NCBI RefSeq assembly: GCF_016595495.1
Contig: NZ_JAENIM010000046.1
Location: 62,001 to 126,000 of the forward strand
Length of the DNA: 64,000 nucleotides
Direction of reading: 5' to 3'
Source: Persicirhabdus sediminis
GTDB lineage: Bacteria; Verrucomicrobiota; Verrucomicrobiia; Verrucomicrobiales; Akkermansiaceae
Shown: positions 1 to 64,000 of the stretch, piece after piece
Layout of the letters: the number at the start of each line of letters is the position of its first letter
Numbering within the stretch: position 1 is the stretch's first letter
Translations under genes and position numbers: made by a program
The notes under the pieces: generated by a model
The model's input: only the letters and a program-made list of their open reading frames with translations
Told to the model about the DNA's origin: nothing
The model's database searches: none

Positions 1-881
1 CCCTTCTCGCCCTTGGCATCACCAGCGTGCGCATCCTCGCCTACACCATCTAGGCTGCGGCGTAGCTCGCGGAACAATGCCGCATCTTCATCCAGATTTT
101 TTGCCGCGTAACTATGCTCCAGCTCGTGCACCACACGCAGCAGAATTTCACCTAACGGACAGGCATGAGAAGCCGCATCTTTGGCATAAGGGGAAATCTC
201 TGGGTGCTTGCGCAATAGCTCAGCCACCTCAAATTTCCGCCCACTATGAAAACAATCTACCAAGAACGCCTTGCCGTCCACATCCATGCGCGCCAGAAAG
301 TGCCCTGGGTAGTTACACCCCTCCACATTCAGCTGGAAACGTCGCGCTAACAGCATGAACAAACACGCCAGACTCGTAGGATTTCCCTCGCCACTCTCTA
401 TCACGCCGCACAGATCGTAATGATGCACCGCATCCACCTGCTTAGCTGCCCCCTTATAGCGCTTTTTGGCAAATAACCACTTGCGCATTTCATCCGCCGT
501 TGGGTTCGCATTCACCTCGCGCAGCTCGTCAGCTAGCAAATCAAGCTCGTCTGGCAGTGACGGGCGCAGATCCACACCATCGTGGAAAAAATCAGCCAGC
601 ACACCTAGCAAATCTTCAAATCGCTCCCAGTCGTCACACAGCTCACGGCCTCCACCAGTAGGCACCTGCCACTCGTCGCGCAAGCGGCGGCGGCGACCAT
701 GCACCAGCAGACCAGATAAATAATTCTTCACCTCATCAGACATCCTAATGCCCAGCGCCGCCACGTCATCGCTGATGTCACCATCATAATCTTTAAACGC
801 AGACTCCACAGCTGGACGCACCTGTGGGTCGGCGTCATCCAGCAAATGCAGCAAATGCGGTAAATCCTTTATAGAGGTCAT
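1..881 (-). CDS. SirB1-family transglutaminase-like protein, C-terminus off the window
   Basis: The frame is open from an ATG at 881 down to the left edge, giving 293 codons with no stop, so the C-terminus is missing. After an acidic helical N-terminus and a basic stretch (HGRRRRLRDEW), the centre carries the SirB1 hallmark: NPTSLACLFMLLARRF followed by GCNYPGHFLARM and VDCFHSGR. This is the transglutaminase-like core with its Cys and the PGHF motif. The family is widespread and its biochemical role is poorly defined. A second helical part (LGEILLRVVHELEHSY) follows, as in the family's TPR-like tail. Codon use looks like that of the housekeeping genes in the window. Family membership is clear from the motifs. 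Function is not. Confidence 0.8.
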   Translation of the reverse strand, partial: MTSIKDLPHLLHLLDDADPQVRPAVESAFKDYDGDISDDVAALGIRMSDEVKNYLSGLLVHGRRRRLRDEWQVPTGGGRELCDDWERFEDLLGVLADFFHDGVDLRPSLPDELDLLADELREVNANPTADEMRKWLFAKKRYKGAAKQVDAVHHYDLCGVIESGEGNPTSLACLFMLLARRFQLNVEGCNYPGHFLARMDVDGKAFLVDCFHSGRKFEVAELLRKHPEISPYAKDAASHACPLGEILLRVVHELEHSYAAKNLDEDAALFRELRRSLDGVGEDAHAGDAKGEK

Positions 882-1366
882 ATCGTTATTCTAGAAGCCA
901 TCCGCCATTTGCCAAACTAGAATTCTGTCTTATACGAAATTTCATCCACTACTAACGCTCCAATTCCCTATCAATACAGCCATAAGAGACCAAACAGCAG
1001 TTCGATCATTTTTCCTTAGCGGCTTAGAGATCAGCAAAATGCAAAAGTTTACACCATCATCCACCCGCCAAGCTACACACAGCAATGGCAATCTCCACTC
1101 ACCCAACACCGCAACACATTCGCTCACCCCATAGCAAAAACTGCTAGCCACCGCGCCAGCCAGCCAGCTGGAAAATATCCCATCACCCATTCACACCACA
1201 TTTTCTGGCTAACTCATTCACACTTACTCAGAAAAACCACTCCCTCCACCACACCCACCAGCTAGCTAGAAATAAAAATCCCACTTCATACAAAAAAATA
1301 CTTGCATCAAAGCGCCCATCCAGACTAGCTTTCGCCGCCCTCGCAAGAGGCCAACAGCAAATGAAA
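882..1366. other. Intergenic region between the SirB1-like gene and tRNA-Val
   Basis: This stretch of about 485 bases holds no gene I can support. An 82-codon open frame on the minus strand (942-1190) has no recognisable motif, ribosome binding site or coding-like codon use. The region is rich in CTAGC and CAGCTGG words. It presumably carries the promoter of the leftward SirB1-like gene and the tRNA promoter listed separately. Confidence 0.5.
1302..1331 (+). promoter_or_regulatory. Candidate sigma-70 promoter for tRNA-Val
   Basis: A TTGCAT (-35-like) and a TAGCTT (-10-like) are separated by 18 bases and lie 36 bases before the mature tRNA. Spacing and position fit. The -10 match is weak. Confidence 0.35.
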
Positions 1367-1441
1367 GCTCGGTTAGCTCAGCGGTAGAGCGCTACCTTGA
1401 CATGGTAGATGTCACAAGTTCAAATCTTGTACCGAGCACCA
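1367..1441 (+). tRNA. tRNA-Val (anticodon GAC)
   Basis: A complete cloverleaf can be drawn. The seven-base acceptor stem is GCTCGGT/ACCGAGC. The D arm contains TAGCTCAGC-GGTAGAGC. The anticodon stem CTACC/GGTAG closes the loop TTGACAT, giving anticodon GAC (valine). The T arm contains GTTCAAATC. The discriminator A and the CCA end are encoded in the DNA. A terminator follows directly, so the gene looks monocistronic. It borders an accessory region and a tandem repeat array. Confidence 0.95.
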
Positions 1442-1449
1442 TTTGAAAA

Positions 1450-1486
1450 TAAAGGACTTAGCAGCAAATGCTAAGTCCTTTTTTTG
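1450..1486 (+). terminator. Rho-independent terminator after tRNA-Val
   Basis: A near-perfect 13 bp stem (AAGGACTTAGCA with TGCTAAGTCCTT) with a short GCAAA loop is followed by a run of T, nine bases after the tRNA. Confidence 0.9.
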
Positions 1487-1495
1487 CGCCTTATT

Positions 1496-2630
1496 GAGAA
1501 GCTAGCAAAAGCACGGCCAGAGGCCTAAGGTGCGCAACGCTGCAAAAAATGCACAGAGAGTATAGTAAAAGCCCAGCAATCTAGCTAGCCGCGTCCTATC
1601 TCGCAGGCACTCACTCATCTCTCTTCTCCACTCACTATTCAATCCCGCAGGGATTGCAGGCATCTAGACTGCGTGCGCTTTAGCGCCGCTCTCAGCTTCC
1701 AGCCACACGATAAAGTATTTGTGGAGAAGCTAGCAAAAGCCCGGCCAGAGGCCTAAGGTGCGCAACGCTGCAAAAAATGCACAGAGAGTATAGTAAAAGC
1801 CCAGCAATCTAGCTAGCCCCGTCCTATCTCGCAGGCACTCACTCATCTCTCTTCTCCACTCTCTATTCAATCCCGCAGGGATTGCAGGCATCTAGACTGC
1901 GTGCGCTTTAGCGCCGCTCTCAGCTTCTAGCCACACGATAAGGTATTTGTTGAGAAGCTAGCAAAAGCCCGGCCAGAGGCCTAAGGTGCGCAACGCTGCA
2001 AAAATGCACAGAGAGTATAGTAAAAGCCCAGCAATCTAGCTAGCCCCGTCCTATCTCGCAGGCACTCACTCATCTCTCTTCTCCACTCACTATTCAATCC
2101 CGCAGGGATTGCAGGCATCTAGACTGCGTGCGCTTTAGCGCCGCTCTCAGCTTCCAGCCGAACGATAAGGTATTTGTTGAGAAGCTAGCAAAAGCACGGC
2201 CAGAGGCCTAAGGTGCGCAACGCTGCAAAAATGCACAGAGAGTATAGTAAAAGCCCAGCAATCTAGCTAGCCGCGTCCTATCTCGCAGGAACTCACTCAT
2301 CTCTCTTCTCCACTCACTATTCAATCCCGCAGGGATTACAGGCATCTAGACTGCGTGCGCTTTAGCGCCGCTCTCAGCTTCTAGCCACACGATAAAGTAT
2401 TTGTTGAGAAGCTAGCAAAAGCCCGGCCAGAGCCCTAAGGTGCGCAACGCTGCAAAAAATGCACAGAGAGTATAGTAAAAGCCCAGCAATCTAGCTAGCC
2501 GCGTCCTATCTCCCAGGCACTCACTCATCTCTCTTCTCCACTCTCTATTCAATCCCGCAGGGATTGCAGGCATCTAGACTGCGTGCGCTTTAGCGCCGCT
2601 CTCAGCTTCTAGCCACACGATAAGCTATTT
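1496..2630. repeat. Tandem array of five 227-228 bp hairpin repeats (array 1)
   Basis: Units begin at 1496, 1724, 1952, 2179 and 2406 with GAGAAGCTAGCAAAAGC and differ by only a few substitutions and single-A indels. Each unit carries two hairpins. One is CAATCCC-GCA-GGGATTG. The other is GCGC-TTTA-GCGC, inside a larger imperfect stem that starts at TCTAGACTGCG. No open frame runs through the array. The second hairpin has the same TTTA loop and flanks as the repeats at 27577-28395 and 29376-30056, with a compensating base-pair change (GCGC/GCGC here, GTGC/GCAC there). The array is probably the REP-like target of the RAYT at 28588-29136. Confidence 0.9.
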
Positions 2631-3015
2631 GGCTAACTCCCCCGCGAGTAATTCCAGCTAGCTGGGTTTCATCATTCAGGAAATCATGCTACAAGTTCAG
2701 GAAATAATTACAAAAAAAGAGCTCAAGGCATGGTTTACCCCATTGGCTCATAGATGGCTGAAATTCAGCTTTGTCAATGCCATGAAAAATAGATCCACTC
2801 TATAGCCAAAGAATAGAATTCACTCTCCTCTCGTCAATCCCCCTAAGGACCCACAGGCTCCTGAAGGTTCTGCATTCAAGCGTATATAGTAACTGCTAAA
2901 ACCTGCCTGCCTAGCCGCCATCTAGCTATTTCATTGACTCATTAGAGGTTTCTAGCAACATGAGATTAATTCACAAAAGCGACCTATCAGACCATATCCC
3001 GAAGGCTTCATTCAC
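2631..3015. other. Non-coding stretch before the first repeated module
   Basis: No gene is supported in these 385 bases. From about 2931 there is a short segment, CTAGCTATTTCATTGACT followed by a TAGAG-TTTCTAGCAAC stretch, that recurs in degraded form near 4438 and 6222. It may be an edge of a mobile or cassette-like unit. Confidence 0.5.
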
Positions 3016-3215
3016 TGAGCACTGAAAACTTTCCACTGCTAACTAAGGGCGTAGCCCGCCATCCTTTCCGATCATGAAAATTATCAATCTAGCTAAACAT
3101 CCCGCCCGCCAGCTCAACAAAATTAATGGTCGTAGCCTCGGCTAATCGGATTTCTAAAATGTTAAATTACTCAACCATTACTACGAACCAATACTGTTCT
3201 GCCAAGAAATCTTCG
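3016..3215 (+). repeat. Recurrent upstream module, copy A
   Basis: About 200 bases here are nearly identical to 4489-4691 and clearly related to 9296-9447. Landmarks in order are GGGCGTAGCCCGCC, TAAACATCCCGCCCGCCAG, a TAGCC-TC-GGCTA hairpin, GTTAAAT and ACTACGAA. Each copy ends within about 40 bases of the start codon of a different accessory ORF. A GCTCAAC (3112-3118) and a GTTAAAT (3161-3167) fit the RYYYAAC/GTTRRRY core sites of an integron attC, 56 bases end to end. The intervening fold is imperfect and no integrase is in the window. Confidence 0.8.
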
Positions 3216-4079
3216 ATGAGTGAGCTCACACCGTTTCTGCAAGAGGAGAAGCGCAAGTCGGAGGAAGACCTGCAGCGCCAGCGTGATCTATGCGCCGAGT
3301 TAGCGGAGCAACCCAAGCAGGTGATTAATGGCCTTGTGTCACCGAGCGGGGCGTGGTCATCCAACCCTCGCAGCCTCCTCGATCATTGGTCATTCCTCTT
3401 CTCTCTCGACGCGTGGACGGATGCTGAGGGAGCACTTCATACCGACAAAATGACCATTCGGAAGGTTGTCGATGGTGACGAGCTTCAAAGGTTGGAGGAA
3501 TCGATCAACGCCGAATCTATTATTTCGATCGCGCTTCACATTGGGCAACTCGAGGGATTCGATTGCCGTCAGGGTGCTTTGGTCGAGATTGTCGAGTCTG
3601 GGGTGGACGACGAAGACCTTAAGCGATTTGCCGCAGATTTGGCGACTCCGGTAACCGTCGATTCTAGAGGTCTCGGGCGCTTCACACTGGATCGTCGAGT
3701 TGGTTGGTTTGAGGGTGAAGCGAGATGGGGGCTGCGTAAGATTCGCCTCAATCTTACTCCTACGGACGTCTCTGATCCCTCAGGCGTCATTGGTAGAGCT
3801 GAAGAGCTCTGGGGGCAGCGGAAGACTCTGACTCGGCAGGCGTGCGAGGTTGCGGCTAGCACATTGCTCGAAGTAAAGAACGCAAGCTGGCTCAACGAAG
3901 GCGAGCAGCCAATGTCCAAGGATAAATTCATGCGCAAGATGAAGCTGGAATCGATCACGGTTGAAGAGGATGGGAGTTTCGACTTCTGGTTTGAGGACGG
4001 AGACATTTTCTGGGGACACTCGATCGAAGTTCGCGGCGATCCAGAGCGAGGGTTCTTCGATGCGGGCTTCCACGGATAG
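3216..4079 (+). CDS. DUF2262-like accessory protein
   Basis: The ATG at 3216 (MSELTPFL) is preferred over one 30 codons upstream because the longer frame would translate the repeated non-coding module. The 287-residue product has a charged helical N-terminus. Its C-terminal part has SITVEEDGSFDFWFEDGD, then IFWGHSIEVRG, which resembles the DUF2262 family. There is no signal peptide or membrane segment, so it is probably cytosolic. Its codons are GC-richer than those of the neighbouring small ORFs, which suggests a different origin. Function is unknown. Proteins of this type occur in scattered accessory loci, and the family call is from memory of the motif only. Confidence 0.65.
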   Translation: MSELTPFLQEEKRKSEEDLQRQRDLCAELAEQPKQVINGLVSPSGAWSSNPRSLLDHWSFLFSLDAWTDAEGALHTDKMTIRKVVDGDELQRLEESINAESIISIALHIGQLEGFDCRQGALVEIVESGVDDEDLKRFAADLATPVTVDSRGLGRFTLDRRVGWFEGEARWGLRKIRLNLTPTDVSDPSGVIGRAEELWGQRKTLTRQACEVAASTLLEVKNASWLNEGEQPMSKDKFMRKMKLESITVEEDGSFDFWFEDGDIFWGHSIEVRGDPERGFFDAGFHG

Positions 4080-4488
4080 GGCTGAACAAGCGGGTGCTAC
4101 CAACAGGCTACTCGCCGGGAGTCGAAAGCGTCATGATAATCACAACCTCAACCTTGAAGTCGAAGGTGCGCTGCCTGTAGCCTGTGGCAGACTCTTGACG
4201 TTCACCCCATCACATACACCAGCTCCCGCAGCACCGAGCGCGTGATGCCTTTGTTACTGTTGCAGCAGCAGATGTGGTTCTGCATCGCTGCCGAGGCATG
4301 TTTGAAGCGAAAGCTGCAGTCTTGCAGAATCGCGTATCTCTCCACCTCGGGCCGCGCGCCTAACTTCCACTACTGCCAGATTGATCGACTGTAGGATGGT
4401 TGTAGAGAGTGTGTGTGATGCAACATAACTACCTATCAGCTAATTACGCATTGACTCATTAGATATTTCTAGCAACCTCTATTAGATT
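4080..4488. other. Non-coding stretch with a possible gene remnant
   Basis: About 410 bases lie between the DUF2262-like gene and the second module. On the minus strand, roughly 4202-4360, a frame of about 50 codons ends in TGA and has coding-like composition (RPEVERYAILQDCSF, later TRSVLRELVYVMG). It has no start and stops upstream, so it may be the C-terminal scrap of a lost gene. I cannot name the family. Confidence 0.35.
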
Positions 4489-4691
4489 CACTGGAGACTA
4501 AAAACTTTCCGCTACTAACTATGGGCGCAGCCCGCCATCCTTTCCGATCATGAAAATTATCATTCTAGCTAAACATCCCGCCCGCCAGCATTACAAAATT
4601 AATGGTCGTAGCCTCGGCTAATCGGATTTCTAAAATGTTAAATCACTCAACCATTACTACGAACAAATACTGTTCGGCAAAAAATCCTTAG
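4489..4691 (+). repeat. Recurrent upstream module, copy B
   Basis: This copy aligns to copy A (3016-3215) with only scattered substitutions down to the last bases before the start codon at 4692. The GTTAAAT core is kept. The GCTCAAC core of copies A and C is changed to GCATTAC. The match ends at the coding start, so the module, not the gene, is what was duplicated. Confidence 0.8.
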
Positions 4692-5354
4692 ATGTCGCAT
4701 ACCGATGAAATAGCCCACCGATTGGCTGAAATCCTCTTGCTGGAGCTGCCGGAGTTTCGATACACGCGATCAAGGACTCAGCTACGGAAGAGAACCGCAG
4801 ATTTTTCTGACAACCTAATTATTGATGTCACAACTAGGAATGGCACCGACTATTCACTCTCCTTTTATTTAGGTGTAGCTCATACTGAGACCGAAAAGCT
4901 GATTTCTGAAATCGAAGAGCGGAAGATCACTCCATACGACAGAACCGTGTTTCTTTATTCAGTTAACCAGCAGAACTTTGAGTTACTAGATTTCACAGGT
5001 GATACTTGCTGGTATGGTTTGAAACGAGACACAGACTTTTCAGAGGTGTCTAGTGGAATTCAACGATTCATTCGTGAGTGCGCTCAATCATATTTTCAGC
5101 ATTTTCATGACCTCCTGACTATCAGGGCCTCCTTGGAGGCCAGAGATGGACTAGGCCAGAATCAAACACCTTTTAAGCAGGTGTTGGCGATTGATGCTCT
5201 CTTAGGGGACTCCGATCACATTAGGAGCTATCTTGTGCTTCTTCAGAGCGAATTGGACGGTGGATATCGCCATGATGTCCAGAGTTTCAATGAATTCTAT
5301 CAAGCTATCTCAATTCGATTTCCCCATCTCTTTTCTTCGTTTGAGCTCAAATAG
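4692..5354 (+). CDS. Uncharacterised 220-residue protein
   Basis: The ATG at 4692 follows module copy B directly. The product is soluble, with no signal peptide or membrane segment. It starts with a helical segment (DEIAHRLAEILLLELPEF) and an alternating beta-rich part (NLIIDVTTRNGTDYSLSFYLGV). A mixed alpha/beta C-terminus contains FKQVLAIDALLGDSDHIRSY. I do not recognise the family. The length, AT-leaning codons and position behind a repeated module fit a cassette-type accessory gene. The coding call rests on frame length and a sensible protein-like composition. Confidence 0.65.
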   Translation: MSHTDEIAHRLAEILLLELPEFRYTRSRTQLRKRTADFSDNLIIDVTTRNGTDYSLSFYLGVAHTETEKLISEIEERKITPYDRTVFLYSVNQQNFELLDFTGDTCWYGLKRDTDFSEVSSGIQRFIRECAQSYFQHFHDLLTIRASLEARDGLGQNQTPFKQVLAIDALLGDSDHIRSYLVLLQSELDGGYRHDVQSFNEFYQAISIRFPHLFSSFELK

Positions 5355-5494
5355 GTCAGAACGGGCGAACAATGCGCAGCACCACAAATCCGACCGCGCT
5401 GGCGACTTGGAGGATTGACGGGAGGAGGGAGCTTGATAGAAGTATTAAAAGCGCGCTGAGTCGGTCGGATTGGGTGTGCTAGACATACTAAAAA

Positions 5495-5944
5495 ATGGAA
5501 CGCCTTCACACATCATACAGTAATCTTGGATCTTGGCGTTTGTCGAAGTTAGCTGACTCCATCGCCATTAAGTACAATCCAGTTCCAGCAATTATCACTT
5601 GCTCTATTATTTGTATCCTTTGTGGACTCAGTGCCTACTGGCTATTTGGAGTTGTTACTGACACTAACCAATCCAAAATAAATTTGGCTATCGGCACACT
5701 AATTACAACTGCTGTTCTCTACCCCACTGCCACCTTACTATACATAGCCAGCCAATATAAGAAAGGTGACCTCATTCATTTTACCCCGTCGACGAACACA
5801 CTCAATATTCCAAGAATAGGCCTATCCATTGATAACGCCATGAACCGAGTTTACTTTTCTCAAGAGCATTTTACTGATGGAAATAACCACTTCTTCGAAT
5901 ACAACATCGTCATTGATGGAGAGACACAAATTTCTAAGCTCTAG
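5495..5944 (+). CDS. Small two-helix membrane protein, unknown
   Basis: The 149-residue product has two strongly hydrophobic stretches, at about residues 32-53 (AIITCSIICILCGLSAYWLF) and 67-88 (AIGTLITTAVLYPTATLLYI). A polar C-terminal domain of about 60 residues (KKGDLIHFTPSTNTLNIPRIG) with beta-strand character follows. The topology suggests an inner-membrane anchor with a cytosolic domain. It lies 140 bases after the previous ORF, and no conserved family is recognised. It may be a third accessory gene in the 3-6 kb block. Confidence 0.55.
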   Translation: MERLHTSYSNLGSWRLSKLADSIAIKYNPVPAIITCSIICILCGLSAYWLFGVVTDTNQSKINLAIGTLITTAVLYPTATLLYIASQYKKGDLIHFTPSTNTLNIPRIGLSIDNAMNRVYFSQEHFTDGNNHFFEYNIVIDGETQISKL

Positions 5945-6379
5945 TGTTTCCAATGGTTTTAAGTCAGTTAGCTCCAAGCTAGATAAGTTGGGATTCCACA
6001 CCCAAAACCACAAGATCCGCCTATAAATATACTCTGTATAACAAGGCGCTGCTCCCAAGCGCTTCCCCCCGAATTAATAAGCTTTATGATAATTGCAATC
6101 TTACCCCAAAAAGCTAGCACGCTGAGCGCTCAGCGCTTGGTGTGCTAGGCATCAGCTCAATGAGTTTTTTCACTGAACACCACTAAAGAGCAAGGCTGAA
6201 GCCAGGCTAACTGAATACTAGCTATTTCATTGACTTAATAGAGTTTTTCAGCAACACAAACTACAGCTTTAGCTAATAGCAATTTAGAAATTTTGGATTT
6301 ACAAACAGCTAACACCAACAGAAAAAATAACTTGAATTGTTAGAATTCAGGTATGGTCTAGCTATAAACACCTACAAAG
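5945..6379. other. Non-coding stretch before the PEP-CTERM gene
   Basis: No gene is supported. Two short segments are related to elements elsewhere. AATGAGTTTTTTCACTGAACAC near 6158 resembles a segment near 15276. CTAGCTATTTCATTGACT at about 6222 resembles the segment at 2931. The last 80 bases are AT-rich and presumably carry the promoter of the gene at 6380. Confidence 0.4.
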
Positions 6380-6997
6380 ATGAAATACATTTCAAAACCA
6401 GTGAGAACTTTTAGTGCCTTCGCAGCCTCTATAGTATACCTCGCAGGATCAGCTAACGGAGCCCTTGTCCTTACCTTTACTGAAGACTTTGAGGGAGTAA
6501 ATTTGGTTATCTCAGGAAGCGTTAATCTTGCAGCCACCTTGGGCTATGATGTTACGTCAGTTAACTCCAATGAGTTGATTGACCCAAGTGGAGGATTTAT
6601 TTTGGGAGGGTCTTCTTCTCCCATTAACTCAGGCTCTCCATACAATAGCGACTCGTACTCGGTTAGTGACGCTTGGATGCCTTTCGGTACAGGTTCCCTC
6701 AGCTATGCTTCTTTAGGTAATGGAGATAGAGTAGCACTTTTTAGCAACGGCGCTATAGGTTTGCCCACCGGTTATGTTTCAGGCGAAAGCCTTTCCGCAA
6801 CAAACTCATGGATAGGTAGCACGTTTGACAGCTTAGGTTTAACGCAAGGCTCCTACACCACGACGTTAACAAATGTATCCATAAGTGACACCGTGACAGT
6901 GAACGTAGGTGTGGTACCTGAACCCTCCACTGCCTTACTAATAGGTATAGGTATACTAGGTACTATTGTTCGTCGTCGGCCCAACTATAAGAAATAG
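6380..6997 (+). CDS. PEP-CTERM sorted surface protein
   Basis: The 205-residue product has a signal peptide (residues 1-27, ending SANGA). A Gly/Ser/Asn-rich beta-type region of about 150 residues follows. The C-terminus is a classical PEP-CTERM tail: VPEPSTALL, a hydrophobic helix and RRRPNYKK. Such proteins are exported by Sec and then processed by an exosortase, often ending in the extracellular matrix or envelope. The passenger region has no recognisable catalytic motif. No exosortase gene is in the window. The gene stands alone, with non-coding DNA on both sides. Confidence 0.9.
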   Translation: MKYISKPVRTFSAFAASIVYLAGSANGALVLTFTEDFEGVNLVISGSVNLAATLGYDVTSVNSNELIDPSGGFILGGSSSPINSGSPYNSDSYSVSDAWMPFGTGSLSYASLGNGDRVALFSNGAIGLPTGYVSGESLSATNSWIGSTFDSLGLTQGSYTTTLTNVSISDTVTVNVGVVPEPSTALLIGIGILGTIVRRRPNYKK

Positions 6998-7194
6998 CGC
7001 GTTGTATGTTTTCAGCTAAACCATCTGAATTCTGCTAACTGAACACTGATCACTACTTTTCGATCTCTTCGTAAAAGCCCAAATAAACCTGCTAGCTAAG
7101 CTCTGGTCCTCCTAGCTAGATTTCTCAGGCTATATAGGTTGACTCAAGTTAGAGTGCTAGGCTAGAAACATCTATTGCCCACCCAGGCACCTCT

Positions 7195-7884
7195 ATGCCG
7201 CTAGCCTCTGTTATAGCCCTACTTGCAGCGCCAGTTTTATTGACGATTGCTGTCGGCTGCTTCCTGCTTCGGCGAGCATTTGCTCGTGACAAGCTGCTAG
7301 CTGAAGAGCTCGCTCTAGCGGGCGCGTATGTCTTTCTTGTTGGCAGCATGGTTTGGTTAGGCGTCTTTCTTAATGGCTCCACGCTGCTCGGTTTTGGCAC
7401 GCCGTGGACGTGGATCACGGCGGCCCATTTTGCCTTTGCTGGCTTCGGCGCCCTAACGGTAACGGCCTTGAGCTGCCGAGTTGTTACTCATCCACGCTCT
7501 AAGAAACTATTGCGTATTCTTTTGGTCGTGCATCCCATAGCCTATCTGGTCACAGCGGCAGGCATTCTAGGCTACCGCTACTGCGACGAGCTGGCCTCGT
7601 CGGCCTATCTAATGATCTTTATCATCCAGCTGGCAGCGGTATTATTTGGCCAGCCGACACGGATGAACCGAGCGCCCTTGGCACTGCTAATCCTCGCGCT
7701 AACGATTCCTCTGTTCACCATGGTGCCAGCCTTAGCATGGGCCTGGGGCAAACCCATCTTCGGTATCCCCGATATGGTGCGCTACCATGGCATCATCAAT
7801 GCGATCGGCCACGTTGGGCTCGGGCTGCTAGCCTTTGCCTGGGGGCGCCCCAAGTCGCATTCCAGCATGCGTAGAAACCCCTGA
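7195..7884 (+). CDS. YndJ-like multi-pass membrane protein
   Basis: The 229-residue protein has about seven hydrophobic helices. It carries short motifs typical of the YndJ-like family: WITAAHFAFAGFGA in the middle and YHGIINAIGHVGLG near the end, with conserved His residues in or next to membrane helices. The biochemical role of the family is not established. The gene ends 29 bases before the CrtA-like ORF at 7914, so the two probably form an operon. An ATG at the given position is followed directly by the first membrane helix. The family call is moderate and the membrane nature is certain. Confidence 0.7.
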   Translation: MPLASVIALLAAPVLLTIAVGCFLLRRAFARDKLLAEELALAGAYVFLVGSMVWLGVFLNGSTLLGFGTPWTWITAAHFAFAGFGALTVTALSCRVVTHPRSKKLLRILLVVHPIAYLVTAAGILGYRYCDELASSAYLMIFIIQLAAVLFGQPTRMNRAPLALLILALTIPLFTMVPALAWAWGKPIFGIPDMVRYHGIINAIGHVGLGLLAFAWGRPKSHSSMRRNP

Positions 7885-7913
7885 TAGAAGCAAAAAAATC
7901 GACTCCTTAGCCT

Positions 7914-8633
7914 ATGGCCATTTTTAGCTATCATCTGGTAGAAACAACATCCCTGACTACTGCTAGAGCTTTATGGAATCCTCCAACAAAGCATCAGGTG
8001 GCTGGATTGCATCATGCAGAGTGCACGGCAACGATGACTCTGGGCTCCCCTATCCTATCGCCAGCTAGATTTCATTTGAGACACCTTGCTGTATTTGCAG
8101 CGTGGGAAAATGAGCAGGCATTAGATGATTTCTTAACAAACTCACAGCTAGGAAATACTCTATCAGCTGGCTGGCATGTACGGCTCGAACTGATTCGCCG
8201 CTGGGGGCAATTTTCAGAATTTGATGATTTGCAGGTCAGCGACAACAAGGCGGAGAACGACCAGCCCGTTGTCGCAGTGACTCTGGCACGCTTGAAGCTG
8301 CCACAGCTGTTTCGTTTCATTCGCTGGGGCAGACCAGTGGAGAGACAAGTTAGAGATCACCCAGCCGCTAAGCTGGCGCTAGCCTCTATGCGCCCGCTGG
8401 GCACATTCAGCACCTTTAGCATTTGGCGCAGCCAGAGAGAGATGGCGGAGATGGTTCACGGCAAAGGTGCCAGCGCTGAAAATGACCAACATGCTAGAGC
8501 GATGACTGAGCGTGAGCGCAAAGATTTCCACTACCAGTTTACGACGCTGCGTTTCCGCGCGCTCGCCGAATACGGAGAATGGTTAGGACAAAGCTCTATC
8601 GTGCCGAATTTGGCTAAAAATCTAAACAGCTAA
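7914..8633 (+). CDS. Spheroidene monooxygenase (CrtA)-like protein
   Basis: The 239-residue protein has the two-part layout of CrtA-like proteins. An N-terminal half contains FAAWENEQALDDFL and WHVRLELIRRWGQF. After the linker PVVAVTLARLKLPQLFRF comes a C-terminal half with GTFSTFSIWRSQREMAEMVHG and HARAMTERERKDFHYQFTTLRF. CrtA is a haem-dependent carotenoid oxygenase. Many relatives in non-phototrophs sit beside unrelated genes, and their substrates are unknown. No carotenoid genes are visible here, so function should not be transferred beyond a dimeric alpha-beta barrel, haem-binding-type fold. Pairing with the YndJ-like gene just upstream suggests a joint role. Confidence 0.65.
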   Translation: MAIFSYHLVETTSLTTARALWNPPTKHQVAGLHHAECTATMTLGSPILSPARFHLRHLAVFAAWENEQALDDFLTNSQLGNTLSAGWHVRLELIRRWGQFSEFDDLQVSDNKAENDQPVVAVTLARLKLPQLFRFIRWGRPVERQVRDHPAAKLALASMRPLGTFSTFSIWRSQREMAEMVHGKGASAENDQHARAMTERERKDFHYQFTTLRFRALAEYGEWLGQSSIVPNLAKNLNS

Positions 8634-8703
8634 GTCTGATAGGTCCAATAGGAGCTAGATGCCGTTATTGCCATGTTTGGCTTGCTTCGCTATGATCGGT
8701 GGC

Positions 8704-9294
8704 ATGGCAGATCTAGATCAGCAGCTGAATTTCCTCATTGAGATCGACCGGCTCAAGTCGGTGTATCGACAGAACTTGGTCAAATCTGACAATAACAGAA
8801 ATGAAAATAGCGCCGAGCATAGCTGGCATATTTCCATGGTGGCTAACACGCTGCATCAATATGCCGCTGAGCCGGTGGACATTTCTCGCGTCATTCACAT
8901 GCTATTGATCCACGACATTGTAGAGATTGATGCTGGAGATACATTTGCTTTTGCTGATGCAGGCCAGCAGGAGGCTCAGGAAAATAAAGAAATCGCCGCA
9001 GCTACGCGGCTCTTTGGTTTGCTGCCCGATCAACAATTTCTGGCGACAAAAAACTTATGGTTAGAATTTGAAGCAGCAAAAACCGCCGATGCTAGATTTG
9101 CCAAGGCAATGGACCGGCTACTGCCGCTGCTGCAGAATATGGCAAATGATGGCGGCAGCTGGGTGCAACATGGCGTGAGCAAATCGCAGGTAATCAAACG
9201 CAACCAGTTCCTTGAAGGACTATCGCCAGAGCTGTGGGACTACGCGCTTGGGCAGATCCAGCTGGCGGTAGAAAATGGCTGGCTGACAGATTAA
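8704..9294 (+). CDS. HD-domain phosphohydrolase (YfbR-like)
   Basis: The preferred start is the ATG at 8704 (MADLDQQLNFLIEIDRLK), 15 codons inside the longest frame. The homologous start is preserved in the decayed copy at 15351. The 196-residue product has the HD-domain metal motifs: NSAEHSWHISM, then LLIHDIVEIDAGDT (the HD pair), and a later Asp in FAKAMDRLLPLL. Members are metal-dependent phosphohydrolases, and the closest characterised relatives are 5'-deoxynucleotidases of the YfbR type. It is cytosolic. The stop codon is followed within two bases by module copy C. A partial duplicate lies at 15311-15605. Confidence 0.85.
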   Translation: MADLDQQLNFLIEIDRLKSVYRQNLVKSDNNRNENSAEHSWHISMVANTLHQYAAEPVDISRVIHMLLIHDIVEIDAGDTFAFADAGQQEAQENKEIAAATRLFGLLPDQQFLATKNLWLEFEAAKTADARFAKAMDRLLPLLQNMANDGGSWVQHGVSKSQVIKRNQFLEGLSPELWDYALGQIQLAVENGWLTD

Positions 9295-9295
9295 T

Positions 9296-9447
9296 GCAGC
9301 CCGCCACCATCATGAGATCTATCAATCTGACTAAACATCCCGCCTGCCAGCTCAACTGACCGCATGTACGTGATCTCGGCTAATCGCCCCGAAATGTTAG
9401 ACCGTTTAACCAGCACTACGAATCAACACTTTTAGACTTAAAAATCA
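9296..9447 (+). repeat. Recurrent upstream module, copy C
   Basis: This diverged copy of the module at 3016 and 4489 keeps the order GCAGCCCGCC, CTAAACATCCCGCC, GCCAGCTCAAC, CTCGGCTAATCG, AAATGTTAGAC and ACTACGAA. GCTCAAC and GTTAGAC match the RYYYAAC and GTTRRRY core-site patterns of attC sites. It begins right after the stop of the HD-domain gene and ends at the GTG of the next ORF. Confidence 0.75.
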
Positions 9448-9849
9448 GTGCCTCTTTTCCCATACACTTTAGAGATAAAAAAGAATGCTGAAGGCTCACT
9501 CTCTCTGTACAGAGCAGGCTCTGGACCTTCCTCCTTCCTGTGTTATTTGCGAGATTCCCCCAAATTATTGTCTGACATCAGCGCTTCTATCTCTTCAAGT
9601 GTAGAGAACACTCCTAGACTAACTAAAACTCCCCTGCTCACAGCAAGGCGACTTTTATGGAGATCATACAAAGATTCTAAAATCTTCTCACAGACGGATT
9701 CAGGATTCAGTAAAATAGAGTTCTGGCTTTGCAGTACAAAAAAAGGAGATTTATTTTTGTTTCTCGATTGTAAGAACAACTCCCCCTACAAAGAGGAGGC
9801 CTTAGGTATTGATATACAACGAACCCTTGACGCATTCAACAAATCCTAA
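9448..9849 (+). CDS. Uncharacterised 133-residue protein
   Basis: Translation would start at a GTG at 9448, directly behind module copy C. No ATG is available upstream in frame. The product is a small soluble protein with alternating beta strands and polar loops (YTLEIKKNAEGSLSLYRAG; KIEFWLCSTKKGDLFLFLDCKN). I recognise no family. Codons are AT-rich and lack the CAGCTGG-type words seen in core genes. Position and size match the other two ORFs behind the same module, so I read it as an accessory cassette-type gene. A terminator lies 98 bases downstream. Confidence 0.55.
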   Translation: MPLFPYTLEIKKNAEGSLSLYRAGSGPSSFLCYLRDSPKLLSDISASISSSVENTPRLTKTPLLTARRLLWRSYKDSKIFSQTDSGFSKIEFWLCSTKKGDLFLFLDCKNNSPYKEEALGIDIQRTLDAFNKS

Positions 9850-9947
9850 CAAGGAGATACAGCCAACTATATATTCGCCTCCGAGTTTAAAAACGCCCAG
9901 TAACTTTAAACCAAAATCAAGTTGGATGGCGTTTTCTCAACAACCTG

Positions 9948-9976
9948 AGCCGTTGGCAGATGCCAACGGCTTTTTT
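9948..9976 (+). terminator. Rho-independent terminator after the 9448 ORF
   Basis: The perfect 11 bp stem AGCCGTTGGCA/TGCCAACGGCT has a two-base loop and is followed by six T on the plus strand. On the minus strand it could also slow transcription leaving the large gene at 10008, but no T run follows on that side. Confidence 0.85.
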
Positions 9977-10007
9977 GGCTTTCCGTCGAGGACGGGGCGA
10001 GAGCCCG

Positions 10008-13000
10008 CTACTCGTTCGGATGAGCGGGGCGGATGCAGCGGAAGCCGACCTCCCCATACGGGTCCTCACCGTCCGGAAGATATGGGATGCGATACATGAC
10101 CCGTGAGTCGGAGCTGTTGTGCCACCATGCGCCACCGCGGAGGATGCGCCGCGGATCTTCTGGGGCGGTTGCAGGCCCCTTCGGATCGAATTCTTCCAGA
10201 GCCGAATACGGGCTGTACCAATCCCAAGTCCATTCGTAGGCATTACCAGCCATGTCGTAGAGTCCATAACCGTTAGCCATGTCCGCGGCTGTGCCGGAAG
10301 CGATATCCTGGTTTCCGTTAAAGTAGCCTACTGGTCGGGTAACTGGGTAGGGATCATTCTGCTGACCGACCGACACGAGGTATTGCCACGTGTTAGCACG
10401 CCCCTCAGCGGCTTGATTGCCCCATGGGAAATCCATGCCTTCAAGCCCACCGCGCGCGGCGTACTCCCACTGCGCTTCGGTAGGCAAGCGATAGCCGTTG
10501 CCGCTCCAGTTCACGTTTTCCGCTGTGAGGTCGTAGTCGCCGCTGCGGTAGACCTGCATACCGTCGGTATCGATGTAGTAGGTAGGAACGAGTCCTTCCA
10601 TCTCGCTGCGGGCGTTGCACCACTTGACGGCATCGTACCATTTAACTGGCACAACCGGGTGGTCATCGGGTGGTGTATGCTGCTGAAGACCGGCCTCGAG
10701 TTCTGTCGGCAGGTCATAGCCGTTGTCGTTGGCCCAGAGGACCACCTTGCGCCAGTCGCCGCGCGTTACCTCGAACCTGTCCATATGGAAGGCCTTCAGG
10801 TTGACCGTATGTAACGGCGAGGCAGATCCGGAAACGTTCTCACCCATCGTGAAGGAGCCGGCGGGAATGAGGACCATATCGCGTTCAAAGTTAAGTTGAA
10901 CCGCACCCGGAGATTGCGCAATCTGGTGGCTGTCGTTGATGCCGGCAGGTGTGAGTTCTACGCTTACACGATAGAACTGGCGGCTGCCCGATTTAGGCGT
11001 TGTGAAGACGATATGGGTACCTTGGCCCGAGATCGTCTGACTAGAGGGCTGCATATCATTCGTCAGGTCATCGCCGCTAATCACGGTATAATCACGACCG
11101 ATGTGTCCCAGCCAATCGAGAGAAAAAGTACCATCCGACACGGAGGGATCGAGCATGACCCTGGCTCCAGTTCTGATACCAAAGACGAATTCCTGGGCAA
11201 CTGTGAGCCCATTGCCGTCCACATCCGAATTTTCTACTGCATCGTAATTGCCGTTGGTTGCGAGACCGAGCACATCGAACCACCAGTGCGGGGTGCCACC
11301 AGCCGCAAGATGTGGCTCAAAATCAACCGTCAGTGTGCGCGGCTGATCCATCACTACCGTAATGTTAGATACGCTACCGTCGTTACCGCTCGGTAGATCC
11401 CCAGCCCATTTAAGGAAGCTGAACCAATTTCCGGGCTGTGCAGCAAGATCCACGGAGGAACCGAGCGGATACCATTGCGAGGCATTGTACGGCCAGACGC
11501 TCCCTTCAGCGCCGGAATCGATATCCAGCAGAACCTGAGTTTCCCAGTTCCATGTCAGTGCGATATTACCGGTTACCGTAACGGTTCCGCTGTTTCCGGC
11601 ACCGCTGCTGATCACAGCTCCGCTTGTATTCCAGCCGGTCGGGATGTAGCGGGTGCGGCCCGCAGACACTGGATCCACAGAGACGTCAACCACCGTTCCG
11701 TAAGCGACCGTAAGTGGCCCTGCGGGAACCGGAGTACCGAATGGGGAGTTGACGGTCAGCGTGTACTTGTCGGTCGTAAACTCTGCAACTGCCGTGCCGA
11801 ACGGGGCATTCAGTGAGTCAATGAGCAGTTGATTGCCATCTTCTACCGCCCCAGTTGTGTCACCGCTCCAACCGGTGAAGCGGGCATGGGTATCGGCGAC
11901 GGCTGTAATCGATAATGGAGTGCCGGCATCGTGCCAGACCTTGGAAAGATCGACGGAACCCGGTCCGGATGCCGAGACATTCACGGAGTGTTGCGTGGCC
12001 CACTGCCAGTCAAAGACGAGGTCATCCGTCAGCGTCAAAGAGATCGAATTACCGCTGCCGTTAACTGGGCTGCTGTCACCGAGTACATAGCTGTATCCGA
12101 TCGGCACATAGCGGGTGCCGCCAGAGACATAGGTGGAGGCCGTGAAGGTGATCTCGGAGTTCGCATTGTAGCTATAGGAGCCAGTGGCTGGACTCACGGC
12201 ATTCACCGGGGAATTGACAGCCACACTGTAGGTCGAAGAGGCACTGGAGAACTCGGCGGTCACAGGTCCGCGGGCCCGGTCCATAGTGAATGAGATGGAT
12301 GAGCCGTTGACGGTTGCTCCGCTTAGATCGCCGCTCCAGCGGATAAATGTGGCTCCGGCATCCGGCTGGGCCGTGATTGAAACTTTAGCGTCGGCGTCCT
12401 GCCAGCTTGAAGGAGTGGAAACAATGCCATCGCCCACCGTCAGGGTAGTCAACTGATACTGTGTGTTGTAGTTCCATCTCAAGGTGGCGTTGCCATCCAT
12501 CGTCAGTACCGCGACATTGCCCTCGCCGTTGGTATTGCCTTTTTCCCCGATCAAGGACCAGCCGGAGACATGCTCGCGTCTAGTTCCGCTGACGACGTCC
12601 TGTGCACTGATAACCACTGGGGTGCCGTCGGCAATCTTGTGTCCCCCAACTGACGGAGTGACAGCAGATTGCGGAGAGATAACCGTCAGGGTCTTATCGA
12701 AACGTCCATCGAAATCGACAAGCATATCGAAGAAGCCACCGTTATAGCGGTCGTGCAGATTCGCCATCCCCTGGGAATCAGCGCCGAGGCTGGAGCTCCA
12801 GTCGCGTCCAAGCCAAGGCGAGTATGTGCTGTGCACCACCTTGCCTTCGGAAGGGCGATATTCCATCTGGCGAAAGAAGCCATTGCCCCCATTGGGAAGC
12901 GTCTGGTAGTCGACAATCACCTCATGCACGACATTTCCAGCCGCGTTGGTTTCCTCAAGGTTATAAATAGCGAAGTTGTGTCCGCAAATGACCATATAGA

Positions 13001-15014
13001 TCTGATTGTTGGGGTAGACGAGTTTTTCAAAGACCTCGTTCGGGTTGTTGCGGTCGGAGCCGGAAACCCACTGCACCGGAACGCGACCGCGCTCGCTGGT
13101 GCCCGAACCGGAGCTTCCGCTGCCCTTCGATTCTGCAAGATAGTTATGCGTGGTCAGAACGGCGAGCGCTTTTGGATGATCATCCAGTACGGCCTGCGCC
13201 CAAGCGATGTCCTGGTCGCGGGCGTCAATATCCATGTGCAAGAACATCCAGTCGCGGCCATTCACGGTGATCACCTGATAGTCGCTCCAGCCGGTTGGGG
13301 AGACGCCCCGGTACCAGTCATAGTACTGGCCATTGACCGGATTTTTCCAGCGTCCGGAGTTCTCACCGTAATACTGGCGATAATAATCGTTGATGTCGTG
13401 GTTGCCCGGACAGGTTCCGTAGGGAACTAGGGCCGCCTTCGTGTTGTCGCCGTTCTCATGCAGCAGATCCATCGCCGCATTGGCATTCTTCCACTGTCCG
13501 GCATTTCCCGCGGTATTAACGATGTCTCCGAGATGGGTGACAAACTTGATATTCTCCTTCCGAATATTATCTACAATCCATTGCGTCTGGGAGTTGTAGA
13601 TATCGGGGTAGGACTGAGAGTAGTTCTGTGTATCCGGCAGGGCGATCACCGAGAACACCTCCTCCGCTTTAAATTGTGCCGTGATGGTTCCGCGTGCACG
13701 ATTCATCGGCAGCACGAGCGTGTCACCGCCGATCAACGCACCTCCGGTATCGCCGGTCCAGCCGTTGAAATAGTAGCCTTGCGCTGGTGTAGCAGTGATC
13801 GTCAACGGAATCTCGTCGCTGTACCATCCGTCGGCCACATCCACGCTGCCTCCGGAGGTGGATTCGGTATCCACCCGGTATTCCGTCAGGAAATTCCAGG
13901 TCAGCACGGTGTCGCGGGTAATATCGAAGGTGACGGTCGATCCTGTGCCCGAGACCGGGGCACTGCCGACAGCAGTCCAGCCGGTGGGCGTGTGGCGGGT
14001 GTCAGCCGAACTTTCGCCCGCAATACGCACGGTAACTTCCGTTCCAGAGCGATAACTGATTGTCCCGGCAGCCGGAGTTGAGGTTCCGAACGGAGATACA
14101 ATCGTAAGGACCGGATCGGCAGTCGGATCCACCACGCTCACGTCCACCGTAATCGAAGTGGATGCCTGGCCATTGCTGACCTCAACACCGAAACTGTCCA
14201 GTCCAGCGTAGCCGGCGTTCGGCGTATAGCTGATCGTTGCTTCCGTATTGTTTTCCGCATCAATGGTGGCCGTACCTTTGGCCGCAGGCGTGCTAATCGA
14301 CCAGTCGAGGTCGTTTCCATTGGCATCCACGGCATGCAGCACCACGGTCTGAGCCCCACCGTCCTTTGTCGCGTTCATGGCGAATCTTTCGCCCTCAGTA
14401 ATAACCGGCGGCGTATTTCCGGGATTGCCGCCGATAACAGCCTCGAGTCGGATAGAGGAAATTCCGGCTTTGTAGGAATTCATGCTGTCGGTGATTGTCA
14501 GTGTATCCGACGAGAAAGTATGCGTTGCACCATCGCCTGACCAGTAATCGCTGTTTGATACACTCTTCACGAGTGTGATCGTTTCCGCTTCTCCGCCAAC
14601 CCGGATCTTGGAGGGAGTTCCGATAAAGGCACTCTGGCCGTTCGCCCCAGCGTAATGCAGGGTAACCTCATATGAGCTAGCTCCCTGCGTTGCAAGCCAG
14701 GCGCTAAGGCCGCTCAAGGTGACGGTGACGTTCTCCTCCAGCACGGCATAATAGGGGTGACCGAGGACAGCAAAACCGTCTTGCCAATAGTCCCCGTGAA
14801 CCATCCTGTAGCCGACGCCGTTCAAGTTGCCCGACTGCGTGCCGGCATTGCCTGTAACGTTGACCAGCGCGTCCGCCCCCACACTGGAGGCGCTTGGAAT
14901 GTTGTTGCCAGAGGTTTGACTGTAATTGAAAAGCAGCACCTCTCCTGCCGCCGCCCCCGACAAAATTAATCCGGCCGCAATCGCGCCTATTACCGCCTTA
15001 AATCTAATACTCAT
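10008..15014 (-). CDS. Giant secreted metallophosphoesterase with InlB-type repeats and FGE-sulfatase domain
   Basis: The start at 15014 (MSIRFKAVIGAIAAG) gives a clean signal peptide. A frame 18 codons longer exists but would bury it. The 1668-residue product has, in order: a beta-sandwich N-terminus; a cadherin/Ig-like domain (about 200-290); one bipartite InlB B-type repeat (FNGWTGDTGG); a calcineurin-like phosphoesterase (about 450-745: LPDTQNYS, HLGDIVN, CPGNHDI, LTTHNY, ICGHNF); three more B-type repeats (RWSGD, GWSGD, KWAGD); a short linker; and a C-terminal FGE/SUMF1-like domain (about 1420-1668: GSFTMGEN, GYRLPTEAQWEYAARGG, MAGNAYEWTWDWY, LRGGAWWHN). It probably acts outside the cell on phosphate esters. 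It is GC-richer than its flanks and lacks their CAGCTGG words, which suggests transfer. Confidence 0.9.
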   Translation of the reverse strand: MSIRFKAVIGAIAAGLILSGAAAGEVLLFNYSQTSGNNIPSASSVGADALVNVTGNAGTQSGNLNGVGYRMVHGDYWQDGFAVLGHPYYAVLEENVTVTLSGLSAWLATQGASSYEVTLHYAGANGQSAFIGTPSKIRVGGEAETITLVKSVSNSDYWSGDGATHTFSSDTLTITDSMNSYKAGISSIRLEAVIGGNPGNTPPVITEGERFAMNATKDGGAQTVVLHAVDANGNDLDWSISTPAAKGTATIDAENNTEATISYTPNAGYAGLDSFGVEVSNGQASTSITVDVSVVDPTADPVLTIVSPFGTSTPAAGTISYRSGTEVTVRIAGESSADTRHTPTGWTAVGSAPVSGTGSTVTFDITRDTVLTWNFLTEYRVDTESTSGGSVDVADGWYSDEIPLTITATPAQGYYFNGWTGDTGGALIGGDTLVLPMNRARGTITAQFKAEEVFSVIALPDTQNYSQSYPDIYNSQTQWIVDNIRKENIKFVTHLGDIVNTAGNAGQWKNANAAMDLLHENGDNTKAALVPYGTCPGNHDINDYYRQYYGENSGRWKNPVNGQYYDWYRGVSPTGWSDYQVITVNGRDWMFLHMDIDARDQDIAWAQAVLDDHPKALAVLTTHNYLAESKGSGSSGSGTSERGRVPVQWVSGSDRNNPNEVFEKLVYPNNQIYMVICGHNFAIYNLEETNAAGNVVHEVIVDYQTLPNGGNGFFRQMEYRPSEGKVVHSTYSPWLGRDWSSSLGADSQGMANLHDRYNGGFFDMLVDFDGRFDKTLTVISPQSAVTPSVGGHKIADGTPVVISAQDVVSGTRREHVSGWSLIGEKGNTNGEGNVAVLTMDGNATLRWNYNTQYQLTTLTVGDGIVSTPSSWQDADAKVSITAQPDAGATFIRWSGDLSGATVNGSSISFTMDRARGPVTAEFSSASSTYSVAVNSPVNAVSPATGSYSYNANSEITFTASTYVSGGTRYVPIGYSYVLGDSSPVNGSGNSISLTLTDDLVFDWQWATQHSVNVSASGPGSVDLSKVWHDAGTPLSITAVADTHARFTGWSGDTTGAVEDGNQLLIDSLNAPFGTAVAEFTTDKYTLTVNSPFGTPVPAGPLTVAYGTVVDVSVDPVSAGRTRYIPTGWNTSGAVISSGAGNSGTVTVTGNIALTWNWETQVLLDIDSGAEGSVWPYNASQWYPLGSSVDLAAQPGNWFSFLKWAGDLPSGNDGSVSNITVVMDQPRTLTVDFEPHLAAGGTPHWWFDVLGLATNGNYDAVENSDVDGNGLTVAQEFVFGIRTGARVMLDPSVSDGTFSLDWLGHIGRDYTVISGDDLTNDMQPSSQTISGQGTHIVFTTPKSGSRQFYRVSVELTPAGINDSHQIAQSPGAVQLNFERDMVLIPAGSFTMGENVSGSASPLHTVNLKAFHMDRFEVTRGDWRKVVLWANDNGYDLPTELEAGLQQHTPPDDHPVVPVKWYDAVKWCNARSEMEGLVPTYYIDTDGMQVYRSGDYDLTAENVNWSGNGYRLPTEAQWEYAARGGLEGMDFPWGNQAAEGRANTWQYLVSVGQQNDPYPVTRPVGYFNGNQDIASGTAADMANGYGLYDMAGNAYEWTWDWYSPYSALEEFDPKGPATAPEDPRRILRGGAWWHNSSDSRVMYRIPYLPDGEDPYGEVGFRCIRPAHPNE

Positions 15015-15310
15015 ACTTTTATTTACCTTCGTATTTCCAGTGATACTAACTGATGTGACAAAATCCAATTAGGTTATACAGACCTCCCATTGTACAAACA
15101 AAAATTAAGCCCCAGTGAAACAAGTGTCACACGCCTAACAATCGCCTGTTGGGAAATTAGGTTATGAGGAGAAAGTCAAATCATCGCTCACAGAGAGATT
15201 CCTACGAGCTAATGCTGGCGGGATATATCGCGCGCCATGAAAAACGTTTTTTTAGTACACCTAACCTGTATCAAATGAGTTTTTTAACTGAGCACTGACT
15301 GCTAGATGAG

Positions 15311-15605
15311 GTGATTAACATGCTTGGCTAGCTTCGCTAGAATTGGCGGCATGGCAGATCTAAACCAGCAGCTGAATTTCCTCCTTGAGATCGACCAGCT
15401 CAAAATCGATTTATAGTCAAAACTCGGCCAAACCTAACAATAAAAAAGTACCGAGCACAGCTGGCATATTTCCATGCACGCCCACACGGTGCACCAATAT
15501 GCCGCTGTGCCGGTGGACATTTTTCGCGTCATTCACATGCTCATGATCCACGATTTTGTGGAGATTGATGCTGGAGATACTTTTGCTTTTACTGATGCAT
15601 GCTGC
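15311..15605 (+). pseudogene. Decayed partial copy of the HD-domain gene at 8704
   Basis: From the ATG at 15351 the sequence reads as the same N-terminus (MADLNQQLNFLLEIDQLK) and then hits a stop (TAG at about 15415). The homology continues with indels through the EHSWHIS, MIHDFVEIDAGDTFAF region and fades near 15605. The 40 bases upstream of the ATG also match those upstream of the intact copy. The duplicate lacks the C-terminal two thirds. The intact and broken copies flank the module C ORF and the giant gene at 10008-15014. Confidence 0.85.
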
Positions 15606-15736
15606 ACACAAACCAGCTTAGATCTTATCGCATAGGATATGGCTGATCTCAGATTCAAGACATGCAATGCATTGTCACCCACCAGTGGATTGGTTATAAG
15701 CTAGCTGGTGATGATCACGATTTCCACTAACTGGTT

Positions 15737-16135
15737 ATGATAGAAGTGTATTTATTAAAGCTTTCTGCAACTGAATGGCAGCTGACGGCGACTATTTTTC
15801 CCATGGGTGGTCATGGAGGATTGGCGCAGGAGGCGGCATTGGCTCAGCTGTGTGAGCCGACGTTTACAGCTGGTCTAGCAGCAATGAAAGATGATGGTCT
15901 GGCTGGATTTGGGCGTGACTCATTTATAGCTAACGATTCACGCTGGCCAGTGACCGAACCAAAATTTCAGATCGTCAATGATGGTAGCCACCCGGATCCA
16001 GCTGAGTTTGGCCACTACCGTGTGCAGCTGGCTAACAAAGAAATTCTCGGTCGGCTAGAAAATAGGAAGCGCAGCGATCTAGCTGGATTGATCATCGCGG
16101 CTACCGAGGTGTATTTGGCAAATCGGCCTGATTGA
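15737..16135 (+). CDS. Uncharacterised 132-residue protein
   Basis: This small soluble protein has no signal peptide. It contains a Gly/Ala-rich segment (FPMGGHGGLAQEAALAQL) and a C-terminal helix (DLAGLIIAATEVYLANRPD). Codon use and the presence of AGCTGG words match the resident genes, unlike the giant gene upstream, so it probably belongs to the core genome. It ends about 100 bases before the pheA start, on the same strand. I recognise no family. Confidence 0.55.
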   Translation: MIEVYLLKLSATEWQLTATIFPMGGHGGLAQEAALAQLCEPTFTAGLAAMKDDGLAGFGRDSFIANDSRWPVTEPKFQIVNDGSHPDPAEFGHYRVQLANKEILGRLENRKRSDLAGLIIAATEVYLANRPD

Positions 16136-16238
16136 TAAACAATAACTTAGCGGCTGAAATTTGATGATTGTGTGGACTTGCGCAGTCATTCGACGATTTT
16201 CTTTTGAATTTTTGCGCATTCTATGCCAATCAGGTGGC

Positions 16239-17312
16239 GTGCCGCTAAACGAGATCAGAAAAAAAATCGACGCCCTCGACAACAAGCTAATCGACTTGCT
16301 CGCTGAGCGCGCAGAGTTAGTTCACGAAGTGGGTGTGATCAAGAAGAAGGAAAACCTGCAGATTTATGCACCTGAGCGCGAAGCTTCGCTGCTACAACGG
16401 CTAACCGACATCAACGGTGGCCGCCTACCAGATAAGTCTGTGCACGCTATTTACCGCGAGATCATGTCTTGTGCGCTGGCGCTGGAAGATGACTTGAAGA
16501 TTGCCTACCTAGCACCGGAAGGAACGTGGACTCATCAGGCTGCGATCAAGAAGTTTGGCCATTCTGTAGAGTACACCGCTGGTTCTAACTTCGCTGAAGT
16601 TTTTGACATGGTAGCGCGCCGCAAGTGCGACTACGGCGTGGTGCCGATAGAAAATTCTACCGAAGGCGCGGTGAGCCATACGCTAGATTTGTTTGTCGAT
16701 TCCCCACTACACATCTGCGCACAGATTTTACTGCGCATCGACCACTGCCTGATGGCTGGCATCGAGCGCAAAGAAATCAAAACAATCTACTCGCACCCGC
16801 AGGCATTTGGGCAGAGCAAAAACTGGCTATTGCGCGAATTCCCAGAGGTTGACCTCGTGGAAGTTTCCTCCACAGCTAAGGCAGCTGAGCTGGCTAAAGA
16901 ATTTGCCGCAGATGGCGCCGCGGCGATTGGCCCAGCGCTAGCCGCTGAGCTGAATGGCCTGAGTATTTTAGAAACGAGCATTCAGGATAGCGCCACCAAT
17001 ACCACGCGCTTCTTGGTGATTGGTGAGAAATTCTGCCCACAGACAGGCAAAGACCGCACGTCTATCTTGTTCAGCGTAAGGGACAGACCGGGATCACTAG
17101 TAAAAGCTCTTCAGTCGTTTGATCACCTCAATGTGAACATGTCGAAGATTGAAAGTCGCCCGTCAAAACAACGCGATTGGGAATACATTTTCTACGTCGA
17201 TCTAGCTGGCCATTGTGAAGATGAGCTGGTCAGCCAAGCGCTGGAGGAGCTCGATACCCATTGCTCGATGGTAAAAATTCTCGGCAGCTATCCAGATATT
17301 TCTGAGAGCTAG
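16239..17312 (+). CDS. pheA: Bifunctional chorismate mutase / prephenate dehydratase
   Basis: The enzyme converts chorismate to prephenate and then to phenylpyruvate, the committed steps to phenylalanine. I place the start at a GTG at 16239 (VPLNEIRKKIDALDNKLIDLL), because the chorismate mutase helix begins there and the 26 upstream codons look unrelated. Domains are an AroQ-type mutase (about 1-90), a prephenate dehydratase (about 92-275, ending at the TTRF motif in ATNTTRFLVIG) and a C-terminal ACT domain (about 285-358). The ACT domain has the ESRP phenylalanine-binding motif (MSKIESRPSK), which predicts feedback inhibition. Length is normal for the P-protein. A terminator follows, so it is likely monocistronic. 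Confidence 0.93.
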   Translation: MPLNEIRKKIDALDNKLIDLLAERAELVHEVGVIKKKENLQIYAPEREASLLQRLTDINGGRLPDKSVHAIYREIMSCALALEDDLKIAYLAPEGTWTHQAAIKKFGHSVEYTAGSNFAEVFDMVARRKCDYGVVPIENSTEGAVSHTLDLFVDSPLHICAQILLRIDHCLMAGIERKEIKTIYSHPQAFGQSKNWLLREFPEVDLVEVSSTAKAAELAKEFAADGAAAIGPALAAELNGLSILETSIQDSATNTTRFLVIGEKFCPQTGKDRTSILFSVRDRPGSLVKALQSFDHLNVNMSKIESRPSKQRDWEYIFYVDLAGHCEDELVSQALEELDTHCSMVKILGSYPDISES

Positions 17313-17344
17313 GAATATCCAGCTGAAGTTCAACAAGTTCAATC

Positions 17345-17376
17345 TAAATCCGCTCAGCAACTGAGCGGATTTTTTG
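17345..17376 (+). terminator. Rho-independent terminator after pheA
   Basis: The stem AATCCGCTCAG/CTGAGCGGATT with a CAA loop is followed by a T run, 33 bases after the pheA stop. Confidence 0.9.
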
Positions 17377-17420
17377 CGTTTGCATGCCTCGACGATTTTC
17401 CCTATTGAACACCAGTCAAC

Positions 17421-19649
17421 ATGGATAACTCTAGATTCACATCCCTTCTTTTAGTCATGCTCACGCTGGTACTGGGCGCGGTGCCTATTTCAGCACAGCA
17501 AGAAAATGATGTTGGAGACATCGATCCATCCCAAGTCTTCTACTATGCCTACCTCAACCGCAAAGAGGCTGAAACCCTAGCTGAAGGAGGCAAATTTCAA
17601 GACGCCATGACTAAGTATACTCAGGCTGAGAAATATTACATGAACCTGCTAGAAGCTTATCCTAACTGGAAAAATGCCACGGTTACCTTTGCACTAGACA
17701 AAACTCGCACCGCCAAACAAGCCATCGCAGGCAAGGCTCATCAAGAGCAAGAAAACCGCAAAAATAATGCCTTTGACTTAGTAGAAGGCGGCAAGGCTAG
17801 AGCCAATGATCCAGCGGCAAATCAAGCTGGTCAGGCGATTTTGCCCAATGCTCCGGCAGCTAATAATCCCACGGTCCAGCGACCGAGTGTGCAGCAGGCC
17901 AGACAGCAAGATCTAGCTGAAATCGCCCGCCTGAGAAACGAACTCAAACAAACTCAAGACGAGCTGGCAGCCAGCAGACGCGTGCGTGAAGATAGCACTA
18001 ACAAGCAACTCGCTGCAGCCGAACAAGCAAGACTCAATCAACAAATCACTCAGCTCACTGCTAGAGTCAATCAACTCAATAGCCAGCTGATGACAGCGCG
18101 CGACTTGCTTACCCGTGCGCCCTTGCAATCTCAGCTCGACGAGCTGGAGCAACAAAATGCCATCAAAGAGCGCGAGATTCAGATGTTAGCACAAGAGACA
18201 AAACGCTCTCGAGAACAGATTGAAGCTGAAAAACGCAATACCCAAGCTTTCATTAGAGAGGCAGAAATCGCCCGAGCGGAGGTCTTAAAAGTGACCCAGC
18301 AGATGCAACAGCAACAAGACATCAATAACAAGCTGGTAGAGGCACTTCGCAACCAGCTGAAGACACTTTCAAGCACCCTTGAGGTAGTAGAAAAACAACT
18401 CGCTCAGTCAAATAATCGCATCACCCAGCTGCAGGAAAGTCTCAACGAGATGCACGACATCAACAACGAGCTGAAAGAAGAAAATAACATGCTGATGCGC
18501 GAACGTGACCTACTCAGGCAAACATTGGCGTCCAACAACGCCGAAAGCGTGCAAAAACTCATCGAAGAAAATATCCGCCTCGGCACCGAGCTGCGCGAAG
18601 CTGAAGGACGCGTGGAATTTCTCCTCCAAGATGGCAATGCCGCCAAAGACGAACTCATCCGCGCCAAGACTGACCTGTCTATCGCCAAAACCCGTATCCA
18701 AGACTATCAGGAAAAAACAGCTCAGCAGCGAGTCAATTTCCGTAGGCTAGAAAACGAGCTCGCACAAACACGCGCAGCGCTGGAGATCGCCCAAGAAAAT
18801 AGCCCTGCTGGCCAAGACCCCGAGGCGGACGAAGAGGTCAAGATTCTCAAAGCCACCGTGTCGCGATTGATTGCAGCGCAAGAACGCCGTAAAGCCTCAG
18901 AAAAGATCCTCTGGGATGCCGCTCAAGCTGGCCAAATTAAGGGCGCTGGCAAAGAAGCAATCGCCGATCTAAGAAAAGCTCAGATCGCTCTATCAGAGGA
19001 AGAACGCCAGCTGCTAGATAGACGTCAGGCAGATCAAAATTTCCACGCCGTCGATCGCCCTAACGAATTTGTTCGCCAGCGCAAACTCAACCAGCTGGAG
19101 CGACGTGTAAGCTCGTACAATAACATGGTGCGCCGTGCCTTTGAAAACGAGCACTGGAATGCCGCCCGCGAGCTGCTCAAAGAAAGCATCGACATCTATC
19201 CTGGCCACTTCCCGTCGCTGTGCCACCTCGGCACTGTGGAGATGCGCACTAAAAACTATCAAGCCGCTAGAGAAGCTTTTGAGGAAGCGCTGATGCTGCG
19301 CGATGACAACTCCTACGCACACTTCATGTTAGCCACCTGCTTGTATCAGATGGAAGACATCGAGATTGCCCGCATGAGCTATGAAAAAGTGATCGACCTC
19401 GAGCCAGACCACGCTGTCGCCCACCTCTACCTCGGCAACATTGCCGCCCAAGGGGCGCGCTACAAACAAGCTGAAGCTCACTGGCGCAATGCGATCAAAT
19501 ACGATGTCACCTTAGCCGATCCGTATTTCAACCTAGCTAGACTGTGCAGCCAGCAGAACCGTAAAAATGAAGGTCTTGGCCTGTACATGAAGGCACTGGA
19601 AAATGGTGCCCTTCCCGACCCTGCGCTGCAGCGTTCGCTTGCTCAATAA
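17421..19649 (+). CDS. Exported coiled-coil and TPR protein
   Basis: The 742-residue protein has a signal peptide (residues 1-25, ending ISAQQ). An N-terminal TPR-like helical pair follows (EAETLAEGGKFQDAMTKYTQAEKYY). A very long coiled coil spans about 160-500, rich in Gln, Glu and Leu (for example RLNQQITQLTARVNQLNSQL). The C-terminus has TPR repeats (about 590-735: NYQAAREAFEEAL, DIEIARMSYEKVIDLEPDH, RYKQAEAHWRNAIKY). It is probably periplasmic and works as a scaffold. No catalytic motif is visible. It ends nine bases before the moeB-like gene, which suggests co-transcription. Confidence 0.8.
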   Translation: MDNSRFTSLLLVMLTLVLGAVPISAQQENDVGDIDPSQVFYYAYLNRKEAETLAEGGKFQDAMTKYTQAEKYYMNLLEAYPNWKNATVTFALDKTRTAKQAIAGKAHQEQENRKNNAFDLVEGGKARANDPAANQAGQAILPNAPAANNPTVQRPSVQQARQQDLAEIARLRNELKQTQDELAASRRVREDSTNKQLAAAEQARLNQQITQLTARVNQLNSQLMTARDLLTRAPLQSQLDELEQQNAIKEREIQMLAQETKRSREQIEAEKRNTQAFIREAEIARAEVLKVTQQMQQQQDINNKLVEALRNQLKTLSSTLEVVEKQLAQSNNRITQLQESLNEMHDINNELKEENNMLMRERDLLRQTLASNNAESVQKLIEENIRLGTELREAEGRVEFLLQDGNAAKDELIRAKTDLSIAKTRIQDYQEKTAQQRVNFRRLENELAQTRAALEIAQENSPAGQDPEADEEVKILKATVSRLIAAQERRKASEKILWDAAQAGQIKGAGKEAIADLRKAQIALSEEERQLLDRRQADQNFHAVDRPNEFVRQRKLNQLERRVSSYNNMVRRAFENEHWNAARELLKESIDIYPGHFPSLCHLGTVEMRTKNYQAAREAFEEALMLRDDNSYAHFMLATCLYQMEDIEIARMSYEKVIDLEPDHAVAHLYLGNIAAQGARYKQAEAHWRNAIKYDVTLADPYFNLARLCSQQNRKNEGLGLYMKALENGALPDPALQRSLAQ

Positions 19650-19658
19650 TCTCACCCC

Positions 19659-20795
19659 ATGTCGACTCTATCAAAAGATGAGCTGGAACGTTACCAGCGA
19701 CATTTCTCACTCAGCGAAGTGGGAATCCAAGGCCAAGAAAAACTCAAAGCGGCATCTGTGCTGTGCATTGGAACGGGCGGCCTAGGCTCACCCGTTGTGC
19801 TCTATCTAGCAGCGGCTGGAGTTGGCAAGTTAGGTATCATTGATGCCGACGTCGTCGACCGCAGCAACTTGCAGCGCCAGATCGTTCACGGCGAGAGTTG
19901 GGTCGGTCAGCCGAAGGTGGCTAGCGCCGCTGCTAGACTCAAAGAGATCAATCCACACATCGAGCTAGACCTCTATGAATGCCGCTTCACTGCGGCTAAC
20001 GCCATGGAGATAGCCAAGCATTACGATCTCATCATCGACGGCACAGATAACTTTCCTACCCGCTACCTCAGCAATGATGTCGCTGTCATGTTAGGCAAAG
20101 CTAACATCTACGGATCTATCTTTAAATTTGAAGGGCAAATGAGTGTATTTGCCGCCCATCTAGGAGGCCCGTGCTACCGCTGCATGTTGCCAGAACCACC
20201 TGAGCCTGGCGCAGTTCCCAGCTGTGCAGAAGCGGGTGTCTTAGGCGTGCTGCCAGGCATCATTGGCAGCCTGCAAGCGATGGAGGCGATCAAGCTGATC
20301 GTCGGCGCTGGCACTCCTCCATTAGGCAAGCTACTGCATTACGACTCCCTAACAACTAGCTTCCGCGAATTTAACATTCGCAAAGACCCGCAATGCCCAA
20401 TCTGCAGCGACCAGCCAAGCATCACTGAGCTGGTCGACTACGATGGATTTTGCGGTATCCCACAACCCACCCAAGACCCTATGACAACTAGCATGCAAGA
20501 AATTGACGTTCACCAGCTCAAAGCCAAACTCGACAATGGCTTCACCGGAACATTGATAGATGTTCGCGAAGAATGGGAGCACACTATCTGCAACATTCCC
20601 CAAGCGTGGCTGGTGCCACTAAATACATTTCCATCTATCATTCCCCAGCTGAAACCAGAAGATGAAATTATCATCCACTGCAAGGCTGGCATGCGCTCGG
20701 CGCAAGCTTGCGAATTCCTTATCAACGAAGGGTTCAGCAATGTCTCCAACGTAATTGGTGGGATGATGGCTTGGAATCAGGAAATCGGTAGTTAG
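19659..20795 (+). CDS. moeB: MoeB/ThiF-type adenylyltransferase with C-terminal rhodanese domain
   Basis: E1-like enzymes of this type adenylate the C-terminal glycine of a small ubiquitin-like sulphur carrier (MoaD or ThiS). The N-terminal part (about 1-250) has the nucleotide loop GTGGLGSPVVLYLAAAGVG, the DADVVDRSNLQRQ motif and two zinc-binding Cys pairs (CYRC at about 170 and CPIC at about 245). A catalytic-type Cys is in PSCAEAGVLG. The C-terminal rhodanese domain (about 275-378) keeps its active Cys in IIIHCKAGMRSAQ, so one protein can both activate and sulphurate the carrier, as in MoeZ and MOCS3. Which carrier it serves cannot be told from this window. Confidence 0.88.
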   Translation: MSTLSKDELERYQRHFSLSEVGIQGQEKLKAASVLCIGTGGLGSPVVLYLAAAGVGKLGIIDADVVDRSNLQRQIVHGESWVGQPKVASAAARLKEINPHIELDLYECRFTAANAMEIAKHYDLIIDGTDNFPTRYLSNDVAVMLGKANIYGSIFKFEGQMSVFAAHLGGPCYRCMLPEPPEPGAVPSCAEAGVLGVLPGIIGSLQAMEAIKLIVGAGTPPLGKLLHYDSLTTSFREFNIRKDPQCPICSDQPSITELVDYDGFCGIPQPTQDPMTTSMQEIDVHQLKAKLDNGFTGTLIDVREEWEHTICNIPQAWLVPLNTFPSIIPQLKPEDEIIIHCKAGMRSAQACEFLINEGFSNVSNVIGGMMAWNQEIGS

Positions 20796-20863
20796 TAAAC
20801 CGTGTTAAACTCTAACTGGTAAAATCGATTGTTAAATAATAAAACTAACAATACGTTCATTTT

Positions 20864-20904
20864 GGTTGCTTAGCGACCAGCTACTCGCTATGGCGAGTAG
20901 CGTA
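20864..20904 (+). promoter_or_regulatory. Two-hairpin leader covering the ribosome binding site of the antiporter gene
   Basis: Hairpin 1 (20864-20878) pairs GGTTGC with GCGACC around a TTA loop. Hairpin 2 (20881-20900) is a perfect 8 bp stem, CTACTCGC/GCGAGTAG, around TATG. Its 3' arm holds the only Shine-Dalgarno-like GAG at proper distance from the ATG at 20905, so folding should hide the ribosome binding site. Position before a predicted Na+/H+ antiporter makes an ion-sensing riboswitch (the Na+ or Li+ classes found before such genes) a reasonable guess. I cannot match a consensus by eye. Confidence 0.55.
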
Positions 20905-22647
20905 ATGAAAAGACTAATTGTTCCATTCGTCACTCTCATGTTGGTTCTGCTGGGCACACTGTCCATGCAGGCAGCCCAAGACAAACCAGCATACGACCAC
21001 ACCGACCCACGGTACAGCGAACTCGCTGATGACCAATTTGCCAAGTTCCCTACTCCCTTGGCGCTCTACGATGAGCCGGCAGACATGCCATTAGGCGAAA
21101 TCCTCAAGTCACGCGCGCTAGCCAATGACGGCTTCAACCTCGTGTGTACCATCATTTTCTTGTGTGCGATTTTGCACACCTTCCTAGCTGGATATTTCAC
21201 CAACATCGCGCACCGCGAGCAGCACGAGCACGAAGAGTTCATTGAGAAACATGGTCTCAAAGCGGAGGACAAAGCCTTTGAAGGCGCCCGCGACCACGTT
21301 TCATTTAAAGCGCACTTGTTCCATTTCCTCGGCGAAGTGGAGACTGTGTTTGGCATCTGGGTGATTGCCCTGGGCGCCACTATCATGTGGTACTTTGGAT
21401 TTGCCCATGAAGGCATGGACGGCTTTGGCCAAGGTCTCAAACAGCTTGAGTACTACCTCGCCTATGACATCAACTTTACCGAGCCACTGTTTGTGGTGAT
21501 CATCATGGCGATTGCGGCAACACGCCCTATCATCCGTCTATCAGAAAGAATCATTGGTAAAATCGCCGGTCTGTTTGGCGGTTCTCCAGCAGCTTGGTGG
21601 TTGAGCATTCTCACCATCGCCCCAGCGCTGGGTTCATTCATTACCGAGCCAGCTGCGATGACTATCGCGGCGATGCTGCTTGCAAAACGCTTTTTTGCCA
21701 AACAACCACCGGCATCATTTGCCTACGCCACTCTCGGCCTGTTATTTGTAAACATCTCAGTTGGCGGAACGCTCACTCACTTTGCCGCACCTCCAGTACT
21801 CATGGTTGCTGGTACTTGGCACTGGGGTACTGATTTCATGCTGATGAACTTCGGCTGGAAAGCGCTTATCGGCATCGTCCTATCTAACTTGCTCTACTTT
21901 GCCATTTACAAAAAACACTTCGCCAACCTCAAAGAAGTAACACGTGCGGAAAACGAGCGCATGCACTGGAACGAGCGTGAAGATCCAATTCCAAAAATCA
22001 TCACCATCACCCATATTGTTTTCCTCGCTTTCACCGTACTGACTAACCACTACCCACCATTGTTCATCGGTGGATTCATGTTCTTCCTTGGTTTCACCCA
22101 AGCGACTGGACACCACCAGAACGACGTCAACATGAAGAGCCCGCTGTTGGTTGGTTTCTTCCTCGCTGCGCTGGTGATTCACGGTAAATGTCAGGGCTGG
22201 TGGATTGCTCCACTGATTACTTCTATCGACAGCGAACTCGTGCTGATGATTGGCTCCACCGTGCTCACCGCATTTAATGATAACGCGGCGATTACCTTCC
22301 TCGCCTCACAAGCTCCAGGGCTCAGTGCGGGGGCGAAATACGCCATCGTTGCCGGTGCGGTTACTGGCGGTGGTCTCACCGTTATTGCCAACGCACCTAA
22401 CCCTGCTGGACAATCTATTTTGGGACACTACTTTAAAGGCGGCATCGCGCCAGTTGGACTGCTTAAGGCGGCTCTCCTGCCAACGCTCATCGTTGGCACC
22501 TGTTTCATGGTCTTACCATCTAAGGGCATGAAAGAAGATCCGCACCCAAGTAAGAAACCAGCAAGTACGCTGAGCTCACCGAAGAAGCCAGCGAAGCGTG
22601 GTGCAGCACCAACTCAGCAGCCAGCTGAAGTTGAGAACAACCACTAA
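20905..22647 (+). CDS. Predicted Na+/H+ antiporter (PF07399-type)
   Basis: I choose the ATG at 20905 (MKRLIVPFVTLMLVLL). It opens with a signal-like helix and sits right behind the leader hairpins. Longer starts (TTG at 20866, ATG at 20890) fall inside those hairpins. The 580-residue product has about 12 further membrane segments. It carries helices seen in the putative Na+/H+ antiporter family known from Chlamydiae and relatives: TEPLFVVIIMAIAATRP, FITEPAAMTIAAMLLA and FNDNAAITFLASQAPG. Acidic and Asn residues lie within the membrane, and the tail is basic and Pro-rich. The predicted role is sodium or pH homeostasis at the inner membrane. Substrate is inferred from the family only. Confidence 0.75.
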   Translation: MKRLIVPFVTLMLVLLGTLSMQAAQDKPAYDHTDPRYSELADDQFAKFPTPLALYDEPADMPLGEILKSRALANDGFNLVCTIIFLCAILHTFLAGYFTNIAHREQHEHEEFIEKHGLKAEDKAFEGARDHVSFKAHLFHFLGEVETVFGIWVIALGATIMWYFGFAHEGMDGFGQGLKQLEYYLAYDINFTEPLFVVIIMAIAATRPIIRLSERIIGKIAGLFGGSPAAWWLSILTIAPALGSFITEPAAMTIAAMLLAKRFFAKQPPASFAYATLGLLFVNISVGGTLTHFAAPPVLMVAGTWHWGTDFMLMNFGWKALIGIVLSNLLYFAIYKKHFANLKEVTRAENERMHWNEREDPIPKIITITHIVFLAFTVLTNHYPPLFIGGFMFFLGFTQATGHHQNDVNMKSPLLVGFFLAALVIHGKCQGWWIAPLITSIDSELVLMIGSTVLTAFNDNAAITFLASQAPGLSAGAKYAIVAGAVTGGGLTVIANAPNPAGQSILGHYFKGGIAPVGLLKAALLPTLIVGTCFMVLPSKGMKEDPHPSKKPASTLSSPKKPAKRGAAPTQQPAEVENNH

Positions 22648-22668
22648 TTACACACTATATTAATCGCC

Positions 22669-23253
22669 ATGTTCACAGGACTCGTAGAAGCTAAAGGAAA
22701 TGTTATCTCACTCATTGAAAAAGGAGAATCAGCACGCCTGACGATTGCCATTCCCTTTGCCAACGAACTGGAACTTGGCGATTCAGTAGCCATCAATGGC
22801 TGCTGTCTTACCGCGACTCTCATCGAAAATGGCCATGTCAGCTTCGATGTTCTCAGCCAGACATTGCGTGTCACCTCACTCGGTGACCTGCAAGCTGGCT
22901 CAGTCGTCAACCTCGAGCGGGCGCTGCGCGTCGGCGACCGCCTTGGAGGCCACTTTGTACTCGGCCACGTCGATACCGTGGGCGAAATCATAAGCTTCAC
23001 CGAGCACGGCCAAGACCACCGACTTGAAATTGCCGTTCCTCAAGACATTCAACGTCTGTGCATTGATAAAGGATCGCTCGCCATCGATGGCATTTCCCTC
23101 ACCATCGCTGAGCTGCTTGATGATAGCGTGGTTTTCTGGATCATCCCTCACACCGCAGCTGAAACTAACTTGTGCCAAGCAGCTGCTGGCAAGCGCGTGA
23201 ACCTCGAAGCTGACATGCTGGCCAAACACGCCGCACGACTTCTCGAGCACTAA
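22669..23253 (+). CDS. ribE: Riboflavin synthase alpha subunit
   Basis: The enzyme dismutates two molecules of 6,7-dimethyl-8-ribityllumazine to riboflavin and a pyrimidine. The 194-residue protein begins with the diagnostic MFTGLVEAKG. It contains the internal duplication of lumazine-binding folds: GDSVAINGCCLTAT with VNLERALRVGDRLGGHFVLGHVD in the first half, and KGSLAIDGISLTIAE with VNLEADMLAKHAARLL in the second. Length is normal for the family. It lies 21 bases after the antiporter gene on the same strand, and other riboflavin genes are not nearby. Confidence 0.95.
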   Translation: MFTGLVEAKGNVISLIEKGESARLTIAIPFANELELGDSVAINGCCLTATLIENGHVSFDVLSQTLRVTSLGDLQAGSVVNLERALRVGDRLGGHFVLGHVDTVGEIISFTEHGQDHRLEIAVPQDIQRLCIDKGSLAIDGISLTIAELLDDSVVFWIIPHTAAETNLCQAAAGKRVNLEADMLAKHAARLLEH

Positions 23254-23366
23254 AGCGTTTGGCTTCAAACATATCGCTAATTATTACGCATATTTTGCTC
23301 ATGAGCAGTTGACTTGTGGGCGGAAGTTCCTATAGTTCCCGCACTTAATCCTCTTAAGTTAGAAAC

Positions 23367-23855
23367 ATGATAAAAACAGGCGATAAAGCACCCGATTTCA
23401 CTCTCGTAACTCTCGGCTCAGAAGGCCCAGAACTTTTCACCCTATCAGAGCAGCTTGGTTCAGCCAACATCGTGCTTTTGTTTGTACCTATGGCGTTCAC
23501 AAGCGTCTGTACAGATGAATTTTGCGACATTACCCAAGGCCTCTCAGCGTACGAAGATCTCGACGCTAAAGTCATTGGAGTTTCTGGTGACAGCCCGTTT
23601 GCTCAGCAAGCATGGGCGGAAAAAGAAGGCATCAAACTGCCACTGCTCAGTGACTACGAACACAAAGTAGCAGCTGATTACGGCATTGCTTACGAGCAAT
23701 TTCTGCCTGAAGCCAACCTCATCATGGGTGGCGTGGCTAAGCGTTCCGCATTTGTCATCGATAAGGCAGGTGTCGTTCGTTACGCAGAGGTACAAGATCA
23801 TCCAAAAGATCTGCCAAACTTTGACGCCATTAAAGAGACTCTCAAGTCACTCTAA
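23367..23855 (+). CDS. Peroxiredoxin (AhpE/Bcp-like)
   Basis: This thiol peroxidase reduces hydrogen peroxide or organic hydroperoxides in the cytosol. The 162-residue protein has the AhpC/TSA fold. The peroxidatic Cys is in the motif PMAFTSVCTDEFC (about residues 45-57) with the Pro and Thr of the active site, and a conserved Arg lies later (VAKRSAFVID). The second Cys five residues after the peroxidatic one resembles atypical 2-Cys or BCP-like members, but single-Cys AhpE-type proteins share this pattern. No signal peptide is seen. A strong terminator follows, so the gene looks monocistronic. Confidence 0.88.
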   Translation: MIKTGDKAPDFTLVTLGSEGPELFTLSEQLGSANIVLLFVPMAFTSVCTDEFCDITQGLSAYEDLDAKVIGVSGDSPFAQQAWAEKEGIKLPLLSDYEHKVAADYGIAYEQFLPEANLIMGGVAKRSAFVIDKAGVVRYAEVQDHPKDLPNFDAIKETLKSL

Positions 23856-23883
23856 GGCTCCTATACATTTATTTGCTCTTGAA

Positions 23884-23919
23884 AGGCCCGCAGCTCACCG
23901 TAGCTGTGGGTCTTTTTTT
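23884..23919 (+). terminator. Rho-independent terminator after the peroxiredoxin gene
   Basis: The stem GGCCCGCAGCT/AGCTGTGGGTC (with a wobble) is followed by seven T, about 30 bases downstream of the stop. Confidence 0.88.
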
Positions 23920-24114
23920 GCTCTTTCTAGCTGGCATCACAGCCAGCCAAAAAATGAAAAAGAAATCAATTTTTTGCACAACTCGTTCATCACCTTGGGG
24001 TTTCCACCAAATACAATGGCCATAAACCAGCCAAAAATCATTCATCCGGCACCTTTGTTCACATTTGCATTAGTTTGCAGAGTTTTACATAAATTTAAAT
24101 AGTTGTTGCACAAA

Positions 24115-24417
24115 ATGAAAACAAACCGTAATCTCACCGTGAACCCCCAATCCCCCCTTACCATGTTAAACTTGTTTACACCCATCTACTCGAAAGTCGA
24201 AGTTCTCAACCAAGTCTGCTATTTTGTTGATATCAATACTCAGACCGGCAGCAAAAAGGTCTGGTTTGTAAAAAACGACGGATCTCACTTCGAACCTTTC
24301 TTGATGTCTCAGTATGATAAAGAAAACTTAGGTCATGTAGCCAGCGCCATTAACGAGCATCGCAAGTACAACGATGATCTCAGCGAGGCACCCGTCTACA
24401 TGTTAAAGAGCGCTTAG
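24115..24417 (+). CDS. Small uncharacterised soluble protein
   Basis: The ATG at 24115 (MKTNRNLTVNPQSP) is preferred to an upstream TTG. The product is about 100 residues with no signal or membrane segment. It reads as a compact beta-rich domain (YSKVEVLNQVCYFVDIN, KKVWFVKNDGSHFEPF) followed by a helix (DKENLGHVASAINEHRKY). It stands alone between two strong terminators and so has its own promoter in the AT-rich 180 bases upstream. I recognise no family. The compact gene and its solo transcription unit suggest an expressed, possibly lineage-specific protein. Confidence 0.65.
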   Translation: MKTNRNLTVNPQSPLTMLNLFTPIYSKVEVLNQVCYFVDINTQTGSKKVWFVKNDGSHFEPFLMSQYDKENLGHVASAINEHRKYNDDLSEAPVYMLKSA

Positions 24418-24442
24418 TTAGAAGCTATTACCCAACATAAGC

Positions 24443-24484
24443 ACGAGAGTTAGCGTCCCCCATCGCTAACTCTCTCTTTTTTTA
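24443..24484 (+). terminator. Rho-independent terminator after the small 24115 gene
   Basis: The perfect stem GAGAGTTAGCG/CGCTAACTCTC with an eight-base loop is followed by TCTTTTTTT. Confidence 0.92.
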
Positions 24485-24566
24485 GTCGTCATAGAGAAAT
24501 GATTTCCAGCTGGCGGCTGACTGATTTCACGGTTGCAAAAACCACACAGTTTAACAAAATGCAGCC

Positions 24567-25940
24567 ATGAGGGACAACGTCGCTGTGATTGGCGCAGGTA
24601 TCAGCGGATTATCTGCTGCGGTTAAGCTTTTCAGCAAAGGCCACGAAGTTGATGTATTTGAAGCCGGTGAGCGCATTGGTGGCGCCGTGCGTACCAGCCA
24701 CTCGGAGGGATACATGGCCGAACACGGGCCAAACAGCCTGCTACTAAAAGACCAACGTGTCTCGCTCTTGCTCGAGCAAATTGGCCTCATGCGTCAGGAA
24801 GTGGTCGACGCCAACCCGCTAGCCAATAAACGCTACATTGTGCAAGATGGCCAAGCCATCGCCATGCCCTCGTCTCCTATGGGCATGCTCAAGAGCCCGC
24901 TATTTTCAGGCAAAGGCAAACTACGTTTTGCCCTCGAGCCATTCATTGGCAAATACAAAGGCGCTGAGCTGGAAACCTTTGCCGACTTTGTCACCCGCCG
25001 TCTCGGCCCCGATATGCTAGCTAGTGCGGCAGGTCCCTTTGTCAGTGGCATCTACGCTGGTGACCCCGATAGACTGGCGATCAAATATGCCTTCCCGCGT
25101 TTATGGAACCTGGAAGATAAATACGGCTCCTTCATCCGTGGCGCCATTGCCATGCAGCTCGGCGCTGGTGGCGACCCAAACAAGATCAAAAAATCGCGCA
25201 TGATTTCATTTCGCCGCGGCATGCAGGCACTGCCTGAAGCCATGGCTGAGTTCCTCGCCGAGGATACCGTGATTACCAAAGCAAAAGTTTTGGGCATCAA
25301 AAAACAAGATGGCGGCTGGCAGCTGACCATCAGCCACGACGGTGGCGAGCCGATGAGCCACGTGTACAAACACATCGTCATCGCCGTGCCACATCACAAA
25401 CTGGCTGAAGTGCCGATTGAAAATGTCGACGCTGCGGCGCTCCCGACCATCGTCAACATGGACACACCACCCGTCACCAGCCTGTTTCTCGGATTCAAAA
25501 AATCCCAGTGCAAACATGAGCTGGACGGCTTTGGCATGCTCGTCAAGCTAGCTGAAAAAAGCCCAATTTTAGGAGCTCTCTTCTCCTCCACCTTATTTGA
25601 AAAACGTGCGCCAAAAGATCACATCGCCATCACCACCATGATGGGCGGCATGCGCAACCCGCAATTTGCCCAGCTAGATGACGACGAGCTCTTAGAAACC
25701 GCACTCGCCGAGCTGCGTAAAATTCTCAAAATCGAAGGCAACCCGACATTCATGCGCATTCAGCGCTGGGACAAAGCGATTCCACAATACACCCGCAGCT
25801 ACCCACAGGTGCTGCAGGCGATTGAAAAAATCGAAGCCAACGCGCCGGGCATTCACCTGCTGGGCAACTACCGCGGCGGCATCTCCGTGGGCGATTGCCT
25901 CGTCAATGGCATCCAGCTGGCGGAAAAAATCTCCAGCTAG
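24567..25940 (+). CDS. hemY: Protoporphyrinogen oxidase (FAD-dependent)
   Basis: The enzyme oxidises protoporphyrinogen IX (or coproporphyrinogen III in the related CgoX branch) in late haem synthesis. The 457-residue protein starts with the FAD-binding Rossmann motif VAVIGAGISGLSAAVKL and EAGERIGGAVRT. It has the GPNSLL segment and ends with the FAD-contacting GNYRGGISVGDCLVNG. Length is typical of HemY. No signal peptide is present, and the protein is probably peripheral to the inner membrane. No other hem gene is adjacent. The choice between protoporphyrinogen and coproporphyrinogen as substrate cannot be made from the sequence alone. Confidence 0.9.
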   Translation: MRDNVAVIGAGISGLSAAVKLFSKGHEVDVFEAGERIGGAVRTSHSEGYMAEHGPNSLLLKDQRVSLLLEQIGLMRQEVVDANPLANKRYIVQDGQAIAMPSSPMGMLKSPLFSGKGKLRFALEPFIGKYKGAELETFADFVTRRLGPDMLASAAGPFVSGIYAGDPDRLAIKYAFPRLWNLEDKYGSFIRGAIAMQLGAGGDPNKIKKSRMISFRRGMQALPEAMAEFLAEDTVITKAKVLGIKKQDGGWQLTISHDGGEPMSHVYKHIVIAVPHHKLAEVPIENVDAAALPTIVNMDTPPVTSLFLGFKKSQCKHELDGFGMLVKLAEKSPILGALFSSTLFEKRAPKDHIAITTMMGGMRNPQFAQLDDDELLETALAELRKILKIEGNPTFMRIQRWDKAIPQYTRSYPQVLQAIEKIEANAPGIHLLGNYRGGISVGDCLVNGIQLAEKISS

Positions 25941-25997
25941 CTGGAAAATGGATCCGCCGCCACCAGCGGCAATCCCCATCACTAGTGGATTCAGCTG

Positions 25998-26092
25998 GAA
26001 AATCTGCCTGTCGCGCGAAAAAAGTAGCTATTGTGGATTTCTGCGCTACGTTGCGCGGCCACAGCCCACTACGGGCACGGGGCAGATTTTTC
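25998..26092. repeat. Imperfect inverted repeat downstream of hemY
   Basis: GAAAATCTGCC at 25998 pairs with GGCAGATTTTTC at 26081-26092. Between them is a smaller GCGCTACGTTGCGC palindrome. The whole 95 bp could fold into one long branched hairpin. It lies in the 210 bp gap between hemY and the helicase. It may be a terminator or a small miniature element, and no second copy is seen in the window. Confidence 0.45.
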
Positions 26093-26150
26093 ATTATCAA
26101 TCATCTAGCCTCCCAACTCCGGCATAATTTTGCCACCACAATAAAGCTAC

Positions 26151-27524
26151 ATGACTGAAAGCAAGCAATCCGCCGGCTCATTTGACGAGCTCGGCCTCCT
26201 CCCTTCCCTACTCACTACTGTAAAAAAACAAGGTTACACAACACCTTCCCCCATCCAGGCTCAGGCGATCCCGCCCGTGCTTGCCCGCAAAGACGTAATG
26301 GCTGCCGCGCAAACCGGCACAGGTAAAACTGCTGGTTTCGCCCTGCCAATTCTCGACATTCTCAGCCAAGGCCCTCCAGCCCGTGCAAGACAAGTTCGCG
26401 CATTGATCCTCACACCTACTCGTGAGCTCGCAGCTCAGGTAGCTGAAAGTGTGCGCACCTACGGTGAAAGCCTGCAGCTACGCAGCGCCGTGGTATTTGG
26501 TGGCGTCAGCATCAACCCACAAATCCGCAAACTCAAAGGCGGCGTGGACATCCTCGTGGCTACCCCTGGACGACTGCTCGACCTACAAAACCAACGCGCC
26601 GTGCAGCTCAACGAGCTGGAAATTTTTGTCCTCGATGAAGCCGACCGCATGCTCGACATGGGGTTCATTCACGACATCAGAAAGATCATCAAAATCCTGC
26701 CAAAGCGACGTCAAAACTTGTTCTTTTCCGCGACCTTTTCCGACGATATCCGCCGCCTAGCGCGCACCATCGTCAACGATCCGGTGGAAATTTCCGTCAG
26801 CCCAAAAAACCAAACCGCCAGAACCGTCACCCATAGTTTGTATGAAGTCGACAAAAACGACAAATCCAAGCTGCTCACTGAGCTAGTGCACGAAAACAAC
26901 TGGAAGCAGGTTTTGGTATTTGTGCGCACCAAACATGGCGCCAACCGACTCAGCAAATACCTCGTTGGTAAAAAAATCAGCTCAGCGGCAATTCACGGCA
27001 ACAAAAGCCAAGGAGCGAGAACTCGCGCGCTAGACGAGTTCAAGTCCGGCCACGTTCGTGTGCTAGTGGCCACGGATATCGCCGCGCGCGGTATCGACAT
27101 CAGCCAGCTGCCTCACGTGATCAATTTCGACCTGCCAAATGTGCCGGAAGATTATGTCCACCGCATCGGCCGCACAGGCCGCGCAGGCACCAAAGGTGAA
27201 GCGATTTCATTGGTCTGTGCCGATGAATTTGAGCACCTCGTTAGCATCCAGAACCTCATCAAAGAAATCATCCCGCGTCACCAGCTGGATGGATTCTCAC
27301 CTAGCCATAAAGTGCCTGAAGCCAAGATCGGCCAACGGGTACCAAAAGCGAAAAAGAAAGCCAAATCTGGCGGAGGCGGACAAAAACGCCGCATCAAACC
27401 AGAACACCGCGATGGTCAGAAATCCGGTGAAATGGCCAGAGGTAACAAACCGCGCGCCAGCAGCAAACGCCGCACCGGCGCCCGCAAAAACGCTAGCCGA
27501 CGCCAGTCACGCGAGCATAGCTAA
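26151..27524 (+). CDS. rhlE: DEAD-box RNA helicase, RhlE type
   Basis: This ATP-dependent RNA helicase probably remodels ribosomal or messenger RNA. The 457-residue protein has all the core motifs: Q motif ([11 protein letters not shown]), Walker A (AQTGTGKT), PTRELA, GG and TPGR, the DEAD box ([13 protein letters not shown]), SAT (FFSATF), and the second RecA domain with [10 protein letters not shown] and [10 protein letters not shown]. The last 80 residues are strongly basic ([18 protein letters not shown] and an [13 protein letters not shown] stretch), a typical RNA-binding tail of RhlE-type proteins. A terminator follows nine bases after the stop. Confidence 0.92.
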
Positions 27525-27532
27525 GATTTTCC

Positions 27533-27567
27533 AACCAGCTGGCAACACTCGCCAGCTGGTTTTTTAT
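27533..27567 (+). terminator. Rho-independent terminator after the helicase
   Basis: The perfect stem ACCAGCTGGC/GCCAGCTGGT is followed by six T. The stem itself uses the CCAGCTGG word that is common across the window. Confidence 0.9.
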
Positions 27568-27576
27568 TCTCTAAAC

Positions 27577-28395
27577 GCATCTAGAGTGCGCGTGCTTTAG
27601 CACCGCTCTTAGCTTTAACCAGCTCCCGCGTCCGCTAGAACCCAACACTTAACCTAAGTACAAGGGGCTAGCTGATTAAATAAAGCTAATCATCATCACA
27701 AACTAGATTGCATGCCCGTCATTTCTAGCCAGCTGGACATGAATTCCAGCTGGCCAATCCCCCATACACCTGCATCTAGAGTGCGCGTGCTTTAGCACCG
27801 CTCTTAGCTTTAACTAGCTCCCGCGTCTGCTAGAACCCAACACTTAACCTAAGCACAAGGGGCTAGCTGATTAGATAAAGCTAATCATCATCACAAGCTA
27901 GATTGCATGCCCGTCATTTCTAGCCAGCTGGACATGAATTCCCGCTGGCCAATCCCCCATACACCTGCATCTAGAGTGCGCGTGCTTTAGCACCGCTCTT
28001 AGCTTTAACTAGCTCCCGCGTCCGCTAGAACCCAACACTTAACCTAAGTACAAGGGGCTAGCTGATTAAATAAAGCTAATCATCACAAGCTAGATTGCAT
28101 GCCCGTCATTTCTAGCCAGCTGGACATGAATTCCAGCTGGCCAATCCCCCCATACACCTGCATCTAGAGTGCGCGTGCTTTAGCACCGCTCTTAGCTTTA
28201 ACTAGCTCCCGCGTCTGCTAGAACCCAACACTTAACCTAAGCACAAGGGGCTAGCTGATTAGATAAAACTAATCATCATCACAAGCTAGATTGCATGCCC
28301 GTCATTTCTAGCCAGCTGGACATGAATTCCAGCTGGCCAAGCCCCCATACACCGCATCTAGAGTGCGCGAGCTTTAGCACCGCTCTTAGCTTTAC
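27577..28395. repeat. Tandem array of 193-195 bp hairpin repeats (array 2)
   Basis: Four full units begin at 27577, 27772, 27967 and 28160 with GCATCTAGAGTGCGC, and a fifth truncated unit starts at 28354. Units are about 97% alike. Each contains the hairpin GTGC-TTTA-GCAC inside a longer imperfect stem (CTAGAGTGCG...CGCTCTTAG). A second stem is GATTAG-ATAAAG-CTAATC, and two CCAGCTGG words flank ACATGAATT. No coding frame spans it. It lies on the left side of the RAYT gene, and the array on the right side has the hairpin in opposite orientation. Confidence 0.9.
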
Positions 28396-28587
28396 GCAGG
28401 TTTTGCATCAGCCAGAAACTAACACTTCACCAAATCACCTAACTATAGCCGCTAGTTGATTAGATCAAATGAATCACCACCAGGTAGATGACATTGGCTC
28501 AAGAGGAATGCATGACATCTCCTGACAAAAAGCTCCAATCTACCGAACACAGCGCCGCCCCCTGAAAGTGAGATAACACGTTGGAGG

Positions 28588-29136
28588 CTAATAGGGATCA
28601 ATAACCCTTACCAGATCAGTATTAAAGTTAGAGACAAACTTATACTGGGCTCGCGTAGAATTTCGCATGAACCAAGCCATCGAGCACCAATCGTAGTCTT
28701 CAGATACGCGTACTAAGCCGTGCTTAACAGGGTTTTGGTTAATGTAGGCCAAACGAGCCAAATACGAGCTATGATGCGTTATTTCTGTATCCCAATAGTT
28801 ATGCCAAACCTTGCGCCCAACAACATTATCTAGCTCATTAACATAGCGAGCGCTGCGTCCATGTAGGATTCTCATGAACTGCCCTAAGTGCTTATTTCCA
28901 TCTTTAGGTGAGCTCGCTAGTATGTGATAATGGTTGGAGAAAACCGCCCACGCTTGAGGTCGCCAACCAAATTCTTCTGCCAATTCCAGAAGTTGGTTGC
29001 TCAGAAACTTTAGGCGCTTTCTTGAACCAAAATAATGAGCTTTAAGATATGTGCCGGCAGTAATCATATAGGCTCCTCTATCACCTTTGAGATGAGGTGG
29101 AGCATGAGGCCATTTAATGGTTGGGTTCTTCTCCAT
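28588..29136 (-). CDS. REP-associated tyrosine transposase (RAYT, Y1 family)
   Basis: The 182-residue protein is a single-domain Y1 (HUH) nuclease related to IS200/IS605 transposases. The HUH motif is HYH at residues 69-71 in AVFSNHYHILASSP. The presumed catalytic Tyr is residue 131 in YLARLAYINQNPVKHGLV, a layout diagnostic of RAYTs. WHNYWDTEI and CSMAWF motifs are also conserved in this family. RAYTs cut and join single-stranded REP hairpins, and they are usually single-copy and without terminal repeats of their own. Here the gene is intact and sits between arrays 2 and 3, whose hairpins point in opposite directions. That makes these repeats its likely substrate. Confidence 0.92.
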   Translation of the reverse strand: MEKNPTIKWPHAPPHLKGDRGAYMITAGTYLKAHYFGSRKRLKFLSNQLLELAEEFGWRPQAWAVFSNHYHILASSPKDGNKHLGQFMRILHGRSARYVNELDNVVGRKVWHNYWDTEITHHSSYLARLAYINQNPVKHGLVRVSEDYDWCSMAWFMRNSTRAQYKFVSNFNTDLVRVIDPY

Positions 29137-29375
29137 TTACTAATTTTACCATACAATAGCTAATCTGCTAGCGACAGGCTACTGACAAAGCCCACGCTAC
29201 ACTATTTTTAACATCGCGCTCATTTAGAGTTCGGATTTTGCAACACTTAACCTAGCAATACATATGCTATCCTTAAGATCATTTTCTATCGAATCGTTAG
29301 AATGGCGACCTGGATATTCATCTAGCCCAATGCGAGATCAGTCGTGACTTGTACTACTCGATAAACACTACCTTG
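29137..29375. other. Non-coding DNA between the RAYT gene and array 3
   Basis: No gene is seen. A fragment near 29249 (GCAACACTTAACCTAG) matches part of the array 2 unit (CAACACTTAACCTAAG), so degraded repeat material extends to this side. The RAYT promoter should lie in the first 100 bases. Confidence 0.5.
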
Positions 29376-30056
29376 CTGAAATAGTCTTGTTGTTTGCATA
29401 ACATCAAAACTATGCCGCCTATTTGGCTAAGAGAATGACATTAGCTTTTGTAATGGGCACTAAAGTGCCTAACTAGCCGAAGCGGTATGAAGCTAGAACT
29501 AATGAAAGCGGTGCTAAAGCACGCGCACTCTAGAAAGAAGCACAGCTTGGTGAGTTAGTCATGTTGCTAGCTTAACATCAGACCTATTCCGACTAGTTGG
29601 CTAAGAGAATGACATTAGCTTTTGTAATGGGCACTAAAGTGCCTAGCTAGCCGAAGAAGCATTAAGCTAGAACTAATGAAAGCGGTGCTAAAGCACTCGC
29701 ACTCTAGAAAGAAGCACAGCTTGGTGAGTTAGTCATGTTGCCAGCTTAACATCAGACCTATTCCGACTAGTTGGCTAAGAGAATGACATTAGCTTTTGTA
29801 ATGGGCACTAAAGTGCCTAGCTAGCCGAAGAAGCAATAAGCTAGAACTAATGAAAGCGGTGCTAAAGCACGCGCACTCTAGAAAGAAGTACAGCTTGGTG
29901 AGTTAGTCATGTTGCTAGCTTAACATCAGACCTATTCCGACTAGTTGGCTAAGAGAATGACATTAGCTTTTGTAATGGGCACTAAAGTGCCTAGCTAGCC
30001 GAAGAAGCATTAAGCTAGAACTAATGAAAGCGGTGCTAAAGCACGCGCACTCTAGA
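29376..30056. repeat. Tandem array of 174 bp hairpin repeats (array 3)
   Basis: The marker GAAAGCGGTGCTAAAGCAC occurs at 29504, 29678, 29852 and 30026, exactly 174 bases apart. The first unit is more diverged. Each unit has two hairpins: GGCAC-TAAA-GTGCC, then GTGC-TAAA-GCAC, which is the reverse complement of the array 2 hairpin including its CTAGAGTGCGC flank. The array ends at a TCTAGA, 11 bases before a terminator. It is the right-hand partner of array 2 around the RAYT gene. Confidence 0.9.
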
Positions 30057-30066
30057 TCTCTTTAAA

Positions 30067-30105
30067 CAAAAATGCCGAACCAGTGAACTGGTTCGGCATT
30101 TTTTA
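30067..30105 (-). terminator. Bidirectional terminator after gspD
   Basis: The perfect stem AATGCCGAACCAG/CTGGTTCGGCATT has a four-base loop, A-rich and T-rich on both sides, so it can act in either direction. It ends the leftward secretion operon and also insulates it from the repeat array. Confidence 0.9.
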
Positions 30106-30122
30106 TGATGATGATCTTGAGG

Positions 30123-32579
30123 CTAGCGGCGGCGCATATTGCGGTTCCACAATGACTCAGAATTCTTTTTCGCCTCCTGAGGTTCAGCTGGGTTGTAATT
30201 ATCCAGCGCCTTAGCTGGCAACACACCAGCAGCTTCGTGGCTCTTAGCTTTATCGTCGATCACATAGCGTTGCGCAATGTCATCTTGCACGGCCTGTTCG
30301 TCAGATTTGTTAGCAACGATTTGCGGCTGAATAAAGATCAGCAGCTCACGGCGTTTGGTTTCAATTTTTGTGCTCTTAAACAGATTACCAATGCCTGGAA
30401 TGTGGCTGATAATTGGAATGCCAGTCACATTGTCTTCGTGTGTTTCGGTGACCAAACCACCGAGTACCACGGTATCATTATTGCGAACTGTTACCGTCGT
30501 AGTGATTTCCTCAGTACCGATGATAGGCACTTCGTTAGTATCCACAGTTTGTGATCCAACAATTTGATCATTGAGCAAAGCAATTTCCATGGTCACCTCA
30601 TTTTTGGAGTTGATCAATGGAACCACTTCCAGCTTGAGCACCACATCGCGGTACTCGATGTTAGTACTTTGCGTAGCATTAGATCCACCACCACTGGTGA
30701 AACTATTGGTAGGCACAGCGACTCGCTGACCGGATGAAATCACAGCCATGCGGTTGTTGGCGGTATAGACAGTTGGGCGTGAGATCACCTCAAAGTCGTT
30801 GTTACTTTCCATCGCCTTGATGTAAACATTGAGGTCGCCAGTCGTCCCGTAGAGGTTCAGGCCTGATGAGGTTGGGAAAGCACTTGCTGTCACTAGATCC
30901 TTAATATCAACACCCGAATTTGTCACGCCGTTGGTATTGCCACCAGCCCAGCCGTCGCCACCATTGCCACCGTAGGTTTGTAACCAATCAACACCGTATT
31001 GTAGATTATCAGTCAGGTTGAGCTGACCAAACACGGTGGAAATCATCACCTGCAGCGGCTGAGTATCCATTTCATCTAATAGACCTGAAATCACACGCAG
31101 ACTTTCAGGCGGCCCTTGCACGATGATGCTATTTGTCAGGTTATCTGCTACTAACAATGTCTTACCAATCAACATGGACTCAGGGGCATCGCTAACCGTT
31201 GGGCTAGAAAGCGAATTGCCTCGCGAAGTGCCACTGCCTGAGCTGTTGTTATTTGAGGTATTGTTACGGGTATTATTGGTAGAGTTATTTGAGCGGTTAT
31301 TATTTCCTCTCGAGCTACCACTGCTGTTAGCGTTTGTCCCTTGTAATGATTCCAATGCCGTTGCTGCCACATCCATGAAGTCAGCTGCACGCATGAAACG
31401 CAATTTACGTTTGAGGAAATTGCTGCGTTCTTGAGCTGAGTCAAACTCGTGAATCAGACGCTCAACAAACATAATGTCGATAGGACGACCCATCACCAGA
31501 ATGCGGTTAGTACGCATATCTGGAATGATCTGCACAGGAATGTCTTCACCCGCTGAGCTACCGTCACCGCCAGCTGCTGCGCCACCAGATTGTACACCAG
31601 GAGGGCGCGCCGCATTGTTATTGCTGCTCACTTTTTTCACGCCAGCAGATGTCTTTGCTTGCTGCTGCGAGTTCATGATTTCGTTGAGTGTAGCTGCTAA
31701 CTCCTCAGCATCTGCGTAGATGAGAGAAATAAATCGCTGTCCAACAGACTGCGATGGCACGTCGATGCTTTCGCGCACTTCTTCAAGAAAGCGAATCAGC
31801 GGAGTTTTCTCAGTGATGATCACCGCAGCGGCGTTAGGCACTGGCGTGATTTTCCCACCTTCACTGAAACTTCCCACCATCTGAGTGAAATTGCGCACCG
31901 CCTCTTCGGGTTTGATGTACTGCAAATTCATCTTGTAGGTGACAAAAACGTCGCCCTCTGGCAGGTCCTCGTAGTCAGTGATATAGAGTGTACCCTCTTG
32001 TGAGGCTGTTGTTGTTCCCGCTCCTTTTGGTACTAACTTTACTTCATTCTCACCACTTGGCACAAAAGCGTAGTTCTCCATATTCAGAAGCTTCTCTAGC
32101 AAAATTGCACCCTGTCGGTTAGTCAGCGGTCCACGTTGGTGGAAGCGAAACTCCATGCCCTGAGTAGACGAGCTCAGCAATACGCGTTTGCCAGTCAGCT
32201 GGTAATAAAGATCTGCCACCTCGATGTCATCCATGTTCATGCGCTCTTCCACTTTGCCTTTGGCAATGTAGATGCCGTTAGGATCAACGCTGTCATCTAG
32301 CTGGATGCCGCCATTCATGCGGTTAGCTCCAGGAAGTGGTGGCTGAGCTTGCTCGTTATTGACTTCTCTTGGTTCTGCTGGCCTTTCTACTGGCCTTTCT
32401 ACTGGCTGAGCAGGTCTAACCACTGGGCGAGCTGGACGTATCACTGGACGCTTTGGCACTGCATGTTCCTGCTCGACTGGCTCAACGCCCGGCGGTGCTT
32501 CAGCGGGCTCGTTTTCCTGCGCTACCAGCAGTTGGCTGGCGCTCAGGGCTGATAAGAAAATCAGTAATGGTTTTTTCAT
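30123..32579 (-). CDS. gspD: Type II secretion secretin
   Basis: This is the outer-membrane channel of the type II secretion system. The 818-residue protein has a signal peptide (1-20) and a Pro/Arg-rich linker with repeated RPARPVVRPAQPVERP-like text (about 40-75). An N0-like domain and three N-type ring domains follow (about 110-425, including VPNAAAVIITEKTPLIRFLEEV and RTNRILVMGRPIDI). The C-terminal secretin domain (about 490-760) has the hallmark VPIIGTEEITTTVTVRNNDT and VVLGGLVTE. An Asn/Ser/Thr-rich insert of about 45 residues (about 425-470) interrupts the N3-type region. A short charged tail follows the channel. It is the last gene of the gspG-D operon. Confidence 0.95.
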   Translation of the reverse strand: MKKPLLIFLSALSASQLLVAQENEPAEAPPGVEPVEQEHAVPKRPVIRPARPVVRPAQPVERPVERPAEPREVNNEQAQPPLPGANRMNGGIQLDDSVDPNGIYIAKGKVEERMNMDDIEVADLYYQLTGKRVLLSSSTQGMEFRFHQRGPLTNRQGAILLEKLLNMENYAFVPSGENEVKLVPKGAGTTTASQEGTLYITDYEDLPEGDVFVTYKMNLQYIKPEEAVRNFTQMVGSFSEGGKITPVPNAAAVIITEKTPLIRFLEEVRESIDVPSQSVGQRFISLIYADAEELAATLNEIMNSQQQAKTSAGVKKVSSNNNAARPPGVQSGGAAAGGDGSSAGEDIPVQIIPDMRTNRILVMGRPIDIMFVERLIHEFDSAQERSNFLKRKLRFMRAADFMDVAATALESLQGTNANSSGSSRGNNNRSNNSTNNTRNNTSNNNSSGSGTSRGNSLSSPTVSDAPESMLIGKTLLVADNLTNSIIVQGPPESLRVISGLLDEMDTQPLQVMISTVFGQLNLTDNLQYGVDWLQTYGGNGGDGWAGGNTNGVTNSGVDIKDLVTASAFPTSSGLNLYGTTGDLNVYIKAMESNNDFEVISRPTVYTANNRMAVISSGQRVAVPTNSFTSGGGSNATQSTNIEYRDVVLKLEVVPLINSKNEVTMEIALLNDQIVGSQTVDTNEVPIIGTEEITTTVTVRNNDTVVLGGLVTETHEDNVTGIPIISHIPGIGNLFKSTKIETKRRELLIFIQPQIVANKSDEQAVQDDIAQRYVIDDKAKSHEAAGVLPAKALDNYNPAEPQEAKKNSESLWNRNMRRR

Positions 32580-32625
32580 ACTATATGGGTGAGAAATTCG
32601 TGTTGTGTATCTTTTTTAAATTCTG

Positions 32626-33207
32626 CTATTTCTTAGGAGTCGGTCTAACGACACGTCTACGCACCTGCGTGGTTGGCTTTTTATCTGAGCTATTCTCGGC
32701 TCCTGGTGGTGTTGGCGGCCTAGCGACCACTGGTTTCTTTCCTTTTGCGGCACTACTTGGGGCCGAGCGCGGAGCCGCTCCAGCTGGCTGGATGAGCTTG
32801 TCATCATAGCCGAGCCACGCTTCTTGCCCTTGCAGGCTGACGCGTACTTTTGAGTTTTTATATGACTTCGGGTCTTGCTTAACATCTAGCAGCTTGAAGC
32901 CATCTGTATCGTAACCTTCAACAAAGCGAATGCGTTTTTTGCGGTCTTTTTTGTTAATCAATAAGACCTGATGACCTCCATCAGCTGCGGGTGAAATGCC
33001 GCCAAGCATCCATTCTTTATCGATGTTGTTAGCGGCCTGCACTGGCGCAGCAGCAGCCTGCTTGATGGTAAATGGTGAGTTATTTACCAAACTGGTAAAC
33101 TGACCAATGGTAGGTTTACGAGGCGGTAGTGCCTGCGCCAAGGCCACAGACAAGCTGGTGACCAGAAGGCTGACTAACACGGGTGATTTGACTATAAGTC
33201 GCGACAT
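32626..33207 (-). CDS. Small exported protein of the secretion operon, possible GspC-like role
   Basis: The 193-residue protein has a signal peptide (1-25, ending ALAQA) and a compact central domain (about 35-135) with SLVNNSPFTIKQ, EWMLGGISPAADGGHQVLLINKK and VRVSLQGQEAWLGYDD. The tail is long, low-complexity and Pro/Ala/Lys-rich. It sits between the gspM-like gene and gspD. In other type II systems the inner-membrane clamp GspC, which contacts the secretin, is encoded next to gspD. Here the central domain has the size and strand pattern of a GspC homology region, but no PDZ domain is visible. The role is inferred mainly from position. Confidence 0.6.
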   Translation of the reverse strand: MSRLIVKSPVLVSLLVTSLSVALAQALPPRKPTIGQFTSLVNNSPFTIKQAAAAPVQAANNIDKEWMLGGISPAADGGHQVLLINKKDRKKRIRFVEGYDTDGFKLLDVKQDPKSYKNSKVRVSLQGQEAWLGYDDKLIQPAGAAPRSAPSSAAKGKKPVVARPPTPPGAENSSDKKPTTQVRRRVVRPTPKK

Positions 33208-33263
33208 AAAAAAATAGAAGCTAATCTTAGATTACGTAGATACAGGTTGAAGCATTACACATT

Positions 33264-33812
33264 TTATTCAATATCAAAGGATTCCGCACCAGCAGGTTTA
33301 AACCACTGTGTAATGACAGCGCGGCAATCCATTCTCGTATCATCACTTTTTGCTGGGGTGATAGTAATGCTAGAAACCGTGCGTGCTAGCGTTGGCTCAT
33401 GCATTTCTAATAACCATCGATAGATTTCCATATCGCGTCCGTTGACGATTACCTCACAGCTGGCCGAGCGATAGTTGCCCACTTCATTTAGATTCTGTTG
33501 CAGTGGCTGCGGCTGTTTGGTCATTTGCACACCTTTAGCGGCCGCGCGTTTGATCACCTCTACCAGCTCACCACCAACTTTACCAAAAGTGCTCACCATT
33601 GGAGGATTGTTATTGAGCCACTCACGCTCAGACTCGGCTTCTACCATTCCCTGGATCATCGAATCAAAGGTGCTCACTTCCTCGAGCATCTGCTCGGTCT
33701 GCCTTTCCTTGGCCTCCATCTTCGCGTGTAACAATCTGAATCCAAAGAGGTTCAGCATTACAAAGGTGATCACCACCATCAGGCCCAACAATTTCTTTTC
33801 ACGTTCACTCAT
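33264..33812 (-). CDS. GspM/PilO-like type II secretion protein
   Basis: The 182-residue protein has an N-terminal membrane helix (about 8-27: LGLMVVITFVMLNLFGFRLL) and a coiled coil (about 30-65). A ferredoxin-like alpha/beta periplasmic domain of the GspM/PilO kind follows (VEVIKRAAAKGVQM, YRSASCEVIVNGRDMEIYRWLLEMHE, RTVSSITITPAK). The start codon overlaps the stop of the GspL-like gene by four bases, so the two are translationally coupled, as expected for partners in the inner-membrane platform. Sequence identity to characterised GspM is likely to be low, and the call rests on fold features and operon order. Confidence 0.75.
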   Translation of the reverse strand: MSEREKKLLGLMVVITFVMLNLFGFRLLHAKMEAKERQTEQMLEEVSTFDSMIQGMVEAESEREWLNNNPPMVSTFGKVGGELVEVIKRAAAKGVQMTKQPQPLQQNLNEVGNYRSASCEVIVNGRDMEIYRWLLEMHEPTLARTVSSITITPAKSDDTRMDCRAVITQWFKPAGAESFDIE

Positions 33813-35062
33813 GGCTGGCTTATAAAGGTTGTATTTTCTCCAGCTGAAGTAAATTTCCAGCGACCATTTTTATCGGCACTCGGCGTTGCCCCTACCCAAT
33901 CGTAATCACGCAGGCTTCTTTTCAACTGGCTGCGGTATTGATCAACCTGCAGCGCTGACTCAGCTTCCCCTTGGATCGTAACGGTTCCACTATTTACATC
34001 AAACTTCGTAAAACGAACTTTGCCTGCTAGAGAGCCTTTTGGCGCCGCTTCCTTGAGCAAATTCATTGGCCATAAATCAGTGCGTACCACCAACGCGAGT
34101 TCGTCCCACTGCGCATTATGCTCCATCAAAGCGGTATGGATTGGCGCAATCTCCTCGTGCGCAATAGAAGCTTTTTCAAACTCCGTATTGATCTGCCAAT
34201 AGTTAAATAACAGGTAGCCGATCGCCATCAAATAGACCAAGGCAAAGGCAGCAATGAAGATCTTGCGCTTCTTCGCTTCGGCCTGAGCCAATTGCTCAGC
34301 ACGAGCATTCTCTGGTAGCAGCTCACTTAATACACGCGGCAATTGCGGGTCAGGTTTGCTATCTATCTGCAATGGCAGACGCAGCGCTGACTCCAGCGCA
34401 TTGGCGACATCAACATCAATCTCACCATCTTGCTCAGATGCCCAAATAACTAATTGTTTGGCGTCTAGCTGGAGACCTTGAAGTTGCAACTGCATCACCG
34501 CCAGACTCACCTCACGTGAGGTATCTGGACCAAGATCTCGAAATGGTAAACTCTGGAAGTAGGCTAACTTATTACCTACAGAACAGGCAAAAACCCAACG
34601 GCCTAACTCACGCCATAAAACCACCGCATCATCGGGCAGCTGGAAAAATCTAGCGGATAGATCGTAGGCTTTGGCTGACTGTAATGGCATTTCATCATCT
34701 TCCGGTGGACTGAGAACCACTGGCAGCAATGCCGCGCTGTCGTCGTCTTTGCGCACCTCAAAAAGATCGCTCAGCTGGCCAGCTCCGTCAGCCACCCTAA
34801 CACCAGCAGTTTCTAAATGCATACTAGCTAGATCGGCAAATAAATCAGAGTCGTTAGTCTGAGTGGTAAATGGCACCGCCAAAGCACTTTTCAGAGGGAA
34901 TCCCATGACCATCTCCCCCTTGATAAACTCGTTAAATTCAGCGGCCTTGAGTGGCCCTTGCTCGACAGCCAAGGAATAACCGTCATCACGGTTTCCTTGC
35001 CATAATTGCCACCCTTCTGCCCCCGGCAGAAAGATTGTATTGTCCCCCTTCTTCTTACTCAT
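33809..35062 (-). CDS. GspL-like type II secretion protein
   Basis: The 417-residue protein has a cytosolic actin-like N-terminal region (about 1-260; FLPGAEGWQLWQGNRDDGYSL start, many short beta strands). A single membrane helix lies at about 272-292 (IFIAAFALVYLMAIGYLLF), followed by a periplasmic ferredoxin-like domain (about 340-410: GSLAGKVRFTKFDVNSGT, SALQVDQYRSQLKR). This matches GspL or a PilM-PilN fusion layout. GspL recruits the ATPase GspE to the membrane. GspE is not encoded here and must lie elsewhere. Four-base overlaps with both gspK and the gspM-like gene indicate tight coupling. Confidence 0.78.
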   Translation of the reverse strand: MSKKKGDNTIFLPGAEGWQLWQGNRDDGYSLAVEQGPLKAAEFNEFIKGEMVMGFPLKSALAVPFTTQTNDSDLFADLASMHLETAGVRVADGAGQLSDLFEVRKDDDSAALLPVVLSPPEDDEMPLQSAKAYDLSARFFQLPDDAVVLWRELGRWVFACSVGNKLAYFQSLPFRDLGPDTSREVSLAVMQLQLQGLQLDAKQLVIWASEQDGEIDVDVANALESALRLPLQIDSKPDPQLPRVLSELLPENARAEQLAQAEAKKRKIFIAAFALVYLMAIGYLLFNYWQINTEFEKASIAHEEIAPIHTALMEHNAQWDELALVVRTDLWPMNLLKEAAPKGSLAGKVRFTKFDVNSGTVTIQGEAESALQVDQYRSQLKRSLRDYDWVGATPSADKNGRWKFTSAGENTTFISQP

Positions 35063-36003
35063 GGAATAATTTCTTCTTTGCGCTCTAGAATAGCCGGCTT
35101 ACCAGTACGGTTGCGCACAATGACAACTATTTTTCGTTTTACAACTCCTGTTCTGCCCACGCTTTCGATGCGAGTAGTCTCGTCTTGTACGGTTAGTCGT
35201 GGCTGAATTATCGGCCACAATGCCTCAGTAACACCTAACTGAGTCAGCACTTCCTCAACCGTCTGAAATTCGTAATCATCTTCTGTGTGACGTTCGCCGT
35301 CAGGCCCGAGAATCAAATCTACCAGATTCTGTGCGTCATCGATAGAAACCTCAGCGGCTTCGGCAATCAATTCTGGCTCGGCCTCATTCACATTGAGTTT
35401 GCCATTGCTCCACACGGTGAACCAATCACGCCACTGTGGGTTTAATTCGTCTAAGCGCCCCATGCCGCGGACCATCTCCATTTCGTCTAGGCTATAAAAT
35501 GGTCTATTAAATGGCTGGTTCATTAATCCTAACGACTCGTAATATTCGTACTCAGCACCGTTCAGACTAACATTGTCGTCGCCGTCAACCCAATCACAAA
35601 GAGCGTCGACTAAGGCTTCAGCTTCATCTAACTCCATTTCCCAGCCAGTAAAAATGCTAACCAAAAGTGACTTATCTAGCCGCGCGAGAATCACATTGAT
35701 ATTAAAGCGAGCCGCCTCACTGCGCAGTTGCACATCATAACCAGTTTCATTCTCGGGATCGAAGAAATTCAAGATTGGATCGCCCTGTTCCACACTTGGG
35801 TTCGCGCCGATGGCAATGCCCTTTTCGGCCATCTGTCTTGCCTCAAACCCATTGATCTCAGAGGAAGCAACGTCAGAGGCAAGATAGACAACTTGGACGG
35901 TCGCAAAAATGGCCAAGCCCAAAACAGACATCAACCAAAACACAGCGATCAAGGCACTGCCTTGCGCTAGCTTTTGTTTCTGTCTGAGTCTGCTCATCAT
36001 CAT
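35059..36003 (-). CDS. gspK: Type II secretion minor pseudopilin GspK
   Basis: The 314-residue protein starts with a type IV pilin-like N-terminus (QGSALIAVFWLMSVLGLAIF). The large globular domain characteristic of GspK contains WVDGDDNVSLNGAEYEYY, NRPFYSLDEMEMVRGM and a helix-hairpin-helix-like segment (NVNEAEPELIAEAAEVSIDDAQNLVDLI). GspK caps the pseudopilus tip together with GspI and GspJ. The residue after the cleavage Gly is Ser, which is common in this subunit. The stop overlaps the GspL-like start by four bases. Several Met codons in a row leave the exact start uncertain by two residues. Confidence 0.88.
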   Translation of the reverse strand: MMMSRLRQKQKLAQGSALIAVFWLMSVLGLAIFATVQVVYLASDVASSEINGFEARQMAEKGIAIGANPSVEQGDPILNFFDPENETGYDVQLRSEAARFNINVILARLDKSLLVSIFTGWEMELDEAEALVDALCDWVDGDDNVSLNGAEYEYYESLGLMNQPFNRPFYSLDEMEMVRGMGRLDELNPQWRDWFTVWSNGKLNVNEAEPELIAEAAEVSIDDAQNLVDLILGPDGERHTEDDYEFQTVEEVLTQLGVTEALWPIIQPRLTVQDETTRIESVGRTGVVKRKIVVIVRNRTGKPAILERKEEIIP

Positions 36004-36019
36004 TATGAATTTCTAAAAA

Positions 36020-36784
36020 TTATTGTACTACAGGAGGTCGATGCGACCCGTTGTCGTCGTCGCCGCCGCCACCAGTTCCGCCGCCAGTATTAGTATCCTG
36101 CGGGCCACCTGGGTTTTGTTGCTGCACACTTTTCATGAAAACCTCCGGGTTTTCTTTTGGCACAATCCAAAATGCTTGCTCCACCAGCGAGTCGTTAGGC
36201 TCGTAACGATAGAAAAACTTCACTTGTACTGGTAGGTTGCTGGTATCATCCCATTCACGTAAAGTTTCCATCGTTCTACCATCGATGACATCGACCTCAA
36301 ACAGATAGAGACCATCGACAATGATAATCTCGGCGATCGGATCATCATTGTTGGAAACCGTATTATTCTCACCTGTGATCACCTTGTTTTCGTAGAGACG
36401 CAGCACAATATCTACCAAATTGTCCCGCCGCAGGACCGTCGCCAGCTCGATGGACTCAGCCGCCATTGAGCGCCCGCCCCAGTTGAAGGCCATCGGCACA
36501 TTTTCAAATGTGAGTCTAGGTAGGTTGTGTGAACTGGTTTCTTCTGTTTCTAGCTGGAGAACTGCATTGCCTGGCAGTTTTTGGAAATGATCTTTCAGCA
36601 GTTCATTAAATGCCTGTCTTTCGCCATTGATGTTGGTATTTTCTATCACCGCAGTGGAGAGAGAGAGTGAGCCATCAGCTAGAGCAAAAACACCAGCTAG
36701 CACGAGCGCGGAAATGCCCAGCGCCATCACCATCTCCAACAGCAAATAGCCTTTGCGTATTTTACAGTTGATAGAGGCTCGCAT
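36020..36784 (-). CDS. gspJ: Type II secretion minor pseudopilin GspJ
   Basis: The N-terminus carries a prepilin cleavage site and hydrophobic helix (KIRKG, then YLLLEMVMALGISALVLAG). I favour the ATG at 36784 (MRASINCKIRKG). A start nine codons upstream is possible but would extend the overlap with gspI. The globular part has strand-rich text (LVDIVLRLYENKVI, AEIIIVDGLYLFEVDVI), and the C-terminus is an unusual low-complexity Gly/Asn/Asp stretch. Together with GspI and GspK it forms the pseudopilus tip. The prepilin peptidase gene is not in the window. Confidence 0.82.
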   Translation of the reverse strand: MRASINCKIRKGYLLLEMVMALGISALVLAGVFALADGSLSLSTAVIENTNINGERQAFNELLKDHFQKLPGNAVLQLETEETSSHNLPRLTFENVPMAFNWGGRSMAAESIELATVLRRDNLVDIVLRLYENKVITGENNTVSNNDDPIAEIIIVDGLYLFEVDVIDGRTMETLREWDDTSNLPVQVKFFYRYEPNDSLVEQAFWIVPKENPEVFMKSVQQQNPGGPQDTNTGGGTGGGGDDDNGSHRPPVVQ

Positions 36785-37181
36785 AACGATAGGTTTCTGC
36801 ACTTTGCTCATTCAGCTGGCCTTCATCGTACCAGTAAGCAATCACAGTGATTTTGTACATTTGTTGGAGAGCTTGACCATCCTCGTTCTCGAGCTCAAGC
36901 AGCTCGACGATGGTTTCGATTTCCATTTCATGTTCTTCGATGTCCCTAGTCGTGGTGCCTTCCTCTATGGTTGGCATAGAAAGCGCCTCGGTAAGCGCTG
37001 AGTCTAGGATGCGAACGATAGCAACTTCGCGCTGCATCATGTTAGCCAGCTTGCCCGTTTCGTTGAGCGCACTGATTAGAGAAACACCAACGATAGCAAA
37101 AACAGTCAACGCCATCAGCGCCTCCATCAGCATAAATCCGCTGTGGAGCTTTGGCTTCTTGCTTGGTTGTGTGATTTTCAT
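36762..37181 (-). CDS. gspI: Type II secretion minor pseudopilin GspI
   Basis: The 139-residue protein has a short basic leader ending in Gly (KLHSG). The pilin helix FMLMEALMALTVFAIVGVSL follows, with the conserved Glu at +5. The C-terminal domain is small (QREVAIVRILDSALTEALS; KITVIAYWYDEGQLNEQ). Size and order between gspH and gspJ fit GspI, which starts the tip complex. It overlaps gspJ by about 20 bases, as expected in a tightly packed operon. Confidence 0.85.
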   Translation of the reverse strand: MKITQPSKKPKLHSGFMLMEALMALTVFAIVGVSLISALNETGKLANMMQREVAIVRILDSALTEALSMPTIEEGTTTRDIEEHEMEIETIVELLELENEDGQALQQMYKITVIAYWYDEGQLNEQSAETYRYASLYQL

Positions 37182-37193
37182 CTTACTATCGAA

Positions 37194-37745
37194 TTATTTC
37201 AGCTCGTATTCTTCATCGCGCACACCAGCTGTTAGCGGGTGGTACTCTTGGCTGATATAATTATCCTCAATGCTATAACGAACGGACACTGGTTCAACGA
37301 TGCCCTTAGGTTCTAACTTCCAGACAAATTCGACGTCACGTTTGAGAGTGGTCCAATCGTTTTGCCCCCAGTATTTAAAGTCGAATTGCATCTCGCCAGG
37401 AAACTCGATGCGGCTGATTTCCTGATAACTCTGGCTGGGAACATAATCTTCATCCGAATCTAGCGGCCTCTGATAGCCGTACAGAACGGCGCTATTATCT
37501 GAGACTTTGATTTGATAAGGTTTATGCTCCTTATTGGCCATCATGCGGCCACGTTTTGCCATCGACTCAAATTCAATAGCGAACTTGCGCAATGAATCTG
37601 AATCTTGACTTCCAGCCATCGCGACGAGCCCTATGCCAGTCAAAATGGCAATCATGGAAATCACGATGACCACCTCCAGCAGCGTCATACCGCTGGAGCA
37701 AGTCCGCCTACTTCTTGTCCAGGCTGCTGATATCATCGCCTCCAC
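37194..37745 (-). CDS. gspH: Type II secretion minor pseudopilin GspH
   Basis: The 183-residue protein has a prepilin leader ending SSG and the helix MTLLEVVIVISMIAILTGIGL with Glu at +5. A beta-rich globular domain follows (RGRMMANKEHKPYQIKVSDN, GEMQFDFKYWGQNDW). The first residues overlap the end of gspG by 38 bases, so a start three codons in is equally possible. It is the fourth pseudopilin of the set and matches GspH by position and size. Confidence 0.82.
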   Translation of the reverse strand: MEAMISAAWTRSRRTCSSGMTLLEVVIVISMIAILTGIGLVAMAGSQDSDSLRKFAIEFESMAKRGRMMANKEHKPYQIKVSDNSAVLYGYQRPLDSDEDYVPSQSYQEISRIEFPGEMQFDFKYWGQNDWTTLKRDVEFVWKLEPKGIVEPVSVRYSIEDNYISQEYHPLTAGVRDEEYELK

Positions 37746-38163
37746 CTTCTACGCCATCAGGTCCTTTTGAGATAATCTCATAGCTACGTGGATCTTTTGA
37801 ACTTGGATATTTATAAACATAATCACCATCCCAAGGATCTTTAGGAATGCTAGTGAGCAGCTGCACCCAACGGCGCGGAACTGGGCTGCTTGATGGTTTG
37901 TTGACCAGCGCTTCGAGGCCCTGGGCTTGAGATGGATAGCTGCCTGCATTCATTTTGTAGGCTTCCAGCTTCGAGGTGAACTTCTGCATGTCAGCATCCA
38001 CAGCTACATATTTAGCCGTATCTTGCATACCTGTCATCATGCCAATCGAGAGGCCCAAAATCACAGCGATAATACCAAGTACGATAACCATCTCGAGCAA
38101 GCTGAATCCCTTACTCGTCATGCGTCCCGACTCCTTCAATGACATTTTATGTGTTTTCATCAT
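37708..38163 (-). CDS. gspG: Type II secretion major pseudopilin GspG
   Basis: The 151-residue protein has the cleavage site TSKG followed by FSLLEMVIVLGIIAVILG, and the GspG signature DMQKFTSKLEAYKMNAGSYPSQAQGLEALV. The Ca-site-like C-terminus reads PKDPWDGDYVYKYPS and GPDGVEGGGDDISS. GspG is the main subunit of the pseudopilus that pushes substrates through the secretin. It is the first gene of the operon. An ATG 14 codons in would give a shorter, more usual leader. An inverted repeat lies about 50 bases upstream of the listed start. Confidence 0.95.
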   Translation of the reverse strand: MMKTHKMSLKESGRMTSKGFSLLEMVIVLGIIAVILGLSIGMMTGMQDTAKYVAVDADMQKFTSKLEAYKMNAGSYPSQAQGLEALVNKPSSSPVPRRWVQLLTSIPKDPWDGDYVYKYPSSKDPRSYEIISKGPDGVEGGGDDISSLDKK

Positions 38164-38213
38164 GTATGTTTCTCTACCTTGTGCATCTTATTAAACGTGG
38201 ATTCTCAGATTAG

Positions 38214-38235
38214 TTGTTCAGAAAATAATGAACAA
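38214..38235. promoter_or_regulatory. Candidate operator before the secretion operon
   Basis: The perfect 7 bp inverted repeat TTGTTCA/TGAACAA is separated by eight AT-rich bases, 51 bases upstream of the gspG start on the leftward strand. Size and symmetry fit a dimeric regulator site. No regulator is identified. Confidence 0.4.
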
Positions 38236-38312
38236 ATGTAAGAAATGACATTTAATGGGTGATATCAACGATCAGCACGATAACTAATCACGCTAGAATC
38301 TCACGATTTAAA

Positions 38313-38343
38313 TGCAAAAAAAAGCGACCTAATTTGGTCGCTT
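38313..38343 (-). terminator. Rho-independent terminator after exbD
   Basis: Read leftward, AAGCGACC-AAATTA-GGTCGCTT is followed by a run of T, 27 bases after the exbD stop. It separates exbD from the secretion operon. Confidence 0.88.
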
Positions 38344-38369
38344 AACTGGCAATGAAGTCCAGCTGACAA

Positions 38370-38825
38370 TTATTCAGCCAAAGTCACATTCTGCACCCCT
38401 GCTTCAGCCAGCGCATTGAGCACATCAATGTATTGCTGCTGAGGGACTTTATCTGAAACTTTCAAAGTCACCACCGCTGGGTCAGCTGGGGATAAAGCTG
38501 CGAAAATTTTCAAACGATCAACTAATTCAGGGATCTCACGACTCGTTGAATCTTTGGTGATCACCTCCGGTGCGCTCGCTGGGTTCAGAGTCAAAGTACC
38601 GGACTCATCCAGCTGGATAATCATCGCCTGTCGTGCCACTGGCGCGCCTTGCGCAACTGAGGGAATTGACATTTTAAGATCTTGCTCACGCGGCAAAATA
38701 GTCGCGGTGACTAGGAAGAAAATGAGCAAAAGAAAACTCACATCAACTAGTGATGAGATATCCATTTCACTTTTATCGCCCTGTTGGGCACTGCGTAGCT
38801 GAAACATCTGGTAGGTTCGTGTCAT
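38370..38825 (-). CDS. exbD: ExbD/TolR-type biopolymer transport protein
   Basis: The 151-residue protein has the family layout. A short cytosolic N-terminus is followed by one membrane helix with the essential Asp (EMDISSLVDVSFLLLIFFLVTATIL). The periplasmic domain ends in TLKVSDKVPQQQYIDVLNALAEAGVQNVTL, the conserved ExbD C-terminal fold. ExbD works with ExbB to harvest the proton gradient for TonB- or Tol-type systems. No exbB/motA-type gene is next to it. A terminator follows, so it is transcribed apart from the secretion operon. Confidence 0.9.
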   Translation of the reverse strand: MTRTYQMFQLRSAQQGDKSEMDISSLVDVSFLLLIFFLVTATILPREQDLKMSIPSVAQGAPVARQAMIIQLDESGTLTLNPASAPEVITKDSTSREIPELVDRLKIFAALSPADPAVVTLKVSDKVPQQQYIDVLNALAEAGVQNVTLAE

Positions 38826-38875
38826 ATATACCTAACCCATCCAGCCAGCATTTTATTAGTATCAAAACCAGAAAC

Positions 38876-39151
38876 TTACTTAGGCTCAGCTTTATGCAAT
38901 GATTTCCCCCGCTCTATCGTCTCGTCCAGCTGGGATTGCGCGCGTTTCACCGATGGACTCTGGCTGAATAGCTTAGACACATCGATGCCAAAGTACCCCA
39001 GACAAGCTAACAAGATTGCTGTCGCCATCGCTTCATCGAGATTTCCAAAGATGGGAATATTATCAGGAATCAGCTCCAATAGCCCAGCTGTAGGGTTGAG
39101 GATGTAAGTTGCGCTTATAATCGCCAGCAAGAGAACAGCAAAAGTTTTCAT
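38876..39151 (-). CDS. Small DUF1232 (YkvA-like) membrane protein
   Basis: The start is set at the ATG at 39151 (MKTFAVLLLAII). The product is about 91 residues with two hydrophobic segments. It contains the DUF1232 core NPTAGLLELIPDNIPIFGNLDEAMATAILLACL, where the Pro-Asp and the Gly-x-Leu-Asp-Glu are diagnostic. A charged helical tail follows. Function of the family is unknown. It lies 50 bases upstream of exbD on the same strand and may share its transcript. Confidence 0.8.
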   Translation of the reverse strand: MKTFAVLLLAIISATYILNPTAGLLELIPDNIPIFGNLDEAMATAILLACLGYFGIDVSKLFSQSPSVKRAQSQLDETIERGKSLHKAEPK

Positions 39152-39198
39152 ACATACTAACATACACAGGGCTGCTGACCGCGCAAGTGACGCCGAGG

Positions 39199-39230
39199 GT
39201 AAAAAAAAGCGGGAGCCAGCTGGCTCCCGC
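39199..39230 (-). terminator. Rho-independent terminator after the SNF2 helicase gene
   Basis: The palindrome AAGCGGGAGCC-AGCT-GGCTCCCGCTT, read leftward, is followed by a long T run, 30 bases after the stop. Confidence 0.92.
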
Positions 39231-39259
39231 TTGAAATTGATTTTGATGAGATAGCAGAA

Positions 39260-42200
39260 TTACTCTTCCTCGGCAGAGGTACGAGTTTTCTTGCGAGCTG
39301 CTTTTTTGGCAGCCTTCTTGGCGGCTTTTTTAGCAACCTTCATCGGCTCTTCTTCTGGCTCAGCAGCGCCAGAGAGGATGAACTGGAGATCTTCCACACC
39401 GAGGCTGCTAGCAAACCCTTCATCACCGAGGATGTTGGTAACCAGCGCAGTCTTCTGGTGCTGCAGAACGCGAATCTTCTCTTCCACAGTGTCACGGGTC
39501 AGCAAGCGATACGCGATCACCTTGTTTTTCTGACCAATACGGTGAGTTCGGTCAATCGCCTGGTTTTCTACCGCTGGGTTCCACCATGGATCGTAAAGGA
39601 TCACGTAGGACGCAGAGGTCAGGTTCAGACCAGCACCACCCGCTTTGAGTGAGAGCATGAATACTGATGGATCTTTGGTTGTCTGGAAGCTTTCGATCAC
39701 AGCCTTACGGTCTTTAGTCTGACCAGTGAGGTAGTGGAACGGACGGCTTTCAACTTCCAAGCGAGCCTTGATGATATCCAGCATGGAAACAAACTGTGAG
39801 AAGACGAGCACTTTGTGGCCCTCCTCACGCAGCTGGTCGAGAAGGTAGAACAGAGCGTTCATCTTCGCGCTTTCCTCTTTGAGGAATTTTGGATCAATCA
39901 GGCCTGGGTGACAGCAAATCTGACGCAGACGCATGAGGCCTTGCAAGATAGCGAAGCTGTTTTTCTTCACTGTCTCGTCGGAATCAAATCCGAGCAATGA
40001 TTTCTGAATGCGCTTAAGTTCAGCCTTGTAGAGCTCTGACTGAGTTCCCTCCATCTGGGCAAATACTTCCTCCTCAGTACGAGGTGGTAGATCTTTAGCC
40101 ACTTGCAGCTTAGTACGACGAAGCAAGAATGGACGCAGACGTGATGCGAGGCGGTTTTGCGCGCCAGGATCTTTGCGTTTATCAAAGCGTTTTTTGAAGT
40201 AACCACGGCTACCAAGTACACCCGGCATCGCAAAGGCCATCAGTGACCACATGTCCATCAAGCGGTTCTCAATAGGCGTACCTGTAAGAACGAGTCGGTT
40301 CATGGAGTTCAGCTCACGAGCTGACTTAGCTGCCTTAGAATCTGGGTTCTTAATCTGCTGACCCTCATCGAGAATCACAGTGAGCCACTTGATCTTAGCT
40401 AGCTCTTCGCCGCTGAGACGCAGCTGAGCGTAGTTGAGAACCAAGAGGTCAAATTCGACACCCAGCTTGGATGGGTCGAGGTCTTCCTTAGTACGCATGA
40501 CTTGCACGCGAATCTCAGGAGCAAACTTGTTGGTTTCTGTTTCCCAAACATCAATAACTGATTTCGGACAAACCACCAGTGATGGCAGATTGGTCTTCGA
40601 TGTCTTAAGGTGTTCTTCACGTAGCCACAGCAAGTAAGTAATACTCTGGATGGTTTTACCCAGACCCATGTCATCCGCAAGCAAGCCACCAAATCGGTTG
40701 GTCGCAAGGTATGCAAGGAATTGGAAACCTTCCACCTGGTATGGACGAAGTGTCGCATTGAGGCCTTTTGGTACGTCGGGAGCCACTTCCACCTGAATGT
40801 CGCGAGCGCGATCTTTGATGCGCTTCCACGCCTTCGGATCAAATACCTCAGCGGCTTTTGGATCAGCCAACTGGAGTGCGTGCATGCGGTGAGTTTCACC
40901 AGTAAGGTCAAATGGATCCAAGCCGAGGCGAGTAACCGCTTCACGCTGGTCAGCGTCGAGCTTGATTTCAAGACGCATCCAGCCACCGTCGTCCATGCGG
41001 ACGTAACCACCACGGGCAGCTACCAGTGAGCGGATCTGAGCCTTGGTCAAAGTAACTCCTTCCACATCGATGACGATGCGGAGGTCGAACCAGTCGATCT
41101 CTTGGTTGACAACTTCGAAGCGGATAGCAGCCGTTACCGGGTCAGCCATCAGCGTATTGAGCTTGCCGTCCATCTGCACATCCATGCTCTCAGGCAGCTC
41201 TTTGGCCCACTCAGAGAATTTTTCAGGGAATAGCTTAGTAACGCGTGTCTTGAAGGCACCTAACTTATCGTCGTATGCGAGGCCCATCTCCGTGAGCAGC
41301 TCAGGCACACAGTAAAGTTCTTCGCGAGCGAAACGCAGCAGCTGCTGTCCTTTGACAGGTTTTTGCTCAACCAGCTCCCACACATCTTTGATGCGCTTTT
41401 CGGTGCGGCGGTCTTGCTTTTCCAATGCGTGAACTTCGATCACTAGGTGCTCGGTTTCAGCTGATGTGAGACCTTGCTCGATGCGCATCTTGAAGCGCGG
41501 ATACAAGTCGAGGTCGACCACACGTTCCTTCAGAGAAGCTGGCAGGCTGGAGCCTACTTTGCGCAGGAACTCAACACCTTCCAAGCTGTCGATGACGTCT
41601 TTAGGAATGTGATAACGTGGCTGCACATCTGTCTCTTCCAGCCAGCGTGGTGGGCCAGGGAAAACAGTTTCGTCTGATTGATAGAGAACTTCGCGGCCAG
41701 GCAGCAAACGCACTGAGTGAGTCACGTTGTTGCCCTCTTGAGTCACCAACTGCAGCGCAAATGAGTCTGGCGCATATGGATCATCTTCACATTGCCAGCT
41801 GAGCGGGCGGTCCACCACCTTGAAGTATTTCTCATCAAGGTTAACGATGTACCCCTTCAGCGCTGGCTGACGGAATAAGCGGTTCATGAACGCGCAGGCA
41901 TTCTCTTGATCCAAATCAAAAGAGGCATTGCCTTCAGAGGCGTAATAATTGTTGAATTGCTCCCAGATCACCTGACTTGGCGCATCCATGCGCAAGGCTG
42001 ATTCGGTGAACCAGTTCTGCAAACGCTCGATGTCATTTTTCTCGCGAAGCGGGATCCATGCAGCATCTTCCACTTTAGAATCGCGGTATTCAACACGCGC
42101 TTCGTTGATGGTAGAAAGCAGACGGAATTCAACGTGAATTGGCTTGGTTACTGGTGGGCGCTCATTGATGCTTTCAATGCGGTCGTACCACTCAGCTACA

Positions 42201-42841
42201 TCACGTTCACGTTCCCATTCGTGCATCTTCTTCTGCACGTTTTCCAGATTGGTGATGGCATTGAGGAAATCTGGGTAGGCGATACGCTTTTTGTAAAATG
42301 CGTAGGCGATGTAGTTCCAAAACTCAATAATATCACCAGGAGGCATTGGCCACAGTTCCAGTGGCTCGTAGCTGTTGATTTCCCACCTTGGGCTCAAACG
42401 CACCAAATCGTGATCGTGGATTTCACCTTCAATCACGTAACGACGGTAGCGTTTCTCAACTTTGCCAATAAAATCAGCTTCTTTATCGTCCAGCTCGCGA
42501 TCGAGCTTTTCTTCGATCAAATCGATGATTGGCGTATCATCAAATTCATTTGGGCTTTCAGGCAGATCTTCGCCACGGTGCATGCGCTCCATCATGGTTG
42601 CGTACATGCAGGCTCCAGCGATATCTTGATCCTCTGCAGTACAGCTACCAAACCAGCGGTTACCTTGAAGGCGCAAACTGGTTCTAAAAGTGCCTGTTGG
42701 ATCTTCTACCCGTCCTTGAATAAATAGGTGATTACCAAAAATCTGAGTCACTGCTCCATCTTGCTGGAGCGAGTCACCGCGACTTCTTGCTTTCTCGGGA
42801 AAGCTATTTAGGAAGTTTAATGTTGCTCTGTCGGGATTCAT
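39260..42841 (-). CDS. SNF2-family DEAD/DEAH helicase with basic Lys/Ala tail
   Basis: The 1193-residue protein belongs to the bacterial SNF2/RapA-like group of ATP-dependent DNA translocases. The N-terminus has a possible degenerate SWIM-type segment (GSCTAEDQDIAGACMY, about 48-63). A long family-specific region follows. The ATPase core (about 690-1160) has LLADDMGLGKTIQS, DEGQ, LTGTPIENRLMDMWSL, KVLVFSQFVSML, LSLKAGGAGLNLT and DPWWNPAVENQAIDRTHRIGQ. The last 25 residues repeat KKAAKKAAKKAARKK, like the DNA-binding tails of histone H1-like proteins. It probably remodels protein-DNA complexes or RNA polymerase. It is a single gene with its own terminator. Confidence 0.92.
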   Translation of the reverse strand: MNPDRATLNFLNSFPEKARSRGDSLQQDGAVTQIFGNHLFIQGRVEDPTGTFRTSLRLQGNRWFGSCTAEDQDIAGACMYATMMERMHRGEDLPESPNEFDDTPIIDLIEEKLDRELDDKEADFIGKVEKRYRRYVIEGEIHDHDLVRLSPRWEINSYEPLELWPMPPGDIIEFWNYIAYAFYKKRIAYPDFLNAITNLENVQKKMHEWERERDVAEWYDRIESINERPPVTKPIHVEFRLLSTINEARVEYRDSKVEDAAWIPLREKNDIERLQNWFTESALRMDAPSQVIWEQFNNYYASEGNASFDLDQENACAFMNRLFRQPALKGYIVNLDEKYFKVVDRPLSWQCEDDPYAPDSFALQLVTQEGNNVTHSVRLLPGREVLYQSDETVFPGPPRWLEETDVQPRYHIPKDVIDSLEGVEFLRKVGSSLPASLKERVVDLDLYPRFKMRIEQGLTSAETEHLVIEVHALEKQDRRTEKRIKDVWELVEQKPVKGQQLLRFAREELYCVPELLTEMGLAYDDKLGAFKTRVTKLFPEKFSEWAKELPESMDVQMDGKLNTLMADPVTAAIRFEVVNQEIDWFDLRIVIDVEGVTLTKAQIRSLVAARGGYVRMDDGGWMRLEIKLDADQREAVTRLGLDPFDLTGETHRMHALQLADPKAAEVFDPKAWKRIKDRARDIQVEVAPDVPKGLNATLRPYQVEGFQFLAYLATNRFGGLLADDMGLGKTIQSITYLLWLREEHLKTSKTNLPSLVVCPKSVIDVWETETNKFAPEIRVQVMRTKEDLDPSKLGVEFDLLVLNYAQLRLSGEELAKIKWLTVILDEGQQIKNPDSKAAKSARELNSMNRLVLTGTPIENRLMDMWSLMAFAMPGVLGSRGYFKKRFDKRKDPGAQNRLASRLRPFLLRRTKLQVAKDLPPRTEEEVFAQMEGTQSELYKAELKRIQKSLLGFDSDETVKKNSFAILQGLMRLRQICCHPGLIDPKFLKEESAKMNALFYLLDQLREEGHKVLVFSQFVSMLDIIKARLEVESRPFHYLTGQTKDRKAVIESFQTTKDPSVFMLSLKAGGAGLNLTSASYVILYDPWWNPAVENQAIDRTHRIGQKNKVIAYRLLTRDTVEEKIRVLQHQKTALVTNILGDEGFASSLGVEDLQFILSGAAEPEEEPMKVAKKAAKKAAKKAARKKTRTSAEEE

Positions 42842-43197
42842 TTTGAAAATATGCGGGTCTATCTAATACCAAGCGGGTCTAGCTCAATATAAAGGAAATA
42901 GCCAAAAGGCAGCATCGTCATGTGACACACATGCTGCGGTTTGGCTACGAGAACCCTATGTTATACCCACAAACAAGAGATGCGCAACAAAAAGCTAGTC
43001 ACCGTTCACAAAATAAAATGCGTTGTCGAACAAAAAGTTGTCACCTATCCGCAAACGCATTGAAATCACCAACTTACGGGCGCAGCTAACACACAATTTG
43101 TCAATACACCCGTTTACGAAAAAGCTCATCCATAGCAATTTTCACTTATTCACAATGATCCATTGCGGCCTAATGCACTCATCATTAGATCATACAA
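42842..43197. other. Intergenic region upstream of the SNF2 gene
   Basis: These 356 bases hold no supported gene. A 68-codon open frame at 43023 has no motif and overlaps the end of the next gene on the other strand. The region is AT-rich, with several short TTGTC/GACAA-like words, and should contain the SNF2 promoter near 42850-42950. Confidence 0.45.
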
Positions 43198-43899
43198 TTA
43201 ATACCAATCGCAGTCAGCTGGCGCAGTGATTTCACTAACAAAGTCACGACTAACCAATGATGACAATGCAGCTAACTCACCAGCGAGCACCTCATGGGCC
43301 ACCTTGCCGCAATCATCTCGCCGCCCACAATGCGTGAAAGTGGCAAAGCCAGGGTATCCGGGCTGGGTTTGTGGATCCTTGTCGACCTGATGTAACTTTA
43401 GCGTCGCTCTAGCAGAGTCACGACCCGCTGGCAAAATCACTACAGGATGCAGCCAGCAAGTGATAGGTTTATACGACCACGGATGAATCCCCTCGTCATA
43501 AGCCAAACGCTGCAGGTAACAACGATTCTGCGGGTCTAGAAAAAGACATTTGGTATTGGGAAAATGAGCTGGGTAATCGTCAGCTAAGTCGTTGATCTCA
43601 GCTGCACGAGTGCGCGTTTTGCATTTCCCTCCAGACACATGCTCAATGATGCCGTTAGGTGGCAAATCGAAACCTAAGTTCGCTAGATCACCCTGCCTGT
43701 CAGTGACAAATTTCTCCAACACCTCGGCATCTTGAGAAGACAAAGTGACACCATCATGACAGCAGGTCGCCTTGCAAACACCTAACTGACAAGGCACCAA
43801 GGGCTGAAGAAAACTATCAGCATCGACAACACAATGGCGCAATTGCTCGGCTAGAGCATCTAGTGATTGATGAAAAATGGTATGCAAAACGGGCTCCAT
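43198..43899 (-). CDS. Cysteine-cluster (YkgJ/DUF3109-like) protein
   Basis: The ATG at 43899 (MEPVLHTIFHQS) begins one base after the upstream gene's stop. A longer frame would overlap that gene. The 233-residue product has the Cys pattern of metal-chelating YkgJ-like proteins. GVCKATCCHDGV is near residue 45, CLFLDPQNRCYLQ and SYKPITCWLHPVV follow in the middle, and CGRRDDCG is towards the end. Such proteins are thought to bind zinc or an iron-sulphur cluster, and their roles are unclear. It forms a two-gene operon with the rhodanese lipoprotein. Confidence 0.72.
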   Translation of the reverse strand: MEPVLHTIFHQSLDALAEQLRHCVVDADSFLQPLVPCQLGVCKATCCHDGVTLSSQDAEVLEKFVTDRQGDLANLGFDLPPNGIIEHVSGGKCKTRTRAAEINDLADDYPAHFPNTKCLFLDPQNRCYLQRLAYDEGIHPWSYKPITCWLHPVVILPAGRDSARATLKLHQVDKDPQTQPGYPGFATFTHCGRRDDCGKVAHEVLAGELAALSSLVSRDFVSEITAPADCDWY

Positions 43900-43900
43900 A

Positions 43901-44425
43901 TTATAAGCCAGCTGATTTCCACTCTTCCCAACCATTAACGTAGACCGAGCACGGAACACCTGCAGCTGTCACCTCAGAAGCAAAACGATGCGCGTCTGGG
44001 CAATTTTCGTTTAGGCAATAAATTACAATCTGTTTGCCTTCCTTGTTAGCTTGGCTAATTTCAGCCATCCACGCATCACGGTGACGCTTCAAACTGCGCA
44101 CTGAGCGGTTCACCGAACCGTTGATATGACCTAGCCGATAGACAAATGACGGTCGCGCATCGACCAGATAGACCGCATCACTCGCCAGCATCGCGTATAG
44201 TTGGTCAATCGTCACGGCGTGAACCTCGTGCTTCGGCTCAACTTTAGCAGTAGCAGCTTCAACTGGCTGATCTAACTCAGGTTTTTGTATTTTCTCAACT
44301 ACCTGAGAACTCACCGCTAGCTCCTTGACCACAGGTTCGATTTCCTCATCCACTGGTGAGCAGGCGCTAGCTAACATAGCAACAGCGCCAGCCATAATTA
44401 CCCCATATGCGTTAGCAAATTTCAT
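43901..44425 (-). CDS. Rhodanese-domain lipoprotein
   Basis: The 174-residue protein has a lipoprotein signal (AMLASAC, lipidated Cys at about 22). An acidic linker leads to a rhodanese domain (about 68-174) with VYLVDARPSFVYRLGHINGSV and the active-site Cys in IVIYCLNENCPDAHRFAS. The active loop CLNENC is a variant of the usual CxxGxR and contains a second Cys, so a sulphur transfer or redox role in the periplasm is possible. It probably sits on the inner or outer membrane facing the periplasm. The neighbour downstream is a Cys-rich cytosolic protein. Confidence 0.85.
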   Translation of the reverse strand: MKFANAYGVIMAGAVAMLASACSPVDEEIEPVVKELAVSSQVVEKIQKPELDQPVEAATAKVEPKHEVHAVTIDQLYAMLASDAVYLVDARPSFVYRLGHINGSVNRSVRSLKRHRDAWMAEISQANKEGKQIVIYCLNENCPDAHRFASEVTAAGVPCSVYVNGWEEWKSAGL

Positions 44426-44488
44426 GATTATACCATGCTAGCTAGACTGCCACTTGTAAAGTCTGTGAATTTTTATATCTTGTTGAGC

Positions 44489-45070
44489 ATGCCAACGACA
44501 CAATCAATGAAACTAACGATTACAGCTCTGCTCAGCTGCCTCATTCTCAGCTTCCAGCTGTGCGCCCAAGAAGAGGAAGAACACAACCACGACGACATGC
44601 CGAGCACCAAAGAAGCGCTTGGATTTATCGAGAAGAAATTCCCAGCCGCCTACAAAGAACTCAAGTCGATAGAAACATCTGACAAAGCGATGTACCAGCA
44701 AGCAGTCAACCGCTGCGTTACTAACTACGCCGACTATTTAGAAATGCTCAAAGCTGACCCAAAAGGCGCCGAAGCACTTCTAACCATGTATGTCACCGAG
44801 TACGAAGCCAGACAGCTCTTCAAGAAAAAAGCCGACAAAGAAGCTTACCGTGAATTAGCCAAACGTCACATCGAAGCCAGCTACGAATACGAAGCTGCTA
44901 ACTTGCGAGTGATGCAAGCTGAGATCACCCAGGAACTAGAAACCATTAAGGCAAACAAAGAAAAGATGGATGATGAAGTCGACACCCTGCTAGATTCATT
45001 CCTCAACCAAAACTATAATCCCTACGACGCCGACAACGACCTCGGTGATACAGGAACCTATGTCGACTAA
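44489..45070 (+). CDS. Exported helical acidic protein, unknown
   Basis: I place the start at the ATG at 44489, and the next ATG at 44507 (MKLTITALLSCLILSFQ) is as likely. The product of about 190 residues has a signal peptide ending QLCAQ and then an acidic, His-containing stretch (EEEEHNHDD). The rest is helical, with Lys/Glu-rich heptads (KKKADKEAYRELAKRH, LETIKANKEKMDDEVDTL). It is probably periplasmic. No family is recognised. It is divergent from the rhodanese lipoprotein, and the two may share a regulatory region of about 60 bases. Confidence 0.7.
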   Translation: MPTTQSMKLTITALLSCLILSFQLCAQEEEEHNHDDMPSTKEALGFIEKKFPAAYKELKSIETSDKAMYQQAVNRCVTNYADYLEMLKADPKGAEALLTMYVTEYEARQLFKKKADKEAYRELAKRHIEASYEYEAANLRVMQAEITQELETIKANKEKMDDEVDTLLDSFLNQNYNPYDADNDLGDTGTYVD

Positions 45071-45124
45071 GGACAAACAGATTTGAAAAAATAACCCCCA
45101 TCTAATCGCCTCCATCTATAAGAT

Positions 45125-46231
45125 ATGGCAATTGCTAAATTAACTACGACTGTGACCTTACCCAAACTATACATTCCAGGGCCGGTGAACATTTCACCAC
45201 TCACCTATCAAGCGATGAACCAACCAATGATGGGGCATCGCGGCAAAGATTTTGCTGAGCTCTATGCGTCTATCCAGCCAGGGCTGAAACAAATCATCGG
45301 CACCACACGGCCAGTTTACCTCGCGCCATCATCAGCTTGGGGAGTCATGGAAGCAGCCATTCGCAATCTAACGCAGAAGAAGGTCCTTAACCTATGCTGT
45401 GGAGCCTTCTCGGATAAGTGGTACGACGTTGCGCTGCGATGTGGAATTCCAGCTGAAAAAATTCAAGAAGAATGGGGCAACTACATCAAACCTGATGAAG
45501 TCCGCAGCAAGCTAGCAGAGGGAGGATTTGACGTCGTCACATTAGTTCACAACGAAACCTCAACAGGGGTGATGAACGATGTTGCCGCCATCGCCAAGGT
45601 AGTCAAAGAATTCCCAGACGTTCTCTTGGTGGTTGATACTGTATCATCACTTTCAGCGGTACCTGTGAAAATGGATGAATGGGGAGTTGATGTCATCATC
45701 GCTGGGGTGCAAAAAGCATTCGCTCTGCCTCCTGGTCTCAATATTTTTGCCATCTCTGAAGCGGCGTTAGAACGCGCTAAGAGTACCCCTGATCGCGGGT
45801 ATTATTTTGATTTTCTGGAATTTGAAAAACACGCTATCAACAATAATACGCCTACAACTCCAGCTATCTCTATCATCTATGGCCTGCAACATCAGGTGCG
45901 TGGTATGCTAGCTGAAGGATTAGAAAACCGCTACGAGCGCCACGCATTCCTCAATGCCATGGTACACAACTGGGTCGCGGCTAATGGATTCAAACATTTC
46001 GCTCCCTACGGCTACCAATCGAAATCACTAACTGCTATCAGTAACAACCGCGAAATCGATGTGCCAGCTTACATCGAGGCAATTCGCGCCAAACACAACA
46101 TTCTAATCAATGGTGGCTACGGCAAAGCAAAAGGCATTACCTTCCGTGTTTCCAACATGGGTGACGAGACAGTAGAAACAATGAGCGAAGTGCTCGAAGC
46201 CATGAGCGATATTCTACCTGGCTTTATCTAA
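45125..46231 (+). CDS. Class V aminotransferase, alanine-glyoxylate / serine type
   Basis: The 368-residue PLP enzyme has the fold-type I signature of the AGT/SPT group: YIPGPVNISPLTYQAM at the start, MMGHRGKDFAELY, LVHNETSTGVMNDVAAIAK, the PLP-binding Lys in VIIAGVQKAFALPPG (about residue 200), and TPTTPAISIIYGL. Members convert glyoxylate plus alanine or serine to glycine plus pyruvate or hydroxypyruvate. The choice of donor is not visible here. It is cytosolic. A strong terminator follows, and the gene appears monocistronic. Confidence 0.88.
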   Translation: MAIAKLTTTVTLPKLYIPGPVNISPLTYQAMNQPMMGHRGKDFAELYASIQPGLKQIIGTTRPVYLAPSSAWGVMEAAIRNLTQKKVLNLCCGAFSDKWYDVALRCGIPAEKIQEEWGNYIKPDEVRSKLAEGGFDVVTLVHNETSTGVMNDVAAIAKVVKEFPDVLLVVDTVSSLSAVPVKMDEWGVDVIIAGVQKAFALPPGLNIFAISEAALERAKSTPDRGYYFDFLEFEKHAINNNTPTTPAISIIYGLQHQVRGMLAEGLENRYERHAFLNAMVHNWVAANGFKHFAPYGYQSKSLTAISNNREIDVPAYIEAIRAKHNILINGGYGKAKGITFRVSNMGDETVETMSEVLEAMSDILPGFI

Positions 46232-46255
46232 TCTAGCTGACAAATCGTTTTACTT

Positions 46256-46296
46256 GCCACCTAACTCAGAAACTCTGAGTTGGGTGGTTTTTTTTG
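46256..46296 (+). terminator. Rho-independent terminator after the aminotransferase
   Basis: The stem CCACCTAACTCAG/CTGAGTTGGGTGG with an AAACT loop is followed by eight T. Confidence 0.93.
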
Positions 46297-46491
46297 CTTC
46301 CCTACCAACAGCCCTGTCTGATTTAGTAAAAGGATAATAAAGAAAGAGATAATAACTATATTTAACACATCAATCTAAACCGACCCGCTGAAATTCAACC
46401 AACTGTATTATTCTTTATTTTGACAATCATCATCTAGCCTATCAAGTTGTCCCCGACCACGAGGTTCACTCGTCGTTTCTATCTAATTACA

Positions 46492-46992
46492 ATGTCCCCA
46501 GATCTATCCCAGCAACTAGAGGAACTACAAAGCCAGCTACTTGGCTTTGTAATATCTAGTGGTGTCCCTAGATCTCTCGCTGGCGACGTTTTACAAGAGG
46601 CGAACCTGTATATTGTCAGGAATATAGCTGAGAAGTTTCAAGGAGGAAACTTTCGTGCATGGGTCTATCAGGTAGTGAAGTTTCGCATTATGAGCCACTA
46701 CCGTGACCACAGCAGAAATAAAGAATTTCAGCTAGAAGAGGAAACTTTGGACAATTTATGTGTCGAATTTGAGAATCAAAGTTCATATACGAGCCAACAG
46801 ACTGATGCTCTAAAACAATGCCTAGCTAAATTACCTGAAAAGTCCCGCTCGCTGTTCGAAAAATGTTATGCATTTGGTTATTCGCTGCAAGAAATTGCCG
46901 ATAGCCAAGGCAAAAGCTACGCCGCATTGGCTAAGCAAATTTCGCGAATCCGTCAGAAAATCAAAACGTGCACAACTAGTTTGATAAATTAA
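46492..46992 (+). CDS. ECF-type RNA polymerase sigma factor
   Basis: The ATG at 46492 (MSPDLSQQLEELQ) is preferred over an upstream TTG. The 166-residue product has sigma region 2 (LLGFVISSGVPRSLAGDVLQEANLYIV, NFRAWVYQVVKFRIMSHYRD) and region 4 (ALKQCLAKLPEKSRSLFEKCYAFGYSLQEIAD, AALAKQISRIRQKI). It belongs to the small sigma-70 group common in Verrucomicrobia and Planctomycetes. It is followed 57 bases later by a FecR-type membrane protein that is the likely anti-sigma partner. The AT-rich 150 bases upstream may hold an autoregulated promoter. Confidence 0.9.
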   Translation: MSPDLSQQLEELQSQLLGFVISSGVPRSLAGDVLQEANLYIVRNIAEKFQGGNFRAWVYQVVKFRIMSHYRDHSRNKEFQLEEETLDNLCVEFENQSSYTSQQTDALKQCLAKLPEKSRSLFEKCYAFGYSLQEIADSQGKSYAALAKQISRIRQKIKTCTTSLIN

Positions 46993-47049
46993 GCAATTTT
47001 TTGTCAACTATGGCATCCTAAACGGAATACCATTTTAAGTAGTTAATTC

Positions 47050-48630
47050 ATGAGCCCAGAGAATCCATCATCGCCCCAAGATGACCAACAGCCAGAAGTC
47101 TTTGAAAAAGACTTCGGTATGCTGCTGGAGCAAGCTCTGCTTGGGCCCTTGAATGACTCTGAGGAGAAATCTCTCAATTCTCATCTCAAAGACCCCGCCA
47201 AATTGACTGCCTATACGCAGGCATTTATCGACGAGGCCTTATTTACCGAATTTTTCAAAGCCAGCGATCTAGAAGTGCTGGCTGAGCCAGAAGAGAAGAA
47301 GAGCAACATCATAGCCTTCCGCGCCGCCTATGCCGCTGCGGCGATTCTCATCATCAGCCTGATCGCCTCACTCTTCTTCACAACAAGTGAAGATTCTGGC
47401 GACTACACGATTACCTCAAACTCTGGTGCTACTTGGTCTAGCGACAGTGATAAGCCAGAAGCTGAATCTAACTTCCTCGACACTGGCGTCAGATACAAAC
47501 TTGAGTCAGGTCAACTTTCACTCACATCTACCAATGGCGCATCAATTAAGGTCACTGGACCGAGTGACTTCACCTTGCTAGATGACAAGATTGAGCTGCA
47601 CACCGACTCAAAGATCCTCATCGACACAGCAAGCGCACCATTCCACACCCTCACACCAACTCACTACATTCAAGACATCGGCACCAAATATGGCGTAAAA
47701 GTCACAGGTGGCGAAACTCGAGTCGACGTGTATGAAGGTCGAGTTCTCTGCCTGAAGCGTGATGAAGGAAGCAAAATCAGCGAGCTGGTGCCAGGACAAG
47801 CGGTCAAGCTTACCGAAGAATCTGAAAAACCAAATATCTTCAGCAGCGATGAAACCATCCACTATGAAGAAGAAGAACTTCCAGTTCGCCAAGGCATCAA
47901 CTTCAGCTTTGACGCCTCACTCTACGGAGCTGAGGGGACTGGTTTCTTAGGAGCCAAGTGGATTGATGTAGTAAAACCAGCTGGCTCAATCACGCTACCT
48001 GGATCAGGTGTTCAATTCGACTGGGCAACCACCAAGATGAAACACCGCCACCACGCGTCGACGACCACGATTGGCAACATTTTCAATACCAGCGTCAGGT
48101 CTAATGATCTGCCGGTGAGAAACAGGGCTCCACGAACAAATCCAGCCGTTGAAAAAGACGGCCTGATTGAAGTTCGCCACGTCAAATTCTACGAAAAGGA
48201 CATTCCAGCTGGCATGCTCCTGCCTGAAGACGGCATTGGTTCAACATTTAGGCTCAGCAACATGGAAGAAGCCATGAAGCGCTATGATGCCGTGGCATAC
48301 AAAATTCACATTCTACGCAGCCCAGACACTGTAGCTAACGCAGAATATCACTTTGTACCAACCTACGCACGCGTCGGCGACTCCACTACATCACCAATCG
48401 TGGAAACGTTAGCCAAAGAAGACAGAGTCATTGTTGACGAGTTCTTCAACCCACAAGGCGTGCCGATGCACCTGCAACTGAGCTTCAAAACTGAATTCAC
48501 AAGTGATGACCTCACCATCACTACGGATACCAAGTTTGATGGTTTCGACATGACGCGCGAGCAGAAGAGGAGCAAAATTCCAGCCAAGCGCAATAGCATC
48601 TCAGCCATTATTATCGACTTCATTCGATAA
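47050..48630 (+). CDS. FecR-domain membrane protein, probable anti-sigma factor
   Basis: The 526-residue protein has an acidic cytosolic N-terminus (about 1-80) that probably binds the sigma factor. One membrane helix follows (about 88-112: AAYAAAAILIISLIASLFF). The FecR-like periplasmic domain (about 115-250) contains SGQLSLTSTNGASIKVTGPSDFTLL, YIQDIGTKYGVKVTGGETRVDVYEGRV and LVPGQAVKLTEE. A beta-rich C-terminal region of about 250 residues has no recognised motif. Verrucomicrobial sigma/FecR pairs often lack the TonB receptor seen in iron systems, and none is encoded here, so the signal is unknown. Confidence 0.85.
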   Translation: MSPENPSSPQDDQQPEVFEKDFGMLLEQALLGPLNDSEEKSLNSHLKDPAKLTAYTQAFIDEALFTEFFKASDLEVLAEPEEKKSNIIAFRAAYAAAAILIISLIASLFFTTSEDSGDYTITSNSGATWSSDSDKPEAESNFLDTGVRYKLESGQLSLTSTNGASIKVTGPSDFTLLDDKIELHTDSKILIDTASAPFHTLTPTHYIQDIGTKYGVKVTGGETRVDVYEGRVLCLKRDEGSKISELVPGQAVKLTEESEKPNIFSSDETIHYEEEELPVRQGINFSFDASLYGAEGTGFLGAKWIDVVKPAGSITLPGSGVQFDWATTKMKHRHHASTTTIGNIFNTSVRSNDLPVRNRAPRTNPAVEKDGLIEVRHVKFYEKDIPAGMLLPEDGIGSTFRLSNMEEAMKRYDAVAYKIHILRSPDTVANAEYHFVPTYARVGDSTTSPIVETLAKEDRVIVDEFFNPQGVPMHLQLSFKTEFTSDDLTITTDTKFDGFDMTREQKRSKIPAKRNSISAIIIDFIR

Positions 48631-48675
48631 GTTGCGCGGCCCATGCTAGCTAGCCAGCTAGCAAAACGTGCGCAG

Positions 48676-49326
48676 CTAGATTTTACGCCACAGCCTAGAT
48701 TGCACAAATCCATTCAACTGGCTGAACTCCCCTACCAGCTCTGCATTGAGCCCGTCCATACTGGCGATTCGCCCTTCCAGCTGACCCACTGGAATGCCAG
48801 CTGAATAGTGGAAAAACTGATACATTACCCGCAGCAAACAGGTCGCAAAAATTCCCCCATCTGGGTGGTTTTCAAAATCTGTCACCACCAAGTAGCCAGC
48901 TGACTGGACCAAGTGGTCGAGTATTTCTATCCATTGGTCGAACTCGCTGCCACGGTACAAATCGAGCACAAAATGGCAAAATACCAGCTGGTAATCGGAC
49001 TCGCGCCAATCGCGAACATCCGCACAGTGAACACGGCAAAATGGATAACTGGCTAGACGATGGCGCAGCTCAGCACACATGCCTTGGCTGAGCTCAACCA
49101 CATCCACACGGACAATTTCATCAATCCCCCGGCTGACAATTTCCTCAGCTAACTGAGCGGCAAATCGTCCATCACCATCGCCAATCACGAGGATTTTTGC
49201 AGATTCACCGCCAGCGAGAACAGCCAAACTGGCTGGTAAATGAGCACAGCGAGCCAGCTGTAATTTATGGCCAAAAACGACCCGCTCCATCAGCTGGTAA
49301 ATCGGGGCAACAGCGTCGAAGTTCAT
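48676..49326 (-). CDS. Class I SAM-dependent methyltransferase
   Basis: The 216-residue protein has motif I in KILVIGDGDGRFAAQLAEE and the acidic loop VRVDVVELSQGM. Motif IV-like text is YQLVFCHFVLDLY, with VVTDFENHP after it. The N-terminal MNFDAVAPIYQLMERVVFG resembles quinone- and lipid-modifying methyltransferases of the UbiE-like kind. The gene lies directly downstream of a UbiA-like membrane protein on the same strand, with a gap of about 20 bases. A joint role in modifying a prenylated or lipid-like compound is plausible but unproven. Confidence 0.8.
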   Translation of the reverse strand: MNFDAVAPIYQLMERVVFGHKLQLARCAHLPASLAVLAGGESAKILVIGDGDGRFAAQLAEEIVSRGIDEIVRVDVVELSQGMCAELRHRLASYPFCRVHCADVRDWRESDYQLVFCHFVLDLYRGSEFDQWIEILDHLVQSAGYLVVTDFENHPDGGIFATCLLRVMYQFFHYSAGIPVGQLEGRIASMDGLNAELVGEFSQLNGFVQSRLWRKI

Positions 49327-49346
49327 GGCCAGCTAGAAGGAAAAAT

Positions 49347-50339
49347 CTAGTTAGAAAACCAGAATATCGGCAAGGGCAAGAGCAAGGCCAAATCAGCCAG
49401 AACCCGCTGCGCATTCATGGTGAATAGAGCGCGGTAGTGGTTTACCAGCTGCAAGGCTGCAGCAGACACCATCACCGCGTAATAGAAGTTCTTTGATGAC
49501 TCGTCGGCCATAAAAGCAGCCGCATACAAACTGCCGCCAACTAGCAAAATCAAACCAAGCGTGAGGCTGAGCTCGTGACCGTATTCGGTCTCCTCATCCT
49601 CGGCATATTCAGCCTGCTCCCACAGGTCAATGGCAGTGATATTCATCACACAGAGCAGCGCAAAAACCACAATGATCAACTCGCGCACAAAAACCACGTG
49701 CAAGGTGCGAATCACCATCAGTCCAGTATTCCACAGCGCGTCCCATACTCCCGCCATGGCAATGCGAATGGTCACGCCATTCACCTCTTCTTGCAGTGGC
49801 TGGAAATATTGCTGTAGCGGGTAAATCACGTCTTCCAGACCAACACGCGTCAAACTCCCTTCATACGCCAATACTGGAACCGCCACGCCAAAGGCAAAAA
49901 CAAACCCAGCAACAAAATTTTTCACATAGGGCACTTCCTGTCCACGGAACTTCACGGTGACAAAATAGACCAAAACCATGATGCCGCCGACGATGCCGCC
50001 TGAAAAAATCGCTGACGGCAGGAAATACAGCGCGCGGTGGATGCAGATTCCAGAAATAATCGCCAACAATACCGTCAGCGGCAGACGCCAACGACGATGA
50101 AATTCGTGGCGCGGTTGGCGTGTCAGCCAGCGGCCGCCAGACTTAGAACTATCGTAAATTCTATCGGCAACGTAAACACACCACACCGCTGCAGCTAAAA
50201 TATAATAGGCCAGCGGCGAGATATAACTCACATTCATTGCCTGGCTGAGCATCCACATCCAGGCCACGGCAACTACAGGCGCATCCAAACTCATTAAGTT
50301 GGGCCATAACCATAGGGGACGTACCTTGCCGTTATTCAT
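49347..50339 (-). CDS. UbiA-like prenyltransferase family membrane protein
   Basis: The 330-residue protein has about eight membrane segments. The first cytosolic loop, WCVYVADRIYDSSKS, resembles the first Asp-rich motif of UbiA enzymes (NDxxD type, here VADRIYD). A second Asp-bearing loop is NITAIDLWEQAEYAEDEE. An insertion of about 50 residues between helices (YEGSLTRVGLEDVIYPLQQYFQPLQ) is unusual for the family. UbiA proteins transfer prenyl chains to aromatic or lipid acceptors. Both Asp motifs are weak here, so substrate and activity are uncertain. The adjacent methyltransferase fits a two-step pathway. Confidence 0.6.
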   Translation of the reverse strand: MNNGKVRPLWLWPNLMSLDAPVVAVAWMWMLSQAMNVSYISPLAYYILAAAVWCVYVADRIYDSSKSGGRWLTRQPRHEFHRRWRLPLTVLLAIISGICIHRALYFLPSAIFSGGIVGGIMVLVYFVTVKFRGQEVPYVKNFVAGFVFAFGVAVPVLAYEGSLTRVGLEDVIYPLQQYFQPLQEEVNGVTIRIAMAGVWDALWNTGLMVIRTLHVVFVRELIIVVFALLCVMNITAIDLWEQAEYAEDEETEYGHELSLTLGLILLVGGSLYAAAFMADESSKNFYYAVMVSAAALQLVNHYRALFTMNAQRVLADLALLLPLPIFWFSN

Positions 50340-50481
50340 GAATGCATCTGTCAGCTTTGCTGATTTGTTAATAGCATGTGAACGCGAGCATGCAATAAGA
50401 TCAACCGCAAAGACGAAAAATGCGACAAGTTATCAAACGTCGCATTCTCCAGTCAGTATTAAAGAATGAATATATCGCCAG

Positions 50482-50688
50482 TTAATGAGCTGGCTGCTCG
50501 TGTTTCTCTTCTTTGTGAGCGTCGCCATGATCGCCCGCTGCTTCGTCGCCGTGACCTTCAGCATGTTCGCCGTGTTCGTCATCGTGAGTTTCGAAGAGCA
50601 CCTTGGTTTCGCTCCACTCGTGTCTATCGCAAGAAACCATGCCCAACAATCCCACGATGGCTGCTACTGAGAATAGAAATTTTTTCAT
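50482..50688 (-). CDS. Small His-rich lipoprotein
   Basis: The start is set at the ATG at 50688 (MKKFLFSVAAIVGLLG). The product is about 68 residues: a lipoprotein signal with lipobox GMVSC, a short linker, and a tail made almost only of His, Glu, Asp, Gly and Ala (HDDEHGEHAEGHGDE with further His). Such tails bind transition metals such as zinc, copper or nickel and act as periplasmic buffers or sensors. No transporter for metals is adjacent. It is a single gene between divergent neighbours. The lipobox and composition are clear, and the metal role is inference. Confidence 0.75.
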   Translation of the reverse strand: MKKFLFSVAAIVGLLGMVSCDRHEWSETKVLFETHDDEHGEHAEGHGDEAAGDHGDAHKEEKHEQPAH

Positions 50689-50867
50689 GTCAAGCGAGTG
50701 CTTAAACACCTAGCTGGCATTTGGCAAGTCACCAATTACACATAAATTGCGGAATAAATGATAAAATCATATTTCTAGCTGACCGCTAAATGCAAAAATT
50801 TAACCGCTTCTAGCTTGCGAATAGCGCATCTCTCGTTAGTTTGGGGTCAGTTTAAACATAACAACCT

Positions 50868-51899
50868 ATGATCGCTCTTCCGTTAGCTTTTACCGTGACC
50901 ACCATCCTCTCCATCGGTGCTCTTATCTTCGTCGGCATCTTTGGCCTCATTCTTATGAATTTCTTTGGTCTGTGGATTCAGGCCAAATCAGCCGGTGCAC
51001 CAGTCAGCATCATCAACCTCGTCTTCATGCGCTTCAGAAAAGTGCCACCAGCGCTCATCGTTAACAGCCGTATTACGGCAATGAAGGCGAACCTCGCCTA
51101 CTCTACTGATTCACTGGAAGCTCATTACCTCTCAGGTGGTGACGTCACCAATGTGGTGCTCGCACTGATCGCCGCTGACAAAGCTGGCATCCCGCTAACA
51201 TTTGAGCGCGCCTGCGCCATCGACCTCGCCACTAAGGACACTGGCAAAACCGTTCTCGAAGCGGTACGTACTTCCATTAACCCAATGGTTATCGATTGCC
51301 CGAGCCCAAATGCCACCTCCAATAAAATCACCGCGGTGGCCAAAGATGGTATCGCCATGAACGTGCGTGCTCGTGTCACTGTGCGTACCAACCTCGACCG
51401 CTTTGTCGGTGGTGCTACAGAAGAAACCATCATCGCCCGTGTGGGTGAAGGTATCGTGACTTCCGTAGGTTCTGCGGAAAACTACAAGTTTGTCCTCGAG
51501 AACCCAGACAACATCTCCAAGCTCGTGCTCGGTAAAGGTGTCGACTCCGCCACCGCCTTCGAAATCCTCTCCATCGACGTTGCTGACGTCGACGTTGCCG
51601 ACAACGTCGGTGCTCGCCTGCAAGCTGAACAAGCTGAAGCCGACAAACAAATTGCTCAAGCGAAAGCTGAGATGCGCCGCGCTGCTGCGGTGGCCGTTGA
51701 GCAGGAAATGTCTGCCCGTACTCAGGAAATGCGCGCTAAAGTGGTAGAAGCTGAGTCAGAAGTGCCACAAGCAATTGCAGAAGCCTTCCGCAATGGCAAC
51801 CTCGGCATCATGGACTACGTTAAGTACCAAAATGTCAAAGCTGATACTGACATGCGTGATTCTATCGCTAAAACCGAAGATCACAGCTCAGATCAATAA
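50868..51899 (+). CDS. floA: Flotillin-like membrane scaffold protein
   Basis: The 343-residue protein has an N-terminal membrane-associated hairpin (about 5-35: [28 protein letters not shown]) and the SPFH-type region characteristic of bacterial FloA. Landmarks are [66 protein letters not shown] and [23 protein letters not shown]-terminal coiled coil, rich in Ala/Glu/Arg, follows. FloA organises functional membrane microdomains. It is often near NfeD-like genes, which are not seen here. It is followed by a small membrane protein 69 bases downstream. Confidence 0.93.
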
Positions 51900-51968
51900 T
51901 TAACTCAACCCGCTACTCAGCGTGCTAGCCATCCAGCTGGCGCGCTGATTTAGCCACCTCAATCATTT

Positions 51969-52490
51969 ATGATTCCATTAGTGTTGGCAGAATCCGGCGA
52001 CTACGGCCAAATCATCTTCATTTTGATTGCCATGATCGTTGGTGCCTTCAACTGGCTCAAAGAACGTCGTGCCGCCCAGCGCCGCGAAGAGTTCGATGAC
52101 GAGTATGACTACGATGATTCTCCCAACGAGATCGACGACGTCTACGAGCAGTACCGCGAAGAAATTCGCCAACGTCAGGCACAACAGCAAGCTCAGCAAG
52201 AGCCCGCAGTGCTTTCTCGCCAGCCAGCCGCTCAGCCACCTGCGCTGACCAGAAATAAACCAGTAAGCCAGCCACCTGGATTACCGGCAAAAGCCCAAAA
52301 GCCGCGCACACTCAGTGCCGCCGAGCGCCAAGCACTTGAACAAATCAAACAACGCCAGCAGCAACAGGCACGTAAGAAGCGCCCACAAGTCGCTGGCACC
52401 AGCGCTAGAGCGCAGCTGCGCTCACCGCAGAGCCTGAAGCAAGCCGTTATCTTACAAGAGATTCTCGGCAAACCAAAAGCCCTGCAGTAA
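51969..52490 (+). CDS. Membrane-anchored Gln/Pro-rich protein of unknown function
   Basis: The 173-residue protein has one N-terminal membrane helix (about 12-30: YGQIIFILIAMIVGAFNWL). A highly charged stretch follows (EEFDDEYDYDDSPNEIDD). Next come Gln/Ala/Pro-rich low-complexity text and a basic C-terminal helix (KQAVILQEILGKPKAL). It is probably an inner-membrane protein with a disordered cytosolic tail. Proteins with this layout are frequent downstream of floA in Verrucomicrobia-like genomes as I recall, but the family has no known activity. The short hydrophobic conserved C-terminal motif suggests a docking site. Confidence 0.65.
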   Translation: MIPLVLAESGDYGQIIFILIAMIVGAFNWLKERRAAQRREEFDDEYDYDDSPNEIDDVYEQYREEIRQRQAQQQAQQEPAVLSRQPAAQPPALTRNKPVSQPPGLPAKAQKPRTLSAAERQALEQIKQRQQQQARKKRPQVAGTSARAQLRSPQSLKQAVILQEILGKPKALQ

Positions 52491-52515
52491 GCGATCTCAA
52501 AACATCATTATTTTC

Positions 52516-52550
52516 CAGCCAGCTGGTCCATCCAGCTGGCTGATTGTTTG
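52516..52550 (+). terminator. Possible terminator after the floA pair
   Basis: The perfect 11 bp stem CAGCCAGCTGG/CCAGCTGGCTG has a five-base loop. The following ATTGTTTG is only weakly T-rich, so termination is possible but less sure than at the other sites. Confidence 0.55.
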
Positions 52551-52637
52551 AAAATACATGATTTATTCACAAATCGACTTGACTCATCACACTTCCCCCC
52601 CTATCTCCTCCGCCCCACGAACTAATAAAATTTTCTC

Positions 52638-53105
52638 ATGGCCACTACTGAAGTCATTCTACGCGAAAAAATCGAAAATCTCGGCGCTGAAGCCGATGTT
52701 GTAAAGGTTAAGGCTGGCTTTGCCCGCAATTTCCTCATCCCACAGGGCAAAGCTTTTGAGGCTACTCGTGGGAACCTACGCCACCTCGAAGCTCTCAAAG
52801 CTGCTCGTGCTGAGCGCGAAGCTGCTGAGCGTGCTGAAGCACAAGAAGTTGCTAACAAGCTCAACAAAACTAAGCTTAGCTTCACACTGGAAACAGGTCA
52901 GGGCGGCAAAGCATTCGGCTCTGTTACTAGCATCGATATCCACAAGAAGCTGGAAGAAAAAGGCATCGAAATCGACCGTCACGCTATCGTCCTTGATAAA
53001 GCTATCAAGAACACTGGTAAGTTTGACGTTGAAGTTAAGGTCTACACAGACCTCCTTGCTACTCTCAAAGTAACCGTTAAGGCTGCTGAAGAAGAGGTTG
53101 CTTAA
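52638..53105 (+). CDS. rplI: 50S ribosomal protein L9
   Basis: The 155-residue protein has the L9 N-terminal domain (VILREKIENLGAEADVVKVKAGFARNFLIPQGKA). The long connecting helix (LEALKAARAEREAAERAEAQEVANKL) and the C-terminal domain (GGKAFGSVTSIDIHKKLEEKGIEIDR) follow. It binds 23S rRNA near the base of the L1 stalk. In many bacteria rplI sits with rpsF and rpsR. Here it stands alone, with its own terminator. The final VKAAEEEVA is a short acidic extension. Length is otherwise normal. Confidence 0.97.
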   Translation: MATTEVILREKIENLGAEADVVKVKAGFARNFLIPQGKAFEATRGNLRHLEALKAARAEREAAERAEAQEVANKLNKTKLSFTLETGQGGKAFGSVTSIDIHKKLEEKGIEIDRHAIVLDKAIKNTGKFDVEVKVYTDLLATLKVTVKAAEEEVA

Positions 53106-53132
53106 TTTCTAGCGAATACCAATTTCTCAAAC

Positions 53133-53169
53133 AGGAGGCTTCCATTACGGAAGCCTCCTTTTTTTTTGC
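53133..53169 (+). terminator. Rho-independent terminator after rplI
   Basis: The perfect stem AGGAGGCTTCC/GGAAGCCTCCT with an ATTAC loop is followed by nine or more T. Confidence 0.95.
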
Positions 53170-53304
53170 CCTCAGATCACCACTAGATGCGCTTCATGCT
53201 TGGAATTGACGGCAAACACCTCTACCAATAATGTAAGTAGATGGCAGCGCCAAACAAACAGCGCCACCCACTGGACCATCAGACTCTAGAAATTCACCCA
53301 AAAC

Positions 53305-55131
53305 ATGTTCGAGACCTGGCAGCAAAGCTTCATCGCTATCCTTACCCTATTTGTCTTCATTGCCTTCGTAAAAGAATGGCTTTCGGCTGAACTTGTCGCC
53401 ATGGGCGCGCTCATTCTCTGCATGATTGCAGGCGTGCTTCCGCTGGATCCAGACAGCCCGTACAATGCGCTTAAGGTATTTTCTCATCCAGCGCCCATCA
53501 CCGTGGCCTGCATGTTTATCATCAGCGCCGGGCTAGAGCGCACAGGCGTCATTGAAGCGCTAGGTAATCTATTTGAAAAACTAGCTGGCAATACCGCCAA
53601 GCAGATGCTCGTGGTGATGATGATCTTAGTCATTTTGCTATCTGGCTTTGTCAACAATACCCCAGTGGTGGTGGTTTTCATGCCCATCGTCATTTCTCTC
53701 TGCCGCAAACGCGAATACGCGGCCTCACGATTTCTCATCCCGCTTTCATACGCAGCCATTGTTGGTGGTACCATGACCATCATCGGCACCTCTACCAACC
53801 TCATCGCAGCTGGTATTTCCGCCGAGCAAGGCTACTATTTCTCCATGTTTGAAATCATGCCACTCGGCATTGTTTTCATCGTCATCACCGTACTCTACAT
53901 GCTCACGCTCGGGCCAAAACTTCTGCCCGACCGCGTCACCCTAGCTACCTTGATTGATCCAGCTAGCCAGCGCGAATTCATCTCCCACGCATTTGTCAAA
54001 GCCGACAGCGCGCTAGATGGCACGCTCTTTACCGAAAGCCCGCTGGCAAATATGCGCAAAGCTCGTGTGATCGAAGTGCTGCGCGATGGCGTACGCCTCG
54101 CCACCCCGCTCAAGGAAATGACCTTCGAGGCTGGCGATGAAGTGGTCTTCAAAGGATCACTCGACGGCTTGCTTGGCATTTCCAAAACCAAAGGCATGGA
54201 CATGCGTGGCCAGGAAGAACAACAAGCGAGCCTCGGACTGGAAAGCCTGCGCACAGAAAGCGCACTGCTCATGGAAGGTATCCTTGGCCGCAACTCATCC
54301 ATGGTGGGCAAAAGCCTCAAGGAAATTGGTTTCCGCCAGAAATACGGCGTCATCATTCTCGCCATCCACCGCCGCGGTAAAAACCTCAAGGAGCGATTTG
54401 AAGATGAAAAACTCGCCTTTGGTGACACCTTGTTAGTGCAAGGTCCAGCTGAGCAAATGCGCCAGCTATTTGACGAGAAAGATTTCATCAACCTGAGTGA
54501 ACCCAAACACACCGAGCTGCGTGTAAACAAAGCGCCAATCGCCATCGCAGCCTTAGTTCTCTTTGTTGTCGCCAGTGCCATTGGTGGAAAATTTGGCCTA
54601 CCGCAAATTCCCGTAGTGGTGCTCGCCATGACCGGCGCGCTGATGGTTCTAGCTACCCGCTGTGTGGATACCCAAGAAGCCTATCAAGCGGTCAGCTGGA
54701 AAGTTATCTTCATGATCTTTGGCATGCTTGGCCTCGGTATGGCGATGGAAAAAACTGGCCTCGCCCAGCTGATTGCCGGCACAGTTGTTGAGACCGTCGG
54801 TCGCGATCACCCACACCTCGCACTCGCGGCCTTCTACCTGCTCGCCGCCGTGCTCACTGAAATTATCAGTAACAATGCAGTGGCCGCGCTGCTCACCCCA
54901 ATGGCCATCATCGTCGGCCACCAAATGGGTGTCAGCCCAAGCCCATTTGTGGTTGCCGTCATGTTTGGCTCATCCGCCAGCTTCTCCACACCCATCGGCT
55001 ACCAAACCAATACCTTTGTCTATGGTGCCGGTGGTTATAAATTTGGCGACTTCTTCCGTGTTGGCGCGCCGCTCGCCATCATCTTGTGGATCACCGCCAG
55101 CTTCTTGATTCCAAAAATCTGGCCATTCTAA
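53305..55131 (+). CDS. SLC13-family transporter with two RCK_C (TrkA-C) domains
   Basis: The 608-residue protein has two halves of membrane helices (about 1-205 and 410-608). The second half has EIISNNAVAALLTPMAIIVG, and the first has SGFVNNTPVVVVFMPIVISL with GTSTNLIAAG. These SNT/NTP-type hairpin motifs are typical of DASS/SLC13 carriers of dicarboxylates, sulphate or phosphate. Between the halves lie two cytosolic RCK_C domains (about 215-295 and 315-400: EAGDEVVFKGSLDGLLGI, KLAFGDTLLVQGPAEQMRQLF), which usually bind small ligands that control the gate. The substrate cannot be read from the sequence. Confidence 0.9.
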   Translation: MFETWQQSFIAILTLFVFIAFVKEWLSAELVAMGALILCMIAGVLPLDPDSPYNALKVFSHPAPITVACMFIISAGLERTGVIEALGNLFEKLAGNTAKQMLVVMMILVILLSGFVNNTPVVVVFMPIVISLCRKREYAASRFLIPLSYAAIVGGTMTIIGTSTNLIAAGISAEQGYYFSMFEIMPLGIVFIVITVLYMLTLGPKLLPDRVTLATLIDPASQREFISHAFVKADSALDGTLFTESPLANMRKARVIEVLRDGVRLATPLKEMTFEAGDEVVFKGSLDGLLGISKTKGMDMRGQEEQQASLGLESLRTESALLMEGILGRNSSMVGKSLKEIGFRQKYGVIILAIHRRGKNLKERFEDEKLAFGDTLLVQGPAEQMRQLFDEKDFINLSEPKHTELRVNKAPIAIAALVLFVVASAIGGKFGLPQIPVVVLAMTGALMVLATRCVDTQEAYQAVSWKVIFMIFGMLGLGMAMEKTGLAQLIAGTVVETVGRDHPHLALAAFYLLAAVLTEIISNNAVAALLTPMAIIVGHQMGVSPSPFVVAVMFGSSASFSTPIGYQTNTFVYGAGGYKFGDFFRVGAPLAIILWITASFLIPKIWPF

Positions 55132-55156
55132 TCGCCCTGATAGACTTTGGGCATCT

Positions 55157-55190
55157 AATGACGCGCTCAGCTAGCTGAGCGCGTCATTTT
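55157..55190 (+). terminator. Terminator between convergent transporter and beta-helix genes
   Basis: The perfect 14 bp palindrome TGACGCGCTCAGCT/AGCTGAGCGCGTCA is followed by TTTTG on the plus strand. On the opposite side it is not T-rich, so it serves mainly the SLC13 gene. Confidence 0.8.
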
Positions 55191-55239
55191 GTTAGCTAGA
55201 AATCAAAACCCTGCCGCCTAGCTAGCTAGGTGAATGGTA

Positions 55240-56991
55240 TCATTCCTCAACAGGAATGGCCTTGGGCCGCTCACGTAGATCGTCGCGTCTATCTGCGGCG
55301 GCTGGCTTTTTCGCACGCGACATCGGCGCTCTAACTTGTCCAAGCGCATTGCCTTGTGCATTGTTGCCAGAAAATGATCTAACCCGCACACCCGGCTGAA
55401 ACCAAATACCTAACTCACCATTTTGATTCGCGCGGTTTTTGTCACACTTGATGCGCGTGGCTGCGCCAGCTACCACAATGCCAGTAAGGCCATTTTTGTT
55501 CACCGCATTAAGATCTAGCTGACAATCGACAACCGCGCTAACCATCACGCCAACGTCACCATTTTCAGCCACTGTATTGCGGTAAATTTTTGCCCTCGGA
55601 GCATCCATCGCCAGTACGCCAGCTAGACGATTTTCTTCGATGTAGCTCAGCTGAACTTCGCCAGCTCCACCATTCCAGATTTCCACTCCGTGGCGTTGAT
55701 TCGATCTAACTTTGCAGCGGTCAACCACCAGCTGTGAGCCAGCATCTTCACAGCTCACCCCATTCCACAGGTTGTTTGTCATTTCACACTGCGACATGCG
55801 AACCTCGCCACCGCGACAAACCAGTACACCGTGGCCAGCACTATCAAATGCCTTCACTTTGCTAGCAGATAGACGACCACCGCCAACTACTAACACCGAG
55901 TATTGGTCTACCGTATCCGGCTCTCTATCATTGTGACGTAAAATCAGCCCCGTGAGCTGAACCTCTTGTTGGCTAGAAATCGTCATCACCGAGCCGTACA
56001 AACCTGAATACTCGATCACTGTTTTATCCATGCCGGCGCCCACTATCTTCACCCCATTTTTGACCCACAATGATTCCTTATAAATACCCTCCGCGAGGTG
56101 AATTTCATCACCATCCTTGGCCTGATCCAAAGCTAGCGTGATCGTTTTCACTTCAGCTGGTACACGAAAGATCTTTGGGTAATCACTGGCTTTTTTTAGC
56201 AACTCGACCGCCGCTAGATGTTTGGGGTCTTGCTCAACTGCCAGCTCAAGAAGCTCTAGCAACTTCTCAGAATAAATCCCCTCATCCATTGCCGTCGCTT
56301 TCTCATAGAGCTCGCGAGATTTCTCCCGCCGCTGCTCCACGATCTGCAGCTGGAACTGCCACAGCTGACGTTTCACAGCCACACCATCAACATCAGGAAT
56401 CAACTCGTTAGCTTTATCCAATTCATCAATCGCAGATTCCAGCTGGCCAGATTCTGCATATCTATCAGCCCCAGCTAACAAATTATTAAAATTATATTCT
56501 AGCTGTGACTGTTCGATCATCGCAATCACCACGTCAAGCTCACCATCTTGAGCAAAATCACCGGCTTCGGCCACCAACTCACGAGCCTGATCAAACTTCC
56601 TTTTCTCTATAGCGAGCTCAGCCTGCTCCACCAATCCAGCCAACTGAGTTAGCCGGATTTCTTCTTTAAGCTGAGCCAATTGATTTTGCCAGTCGGCCAA
56701 TTCGTCCTCGCTGACTAACATCATCGTGGAATCGGCTAGCTGGCTATCCACGGCCACGACATTTTTCGCTTCAAAATTCGCCTCTAGCTCACGTTTCCAA
56801 AGTCGCAGGTCAAAATCAACGTGCCTCTGCTGCACCAACTTCATTTTCTGTTTGTGCTCCTCGTCCAGATGGTAATAGACGCCAGCCGAACCGCCGCTCG
56901 CTAACAACGATACAGCCAAGATACGCCCCCACCTCAGCCTAGCTTTGGATTCGTCAGCTTGTTCATTCGTAGATTCTTTATCGTCCTTCAT
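55240..56991 (-). CDS. Membrane-anchored protein with right-handed beta-helix
   Basis: The 583-residue protein has a charged N-terminus, one membrane helix (about 24-42: WGRILAVSLLASGGSAGVYY) and a long helical, coiled-coil region with TPR-like repeats (about 85-260: ESAIDELDKANELIPDVDG). A C-terminal right-handed parallel beta-helix follows (about 275-555). Its start has EVKTITLALDQAKDGDEIHLAEGIY, and rungs such as GHGVLVCRGGEVRMSQCEMTNN and GVSCEDAGSQLVVDRC follow. The fold is shared with pectate-lyase-type and NosD/CASH proteins. No catalytic residues can be assigned. It is 13 bases downstream of the NadE-like pseudoenzyme, so the two are co-transcribed. Confidence 0.82.
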   Translation of the reverse strand: MKDDKESTNEQADESKARLRWGRILAVSLLASGGSAGVYYHLDEEHKQKMKLVQQRHVDFDLRLWKRELEANFEAKNVVAVDSQLADSTMMLVSEDELADWQNQLAQLKEEIRLTQLAGLVEQAELAIEKRKFDQARELVAEAGDFAQDGELDVVIAMIEQSQLEYNFNNLLAGADRYAESGQLESAIDELDKANELIPDVDGVAVKRQLWQFQLQIVEQRREKSRELYEKATAMDEGIYSEKLLELLELAVEQDPKHLAAVELLKKASDYPKIFRVPAEVKTITLALDQAKDGDEIHLAEGIYKESLWVKNGVKIVGAGMDKTVIEYSGLYGSVMTISSQQEVQLTGLILRHNDREPDTVDQYSVLVVGGGRLSASKVKAFDSAGHGVLVCRGGEVRMSQCEMTNNLWNGVSCEDAGSQLVVDRCKVRSNQRHGVEIWNGGAGEVQLSYIEENRLAGVLAMDAPRAKIYRNTVAENGDVGVMVSAVVDCQLDLNAVNKNGLTGIVVAGAATRIKCDKNRANQNGELGIWFQPGVRVRSFSGNNAQGNALGQVRAPMSRAKKPAAADRRDDLRERPKAIPVEE

Positions 56992-57003
56992 CGGTGCTCG
57001 GGG

Positions 57004-58500
57004 CTAGCTGAAAAAACGATGAGCCACAGGATCAGCCATCTCATTAGATCTTAGCTGGCTGGTAACCCGCAGAATTGGAGGCATCTGACTCCCCTTCCAT
57101 TCATTCAGGTCAAGGCGACGTTTGATCCAACGCACCGCGTCTTCATGTCGCCCATCATGGCCGATGATCTCGTCAGATGAAAGAAGCTTTTCTCTATATA
57201 ATGTGATAATTTCCTCTGCGACTAACTCACTACAAGGCAATCGCATGCTCACAGGCATTTCACATCTAGCAATTTCCACCCCCTGGCCTTGCAAATAATC
57301 AGCTAGTAATTGCAGCTGGCTAGGGAAACAATCCGCCAGCAAACTAAGGTGCCCCATCGATCTACCACCTAAAACATATTCACCTAGCTGATAATCTAAT
57401 TTGTTCATGCTAGAGATCACTAAAGTCGCGGAGCTCTCAGCCTGCGACATCAACCACTGAGACTGCAGGCGCTCTAGCCAGCTAGCGCGGGCAAACTCGT
57501 CAACTTCCCCTATCAGACTTTCATCGATAGCTGGGTAGAGCCAAGTAGAATCACTCGTCTCGACACTAGAATCTACAGCTGGCTTGGCTAACAAAACACA
57601 TTCATCTCCAAGAGCCAAGCGCGCAATGATCACTGCTAGCTGACTCGACAATGAGCCGTCAGCATGCAGAACCACGCTACTAACACCGCGACAATGGACA
57701 AAATCTCGCAGCCCAAGAACCAGCGCGCTCAATAAATGTTTTGCCTCCTTATAATCTAACTTCGCCACGCTAGCATCTGAATCCAACAAGTTAATGACTT
57801 GCAGGTCATCAGCCAATACTTGCAGCTGCGAACTCAGTGAGCCGTCTGAATTGACTGCAAATGAACCACCCGCCATCACCCTATCACCACGACCACCAAC
57901 TTCATTGAGGTAAATCAAGGGCAGATTAAATTTTGCCGCCGTCTGAGCAAAACTCTCTCTATCAACAGGCGCATCGGCCCAGCTATAGGCATGTGAACAC
58001 AAACATACCAAGGCCGCTGGCTGGGCCACTTCATTTGCCACAAGTAAAGATTCCAGCAGCTCACAGAGCTCGCCACCACCGCCGAGTATGGCTGACTCAA
58101 CGGCAATGATGATAGATTTTCCAGCTACATCAACCACCCAGCACTGCGGCTGACCGTCTTGATTGAGCACACTGGCTTCAGCCGATCTAACTTTCCCGTC
58201 ATGCAAGACATACAGCCGTGGCTGCAACCTACCATGTGCCTCATTATATTCTTCAGTATATAAAATCAGCGGCTCAGCTACAACACTCTCAGATAGAAAG
58301 TCCATCGCCTGCATCTCTTTTTCGCTGAAGTTAGACCGCTCTAGCAAACGACCAGGCCAGCCGCCTGACATCGCATAGGCTGGAACCAAAACCACATCAG
58401 CTGAACGATCTATCATCTCTCGATAGACCGACATCATCCGTTTCACATTCGCGGGAAAATCCCCCAAAACGAAGCTTACTTGTGCCAAGCCAACTTTCAC
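57004..58500 (-). CDS. NAD+ synthetase homologue lacking catalytic residues (pseudoenzyme)
   Basis: The 498-residue protein aligns by eye over its whole length with glutamine-dependent NadE. The N-terminal nitrilase-type domain (KVGLAQVSFVLGDFPANV; LPLIYLNEVGGRGDRVMAGG) is followed by the synthetase domain (ALVLGLRDFVHCRGVSSVVL; MNKLDYQLGEYVLGG; C-terminal RVTSQLRSNEMADPVAHRF). The catalytic triad Glu-Lys-Cys appears replaced by Ala41, about Glu108 and about Val134. The pyrophosphatase-type SGGxDS loop reads ADGSLSS. There is no stop or frameshift, so the gene is kept as protein. It is likely a binding or regulatory pseudoenzyme and not a NAD+ synthetase. A functional NadE is expected elsewhere. 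Confidence 0.85.
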   Translation of the reverse strand: MKVGLAQVSFVLGDFPANVKRMMSVYREMIDRSADVVLVPAYAMSGGWPGRLLERSNFSEKEMQAMDFLSESVVAEPLILYTEEYNEAHGRLQPRLYVLHDGKVRSAEASVLNQDGQPQCWVVDVAGKSIIIAVESAILGGGGELCELLESLLVANEVAQPAALVCLCSHAYSWADAPVDRESFAQTAAKFNLPLIYLNEVGGRGDRVMAGGSFAVNSDGSLSSQLQVLADDLQVINLLDSDASVAKLDYKEAKHLLSALVLGLRDFVHCRGVSSVVLHADGSLSSQLAVIIARLALGDECVLLAKPAVDSSVETSDSTWLYPAIDESLIGEVDEFARASWLERLQSQWLMSQAESSATLVISSMNKLDYQLGEYVLGGRSMGHLSLLADCFPSQLQLLADYLQGQGVEIARCEMPVSMRLPCSELVAEEIITLYREKLLSSDEIIGHDGRHEDAVRWIKRRLDLNEWKGSQMPPILRVTSQLRSNEMADPVAHRFFS

Positions 58501-58649
58501 CTTTGCAGAGAACGATTTAGCGATACCGAAACAAATCTAGACATATATTAGTAGTTTTTCCGTGTTTTAATTCACCATTGTGCTAGTTTCAGCAATTACA
58601 TCCCCATAGTGGCCAGCCAGCAAACAAACTATATCTACCAATTCACACC

Positions 58650-59534
58650 GTGAAAGCACTACTTGAAAAAATTCCATACACCTCTGACCGTTGCTATAAC
58701 CTTCTGGAATATAACGAGAAAAGTTTCCTCACACCATGGCACTATCACCCAGAAATTGAACTTATATTATTCCTAGAAGGGTCTGGTACAAAATATGTAG
58801 GAGATAACATCTCTACCCTACTAGCTGGCGACTTATTACTGCTTGGCCCCAATTTGCCACACTACTGGTCCAGCTCACATGAGAAATCTACCGATCAATC
58901 CATCGCCAAGTCATTAGTCATTCAATTCAAACCCGATTTCCTCGGTAAAGAAATCCTAACGAAACCTGAATTTCTCAATATCCAGGCACTCTTCGCTCAA
59001 TCAGCTCGCGGTCTAGCCATTCACGGTAAAACCAAAGACCTGGTCATCGAGCTGATGCACTCGCTGCCAAAGTTAGCTCCATTCGAAGCTCTAACTACGC
59101 TGCTAAAAACTCTCAACTGCATGGCTAATGCTCCAGCTGAAGATCTATCTGCCATCGCCAGCGTCGCCTATCAAAATAAGCTGCCAGATCAATACGACGA
59201 CCGCATGCGCAAAGTAATGAACCTAGTCTCTACTCAATACCATGACTCTGAGCTCAGCCTGGATCAAGCTGTCCAGCTAGCTGGCATGAGCAAGGCTGGC
59301 TTCTGCAGATATTTCAAAAATCTAACGCGTAAAACATTTTCTAACTACCTCACCGAAGTTCGCATTGGTAATGCCTGTGCCCGTCTCATTCATACCCAGA
59401 AGTCGATCTCAGAAATTGCCTTCGAATGTGGCTTTAATCATTTGTCCTACTTCAACCGCTGTTTCAAGAAAATCAAAGAATGTAGCCCCAAGGAATTTAG
59501 ACAACATAACAACAAACATCTAGCTACTAGCTAG
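58650..59534 (+). CDS. AraC-family transcriptional regulator
   Basis: Translation starts at a GTG at 58650. The 294-residue protein has an N-terminal cupin-type sensor domain (WHYHPEIELILFLEGSGTKYVGD, LLAGDLLLLGPNLPHYW). The C-terminal double helix-turn-helix contains LSLDQAVQLAGMSKAGFCRYFKNLTRKTFSNYL and KSISEIAFECGFNHLSYFNRCFKKIKECSPKEFRQ. The HxHxE pattern of the cupin suits a sugar ligand. It lies about 115 bases upstream of galK and the sugar symporter on the same strand, so it is the obvious regulator of galactose genes. Direct repeats at 59596-59636 may be its binding sites. Confidence 0.92.
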   Translation: MKALLEKIPYTSDRCYNLLEYNEKSFLTPWHYHPEIELILFLEGSGTKYVGDNISTLLAGDLLLLGPNLPHYWSSSHEKSTDQSIAKSLVIQFKPDFLGKEILTKPEFLNIQALFAQSARGLAIHGKTKDLVIELMHSLPKLAPFEALTTLLKTLNCMANAPAEDLSAIASVAYQNKLPDQYDDRMRKVMNLVSTQYHDSELSLDQAVQLAGMSKAGFCRYFKNLTRKTFSNYLTEVRIGNACARLIHTQKSISEIAFECGFNHLSYFNRCFKKIKECSPKEFRQHNNKHLATS

Positions 59535-59595
59535 TGATAAAAAATAATCGTGACTGCTAAGTGCATGACAAAAATAAATCATATTAGCTAAAATC

Positions 59596-59636
59596 ATGAA
59601 TTAGTAATGTATTTAGGTTAACATAATGCATTAGTA
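59596..59636 (+). promoter_or_regulatory. Direct repeats before galK, candidate AraC-type operator
   Basis: ATGAATTAGTA (59596-59606) and ATGCATTAGTA (59626-59636) match at 10 of 11 bases and are spaced 30 bases start to start, about three helical turns. Two direct half-sites on one face of the helix are the usual arrangement for AraC-family dimers, and the gene upstream encodes such a regulator. Confidence 0.5.
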
Positions 59637-59648
59637 GGCAAAATCAGT

Positions 59649-60917
59649 ATGAGCTATTTTGCAAAAGTTCGCGTATCATTAAAATATATGATGGCTACTA
59701 TCGATACAATTTCTAATCACCCACAACTCAGTGAACAGACGAAGTCTCTCATCTCAACAGCTCTGAATAGCTTTGAAGAGAATTTCTCCAAAGAGCCATG
59801 TGCCGTAGCCCTAGCTCCAGGACGAGTTAACCTGATTGGCGAACACATCGACTACTGTGATGGCTTTGTTCTACCAATGGCTATTGATAGATACATCGTA
59901 TTTGTCACTGCACCTAACGACGACAATGTCATTCGCTGCATTGATGCCTCACTACTCGGTGAACCTGCAGTAGAAATTCCCATCGACTGTGATCTAGAAA
60001 TCAGCACACCAAAATGGGCGAACTACCTCCGTGGTGTCGTTGATGGCTATTTCAAAAAGGGCATGGTGCCAAAATCTGGATTTGATGTATTCATTACCTC
60101 TAACGTACCTAAAGGTGGCGGACTCTCCAGCTCAGCGGCGTTAGAAATGGCCATGGCCTTCGCCCTCAAAGTCAATGGCGCTGAAGATAGCCAATCTGTC
60201 AGCACTGAACAACGCGCGCTGATCAGCCAACACGCCGAGCATACATTCGCAGGTGTGCCATGTGGCATCATGGACCAATTCGCCTCAGCCTTTGGCCAAA
60301 AAGATCAACTCACTCTGATCGATTGTCGCAGCCAGGATGTAGAACTCGTTCCATTCACTGACGAATCATTGAGCATTGTTATCGCCAATACTAATGTCTC
60401 ACACGAGCTCAATGATGGTGAATACGCTAGCCGTCGCCAACAAACAGAAGATGGCTTACGCATTCTAGCAAAACCATCATGGCGCGATGTTAGCTTAGAT
60501 GAAGTCGTCGCCAGCAAAGAGCAAATGGATGAACTCACCTACAAGCGCTCTGTCCATGTTGTTGGAGAAATTTCCCGTACCATCCAAGCTGCTGAAGCAC
60601 TCAAAGCTAACAATAGCAAAAAATTTGGCGAGCTCATGAAATCCAGTCACAAATCTCTACGAGACGACTTTGAAGTTTCATGCCCTGAGCTCGATACCAT
60701 GGTAGATATCGCCCTTGAACTTGCTGATAAATACGGCGTTCTCGGCAGCCGCATGACAGGCGGCGGCTTTGGTGGATCTACAGTTAGTCTGGTAGCTAGC
60801 CAAAATGTTGACTCATTTATTGATGAGCTCAGCTCACTCTATCAACAAGCCACAGGCATCACCCCAGAAATCTTTGCCAGCCGACCAGCGACTGGCGCAC
60901 AAGCAATCGGCATGTAA
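59649..60917 (+). CDS. galK: Galactokinase
   Basis: The enzyme phosphorylates galactose to galactose-1-phosphate, the first step of the Leloir pathway. The 422-residue GHMP kinase has the substrate motif APGRVNLIGEHIDYCDGF, the ATP loop VPKGGGLSSSAALEMAMAFAL and motif 3 SRMTGGGFGGSTVSLV. The catalytic Asp lies in GVPCGIMDQFASAFGQ. A second start at 59688 (MMATIDTISNHPQL) may be the real one, because the candidate operator ends only 12 bases before 59649. The symporter follows after 65 bases. Confidence 0.95.
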   Translation: MSYFAKVRVSLKYMMATIDTISNHPQLSEQTKSLISTALNSFEENFSKEPCAVALAPGRVNLIGEHIDYCDGFVLPMAIDRYIVFVTAPNDDNVIRCIDASLLGEPAVEIPIDCDLEISTPKWANYLRGVVDGYFKKGMVPKSGFDVFITSNVPKGGGLSSSAALEMAMAFALKVNGAEDSQSVSTEQRALISQHAEHTFAGVPCGIMDQFASAFGQKDQLTLIDCRSQDVELVPFTDESLSIVIANTNVSHELNDGEYASRRQQTEDGLRILAKPSWRDVSLDEVVASKEQMDELTYKRSVHVVGEISRTIQAAEALKANNSKKFGELMKSSHKSLRDDFEVSCPELDTMVDIALELADKYGVLGSRMTGGGFGGSTVSLVASQNVDSFIDELSSLYQQATGITPEIFASRPATGAQAIGM

Positions 60918-60982
60918 TCCACTAGTTTGCATTTACTAACTAATACTTGCTTCTCTATAGAAATCCTATTAACTGTATCATT

Positions 60983-62881
60983 ATGAACACAATCGACCTC
61001 ATAGTATTCTTCGTCTTTATTGCCTCGGTGATTGGACTAGGTTTATTCAAATCTAAAGGCGAAGGCAAAGACTCCGAGTCTTACTTCCTAGCTGGCCGCG
61101 GCCTCATGTGGTGGCTCATCGGCGTATCACTCATTGCAGCCAACATCTCATCCGAACAGCTCGTTGGCATGTCTGGCTCAGCAGCTGATTACCTTGGCCT
61201 AGCAATTTCCAGCTACGAGTGGATGGCAGCTATCACCCTAGTTGTTGTTGCTTTCTTCTTTATCCCTTACTTCCTCAAGACTGGCATTTTCACCATGCCT
61301 CAGTTCCTTGAAAAACGTTACGGTAACGGCGCCCGCGTCATCATGGCTTTTATTACCATGATCATGTTAGTGCTCGTTAACCTGACTGGTATTATTTACG
61401 CAGGCGGCCTAACGATCAGCCAACTTTTTGCTGATAGCGAGACACTTAACCTAGGCCTCACTGGCTGGTGTTGGGTAATCGGCATGATTGCCGCTGTCTA
61501 CATCGCAGCTGGTGGTCTTAACGCCTCAGCTTGGGCCGACCTGATTCAAGGTATCGCTCTGGTTATTGGTGCCGCAATCATCACTTGGTTTGCACTTAAC
61601 AAACTGGGCGCAACTCCAATCGCCGAGCTCACAGCTGGTAGTGTCAACCCACACGATGTGGCCGATGACGCCAGCGGTGTGGAAAAACTCATCGCGCTCA
61701 ACCACGAGAAAATGCACATGGCGCTTCCTCGCTGGGACAAAAACATCCCCTGGACCGCGCTGATGATTGGTCTTTGGATTCCTAACTTCTACTACTGGGG
61801 TCTCAACCAATACATCACCCAACGTGTACTTGGTGCTCACTCACTCAAAGAAGGCCAAAAAGGCATCGTCTTTGCAGCGGGCATGAAGCTCATCGTTCCT
61901 TTTGTTGTCGTTATTCCAGGTATCATTTGTTTCAACCTGTTCAGCAAAGATCTAGCTGAGATTCACAATAACAGCGCCGCTGGTAAACAAGCTAACGCAA
62001 GCTACGAACAATACCTCGGCGATGCTGATAGTAAAACAGGCTTTGTCGCTAACATCCAGTGGGCTCGCCTACATGAAGAAGAGTCCAAAGCTATCGACGA
62101 GCACAACCTCGCCGTACTCGACGCCAATGGCGCTGACACCTCAGCTATCCGCAAGGACGGCATCTCTGAGGAAGAAAGATTTGCAACTATCCCAGCCATG
62201 CTCACAAGCAACAAGGCGATCTCTGTAGTTCCACTACAAGGTTACAAATACGACGCTTCACTCAACCTCATGATCAAGCGCCTGCTTCCTGAAAATTCAG
62301 GTCTGCAAGGATTTGTTCTCGCCGCTTTGTTTGGTGCGATTGTTAGCTCACTAGCAGCTGTTCTCAATGCCGCGTCTACCATTTTCACAATGGATTTCTA
62401 TCAACGTTACATCAACAAGGAGTCTTCCCAGAAAGGGTTAGTATTTGCTGGTCGTATCGCCGTAGGTATCTTTGCTGTCACAGGTTGCTTGCTTGCGCCT
62501 AACCTCGACAAGTTTGGTTCTATCTTCAAATACATTCAGGAGTTCCAGGGTTATATTTCTCCAGGTATCCTCGCTGTGTTTGTATTCGGAATGATTAACC
62601 GCCGCGCTCCTCAGTTAGCTGGTGTTGTTGGTCTGTGTATCAACCCATTCCTCTACGGTGCGCTGGCCTATACTACAGACCTCGCCTTCCTCGATGCGAT
62701 GGCTGTCTGCTTCTTCACCAACATGCTCATCATGTACGTCATCGGTATGCTTATGCCGCTTAAAGAGCCTGTTGAATTCCATAGCAATACCACTATGGAC
62801 ATGACTGGATCTCCAGGTGCCAAAACAGCAGGTATCGTTGTCTGTATTGCCACTGTAGCTCTGTACGTTATCTTCTGGTAA
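60983..62881 (+). CDS. Sodium/sugar symporter, SGLT family
   Basis: The start is the ATG at 60983 (MNTIDLIVFFVFIASVIGLG). A TTG 12 codons upstream is less likely. The 632-residue protein has about 14 membrane helices and the SSF signature set: SYFLAGRGLMWWLIGVSLIAANISSEQLVGMSG at the start, GGLNASAWADLIQG, WIPNFYYWGLNQYITQRVLGA, and AALFGAIVSSLAAVLNAASTIFTMDFY. The last segment is part of the sodium-binding core. Gene order after galK suggests galactose or a related hexose as substrate. A loop of about 120 residues (about 340-430) is longer than usual. Confidence 0.92.
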   Translation: MNTIDLIVFFVFIASVIGLGLFKSKGEGKDSESYFLAGRGLMWWLIGVSLIAANISSEQLVGMSGSAADYLGLAISSYEWMAAITLVVVAFFFIPYFLKTGIFTMPQFLEKRYGNGARVIMAFITMIMLVLVNLTGIIYAGGLTISQLFADSETLNLGLTGWCWVIGMIAAVYIAAGGLNASAWADLIQGIALVIGAAIITWFALNKLGATPIAELTAGSVNPHDVADDASGVEKLIALNHEKMHMALPRWDKNIPWTALMIGLWIPNFYYWGLNQYITQRVLGAHSLKEGQKGIVFAAGMKLIVPFVVVIPGIICFNLFSKDLAEIHNNSAAGKQANASYEQYLGDADSKTGFVANIQWARLHEEESKAIDEHNLAVLDANGADTSAIRKDGISEEERFATIPAMLTSNKAISVVPLQGYKYDASLNLMIKRLLPENSGLQGFVLAALFGAIVSSLAAVLNAASTIFTMDFYQRYINKESSQKGLVFAGRIAVGIFAVTGCLLAPNLDKFGSIFKYIQEFQGYISPGILAVFVFGMINRRAPQLAGVVGLCINPFLYGALAYTTDLAFLDAMAVCFFTNMLIMYVIGMLMPLKEPVEFHSNTTMDMTGSPGAKTAGIVVCIATVALYVIFW

Positions 62882-62906
62882 CCGATCACTAGCTAGAAAA
62901 TTTACC

Positions 62907-62940
62907 CATGCCCGAGGTCGCTGACCTCGGGCATTTTTTA
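62907..62940 (+). terminator. Rho-independent terminator after the sugar symporter
   Basis: The perfect stem ATGCCCGAGGTC/GACCTCGGGCAT with a GCT loop is followed by six T. Confidence 0.95.
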
Positions 62941-62996
62941 TGCCGCTCAGCATCCACTTCTTGCTTAGAAGATTAAACAAGCGTATTTTAGCGATT

Positions 62997-63908
62997 ATGA
63001 AATGGAAAGGTCGTCGCAGAAGTAGCCATGTGGAAGATAGACGCGGTCAGCAAGTCACTGGCTCCAGTTCTTCTAGAGCGGGTGCAGGCCTCCTGCTAGG
63101 ATTATTCATGCGTGCTGGCGGCAAAACCAAAATACTCATCGTCGTTGGCGCCTTAGTGGCCATTTTTGTTTTTAAAATCAACCCGCAGACGCTCCTTCAA
63201 TTTGCCAGCAGTGGAGGATCAGCTCCACAAGTTAGCCAAGTCTCCGAGGCACCTAACGACGAGATGCGCGCCTATTTAGAAACGATCAAAGCCGATAACG
63301 AAGATGTCTGGGCTAAAATATTCCAGGCGGATGGCAAAGTGTACAAACCATCAAAGATGGTCATCTATCACGACAAAACACCCATCCCCGGCGGACTGGC
63401 TGACTCTCGTATGGGGCCATTTTATATGCCCGCTAACGAAACTATCTACATCGACCCGCACTTTTTCAACGAACTCTCTAGCAAATTTGGCGCGCAGGGT
63501 GATTTTGCCCAAGCCTATGTAGTCGCTCATGAAGTGGGTCACCATGTGCAAAACCTGCTAGGATATAGCGATTACGTTCACCAACAACGTGGCAAAGTCT
63601 CTGAGGTAGAATATAACAAACTATCGGTGAGACTAGAGCTGCAGGCAGATTTTCTAGCTGGCGTATTTGCCCATCATGCCGACCGCCAGTTTAAGGAATT
63701 TCTCGAACAAGGAGACATCTCAGAAGCCATGCAATGTGCGCACGCTATCGGTGACGATACGCTGCAGAAAAGCGCTGGTAATAAAGTGGTGCCAGATTCA
63801 TTCACTCACGGAACTAGCGAACAACGCGCACGCTGGTTCGAGTTAGGTTATAAAACTGGTGACCTGGAGTACGGCGACACCTTCAGCATCGGCTACTCTC
63901 AGTTGTAA
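62997..63908 (+). CDS. YpfJ-type zinc metallopeptidase
   Basis: I choose the ATG at 62997 (MKWKGRRRSSHVEDRRGQQ) because this matches the conserved family start. The frame 19 codons longer would begin in the terminator. The 303-residue product has one membrane helix (about 42-60: ILIVVGALVAIFVFKINP) and the neutral zinc metallopeptidase domain. That domain has the HExxH motif in AYVVAHEVGHHVQNLLG, the third ligand region RLELQADFLAGVFAHHA, and FTHGTSEQRARWFELGYKTGD at the end. It is probably an inner-membrane-bound protease with its domain in the periplasm. Substrates are unknown. Confidence 0.92.
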   Translation: MKWKGRRRSSHVEDRRGQQVTGSSSSRAGAGLLLGLFMRAGGKTKILIVVGALVAIFVFKINPQTLLQFASSGGSAPQVSQVSEAPNDEMRAYLETIKADNEDVWAKIFQADGKVYKPSKMVIYHDKTPIPGGLADSRMGPFYMPANETIYIDPHFFNELSSKFGAQGDFAQAYVVAHEVGHHVQNLLGYSDYVHQQRGKVSEVEYNKLSVRLELQADFLAGVFAHHADRQFKEFLEQGDISEAMQCAHAIGDDTLQKSAGNKVVPDSFTHGTSEQRARWFELGYKTGDLEYGDTFSIGYSQL

Positions 63909-63927
63909 ATAACCCCGCTTGACCACT

Positions 63928-64000
63928 CTAATCAGACTTAATCATCGCTTGAGCCAAGGGACAGGAAGCAGTATCGACTTCAGCCCCGCTGCGATACTTC
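63928..64000 (-). CDS. Possible C-terminal end of a leftward gene cut by the window edge
   Basis: A minus-strand frame is open from the right edge to a TAG at 63928-63930 (ending SCPLAQAMIKSD), about 23 codons with coding-like composition. It lies 20 bases from the end of the convergent peptidase gene, a normal gap. Too little is present to name it. Confidence 0.35.
   Translation of the reverse strand, partial: KYRSGAEVDTASCPLAQAMIKSD

Follow-up and report, generated by a model that had tools for sequence, protein, structure and literature searches.

In Escherichia coli, the REP-associated tyrosine transposase TnpA_REP binds the REP strand in its folded form, takes a tetranucleotide 5' of the hairpin foot as a guide and cuts at a nearby CT (PMC8266576), and its residues Q95 and R104 contact the GTAG (PMC6006769). 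Within the TnpA_Y1 classification of Quentin et al. 2018 (PMC6006769), subclass 2.8 consists of 8 cyanobacterial proteins associated with GT(A/G)G REPs. In P. fluorescens SBW25, REPs form tandem arrays with a 112+72 bp period, and some REPIN clusters lie beside RAYT genes (PMC3116915). The specificity of RAYTs has so far been worked out on GTAG REPs. The locus analysed here lies in a stretch of 64,000 nucleotides (the window), and it is read as a REPtron, that is, as a domesticated transposase of the Y1 (HuH) type together with the REP hairpins cognate to it, in which the long-unit arrays formed secondarily; the probability of this reading is put at roughly 0.8.

As shown in Table 1, the transposase gene is situated between two arrays delimited with Tandem Repeats Finder (TRF), where the units show 96% matches in array 2 and 95% in array 3. 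The outermost REPs of the two arrays form an inverted pair with the 5' tags directed outward, which brackets the whole locus. The locus is convergent-intergenic, with a helicase gene and a secretin gene on either side, and this adjacency is not conserved among 29 secretin loci of relatives. A 23-nt sequence of hairpin and flank, CTAGAGTGCGCGTGCTTTAGCAC, occurs nine times in the window, five times forward in array 2 and four times in reverse in array 3, against an expectation of 0.00 from 100 shuffles. Each unit of array 3 also contains a second hairpin, GGCAC/TAAA/GTGCC. R1, a covariance model built from RAYT-flanking REPs, gives 14 matches in the window.

Table 1. Window coordinates of the RAYT locus, its neighbours and the third REP array.
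Feature	Coordinates	Strand	Evidence
RAYT (REP-associated tyrosine transposase), 182 aa, intact	28588..29136	-	ORF of 182 codons; Y1_Tnp and NF047646 scores; 4er8 by sequence and fold; invariant residues
Array 2 (five forward type-A REPs in 195-bp units, x 4.2)	27577..28394	+	TRF; R1 matches 27577, 27772, 27967, 28160, 28354
Array 3 (four reverse type-A REPs in 174-bp units, x 3.9)	29382..30056	-	TRF; R1 matches 29499, 29673, 29847, 30021
Array 2, outermost REP	27577..27615	+	
Array 3, outermost REP	30021..30059	-	
Array 1 (five same-family REPs with the GCGC/TTTA/GCGC stem variant in 228-bp units, x 5)	1494..2631	+	TRF, R1
DEAD-box RNA helicase gene, left neighbour, ending 53 bp before array 2	26151..27524	+	
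Secretin gene, right neighbour, ending 67 bp past array 3	30123..32579	-	

A tRNA-Val (gac) gene is located directly upstream of array 1, at window positions 1367-1441. The window also contains 27 sites of the palindrome CCAGCTGG (for example, at 27535, 27552, 38609 and 52519), where shuffled sequences give 1.1 on expectation, and seven of these sites fall within array 2; we take this palindrome to resemble the over-represented octamers of HIP1 type in cyanobacteria.

The product of the gene is a RAYT belonging to the class 2 Y1 HuH enzymes. It matches Y1_Tnp at 23.8 bits (cut-off 23), and it contains an HYH motif at residues 69-71 and a putative catalytic residue, Tyr131, within YINQNPVKHG. 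The score against the NCBIfam equivalog NF047646 (REP-associated tyrosine transposase) is 78.1 bits, which is 2 under the cut-off of 80, and a 59% identical paralog in the same genome scores 75.4 bits. E. coli TnpA_REP (4er8) is the sole clear sequence relative among the solved structures, and it is also the best fold match in Foldseek (E 3e-9) of the predicted model, which was obtained with AF2 at a mean pLDDT of 84. In the VIA-align comparison, the model superimposes on 4er8 with Z 15.8 and rmsd 2.6 over 152 residues, while the next family, IS608, reaches Z 10.4. The residues H69, H71, W111, Y131, N135 and H139 are invariant across 19 homologs, in which HYH and Y-x-x-x-NP are conserved save for NP/NA variation. 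In the sequence alignment, Q95 and R104 of the E. coli enzyme fall on H112 and T121; two guide-contacting residues of the E. coli enzyme are replaced in this RAYT clade.

The REP associated with this enzyme is about 38 nt long and consists of the tag (T/G)(A/G)GA(G/C)TGC, a stem-loop and GCTTT; this frame, with some TGA variants, is common to the hairpins beside RAYT homologs in related genomes. The stem of the type-A REP is GCG-bulge-GTGC/TTTA/GCAC-CGC, where a one-base bulge follows GCG. In array 1, one stem pair is changed on both sides relative to type A, from GTGC/GCAC to GCGC/GCGC, which is a compensatory change. Five stem pairs with two-sided changes were found in an alignment of 24 REPs, where 94% of the cells are paired, compared to 31-57% when the partners are slid by 1-3 columns. 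No GTAG or GTGG tetranucleotide was found 0-2 nt from the hairpin foot, where the REPs of the own genome have AGA(G/C) or GGA(G/C), and the tag at 38 of 39 loci of other genomes is GGA(G/C), AGA(G/C) or TGA(G/C). A literature search for the tag string returned nothing relevant.

These results uphold the initial annotation in placing an intact transposase between two inverted hairpin arrays and, by the Y1_Tnp match, the motifs and the 4er8 match in sequence and fold, in calling it a RAYT. The hairpin GTGC-TTTA-GCAC that it described is present, although the stem is longer than it stated, and its account of arrays 2 and 3 stands, to which the REP counts of both and the variant array 1 are added here.

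In the genome as a whole, at least 141 REP copies were found among 150 candidates scored with R1, and 42 of 44 REP clusters lie outside ORFs. Where a clear gene pair surrounds the cluster, 17 of 38 pairs are convergent, whereas the window as a whole has 4 convergent pairs out of 48. The orientation of the REPs shows no link to the local GC skew (p 0.30). Evenly chosen sequence amounting to 400 kb contains zero REPs, and its three long arrays are likewise without REP.

The association between REP and RAYT extends across genomes. In a first survey, a REP was found beside the gene for 15 of 15 close RAYT homologs. In further genomes, a regular expression located REPs at 24 of 25 RAYT loci, and the 25th (L209) has an R1 match 55 bp from the gene. 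In another set of RAYT loci, from Verrucomicrobia, Acidobacteria, Planctomycetes, Armatimonadota, Hydrogenedentes and others, REPs are present at 38 of 39; the same enzyme-and-hairpin pair is found in several bacterial phyla. The homologous RAYT genes have REPs on both sides in inverted orientation. With R1, matches were obtained in 13 of 15 genomes with RAYT and in 10 of 42 without, the genomes in these counts not being phylogenetically independent. R1 derives from RAYT-flanking REPs, and this bias is answered in part by the genomes held out from its construction, of which 57 of 60 with RAYT contain the REP, compared to about 43 of 176 without close RAYT; the Fisher p of 2e-23 is too small on account of kinship, and the totals of new genomes were taken from the genome numbering.

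A second RAYT, the 59% identical paralog, is located about 43 kb away and is accompanied by inverted arrays of a separate REP type, GGA(G/C)TGCGGCGATCCTTCGCCGC, so that each of the two RAYTs in this genome is matched by a REP type of its own. The dispersal of the REPs, their extragenic positions, the inverted flanks at homologous RAYTs and the presence that tracks RAYT among genomes support the conclusion that the REPs belong to the RAYT, as the initial annotation had supposed. The genome-wide map of the hairpin that it proposed shows the copy numbers and extragenic positions given above, mostly with direct neighbours. The equal frequency in genomes lacking RAYT that it named as a counter-argument was not observed; the REP does occur in some genomes that have no close RAYT, but these are the minority.

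Among this minority, G260, which consists of one contig and has no close RAYT, contains 51 REP copies, most of which form doublets with a spacing of about 162 bp. The distant Y1 homologs in REP-bearing genomes without close RAYT have a REP by R1 at 0 of 15 loci, and the REPs of G260 look like an orphan population because its distant Y1 homologs are not REP-flanked. In G249, a RAYT fragment (L333) cut by a contig end lies beside a REP. The REP populations without close RAYT, including those of G260, G142, G215, G286 and others, are candidates for orphan or trans-mobilised REPINs. Three more distant RAYTs (L103, L104 and L108) are without this REP; their surroundings contain different hairpins, centred on TTTA or TAAA, such as GAGCTTTAGCTC.

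The arrangement of the REPs within the own genome is mostly direct. Adjacent REP pairs have the same orientation in 71 cases and opposite orientation in 3, so that the inverted doublets of REPIN type do not characterise this genome, whereas the corresponding same-to-opposite counts in complete relatives are 0:21 (G260) and 1:19 (G035), that is, inverted doublets. When the arrays were searched for hidden inverted partners with a relaxed R1, additional REPs on the opposite strand turned up at C44:65191-69826 and C44:111972 and nowhere else. The array units fall into 20 spacer groups; therefore, the REP is common to the arrays and the spacer is local. The ends of 25 arrays are uniform in phase with respect to the REP (KS p 0.77 and 0.29), and the arrays look secondarily amplified because their ends do not coincide with REPs. 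These observations fit a process in which the REP was seeded first and its surroundings were tandemly amplified later by slippage or unequal recombination, any role of the RAYT in the amplification being hypothetical.

The alternative that the RAYT itself builds the arrays has a small but appreciable chance of being correct. In this case, the enzyme would cut at two REPs, or circularise a REP-bounded segment, and reinsert the units in tandem, each unit being the product from one REP to the next. This is favoured by arrays 2 and 3, both of which start within 3-8 nt of the 5' end of the outermost REP, and by the RAYT loci of relatives, 8 of 43 of which contain an array with a period of at least 80, all of these with a REP in the unit, while the only such array at 29 control secretin loci is without REP. 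It is opposed by the random phase of the array ends, by the spacers, which vary from array to array, and by G022, a genome with no close RAYT that nevertheless has a REP array with a 158-bp period. The RAYT is probably not excising units, because the phase of the ends with respect to the REPs is random and the spacer is a different one in almost all arrays. Excision of each REP-bounded unit by the RAYT was considered as the main model and dropped, as the boundaries of the 25 arrays are uniform in phase.

It is very unlikely that the hairpins are host sequences retained downstream of genes to terminate transcription or to influence the stability of the mRNA, with the RAYT as an incidental neighbour. 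Such roles are known for REPs (PMC6006769), and the excess of convergent intergenic positions would agree with them; however, the same hairpin frame with its tag occurs beside homologous RAYTs in several phyla, its presence tracks RAYT among genomes, and two RAYTs are matched with two REP types in one genome.

An ordinary element of IS200/IS605 type, in which the segment 27577-30056 would be mobilised as a whole and the REPs would be its termini, is most improbable. The inverted REPs at both outer ends beside a Y1 transposase and the relationship of the fold to the IS608 and ISDra2 transposases are what such an element would have. However, the gene is low-copy, with one copy and one 59% identical paralog and no near-identical second copy in the genome, yet more than 100 REPs exist without the gene; the gene flanks vary between loci, and the Y-x-x-x-NP motif and the Z scores given above indicate a fold like that of 4er8 rather than of IS200 type. 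The own genome also contains six solitary tnpA genes of IS200-like type, coding for about 150 aa each (L024-L029). Of these, L024, L025, L026 and L028 adjoin arrays of long units that carry different hairpins; L026 has such arrays on either side, with units of 222 and 223 bp. A further eighteen longer Y1 proteins (L030-L047), most of 370-410 aa and several cut at contig ends, fall into two groups of near-identical members that were apparently multiplied recently. The reading of the repeats as mere minisatellites with a chance hairpin, for which the tandem units being 95-96% alike could be cited, can practically be discarded, as it is already contradicted by the compensatory stem changes and by the core of about 38 nt common to arrays with unrelated spacers, and no REP occurs in the 400 kb of evenly chosen sequence, including its three long arrays.

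On the REPtron reading, and by analogy with the E. coli enzyme, the RAYT would bind the folded REP in single-stranded form, probably on the lagging strand. It would then cut at flanking CT dinucleotides and rejoin the ends. The GGA(G/C)/AGA(G/C) tag would serve the RAYT as the guide instead of GTAG. Cutting and rejoining could then seed further REP copies outside genes, often between convergent ones. The long-unit arrays would arise afterwards, when the hairpin promotes replication slippage or unequal recombination and the segment surrounding a REP is thereby tandemly amplified. A broader proposal, which is advanced tentatively and is rather doubtful as a whole, is that a RAYT clade in several phyla uses the GGA(G/C)/AGA(G/C) guide with altered guide-contacting residues, and that single direct REPs here, not REPIN doublets, spread and seed long arrays, contrary to the view that doublets are required.

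A clade across phyla with another conserved tag, together with two paralogous RAYTs and two REP types in one cell, provides a natural test of the co-evolution of enzyme and guide. The contrast between direct REP arrays with private spacers here and the inverted doublets of relatives makes it possible to test whether the spread of REPs requires REPIN doublets and whether REPs drive the growth of minisatellites in bacteria.

In comparison with known systems, the locus shares with the REPtrons of E. coli and of Pseudomonas/Stenotrophomonas (RAYT/TnpA_REP groups 2 and 3) a single low-copy Y1 HuH enzyme with Y-x-x-x-NP and a fold nearest to 4er8, the inverted REP hairpins flanking the gene and the dispersed, extragenic REPs. 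Like group 2 REPs, type A has an imperfect, bulged stem. Unlike in these GTAG REPtrons, the tag here is GGA(G/C) or AGA(G/C) plus T, and the REPs are mostly direct repeats, not inverted doublets; unlike in the E. coli enzyme, H and T occupy the positions aligned with Q95 and R104.

Compared by motif table, the protein resembles subclass 2.8 (PMC6006769) in NHYH, in W followed by H, in Y-x-x-x-NP, in a length of about 180-200 aa and in a proline-rich N-terminus (WPHAPPH), whereas the tag is not GT(A/G)G and the host range is mainly Verrucomicrobia together with other phyla. Because GT(A/G)G REPs were not found here and the comparison is by description only, the RAYT is not filed in subclass 2.8; it is filed as class 2 with a non-GTAG REP. 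Unlike in subclass 2.1, the protein is without a long C-terminus. The TIRtrons/TIRYTs (PMC3733652) are similar in having RAYT-like genes flanked by inverted non-GTAG repeats, some of them clustered, and differ in that the repeats here are tagged hairpins in the frame GGA(G/C)TGC...GCTTT, not GGGGWSAS terminal inverted repeats.

Evenly spaced REPs in long-period tandem arrays are shared with SBW25 (PMC3116915), and because of this precedent the long units are not new in themselves, contrary to the initial annotation, which had suggested that they would form a distinct arrangement. The two largest arrays of SBW25 are almost identical copies and most of its REPs are in inverted doublets, whereas here inverted neighbours are rare. 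The true differences of the present system from those described are the non-GTAG tag, REP neighbours that are direct rather than inverted, and a different spacer in nearly every array.
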